Source of the DNA: an uncultured Alphaproteobacteria bacterium
Lineage (GTDB): Bacteria; Pseudomonadota; Alphaproteobacteria; RF32; CAG-239
Reading direction: 5' to 3'
Assembly: GCA_944391725.1 (NCBI GenBank)
Contig: CALXUQ010000009.1
Span: 1 to 41,080 of the forward strand
DNA length: 41,080 bases
Shown: in pieces, positions 1-41,080 of the stretch
How positions within the stretch are numbered: position 1 is the first letter of the stretch
Layout: every line of letters starts with the position of its first letter
Made by a program: the position numbers and the translations under genes
Notes under the pieces: generated by a model
Databases searched by the model: none
What the model was told of the DNA's origin: nothing
What the model saw: the letters and a program-made list of their open reading frames with translations, nothing else

Positions 1-1882
1 TGGTATCAACATCCAGCTTAATATATCCGGTATAGTTAGCCTTATCACCCTTGTTGGCATCGGTAGCGGCATTTCTTTCCAACTCGATTACGCCTTTTCT
101 GACATAAACACTGGCATCACGATCACCGCTGGCCAAATAAGAGCCATCTTGAGCCACCTGAAAGATTAAATCATCACCGGTCACCATACCGTCACCACCG
201 GTAGACCCTTTAGCTCTCACCAGCAAATCCGCACCGCCTTTAACTCGCACTTCTTTGCTTTCTTTGTTCACCTCAAACAATGTCGTATCATTTTCATCTC
301 TGACACTAAAGTTGGCATTATTAACGGTTACGCCATCATCATCATTTACGGCCAACATATCCGGATTCTCCTGCGAACCGATAATAATATCCGGAGATTC
401 GAGCTCAATTTTGACCCCGTTTTTCATTCTGGTTAACTCTTCCGTAATCAAGAAACCAGTAGGTTCTGCCGGATTAGTCGGATTACCGACTTGGAAATTA
501 TTCACCAAAATATCCACACTGTCTTTGGTAGCCCTCAGGTTATATTCTCCATCATCACCCAGTCCGGCCTGAAAGACCTTTTTAACATTCAGATAATCTA
601 TATCGGCAGTTCCCGCCACCGAAATATCTTCATCAAACTGGGCATCACCTTTCACTTCCAGCATCACATTATCGCTCGGATCACCGGGCGTTCCGGCAGC
701 AGTACCGATAGTTACCTTACCATTCAAATCGGAAGTACCCGCCACTTGCAAGTTTGCATCCAAAGTCGTATCACCTTGCACATTTAAGGTTCCCTTAATG
801 GTCGTATTACCGCTTCCGGCTTCCACAACGAAATTATCTCCGGCCGCTGTTAATTCGCCTTCAATTTCGGCACTACCGGCCTTCAACCATTCCTCAACTT
901 CCAACTGCAAAACTTTGAGCAGTTTATCAACCGTCATATTGCCATGAAAATTAGCATCGCCTTCCACCTCGACGGTTCCGCCGACATACAAGTTACCGCT
1001 TTCAATATACACGCCGGCGCCGTCAGTCACATAAATAGCCTTATCTTTGTCACCCAAACCGTCCCCGTGCACAATCAGCTGTTGAACATTCGTAATTTTA
1101 TGTCCGCCCATGTTCAAATCCGTCAACATCGTATTCATATCACCGTTTTCATCAACCTTTTCACGATGCAACACATTTTCACGTCCATGGTTACCGCTGG
1201 CAATTGATTCCAAAGATGTCGCCAACACCGCATTATTACTGGCGCTTGAAGGCTTAAAGCTTTCGGCATCGAAATCGCTCAAATCAATTTCCCACACACC
1301 TTGCACACCATAACCTTTTTTATTATCGGCAAAACCACCGTTCGTACCAATCATTGAGGCAATTCGTGAAGCTCTGACTCTGGGCATATTTCCGCCTCTC
1401 ACCGGATTTGCCACAATCAAGCCCATCAAATCTTGGCGCAAGACCCGATTCTCTCCCGTACTTGGGTCAGTCTCATCAGACTTAAACACCCGTCTTTTTA
1501 CCCCCACCTGAATACTGGAGAACAGCATGGTTTTATCATTAAAGCCATACGGCAAATATTCGCACAAGTGCTCCAACGGGATATCCTCGTTGTCATCATC
1601 ACCATTAAAGTTATACTGTTTATCAGCCGCACTACCGCTACAATTTGTTTTAACCTCACCGTTGGTCACAATCGTATCATAGTTATCACGCAAATAAGCA
1701 TCAACGGCATTAGAAATCGTACGCATTTGACCGGCCGCATTAATATCTTGCAGCTCACTTGTACGCTCAGCCGCTTTTTTGTAAAGCAGCGGAGTCACCA
1801 TTGCAATCAACGCCAGCATAGCCAATGCCTCAATCAGCAGGCTACCTTTCTGGTCATTATTTTTATTATTATGACTAAACAT
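1..1882 (-). CDS. Prepilin-like protein with long repetitive stalk, PilV-like (3' end outside window)
   Basis: The frame is open from an ATG at 1882 to the left edge, 627 codons with no stop, so the C-terminus is missing. AAGGAGAG lies about 6 bases before the ATG. Residues 13-36 read as a class III/type IV prepilin leader: a short polar N-terminus, then G followed by SLLIEALAMLALIAM, giving a G|S cleavage site with the conserved Glu at mature position 5. A pilin-like alpha-helical start (about 35-65) follows. From about residue 290 onward there are repeated short beta-type units such as GTLNVQGDTTLDANLQVAGT and GDAQFDEDISVAGTADI, suggesting a beta-solenoid or tail-fibre-like stalk. Known: PilV-type minor pilins of type IVb systems combine a prepilin start with a long adhesive C-terminal part. 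Inferred: a secreted pilus-tip adhesin or pseudopilin. It lies 29 bases after a small PilM-like gene, probably in one operon. All plus-strand frames here are shadows. Confidence 0.8.
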   Translation of the reverse strand, partial: MFSHNNKNNDQKGSLLIEALAMLALIAMVTPLLYKKAAERTSELQDINAAGQMRTISNAVDAYLRDNYDTIVTNGEVKTNCSGSAADKQYNFNGDDDNEDIPLEHLCEYLPYGFNDKTMLFSSIQVGVKRRVFKSDETDPSTGENRVLRQDLMGLIVANPVRGGNMPRVRASRIASMIGTNGGFADNKKGYGVQGVWEIDLSDFDAESFKPSSASNNAVLATSLESIASGNHGRENVLHREKVDENGDMNTMLTDLNMGGHKITNVQQLIVHGDGLGDKDKAIYVTDGAGVYIESGNLYVGGTVEVEGDANFHGNMTVDKLLKVLQLEVEEWLKAGSAEIEGELTAAGDNFVVEAGSGNTTIKGTLNVQGDTTLDANLQVAGTSDLNGKVTIGTAAGTPGDPSDNVMLEVKGDAQFDEDISVAGTADIDYLNVKKVFQAGLGDDGEYNLRATKDSVDILVNNFQVGNPTNPAEPTGFLITEELTRMKNGVKIELESPDIIIGSQENPDMLAVNDDDGVTVNNANFSVRDENDTTLFEVNKESKEVRVKGGADLLVRAKGSTGGDGMVTGDDLIFQVAQDGSYLASGDRDASVYVRKGVIELERNAATDANKGDKANYTGYIKLDVDT

Positions 1883-1911
1883 CTCAACTCTCCTTCTGCT
1901 TACTAACACAG

Positions 1912-2721
1912 CTACGGTGTCACCGGTGCCGGAGCTTCAGAACCGCCGCTTTCGCCGCCTCCACTCTCGCTACCGCCTTCACCGCCGCCGCTTTCACCGC
2001 TACCGCTCTCATCGCCGCCGCTTCCTTCCGGCAACACTTGTTCGCTGGTAACATATGAAGTAAAATACACCAAACAGCGCCGACATCCCGAACAGCTGCA
2101 AATTTGCGAAAAACCGCCGCTATCAACCACCAGGTTCGGCAAATATAATACATTATCTTCACGCCCCTGCAATTGCATCTTATATGGCCCGGAAGATGTT
2201 TCGGTTGCATAACCAATCGTATTATCAATTTCAAAAATATTTTGCAAAGCATTCAAAAAATCATTATTAGGGGTACCCGAATTATGATTTAGCCACCGTT
2301 CCGGAATTGGTCCGTAAGTCACCAAAAAACGAACCACGCCATCAGCGGCACAATTTTGCGCTTCCGTGCTCCAATCGCCATCTACCGCACAATACACTTC
2401 CGTTTTATAGCCCTCATTTTCGCCGACATCATAAGGTTTGACCTGGAATCCAAACGGTGCATAATCTGCCAAATCAGTTTCATAATCCAAGATTCCCTTA
2501 TCATACGTAATACGGTCGCCTTCAACCCCCACAGGGTTTGAATCGCTTTTAGGAGAATGTTCACGGATATACTGTTGTCCCATTCTGTGGTGGATGGCAA
2601 AACGCGAAACTTCCGCCTCGGCCAAAGGCTCGACGGCCAAACGTCTTTCATCACCTCTGACCGAAAGGTTAAAGGCATATAGAAGCGTCATAAAAGTTAC
2701 CAATACCACCCAGATATACAT
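1912..2721 (-). CDS. Small inner-membrane-anchored protein, PilM-like N-terminus, Gly/Ser/Glu-rich tail
   Basis: I chose ATG 2721 (269 aa) because GAGGG lies 5-6 bases upstream; a TTG at 2733 would add four residues and has no such site. Residues 1-18 form one hydrophobic N-terminal segment (MYIWVVLVTFMTLLYAFN). A helical stretch with an AVEPLAEAEVSRFAIHHRMG-like pattern follows, which resembles the short PilM proteins of type IVb pilus clusters. The middle (about 50-215) is a soluble, presumably periplasmic domain. A cysteine cluster, CSCSGCRRC, sits at about residues 207-215. The last 35-40 residues are almost pure Gly, Ser and Glu, a flexible acidic tail ending in APAPVTP. The gene precedes the prepilin-like gene by 29 bases in the same direction, so a joint role in pilus assembly is likely. 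The PilM assignment rests on topology and context and is tentative. Confidence 0.7.
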   Translation of the reverse strand: MYIWVVLVTFMTLLYAFNLSVRGDERRLAVEPLAEAEVSRFAIHHRMGQQYIREHSPKSDSNPVGVEGDRITYDKGILDYETDLADYAPFGFQVKPYDVGENEGYKTEVYCAVDGDWSTEAQNCAADGVVRFLVTYGPIPERWLNHNSGTPNNDFLNALQNIFEIDNTIGYATETSSGPYKMQLQGREDNVLYLPNLVVDSGGFSQICSCSGCRRCLVYFTSYVTSEQVLPEGSGGDESGSGESGGGEGGSESGGGESGGSEAPAPVTP

Positions 2722-2983
2722 ATCGTCCCTCAAACAAACTAATTTGCATTATTTTATTGTAGCATAAAAAACATTAAAACACCACATTTCCGGGCATTTC
2801 GGCCTCTTATTTCATAAATCTGTAACAAACTGGCATTATTATGCCATAAAAAGCATAATTAAAGGTTAAGATAATTTAGTTGGGGATAATTTTTGAACTT
2901 TCATCTAATAACTAGCTTTTTTACATTTATTTATAAAAAAAATGAGTTAAAATAAATCAAATTTTGTTTTAACGGAGCAACTC
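2722..2983. promoter_or_regulatory. Divergent intergenic region with nested inverted repeats
   Basis: This AT-rich gap separates the minus-strand pilin-like pair from the plus-strand flagellar operon, so it must hold at least two divergent promoters. No convincing well-spaced -35/-10 pair could be assigned. Two interleaved inverted repeats are visible: TGGCAT-TATT-ATGCCA at 2831-2846, and ATTATGC with GCATAAT at 2838-2844 and 2853-2859. They share bases, so they could form alternative hairpins or overlapping operator half-sites. Confidence 0.4.
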
Positions 2984-3526
2984 ATGCCAAATCTGGATGA
3001 AAACCTAGAAAGCACCATAGATGCGGAAAGCAGCCTTTCGAGCACAGATTCTCAACTCAGCAAGAAAAAATTGCTGTTTATTGTCGTTCCCATCGTTGCA
3101 CTCATCGGTATCGTCGGCTTTTATTACACGGCACAAAAAAAATCTTCCGAGCAAGCCCCTTCCAACTACAGCGTTGTTCACCACGCTGGAGAAGACGGTA
3201 AGGCCACGGAAAGTTACACCGTGTTTTATGATTTGCCCGAAGTTGATATCCGGTTGCACAACGCTACCGGCAAAGAACAAGTGGCCAAAATCAAATTAAG
3301 CATTGAGCTTTCCAAAATAGAAGATATAAGTACCATAGAAGCCTTATCCTCCAAACTTACCGACGCCATCATAGCCCACACCATTGAACTGATGCCCGAA
3401 GAGATTGGCGGCTCGGAAGGTTTGTATTGGCTCAAAGAAGAGTTGCTCTACCGCATGAATCTAATTGCCGCACCGGTTAAGATTTCAAACCTCAATTTCA
3501 AAAATTTTGAGATAATAAACGGCTAA
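2984..3526 (+). CDS. fliL: Flagellar basal body-associated protein FliL
   Basis: This 180-residue protein has FliL architecture: a short cytoplasmic N-terminus rich in Ser, Asp and Glu, one membrane helix at about 29-50 (LLFIVVPIVALIGIVGFYYT), a linker, and a periplasmic domain of about 110 residues. The latter contains the family-like stretch FYDLPEVDIRLHNATGKEQV and a C-terminal LNFKNFEIING strand. FliL surrounds or supports the stator units at the flagellar basal body. It is the first gene of an operon, 16 bases before fliM, which is the usual alphaproteobacterial order. The start ATG follows an ACGGAG ribosome-binding site. The identification rests on size, topology and neighbours as well as sequence. 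Confidence 0.92.
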   Translation: MPNLDENLESTIDAESSLSSTDSQLSKKKLLFIVVPIVALIGIVGFYYTAQKKSSEQAPSNYSVVHHAGEDGKATESYTVFYDLPEVDIRLHNATGKEQVAKIKLSIELSKIEDISTIEALSSKLTDAIIAHTIELMPEEIGGSEGLYWLKEELLYRMNLIAAPVKISNLNFKNFEIING

Positions 3527-3542
3527 ACTAAGGGGACATTTC

Positions 3543-4643
3543 GTGGCTGAAGAACAAACACAAACACCAAAAAACGACCAGACAGACACAGCAGCAACCG
3601 CGGTTAACAAAAACCAGGAATGGGCAGACATGATTGAGGTCAAAGATACCTCTGCTGCAGATGCCGATATCAATGCCGAAAGCAACAAGATTCTCAACCA
3701 AGAAGAGATAGACAGTCTGCTTGGCTACTCATCTGAAGATGAAGGCTATCACGGCTTAAAAACCGGCGTGCAGGCTATCTTAAACTCCTCAATGGTATCA
3801 TACGAACGCCTGCCGATGTTAGAAATTGTCTTTGACCGGTTGGTTCGAATGATGGCCACCTCTTTGCGTAACTTCACCCAAGATAACGTTGAAGTCTCGC
3901 TAGACAGCATTGAGTCCATGCGCTTTGGCGAATACATCGATTCACTCACTCTTCCCACGCTCTTATCCGTATTCAAAGCCGAAGAATGGGATAACTACGC
4001 CCTCATGTCATTAGACAGCTCGTTGGTTTATTCCACTGTTGACGTTCTGCTCGGCGGGCGGCGCGGCACGGCAGCCATGCGTTTGGAAGGTCGCCCCTAC
4101 ACCACCATCGAGCTCAACATTGTCAAAGATATGATACAGCTGATTTTATCAGATTTATCAACCGCTTTTGACCCCATCACCTCGGTCAATTTTGTTTATG
4201 ACCGTTTGGAAACCAACCCACGTTTTGCCGCCATTTCCAGACTTTCCAACGCCGTAATTGTGGCCCGCCTCCGCATTGACATGGAAGACCGCGGCGGCAA
4301 GATTGACTTGATGATACCTTACGCCACCTTAGAGCCGGTTCGCGAGCTTTTGCTTCAAATGTTTATGGGGGAGAGGTTCGGCCGCGATGCCATCTGGGAA
4401 AACCACCTCATGGAACAACTCTGGGATACTGATGTTGAAATCAAAGCGGTTTTAAAAGAAAAAATGATTAAACTTGGTGAAATTGCCAAATGGCAAGTTG
4501 GCTCATTTTTAGATTTAGATATGCAAAGTAACGACGACATATCCCTAATTTGCGGTGATGTCCCGCTGATAAAAGGCAGCATGGGGCGCAAAAAAGACCG
4601 TATTGTAATTCGAGTAAAAGAAAAGGCAGAACACAATGGATAG
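3543..4643 (+). CDS. fliM: Flagellar motor switch protein FliM
   Basis: FliM (366 aa) starts at a GTG with AAGGGGA upstream. It is the C-ring protein that binds phospho-CheY and links it to FliG and FliN to control rotation. The CheY-binding/EIDSLL motif (ILNQEEIDSLLGY) is at about residues 50-62, after an acidic extension that includes NQEWADM. The middle CheC-like domain contains VDVLLGGRRGT and RPYTTIELN. The C-terminal SpoA/FliN-like domain spans about 290-360 (LKEKMIKLGEIAKWQVGSFL and ICGDVPLIKGSMGR). The next gene starts 8 bases before the fliM stop, so translational coupling is likely. Confidence 0.96.
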   Translation: MAEEQTQTPKNDQTDTAATAVNKNQEWADMIEVKDTSAADADINAESNKILNQEEIDSLLGYSSEDEGYHGLKTGVQAILNSSMVSYERLPMLEIVFDRLVRMMATSLRNFTQDNVEVSLDSIESMRFGEYIDSLTLPTLLSVFKAEEWDNYALMSLDSSLVYSTVDVLLGGRRGTAAMRLEGRPYTTIELNIVKDMIQLILSDLSTAFDPITSVNFVYDRLETNPRFAAISRLSNAVIVARLRIDMEDRGGKIDLMIPYATLEPVRELLLQMFMGERFGRDAIWENHLMEQLWDTDVEIKAVLKEKMIKLGEIAKWQVGSFLDLDMQSNDDISLICGDVPLIKGSMGRKKDRIVIRVKEKAEHNG

Positions 4644-5130
4644 TATTGAATTAATCATAAATCTGGCCATTATCGGACTTCTAATTCCGACCATCATCTA
4701 TGCCTATCGTCTCAATAAAAATCTAACCATTTTGCGCCAGAACCAAAGTAGCCTGGCCAAGCTGGTCGAAGCGCTCAATGATGCCACTCACAAAGCCGAA
4801 AACTCCATTCCCAAGCTCAAATCGGTAACGGAACATTCATCAGAAGACCTCAAAGAAGTTGTCGACAGCGCCAAAACCATCAAAGACGACCTTTTGTTTA
4901 TCAACGAACGGGCCGACAACTTGGCCGACCGCCTAGAAAACGTGATTCGCGATGGGCGCAACATCAAAGAAACCGCACCTCGCACTCACGATTCCATTAG
5001 CGAAACACTAAGCAAAAAATCATTTTTCGGCCGCGAACATAAAAAAAGCAATTCCGATTCGGTTGATATCTCCGACAGCCGTTCCGAAGCCGAAATGGAA
5101 TTACTCAAAGCTCTGCGTGCAATCAAATAA
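4636..5130 (+). CDS. DUF6468-type flagellar-operon membrane/coiled-coil protein
   Basis: This 164-residue protein has an N-terminal membrane helix at about 5-24 (ELIINLAIIGLLIPTIIYAY). A long amphipathic coiled coil follows at about 28-110, rich in Lys, Glu, Asn and Asp heptads, and then a polar tail. It overlaps the end of fliM by 8 bases and is followed after 14 bases by the MotE-like gene. Small proteins of this layout between fliM and motE are conserved in alphaproteobacterial flagellar clusters and carry a domain of unknown function (DUF6468, named from memory of the family). Its mechanism is unknown; a scaffold at the basal body is possible. Alternative start codons do not change the call. 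Confidence 0.75.
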   Translation: MDSIELIINLAIIGLLIPTIIYAYRLNKNLTILRQNQSSLAKLVEALNDATHKAENSIPKLKSVTEHSSEDLKEVVDSAKTIKDDLLFINERADNLADRLENVIRDGRNIKETAPRTHDSISETLSKKSFFGREHKKSNSDSVDISDSRSEAEMELLKALRAIK

Positions 5131-5144
5131 GGTAACCACAAACC

Positions 5145-5798
5145 ATGCTTAAAAACAAAAAACATATTCGGATTTTACCTGTTTTTATTTTTCTGTCCGT
5201 GCTCACCCTCTCAGTCAAAATCAACAATGTTTTTGACATTTTAAAACACCCCGAAGGCCTAAAGTTCAGCATCGGTCAACAATCGGCTTTTGCCGAAGAA
5301 AAAACCGCACCCGAGACCAAAAAGCTCACTCAGGTACTCGATCAAAAGGGTCCTGCGGTTCCCGACAAAGCGCCCAATTCCGAAAGCCCCAACAACAGTT
5401 TCAGCCAATCTGAGATTATGATTTTGCAAGAGCTGGCCGAACGCCGCGAAGCTCTGGATTTGCGCTCCAAAGAGATTGACCGCAAGGCCATTCAGCTCAA
5501 AGTCGCCGAAGAAGAAATCGACAAGAAAATCAAGCAGCTACAAGAATATGAGCAAAAATTAAAAGACTTGATGATAGAATACAATCAGGAAGAAAAAGAA
5601 AAAATCAGCTCTTTGGCTCGCCTATACACCACCATGAAACCCAAAGATGCCGCCCGCATATTCAACACTTTGGAGATGAGGATTTTAATACCTTTGCTCA
5701 AAGAAATGAAACCATCTGCTTCCTCGGCAATTCTTTCACAAATGGATTCGGAGAAAGCGCGCGCCGTTACCACCGAGCTAATCGGCCATAACTACTGA
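5145..5798 (+). CDS. motE: MotE-like flagellar stator chaperone protein
   Basis: This 217-residue protein has an N-terminal signal or anchor segment (about 8-26), a low-complexity linker, and a coiled coil at about 95-150 (EEEIDKKIKQLQEYEQKLKD). A C-terminal helical domain follows at about 155-215, with LARLYTTMKPKDAARIFNTL and ILSQMDSEKARAVTTELI. That last pattern is shared by MotE and the N-terminal intracellular domain of MgtE (a FliG-like right-handed helix repeat). In alphaproteobacteria, MotE is a periplasmic chaperone for the stator protein MotC, and it often follows fliL-fliM. It is 14 bases after the DUF6468-like gene and 10 before the TPR gene. The domain is clear; the exact stator partner is inferred. 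Confidence 0.8.
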   Translation: MLKNKKHIRILPVFIFLSVLTLSVKINNVFDILKHPEGLKFSIGQQSAFAEEKTAPETKKLTQVLDQKGPAVPDKAPNSESPNNSFSQSEIMILQELAERREALDLRSKEIDRKAIQLKVAEEEIDKKIKQLQEYEQKLKDLMIEYNQEEKEKISSLARLYTTMKPKDAARIFNTLEMRILIPLLKEMKPSASSAILSQMDSEKARAVTTELIGHNY

Positions 5799-5808
5799 TA
5801 GGAAATAC

Positions 5809-8800
5809 ATGCAGACACCACGCCACATATTTTTACATTTCTGCCGTCAGCTTTGCATCACGGCAGTTGTGGTGTTTATGTGTACTTTTCTGTCCGCCAA
5901 TTTTTCTCAGGCAGTTCCCCTGCCCGAAATAGTTCGGCTCACCCTTCCTCTGTCTGATAATAATGATTATCAAATTGAGCATATTGAAAATCGCTTAATC
6001 ATCTCTTTCACCAGGCCGATTAAGGTTCAAAACGACCTCACCGCATCCATCCCCGACATTTTAGGCAACCAAAACCTATCTGCAGATGGCAAAACACTCA
6101 GTTTTGAAACCTTAATACCGCTCACCATTTCCGGCCGTCGAGCCCCCAATCGGCTCATCATTGAGTTGGTTCCGCAAGATGACTCTAAAAAACACTTAAA
6201 CACCACCAAAGTTGCTCTTGATATTTTCAAACAAGACAACACCTATATTTTTGACTTCAGTTTTCCGCATCGCATATTATACACAATCAATGCCGGTCCC
6301 CGCAAAACCACCTTATACCTCCTCACTCCGGTAGAAATTAATATTAACGGACAAGATAAATACCCCGAGTTTAACAATATCCGCCAACTTTCCAACGCCA
6401 TGGGCGGCATCAACTTTGAAATTCCGTCCCGCCTGCTAAGCACCAATGAAGAAAACGGAAAATTACGTTTGGAAGTTTCCACCCCCGGCGCTCAACCGGC
6501 TGAATTTGATGAAGAAGAAACCGACAGCGGATATTTTTTTGAAGATTCCGTTACCCCGTCTGAGCAAACCATTAGTTTGAGTTTTCCGTGGAACGTCCCG
6601 ACCGGAGCGGCTGTTTTTGAACGGGGCGGCTACTTATGGATAGCTTTTGACCATCGCAAAAAATTAGATCTTGATAGTCTAACCAAGCAAACATCTCCTT
6701 TAGTCAGTGAAATTTTAAACATTCCGCACACTCGAGGCACCATTTTGCGCCTCACCCTAAAAGAACCACTCAACATTGGGGTTCGTCGTGAAGGTTTGTT
6801 GTGGATTATCGACCTTTATAAAGGTTCGGCCCCTGAAAAAATTCACGATTTAGCCATATTCACCCAATACAATGCCAATAAGCAACCCTATTTCTACATT
6901 CCATCTTCTGCCAGTGGGAATGTCCTCTCGGTTGTAGATCCCGAAGTTGGTGACAATATGAACATTGCTCCTTTAGCTGATATTGGCTCCGGTATCAATA
7001 CTCCCTACGACTATCCCGACATGACATTTCTGCACTCTTACCAAGGCTTGGCCTTAGTTCCCAAAACCACCGACTTAAGGATTGAGCGAGGTAACACCGG
7101 CATAGTGATTAGCGCAGACAAACGTGGGCTCAACCTCTCATCGGACCTAGAGACTTTGCGCCGCAAACAATCTTTAGCCCAAGATACCATGCCAAGCGTG
7201 GCCTTTGACTTTGCAGTTTCTCCGCAATTATTGGAAAAACCCTACAACGAGGCATTGGCTCAGCTCAAAAATGACATTGCCACCGTCCCCGCCGAACAAC
7301 AAAACGCGGCCAAACTCAATTTGGCCAAATATTACATTTCCATGGCCATGGGCCCCGAGGCTTTAAGCATCCTAAAAGACTTACAAAATGTCGCCCCCTA
7401 TAAAGACACCGAACAAATGCATACTTTGCTCGGCATTGCCGATTTTCTGACACATCGCTATGCCTCTGCCATTGAGCATTTTTCTTATGGTAATTTGCCC
7501 CAAAACGATGAGGCCATTTTCTGGCGCACGGTATCTTCTGCCGCCTTGGAGCATCGCGCCGAAAACAATGCGATTCTCATTTCGTTTATCTCCCTCACCA
7601 AGAATTATCCGCAAGCCCTCAAAGAGCGCATTGCCTCCATTGCAGCAGCCGCCGCACTGACTGCCGGAGACGACATTTCGGCTCAAAACTTTATAGATAT
7701 CTTAAAGAGTGCTCCATACAAAGACTTGTACCGTCTGGCCGAAATTGATTATCTTGTTGCCATGCGTCGCGCCCTACAAGGTTACCCGCGCAACGCCATC
7801 AAAGAGTTCCGCGAACTTGGGCGCTCTGAAGCCATTAAATACTCGGCTTTAGCTCGATTTGAAGGAGCCAAACTTTCTAATCGGCTGGGCTTTTTACCGG
7901 TAGATAAAACTATTGAAATAATGGAACGACTGCGTTTTGCCTGGAGAGATGAAAAATTCCGGCTCAATTTGTTGCAAACCTTAGCCGAACTCTACATCAA
8001 GAACAACGATTATTACAGCGCCTTACGCAAGCTTAACCAAAGTCTGCCTCTTGAAACCGATGAAGGGCGCCAGCAAACTATGAAACGCATGGTCAATACT
8101 TTTGAAGATATTTATATCAACAATCGGGCTGATAATATGCCTTTGCTCAAATCTTTAGCCTTATACCACGATTTTGAATGGTTAGCCCCCCAGAGCCCGC
8201 ACTATAACGAAATCGTACAAAAACTGGCCGACCGCTTGGTTGCCGTAGACTTATTGCCACGCGCCCAACAACTACTGAGCAAACAGCTCAAATACAGCCG
8301 TCTTTCTCCGCTGGAGCGGAGCAAAACCGGCACCAGACTGGCACTTATTAATTTATTTGAGGGCAATCCCTCTGATGCATTAGAAATTTTAAATCTGACC
8401 GAAACGCCCGATTTGCCGGAGAGCCTAAAGACGCATCGTAAAATCATCCGCGCCAAAACTTTGGCCGAACTTGGTCATACCCAAGAGGCCATCGCACTGC
8501 TTGATGGAGACTTTAGCAAAAATGCCTTATTGATGAAAAGCGAATTTTATTGGAACAACCAAGAATGGGACAAGGCTTCCGACACCATCCGCTATCTGGT
8601 AGAAAAACCCCGTTCTGGTCAACCCTTGTCTGAAGAGCAAATGGAATATATTTTAGACTGGGCTACAGCGCTCAACATGGCCGGCAAAACCACCGTATTG
8701 GTTCGTCTTAGAAACAAGTTTATGCCCTTTTTTAAGGATACCAAATATTATAGCACATTTAGTATCTTAACCAGCAACTTAGAAGATGATAAAGTAGACT

Positions 8801-8907
8801 TAACCGCCGTTAACCAAGCTATCAACGACATTAGCGCGTTTAGAAACTTTACCCGCATATACAACGATTCGCTGCGCAACGGCAGCCTGAGTGAAACCAT
8901 AAACTAA
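5809..8907 (+). CDS. Large exported beta-rich/TPR protein of the flagellar operon
   Basis: This 1032-residue protein has a basic start and a hydrophobic signal segment at about 14-36, ending near SANFSQA. The N-terminal 400 residues are beta-rich. At least three similar blocks can be seen, for example [40 protein letters not shown] and [20 protein letters not shown], which resemble AMIN-like beta modules. From about 480 to 1000 the protein is helical with TPR-like repeats ([60 protein letters not shown]). It begins 10 bases after the motE-like gene and ends 1 base before uvrB. Its function is unknown; a periplasmic scaffold for flagellar assembly or the stator is inferred from context. Similar large TPR proteins occur in Rhodospirillales flagellar clusters. 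Confidence 0.8.
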
Positions 8908-8908
8908 G

Positions 8909-10894
8909 ATGATTATACAAGATTACAAACTCGAAAGTCCGTTTTCTCCTTCCGGAGACCAACCCGAAGCCATTCGCGAACTTTGCGAAGGGATAGAAGC
9001 CGGTCGAAGGAATCAAGTCCTACTGGGTGTTACCGGCAGCGGCAAAACTTTTACCATGGCCAAAATTATCGAACAGACCAAACGTCCGGCTCTGATTATG
9101 GCGCCAAATAAGATATTAGCGGCACAGCTTTATAGTGAGATGAAAGAGTTTTTTCCACACAATCATGTGGAATATTTTGTCTCATACTATGATTATTATC
9201 AACCCGAAGCCTACATCCCCAAAACCGACACTTATATTGAAAAAGATTCGGCCCAAAATGAGCAAATTGACCGTATGCGCAACTCTGCCACCCGCAGTCT
9301 TTTGGAATATAATGATGTAATCATCGTTGCTTCCGTATCTTGCATATATGGGTTAGGCGATGTTGAATCTTATGCCAGCATGACCTTACCGCTCAAAGTA
9401 GGAGATGAGATTTCGCCCAAAGAAATCTACAAACGCTTGGCCGAATTACAATACGAGCGCAATCAGCTCAATTTTGTGCGTAGTACCTTTCGTGTTCAAG
9501 GTGACACGTTAGACATTTTTCCGGCCCACTATGAAGATAGGGCCTGGCGGATTTCTTTTTTTGGCGATGAGATAGAAAGTATCTGTGAGTTTGATTCGCT
9601 GACCGGCAAAAAAACAGTCGACCTCAAAGAAGTTGTTGTCTATCCGGCCAACCACTATGTCACCCCGCGCCCTGCCGTTTCTCAGGCCATGGTCAGCATC
9701 AGAAAAGAGCTACAAGAACAATTGGAAGTTTTCAAACAAAACAATCAATTGCTGGAAGCCCAAAGATTAGAGCAACGCACTCGTTTTGATTTAGAGATGT
9801 TAGAAACCACCGGTCATTGTAAAGGCATTGAGAACTATTCTCGCCACCTCACCGGACGCAAACCCGGAGAACCACCTCCGACCTTGTTTGAATACATTCC
9901 CAAAAATGCCTTGCTGTTTATTGATGAAAGCCACATTTCCGTTCCCCAAATCGGCGGAATGTATCGTGGCGACTACAATCGCAAAAGCACATTGGCGCAA
10001 TATGGTTTTAGGTTACCCTCATGCGTTGACAACCGTCCGCTCAAGTTTGAAGAATGGAACAAAATGCGCGGCCAAACCATATTTGTTTCGGCCACCCCCG
10101 GAGATTGGGAATTGGCTCAAAGTGAAGGAAGCTTTACCGAACAGGTGATTCGCCCGACCGGTTTAGCCGATCCGATTTGCATAGTTCGCCCGGTTGAAAA
10201 CCAGGTTGATGACTTGATGAATGAGTGCCGCAAAACCATCGCCAAAAAAGAGCGCGTTTTGGTCACCACTCTGACCAAAAAAATGGCCGAAGATTTGACC
10301 GAATACTTAAATGACAATGGCATTAAGGTTCGCTACCTGCATTCCGATATTGATACCATGGAGCGTATTGAAATCATCCGTGACCTGCGCTTGGGTATCT
10401 TTGATGTTTTGGTCGGCATTAACTTATTGCGTGAGGGCTTAGACATTCCCGAATGTTCACTAGTGGCCATTTTAGACGCCGACAAAGAAGGCTTCCTGCG
10501 TTCCGAGCGTTCGCTCATTCAGACCATCGGCCGTGCAGCCCGCAATGCCGAAGGTCGAGTAATTTTATACGCTGATAAGATGACCAAATCCATAACCAAT
10601 GCCTTAAACGAGACCAACCGTCGACGTGAAAAACAGCTCAAATACAATCTGGAACACGGCATCACTCCGCAAACCATCAAGAAGAGCATCAACAGCACCT
10701 TAAAAACCATGACCGAACAAGATTATGTTGAGGTTCCGACTGTCGGCCCATCTGAGCCGATTAAAGACCTTGATAAAAAGCTGCGCGAATACAACAAAAA
10801 GATGCGCGATGCCGCCCAAAATCTTGAGTTTGAACAGGCCATGATTTATCGTGATAAGATAAAGGAGCTTGAAAAACTCTACCTCAAAAGCTAA
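8909..10894 (+). CDS. uvrB: Excinuclease ABC subunit UvrB
   Basis: UvrB (661 aa) is the damage-verifying helicase-like subunit of nucleotide excision repair. It works with UvrA to load on lesions and with UvrC to incise. Visible motifs are the Walker A GVTGSGKT (about 40-47), the beta-hairpin region [12 protein letters not shown] (about 93-104), FIDESH (about 334-339), the helicase motifs [20 protein letters not shown] and [13 protein letters not shown], and a C-terminal UVR domain (about 625-660, [19 protein letters not shown]) that contacts UvrC. The length is normal. It starts one base after the TPR gene stop, so it is probably read with the flagellar operon. I found no GAAC-N7-GAAC SOS box in front of it or of fliL. 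It ends in a strong intrinsic terminator. Confidence 0.98.
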
Positions 10895-10903
10895 CAGATA
10901 CAC

Positions 10904-10939
10904 ATAAAAAAACAGGCTGAATAATCAGCCTGTTTTTTT
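10904..10939. terminator. Bidirectional intrinsic terminator (uvrB / dsbA-like)
   Basis: An 8-bp stem, CAGGCTGA with TCAGCCTG and an ATAA loop, is flanked by an A-run on the left and seven T on the right. It can stop transcription from uvrB on the plus strand and from the convergent dsbA-like gene on the minus strand. Confidence 0.9.
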
Positions 10940-10958
10940 GTAATACGAAGACTAAAAC

Positions 10959-11702
10959 CTATTTAGCTTCGTCAATAGCGCGTTGGATATCGCTTTCGCT
11001 GAGAGTTTGAATCATATTACCCTCAACCACCAACGTCGGCACACCGGTAACGCGAATTTTCTCAGCCAAAGTCGAAGTATCGGTCATTGCTTTAGAAACT
11101 TCAGCCGAATTCATATCAGCTTTCATTTTTTCCAAATCGACACCGGCCTTAACAGCCAATTCATCAATTTTAGCTTCAGAAAGCTGGCCCGGATTTTCCA
11201 TAATATTCACATAGAATTCTTTAGCTTTACCTTGTTCATCGGCAGCATACAAAGCCTTAGCGGCATATTGAGATTGCGGAGACAAGAAGAACAAAGGTTT
11301 CAACACCAAACGAACATCTGCGTTTTTATCCAGAATATTCATCAAGGTCGGAGCCAACTTATGGCAGTATCCGCAAGCAAAATCGAAGAATTCAACCACG
11401 GTAACTTCACCTTTTTCATTACCGATAACCGGACTTACCTCATAATTATTGATTTCATCAATATTCTCAGCCACCAATTTTTGAGCCTGAGCCCGAGCTT
11501 CTTCCTGACGTTTTGCTTCACCTCTTTGCAAAGCATCAATGATCAACTGCGGATTATTGGTTAATACGGCCATAACACCTTCTTCGCTAACCACAGCCGG
11601 AGCAGCATTTTTCTTAGCGCAGCACATAATGCACATAACCAAAGCTACAACCGCCACGATCAACGCGAGGACAGAAACGTAAATTGCATTAAGTTTTTTC
11701 AT
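10959..11702 (-). CDS. DsbA-family thiol:disulfide oxidoreductase, membrane-anchored
   Basis: I chose ATG 11702 (247 aa) because AAGGA lies 8 bases upstream; the ATG at 11711 would abut that site. Residues 4-26 form a signal anchor. A helical region follows (about 40-85), then a thioredoxin-fold domain. The active-site motif is CGYC (110-113) within VVEFFDFACGYCHKLAP, and the cis-proline loop is GVPTL (Pro about 222). The insertion between the two halves (about 145-205) is helical, as in DsbA. The layout is like the Com1/DsbA-like proteins of alpha- and gammaproteobacteria. It probably oxidises or isomerises disulfides in periplasmic proteins. The anchor has a short Cys-rich end (CIMCC), so lipid modification cannot be excluded, although no standard lipobox is seen. 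Confidence 0.9.
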   Translation of the reverse strand: MKKLNAIYVSVLALIVAVVALVMCIMCCAKKNAAPAVVSEEGVMAVLTNNPQLIIDALQRGEAKRQEEARAQAQKLVAENIDEINNYEVSPVIGNEKGEVTVVEFFDFACGYCHKLAPTLMNILDKNADVRLVLKPLFFLSPQSQYAAKALYAADEQGKAKEFYVNIMENPGQLSEAKIDELAVKAGVDLEKMKADMNSAEVSKAMTDTSTLAEKIRVTGVPTLVVEGNMIQTLSESDIQRAIDEAK

Positions 11703-11738
11703 TTCATACATCCTTTAAGTTTACATAAACACAAATAT

Positions 11739-11767
11739 AATTTAGCTAAACTATCATATATTTACAA
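11739..11767 (-). promoter_or_regulatory. Candidate sigma70 promoter of the dsbA-like gene
   Basis: On the minus strand, TTGTAA and TAAATT are separated by 17 bases. Each matches the consensus at 4 of 6 positions, upstream of the 11702 start. Confidence 0.4.
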
Positions 11768-11878
11768 GCGTAATATAAAAGATATTTATTAAAAATCTGC
11801 AAACATCTAAATCTTTTTTTCACTATTTTGAGATAAATTAAAATTCAGGATTAAAAATTTCCAACAAGGACAGATATA

Positions 11879-12538
11879 ATGTTTAACGGCAAATTATCGC
11901 TTTTTTCGCACACTCAACCTCTTGAAAATAAAATAGATTTGTTTCATGACAAACTCCTAGACGCCGCCATGAACTTCAAGAAGGCCATTCGGATATACTT
12001 AAAAGAAAAACGCAGCGATGACTATAAAAAGATTAATAAGCAGATTAAGCAAATAGAACATGATGCCGACAACCTCCGCCGTGACATTGAAGCCAAATTA
12101 TATACCCAAAATCTGATTCCCGACTTACGTGCCGATGTTTTAAACTTGGTCGAAAATTTAGATAAGGTCATCAACAAGTTTGATGAGGTAGTTTATGAGT
12201 TTTACATTGAGCAACCCGACATCCCCGAAGAATATCATATGCGTTTCAAAGAGATATGCGACTTGAGCTCCGAATGTGCCGAAAACTTGTCCATTGCCTC
12301 CAGAGCTTTCTTCCGCGATTTCAGTTCGGTGCGCGACTTTTCACAAAAAGTATATTTTATCGAACATGAATCTGATGTCAGCTCCGGACACTTAAAGCAA
12401 GCCATTTTCGATTCGGAATTACCTCTGGCCAACAAGCTCCAATTAAACAACCTCACCAGTGAGATTGCCGAGATTGCCGACATTGCAGAAGATTGCGTCG
12501 ATGAACTGCTGATATTCACAATTAAGAGAGATATCTAA
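11879..12538 (+). CDS. DUF47/PhoU-like phosphate transport accessory protein
   Basis: This 219-residue, nearly all-helical protein has PhoU-like pattern elements: HDKLLDAAMNFKKAIRIYL, the metal-binding-type IEHDADNLRRDIEAKLY (about 62-78), VENLDKVINKFDEVVYEF and the late FIEHESDVSSGHLKQAIF. This is the DUF47 (TIGR00153) family, which is found next to Pit phosphate transporters and is thought to regulate them. AAGGACAG precedes the ATG. Its stop overlaps the start of the next gene by one base (TAATG), so the two are translationally coupled. It is cytoplasmic, with no membrane segment. Confidence 0.92.
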   Translation: MFNGKLSLFSHTQPLENKIDLFHDKLLDAAMNFKKAIRIYLKEKRSDDYKKINKQIKQIEHDADNLRRDIEAKLYTQNLIPDLRADVLNLVENLDKVINKFDEVVYEFYIEQPDIPEEYHMRFKEICDLSSECAENLSIASRAFFRDFSSVRDFSQKVYFIEHESDVSSGHLKQAIFDSELPLANKLQLNNLTSEIAEIADIAEDCVDELLIFTIKRDI

Positions 12539-13593
12539 TGGACCTAAGCTATTTCATATTTTTAAGCAGTGGCTTATTTTTAGGTTGGTCATTAGGCGCA
12601 AATGATGCCGCCAACATTTTTGGCACCGCGGTTGGCACCAAAATGGTCAAGTTTCGCACTGCCGCGATTATATCTTCCATCTTCATTATTCTAGGAGCGG
12701 TCATTACCGGTAGCGGTGCCAGCCAAACTTTGAGTTCCCTTGGTGCCGTCAATGCCTTGCCCGGAGCTTTTATGGTTGCTTTAGCTGCTGCCATTACCAT
12801 TTATTGGATGGTTCAGTTAGGCTTACCGGTATCCACCTCCCAAGCGATTGTAGGCGCCATTATCGGTTGGAACATTTATAGCAACCGTCCCACTGAACTT
12901 GGGGTTTTGTCTCAAATTGTCGGCACTTGGGTCATCTGTCCGGTGCTAAGCGGCATTATTGCCATTTTGTTATATTACTTGATTCGCTATCGGCTCAAAA
13001 AGTCCAAAATACATATTTTGCGCCGCGATACTTACACTCGCATAGGTTTGGTTTTGGTCGGAGCTTTTGGAGCTTATGCTTTAGGCGCCAACAACATTGC
13101 CAATGTTATGGGTGTGTTTGTCGATTCGAGCCCGTTTCAACCGCTCCGGCTTGGCTCATCTTTCACTCTCAACTCCACCCAAGTACTGTTTTTAATTGGC
13201 GGGATTGCTATTAGTGTCGGTGTTTTTACCTATTCCCACAAAGTCATGAGCACCGTTGGCAATAATTTGATGTCGATGAGCCCGGTTGTGGCCTGGATAG
13301 CGGTATTTTCTCAAGCTTTAGTATTGTTTTTGTTTGCCTCGCAAGGTCTCAAAAACTTTTTGACCATTCACGGTTTGCCCTCTTTGCCCTTGGTACCGGT
13401 CTCAAGCTCTCAGGCCATTATCGGGGCCGTTATCGGCATTGGCTTAGCCAAAGGCGGCCACGAAGTCCACTGGGGATTATTAGGACACATTGCGCTTGGC
13501 TGGGTTGCCACGCCGATAATTGCCACATTATTGTGCTTTGTATCGCTGTTTTTCTTAGAAAACGTCTTTAATCTGACCGTTTATTTACCCTAA
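12538..13593 (+). CDS. pit: Inorganic phosphate transporter, Pit family
   Basis: This 351-residue integral membrane protein has about 10 hydrophobic helices. Two inverted signature repeats mark the PiT family (PF01384): GANDAANIFGTAVGT (about 21-35) and GANNIANVMGVFVDSSP (about 182-198). A conserved VSTSQAIVGAIIGW and a late VSSSQAIIGAVIGIG are also present. It imports inorganic phosphate (or divalent metal-phosphate) driven by protons or sodium. It follows the DUF47 partner with one-base overlap. Its stop codon overlaps that of the convergent mrp gene by the self-complementary CTAA, leaving no room for a terminator between them. Confidence 0.95.
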   Translation: MDLSYFIFLSSGLFLGWSLGANDAANIFGTAVGTKMVKFRTAAIISSIFIILGAVITGSGASQTLSSLGAVNALPGAFMVALAAAITIYWMVQLGLPVSTSQAIVGAIIGWNIYSNRPTELGVLSQIVGTWVICPVLSGIIAILLYYLIRYRLKKSKIHILRRDTYTRIGLVLVGAFGAYALGANNIANVMGVFVDSSPFQPLRLGSSFTLNSTQVLFLIGGIAISVGVFTYSHKVMSTVGNNLMSMSPVVAWIAVFSQALVLFLFASQGLKNFLTIHGLPSLPLVPVSSSQAIIGAVIGIGLAKGGHEVHWGLLGHIALGWVATPIIATLLCFVSLFFLENVFNLTVYLP

Positions 13594-14591
13594 GCCAGCC
13601 CAAGTTTTTTTGCCACTTTAGCGGCAATTTCCTCATAAGCTTTGGTGTGCGGACTTTCAGGCTTTGCAAACACAATCGGCGTACCGTTATCGGCATTTTC
13701 TCTGATATCCAAATGGAGCGGAATTTCACCCAAGAAAGTTTCGCCCAATTTTTCGGCGGTTCTGCGTGCTCCTTCATGTCCAAAGATATCCGCCCGATGG
13801 CCGCATTTTTCACAAATATAATAGCTCATATTTTCAATAATACCCAAAATCGGCACATTGACTTTTTTGAACATATTCACGCCCTTAACCGCATCAATTA
13901 AGGCAATATCCTGCGGGGTAGAAACAATGACCGCTCCGTCAAAATGCAAACGCTGAGAAAGAGTAATTTGGATATCTCCCGTTCCGGGCGGCATATCAAT
14001 CACCATCACATCCACATTTTGCCAGCGCGTATCGCACAATAGTTGCTCAATTGCCCCGCAAGCCTTCGCCCCGCGCCAAATCAATGGAGTAGATTTATCA
14101 ATCAATGTTCCAATCGACATAGATTGTGTCCCCATAAAATCAAACGGCTCAAAAGTCTTGCCGTCCTCACTTTGCGGAGCCACCCCTTCATAACCCAGCA
14201 TAGTCGGAATGGAAGGACCATAAATATCGGCATCAAAAATTGCAGTCTTAAGACCCAGATTCGCCAAGGCTAAAGTGAGGTTAACCGCCGTGGTCGATTT
14301 ACCGACCCCGCCTTTGCCCGACGCCACCGCAATAATTTTTTTCACTCCGTTAACCTGCCAGGGAGCTATCTCCGGACGCAATCCTTGAGCTTTTTTGGGG
14401 GCAGTAAACACCACCGATACTTTTTCGATTCCCTCAAGTTGTTGCAATTCGGCCTGCAAAGCTTTCTGTTTTTCAGGTTCATCTTGAGTAACCGCAATTA
14501 CCACGATTACACGTTTTCCCAATAGTTTAATTTCTTCAATTTGCGACAAGGCAAAATAGCGTTCCACAATCGCCTTAATCTTCTCTTCCAT
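13590..14591 (-). CDS. mrp: Mrp/ApbC iron-sulfur cluster carrier ATPase
   Basis: I chose ATG 14591 (333 aa), which has GGAG 9 bases upstream and begins the usual MEEKIKAIVERYF domain; farther-upstream starts add an untypical AT-rich leader. Domain order is an N-terminal MIP18/DUF59 domain (about 1-70), then a ParA/MinD-like P-loop ATPase. Walker A is SGKGGVGKST (91-100). DADIYGPSIPTMLG and DMPPGTGDIQITLSQ are signature stretches. The CxxC that binds the bridging cluster is CEKC (260-263), in ENMSYYICEKCGHRADIFG. It transfers Fe-S clusters to apo-proteins in the cytoplasm. It is divergent from hflK and convergent with pit. Confidence 0.96.
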   Translation of the reverse strand: MEEKIKAIVERYFALSQIEEIKLLGKRVIVVIAVTQDEPEKQKALQAELQQLEGIEKVSVVFTAPKKAQGLRPEIAPWQVNGVKKIIAVASGKGGVGKSTTAVNLTLALANLGLKTAIFDADIYGPSIPTMLGYEGVAPQSEDGKTFEPFDFMGTQSMSIGTLIDKSTPLIWRGAKACGAIEQLLCDTRWQNVDVMVIDMPPGTGDIQITLSQRLHFDGAVIVSTPQDIALIDAVKGVNMFKKVNVPILGIIENMSYYICEKCGHRADIFGHEGARRTAEKLGETFLGEIPLHLDIRENADNGTPIVFAKPESPHTKAYEEIAAKVAKKLGLA

Positions 14592-14626
14592 CCTCTGGGC
14601 TCCTGTTGATATAGTTTTATCACTAA

Positions 14627-14655
14627 TTGTCATTAGGATATTTATATTATATAAA
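14627..14655 (+). promoter_or_regulatory. Candidate sigma70 promoter for hflK-hflC-degP-holC
   Basis: TTGTCA and TATAAA, each 5 of 6 matches to consensus, are 17 bases apart and end about 50 bases before the hflK ATG. The position lies in the divergent mrp/hflK gap. Confidence 0.6.
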
Positions 14656-14706
14656 AATATAAAGCAATAGATTAAACCGCTGATGTTCAAATAAAGAGAG
14701 GAAAAC

Positions 14707-15765
14707 ATGGCTCAAAACAACGGTCCCTGGGGCACAGAAAACCCTTGGAGCAGCTCTGATACTGACAATCACAGCCCCAAGGTGATTGATTTCAAGATTA
14801 AAAAACCCCAAAATTTTGACTTTAAGATAGGCTGGATAATTGCCGCCATCGTGTTACTGTGGCTCGCCACCGGCTTTTATCAGGTCCAACCCAACGAACA
14901 AGGTGTGGTGCTGCGTTTTGGCAAATACACCTACACCACCGATTCCGGCTTGCACTATCATCTGCCTTATCCGATAGAAAAAGTCATTAAAGTCAGCATT
15001 ACCCAAGAGCGTAGTATCAATCTAGGTGTCGCCGAAGCATATACCGCCAACAACCGTGCCGCCATGCGAAACGGCAAGCTTGATATGTCCGACCCGCTCA
15101 AAAACTTTACCGAAAGCCACATGCTGACCGGAGATGAAAACATTGTTGATGTCAACTTGACCGTAGTTTGGAGAATTAAAGATGCCAAAGACTACCTCTT
15201 TAGCATGCAAGACCCTGACACCACCACCCGCGTGGCCGCCCAATCGGTTTTAAGAGAAATCGTCGGCCAATCCGAAATGCAGGCCATCATCACCGGCGAC
15301 CGCGGCAAGGTTGAAGACGAAACCAAAGCCGAACTGCAAAAAGTGATGGACGAGTTTGTCTCCGGTATTGAAATTGTCCGTGTCAAACTCCAAAAAGCCG
15401 ACCCACCCAAACAAGTGGTAGACGCTTTTAACGAAGTCCAACGTGCGAAAGCCGACATGGAGCGTTTCAAAAACGAGGCCGAGGCTTATCGCAACGAAAT
15501 TTTGCCTAAGGCCCGTGGCGAAGCCTCTCAACTTTTGCAAAATGCTCAAGCCTATAAAGAAGCCGTCGTCAACAAGGCTCAAGGTGAAGCTGCTCGTTTC
15601 AACTCGGTTTACAATGCTTACCAAGAAGGCAAAAACGTCACCGCCCGCCGTATGTACCTTGAAACCATGGAGAACATCTTGTCCAAATCTGACAAGATAA
15701 TCGTTGACCAAGGCAAAAATGGCCACAATGTTGTGCCCTACCTGCCCTTAGATAAATTGAAATAG
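14707..15765 (+). CDS. hflK: Membrane protease regulator HflK (SPFH family)
   Basis: This 352-residue SPFH/band-7 protein has the typical HflK start: a Gly/Asn/Pro/Trp-rich cytoplasmic N-terminus (NNGPWGTENPW), a membrane helix at about 41-58 and then YQVQPNEQGVVLRFGKYT. The SPFH domain includes HMLTGDENIVDVNLTVVWRI and AAQSVLREIVGQSEMQAIIT. A C-terminal helical region has ALPKARGEAS-like and NAQAYKEAVVNKAQGEA patterns. With HflC it builds a periplasm-facing cage around FtsH and modulates its proteolysis. hflC starts 9 bases downstream. The ATG follows GAGAGGA. Confidence 0.97.
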   Translation: MAQNNGPWGTENPWSSSDTDNHSPKVIDFKIKKPQNFDFKIGWIIAAIVLLWLATGFYQVQPNEQGVVLRFGKYTYTTDSGLHYHLPYPIEKVIKVSITQERSINLGVAEAYTANNRAAMRNGKLDMSDPLKNFTESHMLTGDENIVDVNLTVVWRIKDAKDYLFSMQDPDTTTRVAAQSVLREIVGQSEMQAIITGDRGKVEDETKAELQKVMDEFVSGIEIVRVKLQKADPPKQVVDAFNEVQRAKADMERFKNEAEAYRNEILPKARGEASQLLQNAQAYKEAVVNKAQGEAARFNSVYNAYQEGKNVTARRMYLETMENILSKSDKIIVDQGKNGHNVVPYLPLDKLK

Positions 15766-15774
15766 GAGAGAACC

Positions 15775-16653
15775 ATGTCCGAGAAAATTAAAATTACCCT
15801 CATTGCCGTTACTGTGGCTCTCGCCTTTGTGCTGTTCAATTCGCTGTATGTTTTACCCCAAACCGAACAAGCTATCGTCTTGCAGTTTGGCGAACCGGTA
15901 CGACTGGTGAAAGAAGCCGGGCTCAAACTGAAAGTCCCCTTCATTCAAAAAGTTGTCTTTTATGATAACCGCTTGCTCAATTTGGACCCTCCGGCCCAAG
16001 AAATTGTCTTAAACGATAAAAAACGCTTGGATGTAGATAGTTTCACGCGCTTTCGGATTATTGACCCGCTTAAGTTTTATCAAACCGTCCGCACCGAGGA
16101 ACAAGCCCGTAGTAAGCTAAAAGAGATTGTCAATTCTTCCGTTCGCAAGATTCTCGGTCGCACCACATTGCAAGAACTGCTTTCTCAAAAAAGAACTCAG
16201 ATTATGGCCGATATCTCTAATGCTGTCAAAGCAGATGCGGCGCAAATCGGGGTTAGCGTAGCCGATGTCCGGATTCGCCGTGCCGACTTGCCGATTGAGG
16301 TTTTGCAAGCCATCAATGCGCGCATGAAAACCGAACGTGAACGCGACGCCAAAGAGTTCCGCGCTCAAGGCCAGCAAAACGCTCAGCAGATTCGCGCCAA
16401 GGCCGAAAAAGAGAAAACCATCATCATTGCAGAGGCCGCCAAGCAAGCCGATATTTTGCGTGGTGAAGGCGATCAGGAGGCCACCCGCATCTGGAACCAA
16501 GCCGCCAACCGCGACCCGCAGTTTTTTGCCTTTTATCGTTCTTTAGCCGCTTATCAAAAGGCACTAAACGAAGGTAAAACTTCACTGGTCTTGTCTCCCG
16601 ATTCGGAATTTTTCCGCTATTTTCAACAAGCCCCCAAAAACATTCAAGAGTAG
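15775..16653 (+). CDS. hflC: Membrane protease regulator HflC (SPFH family)
   Basis: This 292-residue partner of HflK has an N-terminal membrane helix at about 6-24 and then LPQTEQAIVLQFGEPVRLV, the conserved start of the band-7 domain. The domain continues with DNRLLNLDPPAQEIVLNDKK and TTLQELLSQKR. A helical tail (AKEFRAQGQQNAQQIRAKAE) follows, ending in LVLSPDSEFFRYF. The order hflK-hflC-serine protease is common in proteobacteria. It begins 9 bases after hflK, with an AGGAGAG ribosome-binding site. Confidence 0.97.
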   Translation: MSEKIKITLIAVTVALAFVLFNSLYVLPQTEQAIVLQFGEPVRLVKEAGLKLKVPFIQKVVFYDNRLLNLDPPAQEIVLNDKKRLDVDSFTRFRIIDPLKFYQTVRTEEQARSKLKEIVNSSVRKILGRTTLQELLSQKRTQIMADISNAVKADAAQIGVSVADVRIRRADLPIEVLQAINARMKTERERDAKEFRAQGQQNAQQIRAKAEKEKTIIIAEAAKQADILRGEGDQEATRIWNQAANRDPQFFAFYRSLAAYQKALNEGKTSLVLSPDSEFFRYFQQAPKNIQE

Positions 16654-16659
16654 TCTAAG

Positions 16660-18078
16660 ATGAAACATCGTCTTTTGGTTCTGTTTAGTTTATTGTTGTG
16701 GCCGGCCACCTCTTTTGCCCAAGTGGGTGGCCTGCCCTCCTTTGCCGATTTGGTTGAACAGTTGTCCCCCTCGGTGGTCAACATCTCCACCACCCCTAAA
16801 GCGGAGAACACCGACACTCCGGAACAATTGCTAAGCGGAACCGTAAGCGATGCCGATATATTGAGCGCCTCTCCGTCTACACATGTTGCGCTGGGCTCGG
16901 GCTTTATCTTAGATGAAGAAGGCTACATTTTAACCAATGGTCACGTCATTGAAAACGCCTCCGAAATCACGGTTATTTTGCATGATAACACCCCTTTAGC
17001 GGCCGTTTTGGTCGGGACCGATAAAAAAACCGATTTAGCCTTAATCAAGGTTGACACCAACCATAAGCTTACTCCGGTTAAGTTCGGCGATTCGGATAAA
17101 ATTCGGGTCGGCGATTGGATATTAGCCATTGGCAATCCCTTTGGCCTTGGCGGTAGTGTCACTGCCGGTATTGTCTCGGCCAAATCCCGCGACATTGCCT
17201 CGGGCCCCTATGATAATTTCATTCAGACCGATGCCTCCATCAATCAAGGGAGCTCCGGCGGTCCGATGTTTAATCTCCAAGGCGAGGTAATTGGCATTAA
17301 TACCGCCATTTTTTCGACCACCGGCGGCAGTATGGGTATCGGCTTTGCCATTCCGGCCAATCAGGCTCATTTTGTCATCAAACAGCTCAAAGAACGCGGC
17401 AAAGTAACTCGTGGCTGGATTGGTATCAAGATTCAACCTCACTCCGATGACATTGCCCAAAGTTTAGATTTAAACGGCCAATCCGGCATTATCATTTCCG
17501 GAGTAACCGAAGGCTCACCGGCCAAACAATCCGGCATTGAGGCAGGTGACATTCTGCTAAGTGTCAATAACCAACCCACCGGCAATACCCAAAGTTTTTC
17601 AAGACTGATTGCCGAAAGTCCGATTGGCTCAGAAATTACGGTTTCGCTATGGCGCAATGGTCAAACCTTGAACAAAAAAATTAAGATTTTGCCCATGCCC
17701 GAACCGCGTATAACCCCCTCCTCGCTCCCGCAAACAACCCCTCAGGTAAACCAACCGTCCACCCTTCTTAATTTTGCCGAAATCGGTTTGGGATTAGCCG
17801 ATATCAATGAGCAAATGTTGGATAAATATCAACTTGCCCCTACCGCCAAAGGATTGGTTGTAACTGATATTCTTCCCGGTAGCGATGCCGAGAATAAGGG
17901 ACTAAAGAGGGGTAGTGTTATCATTAAAATAGACAAGAAAGATGTCTTTAACCTTGCAGATGCCAAACGCTGCATTGAAGATGCCAAACTCGAAAACCAT
18001 CGTCCGGTATTGCTTTCCGTTTTAGGCGCAGATAACTCCATGTACTTTGTCGCGGTCAAATTTGCGGAGGAAGAATGA
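16660..18078 (+). CDS. degP: Periplasmic serine protease Do/DegP-DegQ family
   Basis: This 472-residue HtrA protease has a signal peptide at 1-20 (cleavage near TSFA|Q). The trypsin-like domain carries the catalytic triad His95 (TNGHVIENA), Asp125 (KKTDLALIKVD) and Ser199 (NQGSSGGPMFN). The residue before the catalytic Ser is Ser rather than the usual Asn. The LA loop is short, nearer DegQ than E. coli DegP. Two PDZ domains follow (about 270-345 and 375-465), with GWIGIKIQPHSDDIAQSLDL and VVTDILPGSDAENKGLKRGS. It degrades or refolds damaged periplasmic proteins. It sits 6 bases after hflC and overlaps holC by 4 bases (ATGA). DegQ is an equally good name. Confidence 0.95.
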   Translation: MKHRLLVLFSLLLWPATSFAQVGGLPSFADLVEQLSPSVVNISTTPKAENTDTPEQLLSGTVSDADILSASPSTHVALGSGFILDEEGYILTNGHVIENASEITVILHDNTPLAAVLVGTDKKTDLALIKVDTNHKLTPVKFGDSDKIRVGDWILAIGNPFGLGGSVTAGIVSAKSRDIASGPYDNFIQTDASINQGSSGGPMFNLQGEVIGINTAIFSTTGGSMGIGFAIPANQAHFVIKQLKERGKVTRGWIGIKIQPHSDDIAQSLDLNGQSGIIISGVTEGSPAKQSGIEAGDILLSVNNQPTGNTQSFSRLIAESPIGSEITVSLWRNGQTLNKKIKILPMPEPRITPSSLPQTTPQVNQPSTLLNFAEIGLGLADINEQMLDKYQLAPTAKGLVVTDILPGSDAENKGLKRGSVIIKIDKKDVFNLADAKRCIEDAKLENHRPVLLSVLGADNSMYFVAVKFAEEE

Positions 18079-18527
18079 GAGTAGATTTTTACCACCTCCA
18101 AACCCAAACCTTGGACGATGTTTTGCCCAAGCTTTTAGAAAAAGCTCTAGGCACCGGCGCCAAAATTCTGGTCAAAGTCGGTACCCCTGAGCGAGTTGAA
18201 TTTCTCAATTCTTTGCTCTGGACTTATAATGATACATCTTTTTTACCTCACGGCTCCAAAAAAGATGGCAATGCCGAGCTCCAACCGATTTGGCTCACCT
18301 CCGATAATGACAACCCCAACCATACCAAGATTGTGTTCTGGGTTGATGGTGCTGAGGGCAAAGTTGAGGAGTTAGAAGGAGTTGAGCGGATATTAAATAT
18401 TTTTGACGGCAACCAAGAAACCGCCTTGGCTCAAGCCCGCCGCTTGTGGAAAGAGCTTAAAGCTGCTGGTCATGAGGTATATTATTGGCAGCAAGATAAC
18501 AACCAGCGTTGGCAACAAAAAGCCTAA
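18075..18527 (+). CDS. holC: DNA polymerase III chi subunit HolC
   Basis: This 150-residue protein matches HolC: MRVDFYHLQTQTLDDVLPKL at the start, KILVKVGTPERVEFLNSLLW, the FLPHG stretch typical of chi, PIWLTSDNDNPN, and a late FDGNQETALAQARRLWKEL. Chi joins the clamp loader (through psi, where present) and binds the SSB tail at the fork. The start overlaps the protease stop by ATGA, so the two are coupled, although their functions are unrelated. A hairpin terminator follows directly. Confidence 0.93.
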   Translation: MRVDFYHLQTQTLDDVLPKLLEKALGTGAKILVKVGTPERVEFLNSLLWTYNDTSFLPHGSKKDGNAELQPIWLTSDNDNPNHTKIVFWVDGAEGKVEELEGVERILNIFDGNQETALAQARRLWKELKAAGHEVYYWQQDNNQRWQQKA

Positions 18528-18564
18528 AAAAAACTCCGAAGTAAAAAACTTCGAAGTTTTAATA
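18528..18564. terminator. Bidirectional terminator (holC / WSST protein)
   Basis: AAACTCCGAAGT pairs with ACTTCGAAGTTT across a short A loop with one mismatch. The minus-strand side ends in a run of eight T, so it best serves the minus-strand gene that ends at 18579. The plus-strand side has only TTTT and would act more weakly for holC. Confidence 0.7.
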
Positions 18565-18578
18565 AAGAAACAAAAGCA

Positions 18579-19379
18579 TCAAAAAGCCACACAGGCTAAA
18601 ACCATGTTAGCATCCGACTTTTGCATATAACCCCTTCTTCCGAGAACACCTCCTATAAAATCTACCCCTCTCCACAACCTAACCACCAAGGCAGTATTTG
18701 TACTAGTGTATTTTCCATTCTCATCAGATGGTGGTACCTCGGTAGAAGACCAACAAGTAGCATAAACACCTAAATCTATCCCCAGTTCAGCCAATGCCGA
18801 ACAAATGATATCAAGATTTGCGGCCAGTTGTAATAACTGCAACTTTGATGGCAAAAAAGCTTCACCCGCTTTGATTCCGTTTTGGCTGTATGAAGCACAC
18901 CATTCTGCTGCCGGAAAAGCAATATTATTCCGCTTGCCATACTCTAACAACAGCCTGGTATTATACTTTCCATCATCACCCCACACACGAGTAACACATC
19001 TCGCATTCGCCCAAGGCAGAGATTCAACCTCAGCCAATACAATTAAACCGCGCTGTCCGCTCGGAGCATCCTTATCCGGATTAAGCCAGCCCACAACACC
19101 CTGAAGCTGCTCATAAGCATCGGGATTAGGCGAAAAATTGCCGTCTGCAAACGCATACCACCCCACTTTGACCATCGGGAGAAACTCAGTGCATGCTACC
19201 ACATTAATGATTTGACTTTCCGGAGTATTACTCAGAGCACAATTGACATTTTTATACACAACACCAACTTGCTCGGCACCGGGAATTAACTGTCCGCTAA
19301 TTGTACCGTCCGCATAAATAAATAACGGCAACCCTTCGGATTTAATAACTTGATCTAAATTAATTTTAAACTTTTTCAT
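18579..19379 (-). CDS. Unassigned WSST-motif protein (DUF1566/FISUMP-like, possible C-type-lectin fold)
   Basis: I do not recognise this 266-residue protein as a named family. Visible features are a short Lys-rich start without a signal peptide, LPLFIYADGTISGQ, IGWV-like turns, GQRGLIVLAEVESLPWANAR in the middle, AEWCASYSQNGIKAGEAFLPS, ATCWSSTEVPPSDENGKYTS, and a Gly/Arg-rich end (VVRLWRGVDFIGGVLGRRGY). The order GLIVL...W.NAR...LPS..QL..L...WSSTE...VR..F resembles DUF1566 or Fibrobacter paralogous (FISUMP) domains, which adopt C-type-lectin-like folds in some phage and surface ligand-binding proteins. It is a single gene with terminators on both sides. No Shine-Dalgarno sequence is visible before its ATG (AAAATTATCATT), unlike most genes in the window. 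A surface or secreted ligand-binding role is possible but unproven. Confidence 0.65.
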   Translation of the reverse strand: MKKFKINLDQVIKSEGLPLFIYADGTISGQLIPGAEQVGVVYKNVNCALSNTPESQIINVVACTEFLPMVKVGWYAFADGNFSPNPDAYEQLQGVVGWLNPDKDAPSGQRGLIVLAEVESLPWANARCVTRVWGDDGKYNTRLLLEYGKRNNIAFPAAEWCASYSQNGIKAGEAFLPSKLQLLQLAANLDIICSALAELGIDLGVYATCWSSTEVPPSDENGKYTSTNTALVVRLWRGVDFIGGVLGRRGYMQKSDANMVLACVAF

Positions 19380-19461
19380 AATGATAATTTTAAGTTAAAT
19401 AATAAGTTCATAATAACACTTTATGCTTAGTCCTTAACATACTTAACCTTATAAATCAAGC

Positions 19462-19491
19462 AAAAACCGGAGGCCTCCGAGAGGTCTCCGG
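19462..19491 (-). terminator. galU intrinsic terminator
   Basis: An 11-bp stem (CCGGAGACCTC / GAGGCCTCCGG read on the minus strand, one G-U pair) with a TCG loop is followed by five T. It lies about 30 bases after the galU stop. Confidence 0.9.
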
Positions 19492-19522
19492 CTCCATTCA
19501 ATTGCCTATACAAATTTGTAAA

Positions 19523-20413
19523 CTATACCAAGATATTATCCAAAACTTGTTTGCAATAAGCTCTGAGTTCGGGGTTCATCATCAGGCTCAGTTTGAGATT
19601 AGATTTGGCCAGCTCTTCGTTAGTACCGCAGTCAAAACGCAAAGCATCACAAAGCACTCCGGTCAGCTTCATACCCCGCACGGCCGCCAAGCCCATGGCG
19701 TCGGCCAAATTGATTTCGCCATTGTTACCTTTCCGCACTTCCGGTAAAATATCCATAATCTCATTTGGCAGAATATAAGGCCCCATACTGGCATAATTAG
19801 AAGGTACATCTTCTAAGGCCGGTTTTTCAATTTTACCCTTAGCATGGACGATTCGACCATCACGCACTGCCCCGATAAGAGCACCATAACGCACCATTTG
19901 TTCACGCGGAAATTCCATAATATTTTCAACCATTCCGCCCAGCTCTTCATATACGTCTAAAAGCTGTTTTAAGATACCTTCCCCATGGAAATTCACATAC
20001 ACGTCATCGGGCCACATCACCACAAAATCGCGTTTTCCGACAATTTCTTTCGCCATCAACACGGCATGACCATTACCCTTAGGCTCGGCTTGCTCGGCAA
20101 AAGAAAATTTCATTCCTTCCGGAATAATATCTTGCACCACCTTGAGCAAATCCAACTTATTTTTTTCTCTCAGATGATTTTCCAACCACGGATAAGGAGA
20201 AAAATGCTTTTCAAAAAGCCCCTTACAAGATTGATCACTATAAATAAACACAATCTCTTTGATACCGATTTCCGCACAGCAATCCACCGCATATTGAATA
20301 ATCGGCTTGCTGTTTAAGGTCAAAAAGCCCTTGTGCAAAGCTTTAGTTGACGGAAGGTTTCGGGTAGACAATCCTGCCACCGGCAAGATACAAACTTCAG
20401 GTCTTCTATGCAT
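19523..20413 (-). CDS. galU: UTP-glucose-1-phosphate uridylyltransferase, divergent GalU
   Basis: I chose ATG 20413 (296 aa) because TGGAG lies 7 bases upstream; the ATG at 20428 has no ribosome-binding site. This is a nucleotidyltransferase that makes UDP-glucose from UTP and glucose-1-phosphate for envelope polysaccharides. It follows the GalU plan: CILPVAGLSTRNLPSTKAL at the N-terminus, SKPIIQYAVDCCAEIGIKEI, GNGHAVLMAKEIVG, FVVMWPDDVY (metal-binding Asp pair), and late ILPEVRKGNNGEINLADAMG and FDCGTNEELAKSNL. Odd points are in the nucleotide loop: GLSTRNLPSTK replaces the usual GLGTRFLPATK, and HKGFL replaces PKEML. It may prefer another sugar phosphate or nucleotide. It lies downstream of asmA with its own candidate promoter. 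Confidence 0.88.
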   Translation of the reverse strand: MHRRPEVCILPVAGLSTRNLPSTKALHKGFLTLNSKPIIQYAVDCCAEIGIKEIVFIYSDQSCKGLFEKHFSPYPWLENHLREKNKLDLLKVVQDIIPEGMKFSFAEQAEPKGNGHAVLMAKEIVGKRDFVVMWPDDVYVNFHGEGILKQLLDVYEELGGMVENIMEFPREQMVRYGALIGAVRDGRIVHAKGKIEKPALEDVPSNYASMGPYILPNEIMDILPEVRKGNNGEINLADAMGLAAVRGMKLTGVLCDALRFDCGTNEELAKSNLKLSLMMNPELRAYCKQVLDNILV

Positions 20414-20451
20414 CAAAAAACTCCACATAATACGTTAACTTTATGAGCCAA

Positions 20452-20479
20452 ATGATAGCACAAAAAAACGTTTCGACAA
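20452..20479 (-). promoter_or_regulatory. Candidate sigma70 promoter of galU
   Basis: On the minus strand, TTGTCG and TATCAT (5 of 6) are 16 bases apart, about 40 bases before the galU start, in the 69-base asmA-galU gap. Confidence 0.45.
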
Positions 20480-20482
20480 GTA

Positions 20483-23400
20483 TTATTTCCGAACTATCAC
20501 ACCACTTGCCTGAGAAATTTTACCATCAGATTTAATCAAGATACTATTCTTTTTTTTAGGCTGTTCTTGTTTCAGAATAGTGCCTTGTTTTACAATCACA
20601 TTTTCTTTTCCTTGGGAGCTAAAATCCAAGACCGGAATTTTATTTTGTTCCTGTAAAGATTCCGACTTTTCAATATCCTCAATATCGCGTGTCACCGTCA
20701 CACTTTTTCCGCCGCCCGCCACCGAAATTTTACCGGTATTTTCTTTGAGCTTACGTTCAATTTCGGCCTGCCGCAACTTTTCTTGATAATTTTTTTCCGC
20801 AGTTTCAATTTGCGGTTTCACATAAGCATAATACTCCGACATATTTTCAGCCAATTTCTTATTATCCTCCGTCGCCGTTATCAGCGATTGCTTAATCTTA
20901 TCTTCATATTCGGACAACTGCAACGGATCAAGCGTATTTTGCATTTTCACATAATTTCGCGACAATTTAGCATTAATATCGTCTAATTCCACAAACAAAC
21001 TTTCGACCACGGCATTAATAGCCATAGCCTTCGCATCGTTTTCAATGCGGTATTCAGTCTCAATATTCGCCAAACGAGTTTTAAATTCCGCATCACTTGT
21101 CTTAAATTCATTAAACTTACGTTGTGCATCGGTATGAATATCGGCAATCTGATTATATAATATATTAGTTCTATATTTGATATCATCAACACTATGTTTG
21201 TTCAGTTCGCTTTCCGCCTTATCGATTCTATTTTGCAACAAAGCATTTTTACGTTTTGCATCATCAATCTGTGTTTGTTCAAATTTTGGGCTCAACCCCA
21301 AAGTCAGCACCTCAGACAAACCCTTTCCGATATTCTCCAACTCCTCATTCAAAACTACCATTGCTTCTTTGATGGTCGGATTCTGGATTTGTGTTTGAAT
21401 CACTTGAAATTTCTGTTTAATTTCCTTATTCAAGCGATTTTCCATCGTTTTGGCAATACTCATCTGCTCATTCATATTTTTCTGCAGCAGCTCACGCTCT
21501 GCCTGCGCTTCGGCTTGTTTTTTAGCAGCAATTTCAGCGTGTTGACGTTGATACAAATTCACAATTTTGCTAACATCAACCTCCAGCTGAGGTGCCGATA
21601 ACGCCCCCACAAGTCCAAACTCAACTGCAGGTAACTTACTGTCCTTAAACGTCACCCCAAATCTTGCGTTAGTATCCCAGAGCAACAAATTACCTGCGGC
21701 CGTCATTGTAAGCAGATACCCTTTATCCGTCACAAATTTCATATCCGTCAAACGATAATCCGCCTTAGATATTTGCAATTTTCCACTAACCGACTGGAGT
21801 TTAGTTTTTCCGGTTTCCAAATTATCGCGAACCAATTTTGACAATCCGTCCCCATTGGAACGTTTTTTCAAATCATCTTCAATCGGAGCAAAATTCATTC
21901 CCTTAAATTCAGCATCGACAATTTCAAACTCACTGACGGCCTCCAAAGTTTTAATAAACTCCTCCACCGAGGTCGCATCAGCCGTAAAAGTATTGTTACT
22001 GCTCAAAGTGCCATACGCCAACCCATATACACTTCCGCTCCAAAACGTATCATCCAGATTCACATCTTGCAGCACAACAGCTCCTTTCAGAGTTGGGCTT
22101 TGCACAAAATTGAGCTCAGCCTCGCCTTGCAACTTACCTTTACTATAATCAGCGGAAAAATCACTGATTTTCAAAACATCATTTGACAAATCAAGCTGCG
22201 CGACAACATTTTGCATCTGCAAATTTTCATACATTAACTTTGCAATTACCAAACCCAAATTAACATTGAGATTTCGATATAACTCATAATTAATTTTCAC
22301 GGTTGACCACAGCGGCTTAGCCAAAAACGCCACGGCATTTTCATCAGACTTTTTAAAAGACGCTACCTCATTATTAATCCGATTTGCCTCTCCGTTATAG
22401 AAAAAGCGCTCCAGTTCCAATTGATTAACCTGCAAGTTCCCGTTTATTATTTTTTTCTCACCCTCATGCGTATAGGCCAAATTTCCCTTAAAGTGGTTTT
22501 GTCCGATAGTCGCCGTCAGATTATCTGCCTTAAAACTATCCGTCGTACCTTCCACATCCGCATTCAAAGTCAACACCCCGAGCGAATATACATTAGGCGC
22601 ATAATTAATCTTAAAATTTTGCAGCATAGTAATAAAATCAGGAGCCTTGAGATAAATTTTTCCCTGATAAAAATGCTCGGTTTCTAGCTGATTTACTTCC
22701 CCGCCAAAACTCATGTCTAAATTTTCCAGTTTCGAGACATTTTTGACGGCAAACCGCTTAAGTGTACCGGTTGCAATACCTTCCGCCGTAAAGTTTTTAA
22801 GATTTTTCAGCTCCCAATCCGGCAGTTCCACAGCAAACTTACTCAACAAAGAAAAGAAATCCGGATTTTGAAATTTATATTTCAGATTTTCAAATTCAAA
22901 ATTCTCACCAAAGCCTTTGATTTTGCCGGAAAGCTCTAAATTTCCTCCTGACAAGCTCGGCACTTCGAGTTTCTTTAGCTCCAAAACGCCTTGCTGAATT
23001 TTTCCTTCTGCGGTCATTTTTTCAAACGGCAAATTATCATAAATTCCTAGTCCCAGCTTAAGCATAAATTGCACATCGGCATCTTTCAGCCAGCCCAGTT
23101 GGCTAAAACGATACCGCAGTCGATTTTCCAAATTCGTATCTGCCACCTCTTGAGGCAACATCGGAACATAATTATCAAAATTGATACTATCCGCCTCGCC
23201 GATAACAAACAGCTTCAGCTTTCCATCTTCACGCATCACCGCAATATCGCCGGCCACTTTAGTTTTATCCAAAGTAAAATCCAGCGGTGTAATTTTAATT
23301 TCGTTTAATGTCCCCTCAAGCTTAGCTGTTCCTGTAAATTTCCGATAGATTGAAGGCACCGGCAACACCGGTTCAAGCTTAATCGCCCGCAGCAAATCCA

Positions 23401-24709
23401 CCAACTCATCAGCCCGCAAAGACACATCCGATTGATATTGCAAAACCCCTTTTTCATCGGGAAAGATTGTTCCGGTCAACTTAAAATTAGCATTTCCCGG
23501 CAACTGCGCCTGCAATTTATTAATATTTAGCTTGCCCGGCAACACATCAAAACTCAGTTCCAAATTTTTGATTTCCTGACCGTCATACATCGTTTTAACC
23601 GCGTTAATATCCATAATAATATCGGCTTTAGGATTAATTTTTAGCTCTTTCCCTTGTGCATAAGTCTGCACCACCTCGGTCAAAGCGGCCACCACCGGAG
23701 CCAAATCAAACTCCGTCAAATTAAACGCCATTTCGATTTGCTGACGTTTAATCTCCTCATCTTGCTGGTTCCAATCTTTGACCTCTTGCAACCGCGGAAT
23801 AATGATATTACCGGCTGCTGCCGTATCGCCATACTTCACAATTAGATTTGAGAATTCAATTTTTTGCCTATTCGTATTAATTTGGGTCGAAACCGCGAGC
23901 GGAAAATCATATTGCTTTTCAAATTTAACATTTTTGAAATTTTCGTTCACAAAACTCATCAACTGCTTAGATTCAAAATTCAGATTTCCGGTAATCACAT
24001 CATTTTTCGGCATCACCGACCCATCAAACCAAAACATGGTCTGAGTTGCCGGATTCGTTATACGCACATTGATGGAAGTATTCATATTTTCGGTAATCCG
24101 CCCCACCACAAAGGCAAACCCGGCCGGATTATTATCTTTCATATAGCTTCCCTCAATATGGAAAGGCCCAAGCAAACTATCCGCCATCACCTCTGCCGAT
24201 AGGTTGTCAAATTTCCAATCAATTCCTCTTTTGGGATCATCAAAAGTCAGCGTCGCTTTTTCAATCGACAAACTATCAAATTTGACTTGCGTTTCCGCCA
24301 TTTTTTGCTTTTGTTCCGCCGAAAGTTCCCCACTCCAGTTCAAGCTGCCGTCTTCCATAATTTTCATTCTTATGGTTGGGTGCTGGAGCGTCATATGCTC
24401 CACATTAAACTCCCCTTTCAACAGCGGCCCCCAAGAAAGTTTGGCCACCAAACGTTCCACTTCGGCCAAAGGCTGTGGAATTTCGGTTTTTTCGCTATAA
24501 ATTTTAATATCCTGCGCCGTCAAATAGGGCGAGGGCAAAAACTTTAGTTCAACCGGTCCGGAAAACACTACTTTTTTTCCGGTTGCCTCTGAAAATTGTT
24601 CTGAAATTTTGGCCTTATGCTCATTCCAATCAATCGAATAAATCAAGATTGCCAAAGCACCCGCCGCCACTAACAACAAAACAATAACTGCCAGTAAAAA
24701 CTTTTTCAC
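20483..24709 (-). CDS. AsmA-family envelope protein, 1408 aa, with coiled-coil C-terminus
   Basis: The start is a GTG with GAGGG five bases upstream. An N-terminal membrane helix (about 3-27) is followed by the AsmA start IDWNEHKAKISEQFSEATGK and VVFSGPVELKFLPSPYLTAQ (about 28-70). A very long beta-rich repeat region follows (to about 1040), of the kind expected in AsmA-like bridge proteins. Family members sit in the inner membrane, face the periplasm, and are implicated in phospholipid transfer to the outer membrane and in outer-membrane protein assembly. Unusually, residues about 1055-1330 form a long charged coiled coil (KKQAEAQAERELLQKNMNEQ, ENDAKAMAINAVVESLFVEL). The tail is Lys/Gln-rich (about 1340-1408). 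The coiled coil is not part of the core family and may bind a partner. It is divergent from the nucleoside operon. Confidence 0.88.
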   Translation of the reverse strand: MKKFLLAVIVLLLVAAGALAILIYSIDWNEHKAKISEQFSEATGKKVVFSGPVELKFLPSPYLTAQDIKIYSEKTEIPQPLAEVERLVAKLSWGPLLKGEFNVEHMTLQHPTIRMKIMEDGSLNWSGELSAEQKQKMAETQVKFDSLSIEKATLTFDDPKRGIDWKFDNLSAEVMADSLLGPFHIEGSYMKDNNPAGFAFVVGRITENMNTSINVRITNPATQTMFWFDGSVMPKNDVITGNLNFESKQLMSFVNENFKNVKFEKQYDFPLAVSTQINTNRQKIEFSNLIVKYGDTAAAGNIIIPRLQEVKDWNQQDEEIKRQQIEMAFNLTEFDLAPVVAALTEVVQTYAQGKELKINPKADIIMDINAVKTMYDGQEIKNLELSFDVLPGKLNINKLQAQLPGNANFKLTGTIFPDEKGVLQYQSDVSLRADELVDLLRAIKLEPVLPVPSIYRKFTGTAKLEGTLNEIKITPLDFTLDKTKVAGDIAVMREDGKLKLFVIGEADSINFDNYVPMLPQEVADTNLENRLRYRFSQLGWLKDADVQFMLKLGLGIYDNLPFEKMTAEGKIQQGVLELKKLEVPSLSGGNLELSGKIKGFGENFEFENLKYKFQNPDFFSLLSKFAVELPDWELKNLKNFTAEGIATGTLKRFAVKNVSKLENLDMSFGGEVNQLETEHFYQGKIYLKAPDFITMLQNFKINYAPNVYSLGVLTLNADVEGTTDSFKADNLTATIGQNHFKGNLAYTHEGEKKIINGNLQVNQLELERFFYNGEANRINNEVASFKKSDENAVAFLAKPLWSTVKINYELYRNLNVNLGLVIAKLMYENLQMQNVVAQLDLSNDVLKISDFSADYSKGKLQGEAELNFVQSPTLKGAVVLQDVNLDDTFWSGSVYGLAYGTLSSNNTFTADATSVEEFIKTLEAVSEFEIVDAEFKGMNFAPIEDDLKKRSNGDGLSKLVRDNLETGKTKLQSVSGKLQISKADYRLTDMKFVTDKGYLLTMTAAGNLLLWDTNARFGVTFKDSKLPAVEFGLVGALSAPQLEVDVSKIVNLYQRQHAEIAAKKQAEAQAERELLQKNMNEQMSIAKTMENRLNKEIKQKFQVIQTQIQNPTIKEAMVVLNEELENIGKGLSEVLTLGLSPKFEQTQIDDAKRKNALLQNRIDKAESELNKHSVDDIKYRTNILYNQIADIHTDAQRKFNEFKTSDAEFKTRLANIETEYRIENDAKAMAINAVVESLFVELDDINAKLSRNYVKMQNTLDPLQLSEYEDKIKQSLITATEDNKKLAENMSEYYAYVKPQIETAEKNYQEKLRQAEIERKLKENTGKISVAGGGKSVTVTRDIEDIEKSESLQEQNKIPVLDFSSQGKENVIVKQGTILKQEQPKKKNSILIKSDGKISQASGVIVRK

Positions 24710-24781
24710 TAAACCCTCACCTATGAGTAAATTTCAAAAACTAATCTTTGATTAAGTATTTTAATGTATATTACCATATAA

Positions 24782-24791
24782 TTGTTAACAA
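24782..24791. promoter_or_regulatory. 10-bp palindrome TTGTTAACAA upstream of cdd
   Basis: This perfect palindrome lies in the asmA/cdd divergent gap, 24 bases before the cdd start, directly next to a TATAAT at 24777-24782. It is a candidate operator for a nucleoside-responsive repressor. No well-spaced -35 was found. Confidence 0.3.
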
Positions 24792-24815
24792 GTTTTTATC
24801 AGGTTGCCAAGAAAA

Positions 24816-25220
24816 ATGAACACATCATCACAACTATTTGAGCTGGCACGCCAAGTTCGTCAGCACGCCTACGCCCCCTATTCAAGATTCGCCGTCGGAG
24901 CCGCCATTTTGAGCAGCGACGGCAAGACTTATATCGGTTGCAATGTCGAAAACATTTCTTACCCCTGCGGCAGCTGTGCCGAACAAGGGGCTATTTCGGC
25001 CATGATTGCCGGAAAAAGCAAGGAAATTTCTCAAATTTTGATTTTGGCAGATAGTCAAGAGCTCATCACGCCTTGCGGTGCTTGTTTGCAACGGATTAAA
25101 GAATTTGCCGCTCCCGATTGTGAAATTCTGTTGGCAAATTTAAGCGGCATCAAGAAAGTGCTCAAACTTCAAGAAATGTTACCCTATGCTTTTGAGGCTC
25201 CGGAGGTCGGTCATGAGTAA
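24816..25220 (+). CDS. cdd: Cytidine deaminase
   Basis: I chose ATG 24816 (134 aa), which fits the family start better than the upstream TTG at 24804. The enzyme deaminates cytidine and deoxycytidine to uridine and deoxyuridine in the cytoplasm. Zinc-site motifs are CAE (54-56, within SYPCGSCAEQGAI; Cys54 as ligand and Glu56 as proton shuttle) and PCGAC (86-90, Cys87 and Cys90 as ligands). YAPYSRFAVGAAIL and GCNVENISYP bind the nucleoside. The length is that of the small homotetrameric class. It is first in the salvage operon and overlaps punA by 8 bases. Confidence 0.96.
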   Translation: MNTSSQLFELARQVRQHAYAPYSRFAVGAAILSSDGKTYIGCNVENISYPCGSCAEQGAISAMIAGKSKEISQILILADSQELITPCGACLQRIKEFAAPDCEILLANLSGIKKVLKLQEMLPYAFEAPEVGHE

Positions 25221-26028
25221 TAAAACCGTTAATTATATAAAGCAACACATCACCCCATACCAGCCGCAAACTTTGATAATTTTGGGCAGCGGATTAGGGA
25301 ATCTGGGTGAACACCTGCAAGAACCGATATCGCTAAACTACCAAGACATTCCCGACTTTCCGCACAGCACGGTTCAAGGCCACAGCGGAAAGCTCATTTG
25401 CGGACGGCTAGGAGAGCACGAAGTTTTGTGCATGCAAGGTCGTTTTCATCTCTATGAAGGACACAAGCCCTCAACCATTCACCAGTTGTTTGCATGGTTC
25501 AAAGAGTTAGGCATTAAGGAGCTGATTGTGACCAACGCCGCCGGCTCGCTCAATCCTGAAATTGCCCCCGGCAGTCTGATGTTGATAAAAGACCACATCA
25601 ATCTGAGCGGCCAAAACCCTCTGATTGGCCCCAATGACGATAGCATAGGTCCGCGTTTTCCGGCCTTAAACAATGCTTATGATGAAGAGATTAGAGCGAG
25701 AGTTAAACACTTAGCTCAAAAGCATGATATTGCCCTTTCGGAAGGTGTTTATATGATGGTGCTGGGACCAAATTTTGAAACTCCGGCTGAGATTCGCGCT
25801 TTTCGAATTTTAGGTGCCGATGCCGTTGGTATGTCTACCGTCCCGGAGGTAATTTCGGCTATTCATGTCGGCATGAAAGTTTTGGGCATTTCGGTAATCA
25901 CCAATTATGGCGCCGGCATGAGTAGTGAACAACCCAGCCATGAAGAAACTTTAGCTCAAGGACAAAAAGCCTCGAACCAACTGAGCCGATTAATCATTGC
26001 TTACCTCAAGGAGAAAAACAATGGATGA
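25213..26028 (+). CDS. punA: Purine nucleoside phosphorylase (PNP-I, trimeric type)
   Basis: ATG 25213 (271 aa) follows GGAGG within the cdd end. This enzyme phosphorolyses purine (deoxy)nucleosides to the base plus (deoxy)ribose-1-phosphate. Motifs are LIILGSGLGNLGEHL (phosphate site Ser), GHSGKLICGRLGEHEV, MQGRFHLYEGH, VTNAAGSLNPEIAPGSLMLI, GPNFETPAEIRAFRILGADA, GMSTVPEVISAIHVGMKVLG and ITNYGAGM. These are typical of the mammalian-type PNP family (PunA/DeoD2) rather than the hexameric E. coli DeoD. It overlaps deoC by 8 bases. An SAM-salvage MTA phosphorylase is a less likely alternative, since the MSTVPE and NYGAG stretches favour PNP. Confidence 0.93.
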   Translation: MSNKTVNYIKQHITPYQPQTLIILGSGLGNLGEHLQEPISLNYQDIPDFPHSTVQGHSGKLICGRLGEHEVLCMQGRFHLYEGHKPSTIHQLFAWFKELGIKELIVTNAAGSLNPEIAPGSLMLIKDHINLSGQNPLIGPNDDSIGPRFPALNNAYDEEIRARVKHLAQKHDIALSEGVYMMVLGPNFETPAEIRAFRILGADAVGMSTVPEVISAIHVGMKVLGISVITNYGAGMSSEQPSHEETLAQGQKASNQLSRLIIAYLKEKNNG

Positions 26029-26758
26029 CGTCAGCGCCGCCAAAATCATAATTCAATGTCTGGATTTAACCTCGCTTGGCGAACACGATACCGAAGACGA
26101 GGTCATAGAGCTTTGCCGTCGTTCGCAAACAGAATATGGCCCAACGGCAGCCGTTTGTATTTGGCCCAAGTTTGTACCTTTGGCCAAAAATTTGCTGATT
26201 GATAGTTCCACCAAAGTTGCCACGGTCGTCAATTTTCCCGATGGCGGAGATGATTTGGTGCGTTTGGAAATGGAAATCAGTTCCGCCTTAAAATATGGCG
26301 CCGACGAGATTGACGCGGTTTTGCCTTACCGCGAATTTCTCAAAGGCAACATCACACTTTGTGAAGAGTTTTTGCGGACTGCGGTTAAATTGTGTCATAA
26401 ACGCGCCCCGCTCAAAATCATCTTAGAAACTGGAGAGCTTAAATCAGCCGCCACCATTGCCTTAGCGACCAAACTCTGCATTTCGCACGGTGCCAATTTC
26501 ATCAAGACCTCAACCGGCAAGAGTAAAGTATCAGCCACTCCGGAAGCTGCCAATGCCATTTTGGAAACCATTGCCTCGGGCAGGCGCAATGCCGGTTTCA
26601 AGGCCAGCGGCGGAATTAAGACCCTTGAAGAAGCCAAAAAATATTTGGTACTGGCCAATGCGATTATGGGTTATAAGTGGATTAGCCCCAAAAATTTCCG
26701 CATTGGCGCCAGCTCATTACTAGACAATTTGTTAGAAGTCATCAGTAGAGGATACTAG
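26021..26758 (+). CDS. deoC: Deoxyribose-phosphate aldolase
   Basis: ATG 26021 (245 aa) has CAAGGAG upstream and overlaps the punA stop. DeoC cleaves 2-deoxyribose-5-phosphate to glyceraldehyde-3-phosphate and acetaldehyde through a Schiff base. Visible catalytic elements are Lys162 in [11 protein letters not shown] (the Schiff-base lysine) and Lys194 in [10 protein letters not shown] (second lysine), plus [11 protein letters not shown] and KIILETGEL. This is a TIM-barrel class I aldolase of normal length. It lies 2 bases before deoA. No phosphopentomutase gene (deoB) is present in the window, although the pathway needs one. Confidence 0.96.
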
Positions 26759-26760
26759 CC

Positions 26761-28071
26761 ATGTTACCCCAAGAGATTATCCGCCACAAACGCGACCACC
26801 AAGCTCTAAGTGAAGAAGAAATTTCCTTTTTCATCAACGGTGTAACCGACGGCAGCATTGCCGACTCCCAAACCGCCGCTCTGACCATGGCCGTTTTTCT
26901 AAATGGTATGACTAATGATGAAACCGCCTCTTTGGCCTTAGCTATGAGAGATTCGGGCGATGTCCTGAGTTGGCAAGAATTAGATCGTCCGGTTGTCGAC
27001 AAACACTCCACCGGCGGTGTCGGCGACAAAGTCAGTCTGATGTTAGCTCCGATGTTGGCGGCTTGTGGAGCTTATGTCCCGATGATATCCGGCCGCGGCT
27101 TGGGTCACACCGGCGGAACCTTGGATAAATTCGATTCGATTCCCGGATACAATACCGCCCCGAGCAACGAACTGTTTAAGCAAACGGTCAAACAAGTTGG
27201 TTGCGCCATTATCGGACAAACCGGAAACTTAGCCCCTGCCGATAAAAAAATTTATGCCCTGCGCGATGTCTGCGGCACGGTTGAATCCATTCCCCTGATA
27301 ACCGCCTCGATTCTTTCCAAAAAACTCGCCGCCGGATTAGATTGCCTAGTCATGGACTTAAAATGCGGCAACGGAGCTTTTATGCCTGACCTCAATTCGG
27401 CTCGCGAGTTGGCTCATAGCATTACCCGCGTGGCCAACCTGGCACATACCAAGACCACCGCAATTTTGACCGACATGAACCAAGTTTTGGGCTATAACGT
27501 CGGCAATGCTTTAGAGATGCGTGAGGCGGTTGAATATCTGCAAGGCCAGCGCCGCAACGAGCGACTGCACCGCGTCACCATTGAACTTTGTGCCGAGTTG
27601 TTGTGCACCGCCAAGCTTTGTCAAAACCACGATGAAGCAGTTAAAAAATTGCAACACAGTTTAGATTCGGGACAAGCTCTGGAGATTTTTGCCCGCATGG
27701 TCAGCGCTCTCGGCGGGCCTAAAGATTTTGTGGAAAAATATGATAAGTATCTGCCGCAAGCCCAGCTGATTAAACCGGTATTTGCGCTTAAGTCAGGCTA
27801 TGTCAGTGCCGTAAAAACCCGTGAGATTGGCTTGAGCCTAATCGGCTTGAAGGGCGGGCGCACTCATCCCGAACAAAAACTTGACTTTGCCACCGGCTTT
27901 AGCGACTTTTGCACCATTGGTGACTATGTTGATGACCAAACCCCGCTGGCCTTTGTTCATGCTCAAAACGAGGAGGATTTTGCCCTCGCCGCTGAACAAA
28001 TCCGCCAAGCCGTAACCATTAGCGAACAAAAGCCCGATGTTAATGATGTGATTATTGAATATATTCGCTAA
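26761..28071 (+). CDS. deoA: Thymidine phosphorylase
   Basis: DeoA (436 aa) cleaves thymidine or deoxyuridine with phosphate to the base and 2-deoxyribose-1-phosphate. It shows the family plan: a helical domain ([20 protein letters not shown]), [10 protein letters not shown], the phosphate-binding [44 protein letters not shown] and a C-terminal alpha/beta domain with [20 protein letters not shown]. The length matches E. coli DeoA (440). It is last in cdd-punA-deoC-deoA. The stop overlaps the A-run of the hairpin at 28077-28112. Confidence 0.96.
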
Positions 28072-28074
28072 TGA

Positions 28075-28112
28075 TAAAAAAAACACCCCGCAGTTTCAAG
28101 CTGCGGGGTAAT
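28075..28112. terminator. Terminator between deoA and the 890-aa gene
   Basis: A 9-bp perfect stem, ACCCCGCAG with CTGCGGGGT, has a 7-base loop. On the minus strand it is followed by a long T-run, so it clearly ends the 890-aa gene. On the plus strand the tract is poor, so termination of deoA is weaker. Confidence 0.88.
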
Positions 28113-28130
28113 TTATAAGGCTCAATTTAC

Positions 28131-30803
28131 TTAGCTCCGAGTGTTGGTACGACGTGGGGCATAAATATCATCTTGATAAGCATTTTTCTTTGCCTCATTG
28201 CCGCCAAGTTCTTGTGCTACATAGGTTTTGTCATCACTTTTACCCATAAAATCATGCACTTCCTGACGGATATAATCATTGCGTTCCAATCCTGTCAATC
28301 CCATAGCATTAGCCTCATTACAAGCCTTATTATACATCATTTCTTGACGCAAAGCTTCAATTTTATTTTGCACGGGCCCTTTGGATTGTTCTTCTGCCAC
28401 ATTTTGCGAAGTTTGAGCTTGTAATTGCTCATGAGCGGCTTGGTTTTCCGGAGTAATTTCCAACTTGCTGGCATCTCCCTCAATCACGGTAATATTTTCC
28501 GGCGTATCTTCGTGAGGAGCATAATCACCCATATAGCCAAAGTCCTCATGGCTCATTCCCCATTTTTTCAAATCTGCCTCATGGCCTTGCATAAACTTCT
28601 GTTCACCTTCCGAGAGTTCAAGCCCCATATTTTGCCGCTCGGTCAAATCGGTATAGACCGCTTCTTGCACTTTCAAGTCCTGAACAGCAAATTGTGCCAA
28701 GGTTGCTTTCAACGATGCCTCATTACCACCGGTCACCATACCATGCTCACCTGGCACTTGGTACAATCCATGCTCATCCGGAGTCAAGCTGGCAAACATC
28801 TTATCCGTCAAAGCCGCATCATTAGCGTTATCGAGGCTCAGATTTCCGGTCACATTGATAATTCCGTCACCATTAATGGCATAATCCATCTTCACCCCGG
28901 CCATATCAATAACGTGAGTTTCACCCACATTTGGAGTATCATTTTCCGCCATTTGCGTCTGGTGGGCCGAATTTTCCTCTGTCACTGATTGTGGCGCGGC
29001 TGCCTGCTCAGCTACCGTCTCGGTTTGTTGTTCTGCCGCTTGGTTATGAGCATCAAATTCACCTCGTTCAAATGCCGCTTGATTAGGGTTATGCCCATAA
29101 ACCGAGGACATATCATTTTCATCAAAATTGCTTTGTGGCGCATTAGTATTTTCCGGCACCACTCTAAACTCTTGCTCCGGTTGCACCTCCAAATAATCGG
29201 GCATACCATTATTATTCAAATCCAAACCGGCATTATCTGCAATCGAGTTTTCGGCCATGGTTTTCAAATCGGTGGTTTCTTCAGCCCCGCCACGCATCAG
29301 ACACGAGGTCAAAAATCCGGTCGCCGCCACCCCGAGCGCCACCACTGCTGCTTTGCGTTGTCCTTTCGGAGATTTGAGCACCGCCCCGATTTTGGGTCCC
29401 AAAGCCAAGCCCATTCCGGCCAAACTCTGCCCATAGCGCATAATTTGTGCTACTTGCCCCAAGTTTTCCGCCCCGCTCATTCCGGGGATTACGGCCGAAA
29501 CCGCCGATAAGGCTACTGCACTTGCTCCGAACAATCCTTCTTTTGATGTCAAAAACTTACCAAAAGTCAAATCTTTGTTTTGGGCTTTCATCTGCTTATA
29601 GGTACTAGACATATTCTTAATACTGGTACCCATCCGGTATGCCGCCAAGGCCGCCATACCGACCGGACCACAAAGCTTCGCCGCCTCGCCCAAAGCATAA
29701 CCTTTGGCAAAACCTAAAGCACTCATACCGAATTGCTTCAAACCGTTCTTAGCCAATTTGTAGTTTTCACCATATTTCTTGGCCCATTTTGCATCTAAAT
29801 CTTTAGCCTTGGCCGCAAATTTTTTCACCCCTTCGGCTGTAGGCGAGCTAAGCTGCCCCAAACGCTCCCCATAAGTGTTGGAAGCCATATACACCGCGGC
29901 CGCCACACCGGCAATGGCATCTTGATTTAGCTTAACTTTTTTGCCTTTCCTTCCCGCCTCTACCAGTTTGCTAAAGCCTTGGGCAATTTTCTCATCATTA
30001 GTATTACCCTTGGACATTTGGTCGGCACTATAAGCCTCAAACAAGACTTCTTGCAAGCTTTCCTTAAGCGAGCCGTCCCAGTCCTCAACCGAAACTCCGT
30101 CTTTTTTGTTAGCCAATTTTTGCATGGCTTTGAGTTTGGCTGCTTCCAGCAATGTCTCTTTGGCTTCGGCTTGTTGGGTCTCATCAAGTTTTTCACGTCC
30201 AAAAGTCGTTGGTTTGCCGCGCACATCAAGCGCCTCCAACATATTGTGAAGTTCTTTCCACTCCGGATCTTGCTTTTCCCCTTCTGCCTTGGGAGCAAAC
30301 GGATCATAATCCCAGAGGGATTCAATGCTTTGCATATTGGCATCAAGATGTTTCGCATCAACATTTTTCAAACCATTTTCGGCATCATACTGAGCCAATG
30401 CCTCGCCCATCATTTTTTTGACATCAGCAACGGTTTCCGGTTTGTTAGTTGCACGAGCAGACAACTTCTCAATTTCGGGAGCTTGTTCGACCAAAGTTGC
30501 GAGTTCAATATTATTTTTGCCTTGAGCGGCTAACACTTCCTGCCCGCGTTCGGACAAATGTTCAAGTTTCATTTCGCAAAGTTTATCAAAATTATCTTTG
30601 CCCTCTGCCGGCACCAGAGCTTCTGCATCCAAAATCTGCTTGGGGCTCAAATGTTCGGCAAGTTTGTTTAAGCCGCTTTCATTCAGCTCGGCATACAGCG
30701 CCGCCATTTTTTCTTGCGACAAATTTTCCAAAAAGCTAAAATCACCCTTCTCAATTGCATGGGTATATTTTTCCAGTTCTGCTTTTTCTAATACTTCAAC
30801 CAT
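28131..30803 (-). CDS. Large protein of unknown function, 890 aa, paralogue of its neighbour
   Basis: I recognise no family. The ATG has GAGGAGC about 8 bases upstream. No signal peptide or N-terminal membrane helix is visible. Residues 1-290 are acidic and helical (MVEVLEKAELEKYTHAIEKG). A hydrophobic Gly/Ala-rich core at about 290-505 has several possible membrane-inserting stretches: QDAIAGVAAAVYMASNTYG, FAKGYALGEAAKLCGPVGMA, FGASAVALSAVSAVIPGMSG and AAVVALGVAATGFLTSC. A DLNNNGMPDYLE motif at about 526-538 resembles a Ca2+-binding dockerin/thrombospondin-3 loop. The C-terminal 350 residues are Gln/Asn/Glu-rich and include a small beta module (MDYAINGDGIINVTGNLSLD, about 635-655). The order N-helical, hydrophobic core and C-module matches the next gene. 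The gene has its own promoter and terminator. Its role is unknown. Confidence 0.85.
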   Translation of the reverse strand: MVEVLEKAELEKYTHAIEKGDFSFLENLSQEKMAALYAELNESGLNKLAEHLSPKQILDAEALVPAEGKDNFDKLCEMKLEHLSERGQEVLAAQGKNNIELATLVEQAPEIEKLSARATNKPETVADVKKMMGEALAQYDAENGLKNVDAKHLDANMQSIESLWDYDPFAPKAEGEKQDPEWKELHNMLEALDVRGKPTTFGREKLDETQQAEAKETLLEAAKLKAMQKLANKKDGVSVEDWDGSLKESLQEVLFEAYSADQMSKGNTNDEKIAQGFSKLVEAGRKGKKVKLNQDAIAGVAAAVYMASNTYGERLGQLSSPTAEGVKKFAAKAKDLDAKWAKKYGENYKLAKNGLKQFGMSALGFAKGYALGEAAKLCGPVGMAALAAYRMGTSIKNMSSTYKQMKAQNKDLTFGKFLTSKEGLFGASAVALSAVSAVIPGMSGAENLGQVAQIMRYGQSLAGMGLALGPKIGAVLKSPKGQRKAAVVALGVAATGFLTSCLMRGGAEETTDLKTMAENSIADNAGLDLNNNGMPDYLEVQPEQEFRVVPENTNAPQSNFDENDMSSVYGHNPNQAAFERGEFDAHNQAAEQQTETVAEQAAAPQSVTEENSAHQTQMAENDTPNVGETHVIDMAGVKMDYAINGDGIINVTGNLSLDNANDAALTDKMFASLTPDEHGLYQVPGEHGMVTGGNEASLKATLAQFAVQDLKVQEAVYTDLTERQNMGLELSEGEQKFMQGHEADLKKWGMSHEDFGYMGDYAPHEDTPENITVIEGDASKLEITPENQAAHEQLQAQTSQNVAEEQSKGPVQNKIEALRQEMMYNKACNEANAMGLTGLERNDYIRQEVHDFMGKSDDKTYVAQELGGNEAKKNAYQDDIYAPRRTNTRS

Positions 30804-30871
30804 TTTTTAGCTCCTCGCGCTGATTCTAGCAACGCTATAGATTACATAACATAAGCTCATTTTAGCAGAAA

Positions 30872-30900
30872 ATTATCCATATTGCAATATGTTTTGTCAA
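30872..30900 (-). promoter_or_regulatory. Strong sigma70-like promoter of the 890-aa gene, palindromic spacer
   Basis: On the minus strand, TTGACA (6 of 6) and GATAAT (5 of 6) are 17 bases apart. The spacer and first -10 base contain CATATTGCAATATG (30878-30891), a perfect 14-bp palindrome. TTTTCCGGAAAA (30901-30912), a perfect 12-bp palindrome, abuts the -35. Both could be repressor or activator sites. Confidence 0.75.
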
Positions 30901-30981
30901 TTTTCCGGAAAATGTAACTTATCATTCACACTTGCGCTTAAGTATATCTCAAAACCCCTAAACTAAAGGTTAATCCAAGCA

Positions 30982-31012
30982 CAAAAAAAACCGGAGCAAT
31001 TTCTTGCTCCGG
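30982..31012 (-). terminator. Terminator of the 899-aa gene
   Basis: The 9-bp stem CCGGAGCAA / TTGCTCCGG with a GAAA-type loop is followed on the minus strand by eight T, 21 bases after the stop at 31033. Confidence 0.92.
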
Positions 31013-31032
31013 CTCTTTTTGGCAGATAAAAC

Positions 31033-33732
31033 TTAGTAGTCTTTGCCGCGTCTGTTGCTGGCCCAATGCTGCAAATTAGCATTTTCCTGAGCCGCCACGG
31101 CAGCACGATGTTGCTCATCGGCCACTTTAGCAATGGCGGATTGTTTATCAAAGTTTTCCGTCAGCGCCAAACCATCATCACGCAACTCAATACCGTGAGC
31201 TTCCAGCTCTTTTGAGTATCCGTTCACCCATTGATCCAAACCATGGATTTTTTCCGGATTCGGATGTACATCGGGATTTTCGGCCAAATCCATATAGACA
31301 CCGGCTTTAGCCACAATCTCCATTGCTTTTTTCTCCGGATCAGCCACATCGGGGAAACCGCGCAACCGATCAGCCAAAGCTTTAGTTCCTTCATCATATT
31401 CCAGTTGAGCATGAGTAACCTTCAAAACACCGTCTTGGAACTGGTAAGAAACCTCGTTTTTGCCTCCGAGTGAAATATCACCGGAATAAACCTCACCCGG
31501 TTTATATTCATAAGAAACATTACGATAATCCTTACCCACCGCTTGCGGAGCTTTTTCACCATCTTCAAAAGCGATAGTCCGCACTTCCGGCTCTGCAACT
31601 GCAACCGGAGTTTCCATCGGCTCCATTTGCGGATCTTGAACATCAACCACCACCGGCTCAACGGTTTCCGGCGCTGTCGGTTTCACTTCCGGCTTAGTTT
31701 CCTGTACTACCGGTTTGGGCTCATGATGAACCTGCGGTTTGGGTTCTTCGCACAGATAATGCCCGCGGTTATCATAAGAGTTCATACCGTTCGCCACATC
31801 TTTTGCAAAATCCGGATGCATCGGTTCCATCTTCATCAGTTCGGACAAACGGGATTCGGCATTACCCTCGCCGCAGCGAATATCTTGAACTTGTTTGAGC
31901 ATTTGTTCAATTTCTTCCACCAGCGGACGTTGGTTCGGCAAGTTCATCTTGCGCATCAAACCAAATTTGTAGCTAAATTCCTCCATGGTATTAATCCCCG
32001 GGAAATCATCCAAATTGATTTTTCCGGCCTTAACCAAGATATCCAAATCTTGCTGTTCGCAGTCTTCCACAAACATATCGGCTCTGCTGGCCCAGAATTT
32101 CAAATCAGCCGTAGTTTCCGGAGCTTTTTCTTGGATTTTGATTTTAGCTTCGCAGTCATTAGCATTAACCGCGCCGTTTTCATCGCAACCACAATCATCA
32201 CCGAGCATTGTCAACAAATCTTTACGGTCTTGCTCACTGATACCCTCAAGCTCAGCCTTAATCTCTGTAGAATCCACCGCTGCAACCTGAGTAGAGTCTG
32301 CCACATTGGTAGAATCATGCGGAGCTTCTCCCGGCATATCAATCAACTTAGCAGTTTTTTCGGCCGCCGTTTCACCATTATTCATCCAATCATGTCCGGC
32401 TCTAAACAAAGCACCGAGAGCAAAACCGAATGCTGAGTTGCCCATACCACGGACAAAAGCCCTCGACCAGCTGGCTTTGGGAGCATTGGTGTTGCCGTTC
32501 GGGTTCGCAGCCGCTGCAGCTTCTGCTTTTGCGTCACGATGATGAATGGCTAACGTATTCAAAATACCCATACCACCGGCAATTGCTCCTCGGGTTGTCA
32601 AGTTGTTCAAGCCCAAAGCACCATAACCGACCACACCGCTGACAATCATATTAACTGCCCCCACCGAGGCTTTAATCACATCAATTTTATTTTGGCTGGC
32701 AAAGGCGCTAAATCCCAAAGTTTGTCCCTTAGCGGCAGCTTGAGCCTTTTCTTTCTTATATTCTTCCAACAGCGGCTTGGTTGAAGTTGCCACGGCATAA
32801 GCGGCATAAACTGCCATTCCGGCCGGAGCCATATGTGCCACTGCCAACATTCCGGCACCAATAGCCATACCGCGAGCCATTTTACCAATAACCGGAGCAA
32901 ACTTGCGAGCCACCTTATAGGCCTTGCCGATAGTTTTATTTTTGCTCAAAGCTTCGTCCCAAGCTTTGAGTTCTTTAGCTGTTGCCTCCGTAATTTTTTC
33001 AACCTGTTTACCGAATTTAGTATCACTAAAAGCAAGTTTGGCTTGCTCTTTGCGGTGTTCAATCCACTCATGAGTAGTTGCGGCATAAGCGGCAATTGCG
33101 TCTACACTGACATCAAGTGTGTTTTTCTTATTGCCTTCGGCTACAAATTTGTTAACCGCTTCTTGAGTTGCAACTTTGGGGTTTGTACCTTCTTTTAGTG
33201 CGGCAGTAGCCGTGGTGGCCATATAGACTGCCACCTGAATTTCATAATTAATGGCATCTTTATATTGTTTTTCGGTCAAACCTTTAACATTGCGGCTTTC
33301 CTCTTTAACTTTGCGAGCCGCAGTATCCATCAAAACTTGCTTGGCATCTTCCGACACATTCAACCAGTCAACCACTTCACGTGCCGACTTAAATTCTTCA
33401 GCTTTGAGGTCAACTTTCCATTTTTCGAGGTTTTCCGAATTTTTTACATATTCTTCGGCACTAACTTTCCAAACCTCGTTTTCCTGATGGATGTTGCGAG
33501 CCATCTCACTAACTTTAGCGTAGTCAGCAATCAGTTGACGTTTAGTTGTCGGCAGTTTATCCATAATTTCTGCCAACACCGCACCGTCCAAATAGTTCAG
33601 TGCATCTACAAATTTACTATCATCAACTTGAGCCAAAACCTTAGCAATCTCGGCCGTATCGGTAACCCGTCCGAGAATGATATCGCTTAATTTCTGGTCC
33701 AACTCACTAACACCATAAGTTGCTTTTGCCAT
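31033..33732 (-). CDS. Large protein of unknown function, 899 aa, paralogue of its neighbour
   Basis: I chose ATG 33732 (899 aa), which has GGGAG 9 bases upstream, over a TTG at 33780. No signal peptide is seen. Residues 1-270 are helical and charged. A hydrophobic core (about 275-450) holds APVIGKMARGMAIGAGMLAV, APAGMAVYAAYAVATSTKPL, SVGAVNMIVSGVVGYGALGL and GMGNSAFGFALGALFRAG. A Cys-containing middle follows (about 500-545, GDDCGCDENG). A Pro/Val/Glu-rich linker spans about 662-717, and the C-terminal module at about 730-860 includes NEVSYQFQDGVLKVTHAQLE. Blocks alike in the 890-aa protein are GMAVYAAYAVATS versus GMAALAAYRMGTS, the following K-rich helix, and the C-terminal beta strand plus helix. 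So the two look paralogous but far diverged. The gene has its own promoter and terminator. Confidence 0.85.
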   Translation of the reverse strand: MAKATYGVSELDQKLSDIILGRVTDTAEIAKVLAQVDDSKFVDALNYLDGAVLAEIMDKLPTTKRQLIADYAKVSEMARNIHQENEVWKVSAEEYVKNSENLEKWKVDLKAEEFKSAREVVDWLNVSEDAKQVLMDTAARKVKEESRNVKGLTEKQYKDAINYEIQVAVYMATTATAALKEGTNPKVATQEAVNKFVAEGNKKNTLDVSVDAIAAYAATTHEWIEHRKEQAKLAFSDTKFGKQVEKITEATAKELKAWDEALSKNKTIGKAYKVARKFAPVIGKMARGMAIGAGMLAVAHMAPAGMAVYAAYAVATSTKPLLEEYKKEKAQAAAKGQTLGFSAFASQNKIDVIKASVGAVNMIVSGVVGYGALGLNNLTTRGAIAGGMGILNTLAIHHRDAKAEAAAAANPNGNTNAPKASWSRAFVRGMGNSAFGFALGALFRAGHDWMNNGETAAEKTAKLIDMPGEAPHDSTNVADSTQVAAVDSTEIKAELEGISEQDRKDLLTMLGDDCGCDENGAVNANDCEAKIKIQEKAPETTADLKFWASRADMFVEDCEQQDLDILVKAGKINLDDFPGINTMEEFSYKFGLMRKMNLPNQRPLVEEIEQMLKQVQDIRCGEGNAESRLSELMKMEPMHPDFAKDVANGMNSYDNRGHYLCEEPKPQVHHEPKPVVQETKPEVKPTAPETVEPVVVDVQDPQMEPMETPVAVAEPEVRTIAFEDGEKAPQAVGKDYRNVSYEYKPGEVYSGDISLGGKNEVSYQFQDGVLKVTHAQLEYDEGTKALADRLRGFPDVADPEKKAMEIVAKAGVYMDLAENPDVHPNPEKIHGLDQWVNGYSKELEAHGIELRDDGLALTENFDKQSAIAKVADEQHRAAVAAQENANLQHWASNRRGKDY

Positions 33733-33782
33733 TTTAAAATCTCCCACACTAGATTTACATTTTGAGGCATAATAACTCAATT

Positions 33783-33811
33783 TTAATATAATTTCAACAA
33801 CTTTTTGTCAA
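33783..33811 (-). promoter_or_regulatory. Candidate promoter of the 899-aa gene
   Basis: On the minus strand, TTGACA (6 of 6) and TATTAA (4 of 6) are 17 bases apart, about 50 bases before the ATG. The sequence TTACATTTT upstream (33839-33847) also occurs before the paralogue's promoter (30909-30917). Confidence 0.5.
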
Positions 33812-33861
33812 AAAGATGATTTTTCTCCCATTTTTGGCAAAATGTAATATTTTTGTAACAA

Positions 33862-33897
33862 ATATTGCCCCAAATCACATCAGAATTGGGGCAATAT
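33862..33897 (-). terminator. Hairpin downstream of the S66 peptidase gene
   Basis: The 12-bp perfect stem ATATTGCCCCAA / TTGGGGCAATAT has a 12-base loop. It lies about 70 bases after the S66 peptidase stop. The minus-strand tail is only moderately T-rich, so it may be a weak terminator or an mRNA-end stabiliser. Confidence 0.5.
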
Positions 33898-33967
33898 AGG
33901 AACAACTCATTAACAAAGCCTTAAAAAAAGAATCTGTCCACAGTGCGAAAAGCACGATATCCAGAAA

Positions 33968-34960
33968 CTAAACCTCCAATTTCAGACTCATGTCATCTGT
34001 ATCAAGCACTGCCGTTCCGCCAATCGGGAAAGTCATCAGCGGCGTGGTATGTCCAAAATCCACATTAGCCACCACCGGCAGATTTTTAAGTTTGCGCTGG
34101 TTAGCAACAATATAGGCCAGCTTTTCGGCACTGACTTCCGAGGCTTTTTGGAACCGTCCGATAACCACCGCTTTTACATTTTCAAAATCATCCTGATAGC
34201 ACAGCGCCTGCAAATTCCGCTCAAATTCCGCCGCATCACCGCCGGAAGTAAAGCAATCCTCAATAAACAAGATAGTCGGGTTCTCAAAACGCGGCCGGAA
34301 AGATGTTCCAAGCAACAGATTAAACGTACCCAAATTGCCGCCCAAGATAGTTCCGCTCGCCTTTCCCGGATGCAACACACTCCAGCCCTCATTTTGAATA
34401 AACTTGCGTTCCTCCTGGTTAGCAAACCACAAATCGTCACTCCACTCCACCGACGGCCTAATCTCATTTTTGCCGCTCAACATTACCATTTTCCACAAAT
34501 TTTCGAGCGTATATTCCGCGCCTTTTTTCATCCCGAGCGAACTAAAATGCGGCCCCGAAAAAGTCACCAATCCGGTCTTGGCATAAATTCCGTTTAACAA
34601 AGCCGTAATATCGGAAAACCCGCAAAAGATTTTCGGATTTTTCTTAATCAGCTCATAATCAATAAACGGCAGCAACATATTGGAGTTTGCCCCACCGATA
34701 ATCGTAAAGATTGCTTTGACCTTGGGGTCGGCAAAAGCTTCGTGCAAATCTTCCAAGCGTTTTTCTAGTGGCGACGAGGCCATCAAATCGCAGTTTTCAT
34801 CGGTAGTATTTTTTCCAAAAGAAACCTTGAGCCCCACTTGCTCAAAACGCTGACGTGCAATCTCGCGGGAATCTGCCCCGATAATTTTGATACTCCGCGC
34901 CGGAGCAATCACTCTGATTTCATCACCCGCTTGCAATCTTGCCGGTACAATTTTTTTCAT
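33968..34960 (-). CDS. S66 serine peptidase, LD-carboxypeptidase/MccF-like
   Basis: This 330-residue S66-family enzyme has a class I glutamine amidotransferase-like fold. N-terminal LQAGDEIRVIAPARS and AIFTIIGGANSNMLLPFIDY are typical. The nucleophile serine is in IFCGFSDITALLNGIYAKTG (GxSD). The Glu and His of the Ser-Glu-His triad are expected in LFIEDCFTSGGDAAEFERNL and NVDFGHTTPLMTFPIG. The family includes LdcA, which trims murein tetrapeptides during cell-wall recycling, and MccF, which inactivates microcin C-type antibiotics. The GFSDITALLNGIYAKTGLVTFSGP stretch leans to the MccF-like branch. No signal peptide is seen, so it is cytoplasmic. A GAGGAG site precedes the ATG. Confidence 0.88.
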   Translation of the reverse strand: MKKIVPARLQAGDEIRVIAPARSIKIIGADSREIARQRFEQVGLKVSFGKNTTDENCDLMASSPLEKRLEDLHEAFADPKVKAIFTIIGGANSNMLLPFIDYELIKKNPKIFCGFSDITALLNGIYAKTGLVTFSGPHFSSLGMKKGAEYTLENLWKMVMLSGKNEIRPSVEWSDDLWFANQEERKFIQNEGWSVLHPGKASGTILGGNLGTFNLLLGTSFRPRFENPTILFIEDCFTSGGDAAEFERNLQALCYQDDFENVKAVVIGRFQKASEVSAEKLAYIVANQRKLKNLPVVANVDFGHTTPLMTFPIGGTAVLDTDDMSLKLEV

Positions 34961-35018
34961 TTTTCATCTCCTCGTAAATTGATTAATTTAACTTATACCA
35001 TGTAAATCAAAATTTCTA

Positions 35019-35047
35019 TTGCAATTAAAGTTTTCCGCGCTTATCAT
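35019..35047 (+). promoter_or_regulatory. umuDC promoter
   Basis: TTGCAA (4 of 6) and TATCAT (5 of 6) are 17 bases apart, ending 33 bases before the umuD ATG. The LexA box begins three bases after the -10. Confidence 0.65.
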
Positions 35048-35049
35048 CA

Positions 35050-35064
35050 GAACAAAACACGAAC
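35050..35064 (+). promoter_or_regulatory. LexA (SOS) box, GAAC-N7-GAAC
   Basis: GAACAAAACACGAAC is a perfect direct repeat of the alphaproteobacterial LexA recognition motif with a 7-base gap. It spans the expected transcription start of umuDC, so LexA binding would block transcription until DNA damage. Confidence 0.88.
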
Positions 35065-35080
35065 ATAAAGGCCAGCTAAG

Positions 35081-35476
35081 ATGGATAAATTCAGCCACAT
35101 TCCCTTTGTCAACTCTACTGTTGCCGCCGGTTTTCCAAGTCCGATAGGCGATGACGGCGCAGAAAAGCTCAACCTCAACCACCGCCTGATTAATCACCCC
35201 GCCGCCACCTATTTTCTAAGAGTAAAAGGCGATTCGATGAAAGATGCCGGCATCATCGACGGCGATATTCTCATTGTCGACCGCTCACTTTCCCCGAGCA
35301 ATCATAATATTGTCATTGCCGAGCTTAATGGTGAACTCACCGTCAAACGCCTCAAACACGACCACGGGCAAACCTTTTTAGTACCTGCCAATGACGCCTA
35401 CTCCCCCATTATGGTCAGCCCCGATGACGAGTTTAGCATTTGGGGCGTGGTTTCGGGCAGTTTTCGGACTTATTAA
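35081..35476 (+). CDS. umuD: UmuD, SOS mutagenesis auto-peptidase subunit
   Basis: UmuD (131 aa) is a LexA-like S24 peptidase. RecA filaments stimulate its self-cleavage to UmuD', which joins UmuC as DNA polymerase V. The cleavage site is Ala16-Gly17 in VAAGFPSP (E. coli has Cys-Gly). The catalytic serine is Ser52 in VKGDSMKDAGI and the general-base lysine is Lys89 in GELTVKRLK. NAYSP-like NDAYSPIMV and a C-terminal WGVVSGSF match the family. It stops one base before umuC. A SOS promoter and LexA box lie upstream. Confidence 0.96.
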   Translation: MDKFSHIPFVNSTVAAGFPSPIGDDGAEKLNLNHRLINHPAATYFLRVKGDSMKDAGIIDGDILIVDRSLSPSNHNIVIAELNGELTVKRLKHDHGQTFLVPANDAYSPIMVSPDDEFSIWGVVSGSFRTY

Positions 35477-35477
35477 A

Positions 35478-36728
35478 ATGTATTTTCTGTTTGACTGCGA
35501 CAACTTTTTTGTTTCTTGCGAGCGGGTCTTTGCACCGGCCTTAAAAAAAGTTCCGGTCGTGGTTCTTTCTAACAATGACGGCTGCGTAGTTTCGCGCTCT
35601 TATGAGGCCAAAGCTTTAGGTATCCCCATGGGTGCACCATATTTTCAAATTGAGCGTTTTTTAAGCCGCCATCAGGGGGTAGCCCTATCTTCCAACCATG
35701 AGTTCTATGCCGATATGTCCCGCCGCATTATGTCCATTTTGCGCAGCCACTTTCCCGAGCTTGAGGTCTATTCTATTGATGAAGCCTTTGCACGCCTATC
35801 AGAGACTAAGCAATTAGAAGAAATCGCTCTCCAAACCCGCAACCAACTCTTGCAACAAACCGGCATTTCTGTTTCTGTCGGCATTGCTCCCACCAAAACT
35901 TTGTGCAAAATCGCCGCCCGCCAGGCCAAACAAAAAGAGCGCGATAAAATTTTTCTCTTAAACAACGCCGCAGATATCCGCACTCAGCTGGAGCACATGG
36001 ATGTTAATAATGTCTGGGGTGTCGGCCGCCATTTAAGCCCCAAACTTGGATATCTGGGCATTTTCACCGCCTGGGATTTAGCCACCGCTCCTCTTCAACA
36101 AATCCGCCATTGTTTTGATGTCCGCCTAGCCAAAACCGTTTTGGAACTCAACGGCACGCCCTGTTTGGAAGTAGAAGGCGATGACACTTCCCAAAGCCTG
36201 ACCACTTCTCGCAGTTTTGAACGCGAAATCAGCGACTATGAGCAACTAACCCAAATCATCGCCGAATTTACCGACAAGTCAGCACAGAGGCTGCGCCGCC
36301 AAAATGCAGTTGCCCGCGGCGTAACCGTATTTTTGCGCACCAATCGCTTTGCTAAAAATAAAGAACAGTACAATAATGCCGCCTATGTTTCGCTGAGTTC
36401 TCCCACCGCCCACACCGGAAAATTGATACACGCCGCCCAACAAGCCTTACAACAAGTTTATCGCCCCGGATTAGCCTATAAATCCGCCGGCGTAATTCTT
36501 AAAGACATTCAACCCCTCGACCAAGTTCAAACCACCTTTTTTGATTCTGCACCCACCAATAATAAAGAGCAAACCCTAATGTCCGCCCTAGACAAACTCA
36601 ATCATCGTTTTGGCGCCAAGACCGTACGTTTTGCACCTCAAGCCCAAAACATTCGTCCGCTCATCAGACAAGACCACCGTACCCGACTATATACCACCTC
36701 TTGGAACGAACTTGCCACGGTAAGCTAA
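35478..36728 (+). CDS. umuC: UmuC, Y-family error-prone DNA polymerase V catalytic subunit
   Basis: The ATG at 35478 (416 aa) begins MYFLFDCDNFF right after umuD. Active-site acidic residues are Asp6 (FDCDNFF) and Asp101/Glu102 (YSIDEAFARL). Other Y-family signatures are SNNDGCVVSRSYEAKALGIP, VSVGIAPTKTLCKIAA, a helix-hairpin-helix region (NNVWGVGRHLSPKLGYLGIF) and a C-terminal little-finger domain. It bypasses DNA lesions with low fidelity as UmuD'2C. The length is close to E. coli UmuC (422). No terminator is seen before the antiporter gene, so read-through is possible. Confidence 0.96.
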   Translation: MYFLFDCDNFFVSCERVFAPALKKVPVVVLSNNDGCVVSRSYEAKALGIPMGAPYFQIERFLSRHQGVALSSNHEFYADMSRRIMSILRSHFPELEVYSIDEAFARLSETKQLEEIALQTRNQLLQQTGISVSVGIAPTKTLCKIAARQAKQKERDKIFLLNNAADIRTQLEHMDVNNVWGVGRHLSPKLGYLGIFTAWDLATAPLQQIRHCFDVRLAKTVLELNGTPCLEVEGDDTSQSLTTSRSFEREISDYEQLTQIIAEFTDKSAQRLRRQNAVARGVTVFLRTNRFAKNKEQYNNAAYVSLSSPTAHTGKLIHAAQQALQQVYRPGLAYKSAGVILKDIQPLDQVQTTFFDSAPTNNKEQTLMSALDKLNHRFGAKTVRFAPQAQNIRPLIRQDHRTRLYTTSWNELATVS

Positions 36729-36780
36729 TTTTTTTTGCTCTGTCGACTGAAACTTTTACCAAATATAAATGTCTGCCGAT

Positions 36781-36786
36781 TATAAT
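36781..36786 (+). promoter_or_regulatory. Possible -10 element of the antiporter gene
   Basis: A perfect TATAAT lies 37 bases before the start chosen for the antiporter. The nearest -35-like TTTACC is 20 bases upstream, which is too far for a standard promoter. Confidence 0.3.
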
Positions 36787-36823
36787 TAGTTTAATTAATA
36801 AGAACATAAAGGTAATAGTCCTC

Positions 36824-38101
36824 ATGAGTTTGGAAGCTCTACTTGCCATTTCCGGATTTTTGCTGATGTTGTGCGTGTTTACCAACAAAATCACCGACAA
36901 CTTCGGCATTCCCTCGCTATTACTTTTTTTAGGACTGGGCATGTTAGCCGGTTCCGATGGCCCCGGCGGCATTGAGTTCAACAACTCCCGCCTTACTAAC
37001 TATATTGGTACCGTCGCTCTGGCTTTCATCTTGTTTTCCGGTGGTTTGGGCACTCGTTGGCAACAAGTCCGTCCCATTTTGGCACGCGGCAGTTTGCTTT
37101 CAACCTTAGGAGTCTTACTCACCGCTATTTTCATGTATTTTTTCAGTTATTATATTTTGCGCCAGAGTTTTGAAATTTCGCTATTGTTGAGCGTCATTAT
37201 TTCTTCTACCGATGCCCCGGCAGTTTTTTCCATTTTGCGCTCTCACAATCTCAGTGTTCCTGGCCGGCTCAAAGCCATTTTAGAGTTTGAATCCGGCAGC
37301 AACGACCCCATGGCCGTTTTCCTGTCCATGGGTGCCATGGCTGTCATCAGCAGTGGCGAATGGAACCTTATCGGCCTCACCGGAGATTTCCTCTTACAGA
37401 TGTTCTTAGGCACGGCTTTAGGTATGCTTTCCGGCTATTTAGCCAGCAAGACCCTGCGCCGCTGGATGTTTTCTTATCAAGGGCTCTATCCGGTTTTTGG
37501 CGTCGCTTTGGTTTTGCTGACTTATAGCCTCACCCAAATGCTAGGCGGCAATGGCTTTTTAGCCGTTTATCTGTGTGGCATTATCATGGGCAATACCGGC
37601 TATATGTACCGCCGCCACTTCATTCGTTTTCAAGAATCTTTGGTCTGGATAATGCAGATTAGTATGTTCCTGATATTAGGATTGCTGGTTTTTCCGCACG
37701 AACTCTCCAGCGTCATGCCGGTTAGTTTAGCTTGCACCTTGTTCTTGATAATAATTGCTCGCCCACTAGCAGTGTTTATTTGCCTGTATCGTAGCGGATT
37801 TTCCCTTCCCGAACAAATTTTCATCAGCTGGGCCGGATTCAAAGGTGCCGTCCCGATTATCTTAGCCACCTATCCGCTGATTTATGGTTTCCAAAATTCG
37901 CAGTTCTTATTTAATATCATTTTCTTCTTAGTTATTATTTCGGTCCTATTGCAGGCACAAAGCCTATCCTTTTTAGCGCGAAGACTTCAGCTCCATGCCG
38001 ATGAAAATACACCTACCCCCAATCAGCTCAACACCACCTCTCCGGAAACCGCCCCCGCTGAGGAGCAATCCGCCTTGCCAACTTCTGAGACTAGCATATA
38101 A
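36824..38101 (+). CDS. Potassium/proton antiporter, NhaP2/CvrA type (CPA1), without RCK domain
   Basis: I chose ATG 36824 (425 aa), starting MSLEALLAISGFLLMLCVFT, the family's first helix; the frame is open upstream but that part is inside umuC and is not expected. About 12 membrane helices follow. Conserved CPA1 stretches are GIPSLLLFLGLGMLAGSDGP, FILFSGGLGTRW, SSTDAPAVFSILR, EFESGSNDPMAVFL (the ion-binding ND pair) and ISWAGFKGAVPIILATYP. E. coli NhaP2/CvrA (about 578 aa) has a C-terminal TrkA-C/RCK region. Here the protein ends soon after the last helix in a Thr/Pro/Glu/Ala-rich tail, so the regulatory domain is missing. It likely exports K+ (or Na+) in exchange for H+. Confidence 0.88.
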   Translation: MSLEALLAISGFLLMLCVFTNKITDNFGIPSLLLFLGLGMLAGSDGPGGIEFNNSRLTNYIGTVALAFILFSGGLGTRWQQVRPILARGSLLSTLGVLLTAIFMYFFSYYILRQSFEISLLLSVIISSTDAPAVFSILRSHNLSVPGRLKAILEFESGSNDPMAVFLSMGAMAVISSGEWNLIGLTGDFLLQMFLGTALGMLSGYLASKTLRRWMFSYQGLYPVFGVALVLLTYSLTQMLGGNGFLAVYLCGIIMGNTGYMYRRHFIRFQESLVWIMQISMFLILGLLVFPHELSSVMPVSLACTLFLIIIARPLAVFICLYRSGFSLPEQIFISWAGFKGAVPIILATYPLIYGFQNSQFLFNIIFFLVIISVLLQAQSLSFLARRLQLHADENTPTPNQLNTTSPETAPAEEQSALPTSETSI

Positions 38102-38137
38102 ATGCTTACAACAATCCGCTACAGCTCACACTAACAC

Positions 38138-38169
38138 AAAAAAAACCCCGAGCCAAAGTTCGGGGTTTT
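38138..38169. terminator. Bidirectional terminator (antiporter / rplQ)
   Basis: A CCCCGA / TCGGGG stem extends through flanking A and T runs on both sides. It lies 37 bases after the antiporter stop and 24 bases after the rplQ stop on the other strand. Confidence 0.9.
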
Positions 38170-38192
38170 CTAATTCTGCGTTTCGCGTTAGC

Positions 38193-38636
38193 TTATTTTG
38201 CAGCTTCTTTAGCCGCAGCCTCAGCAGCAGCTTTCTCAGCCGCAACGCGAGCCAAATCTTTAGCTCCCTTGGCATTTACATCACGATCAACCAATTCAAT
38301 AATCGCCATCGGAGCGCAGTCACCATAACGGAAACCGGTTTTCAAAACGCGGCAATAACCACCATTACGGCTCTTATAACGCTCAGCCAAAGTAGAGAAA
38401 AGTTTGGAAACAACTTCATTATCACGCAAGAAAGACAAAGCCAATCTGCGGTCATTCAAAGAACCTTTTTTACCCAAGGTAATCATATTGTCAACAAAAG
38501 TTCTGAGTTCTTTAGCGCGCGGCAAAGTAACCGTAATTTGCTCGTGGGTCAAAACTGCATTAGTCAGGTTTGAGAACAAAGCTCTTCTCTGACTGGTAGT
38601 CATACTAAACTTGCGATGTGCCATACCATGTCTCAT
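38193..38636 (-). CDS. rplQ: 50S ribosomal protein L17
   Basis: L17 (147 aa) has MRHGMAHRKFSMTTSQRRAL at the start, then LFSNLTNAVLTHEQITVTLP and RAKELRTFVDNMITLGKKGS, typical of L17. A late GDCAPMAIIELVDRD is followed by an Ala/Lys/Glu-rich tail (about 120-147) that extends past the E. coli form (127 aa). L17 lies near the peptide-exit tunnel of the large subunit. In most bacteria it follows rpoA directly. Here a 309-base gap with a terminator separates them. Confidence 0.97.
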   Translation of the reverse strand: MRHGMAHRKFSMTTSQRRALFSNLTNAVLTHEQITVTLPRAKELRTFVDNMITLGKKGSLNDRRLALSFLRDNEVVSKLFSTLAERYKSRNGGYCRVLKTGFRYGDCAPMAIIELVDRDVNAKGAKDLARVAAEKAAAEAAAKEAAK

Positions 38637-38757
38637 GATACATTTCCTTTCATTTTCTCTGTGCTTTGCAGGACAAAGCGGATAAACACCAATTCGGCAC
38701 TACTTTTCATACATGCCAAACAAACAAGCAGAGCACTCCCTGCTTAAATGTGGCTTG

Positions 38758-38785
38758 ACTATAAACTAAATAAATAAAAAAGCAA
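38758..38785 (-). promoter_or_regulatory. Candidate promoter of rplQ
   Basis: On the minus strand, TTGCTT (4 of 6) and TATAGT (5 of 6) are separated by 16 bases, downstream of the rpoA terminator. Its presence would explain continued rplQ expression. Confidence 0.45.
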
Positions 38786-38898
38786 GCATTTTTTTATCCC
38801 AGCTTCCGAAAAAAGCGCCCCGCCTCAAATGGGAATTTTATAGAGCATTTCCCCCCCCATTTCCCCCTACTTCGCATTCTCACCCACTCCACATTAGC

Positions 38899-38938
38899 CA
38901 CAAAAAAAGCTCCCGATTTCACGGGAGCTTTTTTTGTG
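38899..38938 (-). terminator. Strong terminator after rpoA
   Basis: A 17-bp perfect inverted repeat (CACAAAAAAAGCTCCCG with its complement) has an ATTTCA-type loop and seven T after the GC-rich core. It is 8 bases after the rpoA stop and would cut rplQ off from the upstream operon. It could also act on the plus strand, but no plus-strand gene precedes it. Confidence 0.92.
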
Positions 38939-38945
38939 ATTTTGC

Positions 38946-39956
38946 TTAGAAGTGCTCATCAACTCTCTTGATGAGTTCTTCAATATTTTCAGGCGGCCAA
39001 CCCGGAGTATCCATTCCGAGATGAATGCCCATCTTTGCCAAAACCTCTTTAATTTCATTCAAAGACTTACGGCCAAAGTTCGGAGTTCTGAGCATTTCAG
39101 CTTCGGTCTTCTGAACCAAATCGCCGATATAAACGATATTGTCATTCTTAAGGCAGTTAGCCGAACGAACAGAAAGTTCAAGCTCATCAACCTTTTTCAA
39201 CAAGTTACGATTGAACGGCAATTCCTCTTTCTCAACTTCAGCCTCATTTTCCGGCTCATCAAAGTTGATGAAAGGTTTCAACTGGTCTTGCAGGATACGA
39301 GCCGACAAAGCCACGGCATCTTCCGGAGAAACCACACCATTGGTTTCCACCACCATGGTCAATTTATCATAGTCAGTAACCTGACCGACACGGGTATTTT
39401 CCACCTTATAAGATACTTTTTTCACCGGCGAATAGATTGCATCAACAGCAATCACACCGATTGGAGCATCCGGAGTTTTGTTCATAGCAGCCGGCACATA
39501 ACCTTTACCGGTATTAACGGTCAACTCCATATTAATTTTCGCACCGGCATCAAGGTTACAAATCACCAAATCAGGATTTTTGATTTCCACATCATGACCG
39601 GCATCAATCATTTCGGCGGTCACCACGCAAGGTCCTTCCGCTTTCAAGGTCATGGTTTTGGGTCCTTCGCCATGGACGGCCACTGCCAAGCATTTAATAT
39701 TCAGGACAATATCTGTAACATCTTCCCGAACACCCGGCACCACCGAAAACTCATGCAGCACACCATTAATTTTGATTGCTGTAACGGCACCACCCTGCAA
39801 AGAAGAGAGCAAAACTCTTCTCAAAGCATTACCGAGTGTCAGCCCGAAGCCTCGTTCCAGAGGTTCAACCACGATTTTAGCTTTGTTACCGCCATCACTA
39901 GGAACAACTTCTAAGTTCGTAGGTTTAATAAGTTCTTGCCAATTTTTTTGAATCAC
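38946..39956 (-). CDS. rpoA: RNA polymerase alpha subunit
   Basis: I chose a GTG at 39956 (336 aa), giving [18 protein letters not shown], the usual alphaproteobacterial start, with GAGGA 8 bases upstream; a TTG at 39974 would add six residues. The N-terminal domain for dimerisation and assembly has [18 protein letters not shown] and ITEL-like [11 protein letters not shown]. The C-terminal domain (about 260-330) contains [20 protein letters not shown] and [13 protein letters not shown], the DNA UP-element and activator contact surface. It ends the adk-rpsM-rpsK-rpoA transcription stretch at a strong terminator. Confidence 0.98.
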
Positions 39957-40010
39957 TGGTATGTCCTCTTTCAATTAGTGCATATGCATATATTACAAAA
40001 AACAAAGACC

Positions 40011-40029
40011 GGAGAGGCCTAGCCTCTCC
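40011..40029 (-). other. GC-rich hairpin between rpsK and rpoA
   Basis: GGAGAGGC and GCCTCTCC form an 8-bp perfect stem with a three-base loop in the 90-base rpsK-rpoA gap. A T-run on the minus strand begins only about 9 bases after the stem, so it may be an attenuator, a processing site, or a stabiliser rather than a full terminator. Confidence 0.55.
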
Positions 40030-40046
40030 CATCAACAAACATCAAA

Positions 40047-40439
40047 CTATACGCGACGTCTTTTCTTCATACGACAACCATTATGCGGGATTGGTGTCAC
40101 ATCACGAATAGAAGTGATGGTAAATCCAATCACCTGCAAGGCTCTAATTGCGGATTCGCGTCCGGAACCAGGACCCTTAACCTCAACTTCCAAGGTTTTC
40201 ATGCCATGTTCTTGAGCTTTTTTACCGGCATCTTCGGCGGCCACTTGAGCGGCATAAGGAGTAGACTTACGAGAACCCTTAAATCCTTGTGCACCGGAAG
40301 TAGACCAAGCCACGGTATTGCCTTGAGCATCGGTTATAGTAACTCTAGTATTATTGAAAGTCGAATTCACATGGGCCACACCCGCGGTGATATTCTTCTT
40401 TTCTTTTCTTTTCACACGTTGTGATACTGCTTTTGCCAT
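40047..40439 (-). CDS. rpsK: 30S ribosomal protein S11
   Basis: S11 (130 aa) has the conserved core [54 protein letters not shown] and the C-terminal [15 protein letters not shown]. It lies on the platform of the small subunit, near the 3' end of 16S rRNA. The length is normal. It starts 19 bases after rpsM with a GAAGGG ribosome-binding site. Confidence 0.99.
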
Positions 40440-40458
40440 TTAACAACTACCCTTCAAA

Positions 40459-40827
40459 CTATTTCTTCTTATTAGCAACAGTTTTACGTTTACCTTTACG
40501 AGTTCTGGCATTTTGTTTAGTACTCTGCCCCCGTACCGGCAAACCTTTACGGTGCCGCAAACCACGATAACAACCGAGGTCCATCAATCTTTTAATATTA
40601 ACACCAACCTCACGACGCAGCTCACCTTCGACCAAGTGATTGCTGTCAATTTCCTCACGGATTTTTGCGACTTGGTCATCTGTCAATTGATGAACGCGCA
40701 AATCCGGAGAAACCCCGGTTTTTGCACAAATGTCTTGAGCAGTTTTTCTTCCAATACCGAAGATATAGGTCAGGGCGACTTCTATTTTCTTGGCAGTTGG
40801 GATATTTACACCAGCTATACGAGCCAA
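40459..40827 (-). CDS. rpsM: 30S ribosomal protein S13
   Basis: S13 (122 aa) begins with a TTG start codon (TTGGCTCGT for [10 protein letters not shown]), with GGAGAG about 6 bases upstream. An ATG overlapping that site reads ATG-GAG-AGT-TAA and stops at once, so TTG is the only start that gives the conserved N-terminus. Motifs are [60 protein letters not shown] and a basic tail. S13 contacts the tRNA anticodon stems and 23S bridge B1. It is the first gene after the promoter at 40898-40925. Confidence 0.98.
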
Positions 40828-40897
40828 ATTAACTCTCCATTCTTATATATTGAAACACATTTAAAAAGTTGATCACCACTCTTCAAAATTAAGCCGG

Positions 40898-40925
40898 ATT
40901 ATATGCTAAATTTTTTTAGTGTCAA
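40898..40925 (-). promoter_or_regulatory. Consensus sigma70 promoter of rpsM-rpsK-rpoA
   Basis: On the minus strand, TTGACA and TATAAT, both perfect, are separated by 16 bases. The start site would lie about 65 bases before rpsM. This makes rpsM-rpsK-rpoA independent of the upstream ribosomal operon. Confidence 0.88.
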
Positions 40926-40977
40926 CCACCCTTTTCACAAAAATACCGAAAAAAACGCATTTTTTTTCAAAAAATTA

Positions 40978-41080
40978 CTACGACAGGCCCAAAATTGCAT
41001 CTACCTTTTTGCCGGTAGCCTCAATTGTACCCGTACCGTCCACACATCTGAGCACTCCTTTTTTCTCAAAATAAGGAATA
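40978..41080 (-). CDS. adk: Adenylate kinase (C-terminal 33 residues; 5' end outside window)
   Basis: The minus strand from the right edge reads IPYFEKKGVLRCVDGTGTIE and then ATGKKVDAILGLS before a TAG. The YxxKGxLxxVDGxxxIxxV pattern is the C-terminal end of adenylate kinase, which interconverts 2 ADP with ATP and AMP. The gene commonly lies between secY and rpsM in proteobacteria, which fits the next genes here. Only the tail is visible, so the call relies on this pattern and the location. Confidence 0.85.
   Translation of the reverse strand, partial: IPYFEKKGVLRCVDGTGTIEATGKKVDAILGLS

What the first reader, a model, noticed from the sequence alone, without database searches (positions are those of the whole stretch)
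28131..33732. Adjacent pair of large diverged paralogues of unknown function with a conserved three-part layout
Seen: two neighbouring genes (890 and 899 aa), no signal peptide, each with a charged helical N-terminus, a Gly/Ala-rich hydrophobic core at about residues 280-500, and a C-terminal module with one beta strand and a helical patch. Blocks align by eye: GMAALAAYRMGTS with GMAVYAAYAVATS plus the following Lys-rich helix, and MDYAINGDGIINVTGNLSLD with VSYQFQDGVLKVTHAQLE. Between them the sequence has diverged strongly. Inference: an ancient duplication kept as a functional pair, possibly membrane-inserting or secreted (effector, pore or envelope-scaffold like). This is the best candidate for an undescribed system here.
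Basis: partly seen in the sequence, partly recalled or inferred. Interest (0 to 1): 0.8.

Follow-up and report, generated by a model that had tools for sequence, protein, structure and literature searches.

The report
Likely type IV secreted protein pair
Two neighbouring genes of an uncultured alphaproteobacterium encode distant copies of a large protein that most genomes of its bacterial family carry and that matches no family in the libraries searched; the proteins are likely cargo of the family's chromosomal type IV secretion machine, predicted to be exported by a basic tail and to act on membranes.

Summary
In detail: the two genes (890 and 899 aa) are real, diverged paralogues (BLASTP E 1e-10; profile-profile probability 98%). 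They match nothing above cut-offs in Pfam, NCBIfam, PHROGs, PADLOC or the PDB. Their ~340-residue core defines a family found in 107 of 126 genomes of the same bacterial family; among 385 genomes of the class, outside it only in one sister family. The pair is not one old duplication kept together: the tree suggests three lineages, and the window's upstream gene (B) pairs with different partners in different genera. Relatives share one charge plan: acidic N-half, basic weakly hydrophobic core, acidic C-part, then usually a short basic polar tail. In the sister family the two halves are separate adjacent genes in 8 of 10 loci; 7 of 8 core halves and 1 of 8 acidic halves carry the tail. The same genomes carry a chromosomal VirB4/VirB10/VirD4 system, and two relaxase models hit 1 and 0 of 126. 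Best reading, unproven: type IV secretion substrates recruited by the tail, with a fused chaperone-like half and a membrane-active core. Against it: 12 of 13 genomes without detected VirB4 and VirB10 keep the genes, neighbours are not enriched for tails, and translocation is untested.

The parts
31033..33732 (-). gene B, 899 aa, upstream gene of the pair
   Evidence: 37 homologues; B-type lineage in the tree
33133..33732 (-). B, N-half (about residues 1-200): acidic, helical
   Evidence: charge and break position (computed on the 915-aa upstream-extended ORF, offset 16); model
32365..33132 (-). B, basic weakly hydrophobic half of the core (about residues 201-456)
   Evidence: net +13, hydropathy peaks
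31162..31584 (-). B, C-terminal alpha/beta module (about residues 717-857)
   Evidence: model; weak profile match to A's module
31036..31080 (-). B, C-terminal tail (last 15 residues, net +2, ends RRGKDY)
28131..30803 (-). gene A, 890 aa, downstream gene of the pair
   Evidence: 25 homologues
29952..30803 (-). A, N-half (residues 1-284): acidic (net -23), helical
29256..29951 (-). A, basic weakly hydrophobic half of the core (residues 285-516, net +20)
28536..28922 (-). A, C-terminal alpha/beta module (about residues 628-756); close relatives carry a possible second diverged copy that A lacks
28134..28178 (-). A, basic polar C-terminal tail (last 15 residues, net +1; last 8, net +3; ends RRTNTRS), behind a variable linker
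30859..30900 (-). promoter-like sites upstream of A (TTGACA-17-GATAAT, 11 of 12, at 30900-30872)
   Evidence: consensus scan; not evidence of function
33769..33797 (-). promoter-like site upstream of B (TTGAAA-17-TATTAT, 10 of 12)
   Evidence: consensus scan
30991..31012 (-). terminator-like stem after B; the scan lists it on the plus strand, but on the minus strand it is followed by eight T
   Evidence: stem, minus-strand sequence read
28084..28110 (-). terminator-like stem after A

Best explanation
The two genes encode paralogous large proteins with an acidic N-half, a basic weakly hydrophobic core and a basic C-terminal tail, which are likely substrates of the family's chromosomal VirB/VirD4-type secretion system, predicted to be recruited by the tail and to insert the core into a target membrane. 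Shown by computation: the paralogy, the family and its spread, the charge plan, the tail, the split form in the sister family, and VirB4-, VirB10- and VirD4-like genes in the own genome. Inferred: the acidic N-half acts as a built-in chaperone for the basic core; the coupling protein VirD4 reads the tail; the target is a neighbouring or host cell. None of these three steps was tested.
For: (1) VirB4 in 105 of 126, VirD4 (PF02534) in 117 of 126 and VirB10 (TrbI) in 102 of 126 genomes of the bacterial family, own genome included. The VirB4 locus also holds a VirB2-like pilin gene (TrbC E 5e-6, just under its cut-off; tested in one genome), large unknown genes and type IVb pilus-like genes. (2) Relaxase models hit 1 of 126 (PF03432) and 0 of 126 (TrwC), so the system does not look conjugative. 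(3) Basic polar tail: 42 of 54 non-redundant members against 41 of 208 other ORFs (p 3e-15); mean net charge of the last 15 residues +1.98, against +0.41 in the others and -0.89 in the same proteins 60 residues upstream. A and B both meet the rule. Not deduplicated: 66 of 97 against 16 of 100 vir-locus ORFs (rule also asking for R or K in the last five). (4) Natural comparison: 8 of 10 fetched loci of sister family f73 have the core split into two adjacent ORFs. By the same rule 7 of 8 core halves and 1 of 8 acidic halves carry the tail (last 8 residues +2.9 against +0.4, p 0.001), whichever comes first. These loci come from 4 genomes and include near copies. (5) Cut at the profile, 98 of 100 members have N-half at -3 or lower, core half at +5 or higher and a negative C-part. 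With the control's own proportional cuts it is 60 of 97 members against 8 of 112 other proteins; near copies not removed. (6) One member lies about 1.8 kb upstream of VirB4 on the same strand (L078). (7) By hydropathy 99 of 100 lack a signal-like N-terminus.
Against: No translocation, binding or membrane insertion was tested. By presence and absence the family does not follow the secretion system: of 13 listed genomes in which neither VirB4 nor VirB10 was found, 12 still have the core gene (12 of 13 also have VirD4, so assembly gaps are possible). In 11 of 12 fetched vir loci no member lies near; the window's pair lies among housekeeping genes. ORFs within two genes of a member are not enriched for tails (37 of 265 against 24 of 204, p 0.58). 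12 of 54 non-redundant members lack the tail by the rule used; A's last 15 residues are only +1 and B's +2. One acidic half of f73 (L192) also meets the tail rule, one core half (L193) does not. Two of the 8 core halves, the long ones, are net negative as whole ORFs. The strict Agrobacterium arginine spacing (recalled) is not met. The models are of low confidence (mean pLDDT 63.7 and 60.2) and match no solved fold at E 0.001. Whether f73 has the secretion system was not searched.
Confidence: 0.45

Rival explanations
1. Lineage-specific inner-membrane or envelope scaffold proteins that are never exported. The basic core and tail hold the protein to anionic lipids or to the nucleoid from the cytoplasmic side.
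For: Common in the bacterial family (107 of 126), also in 12 of 13 listed genomes without detected VirB4 and VirB10; the window's pair and the g9 loci whose neighbours were scanned lie among housekeeping genes; weakly hydrophobic helices.
Against: Strong divergence, differing partners and one to four matches per genome are unusual for a scaffold; a tail that stays at the extreme end while the linker and modules change; in the split form the tail is mostly on one half only.
Confidence: 0.3
2. Accessory parts of the secretion machine or of the adjoining type IVb pilus, not its cargo.
For: One member is encoded about 1.8 kb upstream of VirB4 on the same strand (L078).
Against: 11 of the 12 fetched vir loci hold no member (L075 is only 7 kb); members number one to four per genome and mostly lie on other contigs or far away; few ORFs at the vir loci carry the tail (16 of 100 against 66 of 97).
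Confidence: 0.1
3. Contact-dependent antibacterial pore proteins delivered into competing bacteria.
For: Weakly hydrophobic, Gly/Ala-rich core; secretion systems of this type can kill bacteria (X-T4SS, passage in PMC10025392).
Against: No toxin domain in Pfam, NCBIfam or PADLOC; no small extra gene is kept beside the pair in the own genus (ORFs of 90 aa or more; not tested systematically).
Confidence: 0.08
4. Type III (flagellar) export substrates.
For: The own genus has flagellar export genes (FhiA family, 7 of 7 genomes), and the window itself holds fliL- and fliM-like genes.
Against: 18 of the 20 listed genomes without FhiA still have the core gene.
Confidence: 0.03

Closest known systems
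VirB/VirD4 type IV secretion effectors (Agrobacterium Vir proteins, Bartonella Beps)
   Same: Genome with VirB4-, VirB10- and VirD4-like genes; no signal-like N-terminus; positive charge at the extreme C-terminus, a class of signal described in PMC10025392 (passages seen).
   Different: No sequence relation found, no BID domain hit, no strict Arg spacing; much larger, with their own core; translocation untested.
VirE1-VirE2 (acidic secretion chaperone and its cargo)
   Same: In the sister family an acidic ORF sits 1-14 bases (six loci; once 72, once a 4-base overlap) from the cargo-like half. PMC5389803 (search listing and start of abstract) calls VirE1 an acidic secretion chaperone.
   Different: No sequence relation tested; the acidic half is 221-261 aa; in the window's bacterial family it is fused to the core. 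Binding is inferred.
Weakly hydrophobic type III translocators and alpha-pore proteins (recalled)
   Same: Several weakly hydrophobic helices in an otherwise charged protein without signal peptide.
   Different: No significant sequence or fold match; SmhB pore chains appear only as weak rows.
MgtE N-terminal / FliG-like helical repeats
   Different: Below curated cut-offs and inside the range of chance for helical models.

Membership tests
VirB/VirD4 secretion effectors | genome encodes the transport ATPase, channel scaffold and coupling protein | tested here: met
   own genome: VirB4 G000:C60, VirB10 G000:C17, VirD4-like G000:C45 (395-aa open frame)
VirB/VirD4 secretion effectors | positively charged C-terminal signal | tested here: met
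   42 of 54 against 41 of 208 ORFs; net +1.98 against +0.41; A +1 and B +2 in the last 15 residues
VirB/VirD4 secretion effectors | strict Agrobacterium spacing of arginines in the tail (recalled) | tested here: not met
   tails of A (RRTNTRS) and B (RRGKDY) read by eye
VirB/VirD4 secretion effectors | delivery into a target cell | not testable with these tools
   needs an experiment
Bartonella Bep effectors | BID domain | tested here: not met
   no such hit for A or B in Pfam or NCBIfam; that these libraries hold a BID model is recalled
Conjugative type IV system and its relaxase cargo | relaxase in the genome | tested here: not met
   PF03432 1 of 126, PF08751 0 of 126 genomes, own genome none; other relaxase families not searched
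VirE1-like acidic chaperone and cargo | small acidic gene next to the cargo gene | tested here: met
   8 of 10 fetched loci of sister family f73, acidic ORF net -10 to -25; in the window the halves are fused
VirE1-like acidic chaperone and cargo | binds the cargo before export | not testable with these tools
   inferred only
MgtE_N / FliG-like repeats | profile or fold match over the domain | tested here: inconclusive
Known phage, defence or solved-structure families | significant profile hit | tested here: not met
   for A and B: PHROGs best E 0.091, PADLOC none, PDB sequences best E 0.043; relatives show only weak hits under cut-offs, e.g. PHROGs E 0.0034 and a TonB model E 5.5e-5 in a Pro-rich stretch

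The most novel reading that the evidence does not exclude
A secretion cargo with its chaperone built in: across a whole family of uncultured Alphaproteobacteria, a lineage-kept, relaxase-free VirB/VirD4 machine exports fast-evolving giant proteins in which an acidic half, still a separate neighbouring gene in the sister family, is fused to the basic membrane-active core it shields, and the tail is the handle by which VirD4 pulls it out. Tandem B-type genes with exchangeable partners would be two-part membrane devices that act together.
Probability: 0.22. Interest if true: 0.82.

Novelty: new variant of a known kind. Interest (0 to 1): 0.6.

Why it matters
If true, most genomes of a family of uncultured Alphaproteobacteria (one related record comes from a roe deer caecum) carry a protein-injecting machine and its own cargo family, which would recast them from bystanders to cells that act on neighbours or host. 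The fused and split forms would give a natural series for how a chaperone is captured by its cargo. Five searches of the held literature library (listings, plus passages of two papers) listed no paper that I recognised as describing this protein family; the searches were broad and most subscription papers are missing.

Full report
The finding names two neighbouring minus-strand genes, A (28131-30803, 890 aa) and B (31033-33732, 899 aa). Both ORFs are there. They are paralogues: BLASTP E 1e-10 over A192-520 and B107-460, and profile-profile 98.1%, E 8.5e-14, 314 columns (profiles of 14 of the 26 A-type and 19 of the 38 B-type proteins in hand). The similar region is the core; N-termini before it are not detectably similar and the C-terminal modules only weakly. 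Between the genes lies a terminator-like stem and then a near-consensus promoter-like site for A, so they look like two transcription units rather than an operon (consensus matches only).

Neither protein has a hit above curated cut-offs in Pfam or NCBIfam, or a significant one in PHROGs, PADLOC or PDB sequences. Protein searches give 25 relatives of A and 37 of B; one bears a given name, 'hypothetical protein'. The two named genome records are 'uncultured Alphaproteobacteria bacterium' (89% identical B) and an Alphaproteobacteria genome from roe deer caecum (45%). The habitat of the window's own genome is not known to me. That genome (1.57 Mb, 78 contigs) shows no further copy at E 0.1 in single-protein searches; with the core profile it has two matches, A and B.

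A profile of the core (27 of 34 core sequences) finds the family in 107 of 126 genomes of the same bacterial family, in 16 of 16 genera, with one to four matches per genome. In 385 genomes drawn from the class, 9 have it: 5 of the own family and 4 of one sister family, f73. So it looks clade-specific within that sample.

In the own genus the pair sits at one conserved place, between a thymidine-phosphorylase-like and an LD-carboxypeptidase-like gene, in 6 of 6 loci examined; a seventh genome, 61% complete, shows one member on a short contig. Over 82 loci I found 100 family ORFs among 602 of 150 aa or more and 21 tandem pairs, each on one strand, with gaps of 74 to 229 bases. A tree of 68 of these 100 core sequences (rows without a genus label or with short cores left out) suggests three lineages. 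B-type genes of the own genus group with the downstream genes of pairs in g8, g9 and g16 (support 98/97); 20 of the 22 rows in that clade are in pairs. A-type genes group, with weaker support, with single genes of other genera. The upstream genes of pairs in g8, g9, g16 and g10 (15 rows) lie in a third lineage, with some single genes. Thus B is the recurrent member of a pair and its partner differs. Several branches are long and their place is unsure.

Members share a charge plan. Cut at the middle and end of the core profile, the N-half is at -3 or lower in 100 of 100 proteins, the core half at +5 or higher in 100 of 100, and the C-part negative in 98 (one search gave the same by aligned rows, 101 rows with one empty). 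This was compared with other proteins by proportional cuts: 8 of 112 proteins of 450 aa or more meet the three-part rule, against 60 of 97 members by those same cuts. Near copies were not removed. The core half holds a median of three weakly hydrophobic stretches, and 99 of 100 proteins lack a hydrophobic N-terminus.

The extreme C-terminus differs from what precedes it. After removal of near copies (97 to 54 members; 392 to 208 other ORFs of the same loci) at least four of the last six residues are G, N, S, T, R or K in 42 of 54 against 41 of 208 (p 3e-15). Net charge of the last 15 residues is +1.98 against +0.41, and -0.89 in the same proteins 60 residues upstream. Not deduplicated, 66 of 97 members against 16 of 100 ORFs of the vir loci carry it. 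A G-R or G-x-R near the end occurs in 38 of 97 members and 19 of 392 others. A and B themselves meet the rule with modest charge, +1 and +2 in the last 15 residues. In A the last residues are kept among relatives that gain or lose whole stretches before them. A negative result: ORFs within two genes of a member are not enriched for such tails (37 of 265 against 24 of 204, p 0.58).

The sister family gives a natural comparison. In 8 of 10 loci fetched (4 genomes, some near copies) the core is made as two adjacent ORFs: an acidic one of 221-261 aa (net -10 to -25) matching the first third of the profile, and one of 259-590 aa matching the rest (net +17 to +26 in six, negative as a whole in the two long ones). 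By the tail rule 7 of 8 core halves and 1 of 8 acidic halves pass; the last 8 residues average +2.9 and +0.4 (p 0.001), also with the three loci where the core half comes first. The other two f73 ORFs are unsplit and run off contig ends. An acidic gene next to a basic, hydrophobic gene resembles a secretion chaperone beside its cargo; the window's proteins would be the fused form. This is inference.

Is there a machine? VirB4 is found in 105 of 126 genomes, VirD4 (PF02534) in 117 and VirB10 (TrbI) in 102, each in the own genome. Profile scans of two loci show, near VirB4, a VirB2-like pilin gene (TrbC E 5e-6, just under cut-off) and PilN-, TcpQ-, PilO- and PilP-like genes, two of them under cut-offs; a 96-aa gene stands where VirB3 would be, a name I give by position only. 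Relaxases of two families are found in 1 and 0 of 126 genomes. In G017 a family member is encoded about 1.8 kb upstream of VirB4 on the same strand (L078); the other 11 fetched vir loci have none. A review states that no consensus fits all type IV signals, but one class is made of clusters of positive residues (PMC10025392, passages).

Against this: of 13 listed genomes in which neither VirB4 nor VirB10 was found, 12 have the core gene (and 12 have VirD4, so gaps in the assemblies are possible). Presence and absence therefore does not tie the family to the machine.

My verdict: real, unnamed, clade-specific family; most likely type IV secretion cargo with a membrane-active core and a fused acidic half (0.45), with an unexported envelope scaffold as the main rival (0.3).

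Noticed in passing
L090-L092 and G000:C17:13902-14474: The VirB10-like TrbI domain sits in very large open frames, mostly about 1,400-1,700 aa, in most genomes where it was found.
   Followed up: no
G048:C43:74650-75225 and G102:C9:6814-7407: The VirB10 match is reported inside open frames of 25,213 and 24,540 residues; masked stretches or an artefact are possible.
   Followed up: no
L050:16179-16874, L050:16904-18397, L051:16717-18864, L147:10241-10939: In genus g9 several unknown ORFs beside the pair, not family members, end in similar G/N/R-rich tails; no Pfam hit for those scanned.
   Followed up: partly
L191:4820-5926: A 368-aa ORF without Pfam hit next to a split pair of sister family f73 ends in KNKNRGR.
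   Followed up: no
window 5809-8907: A 1,032-aa protein with a signal-peptide-like start (by eye), between the fliM side of a flagellar cluster and uvrB, has no Pfam hit at 1e-5.
   Followed up: no
window 28131-30803 against P0003: A relative 98% identical over its matched part is 158 residues longer; the extra stretch looks like a second diverged C-terminal module (probability 55%) that A lacks.
   Followed up: partly
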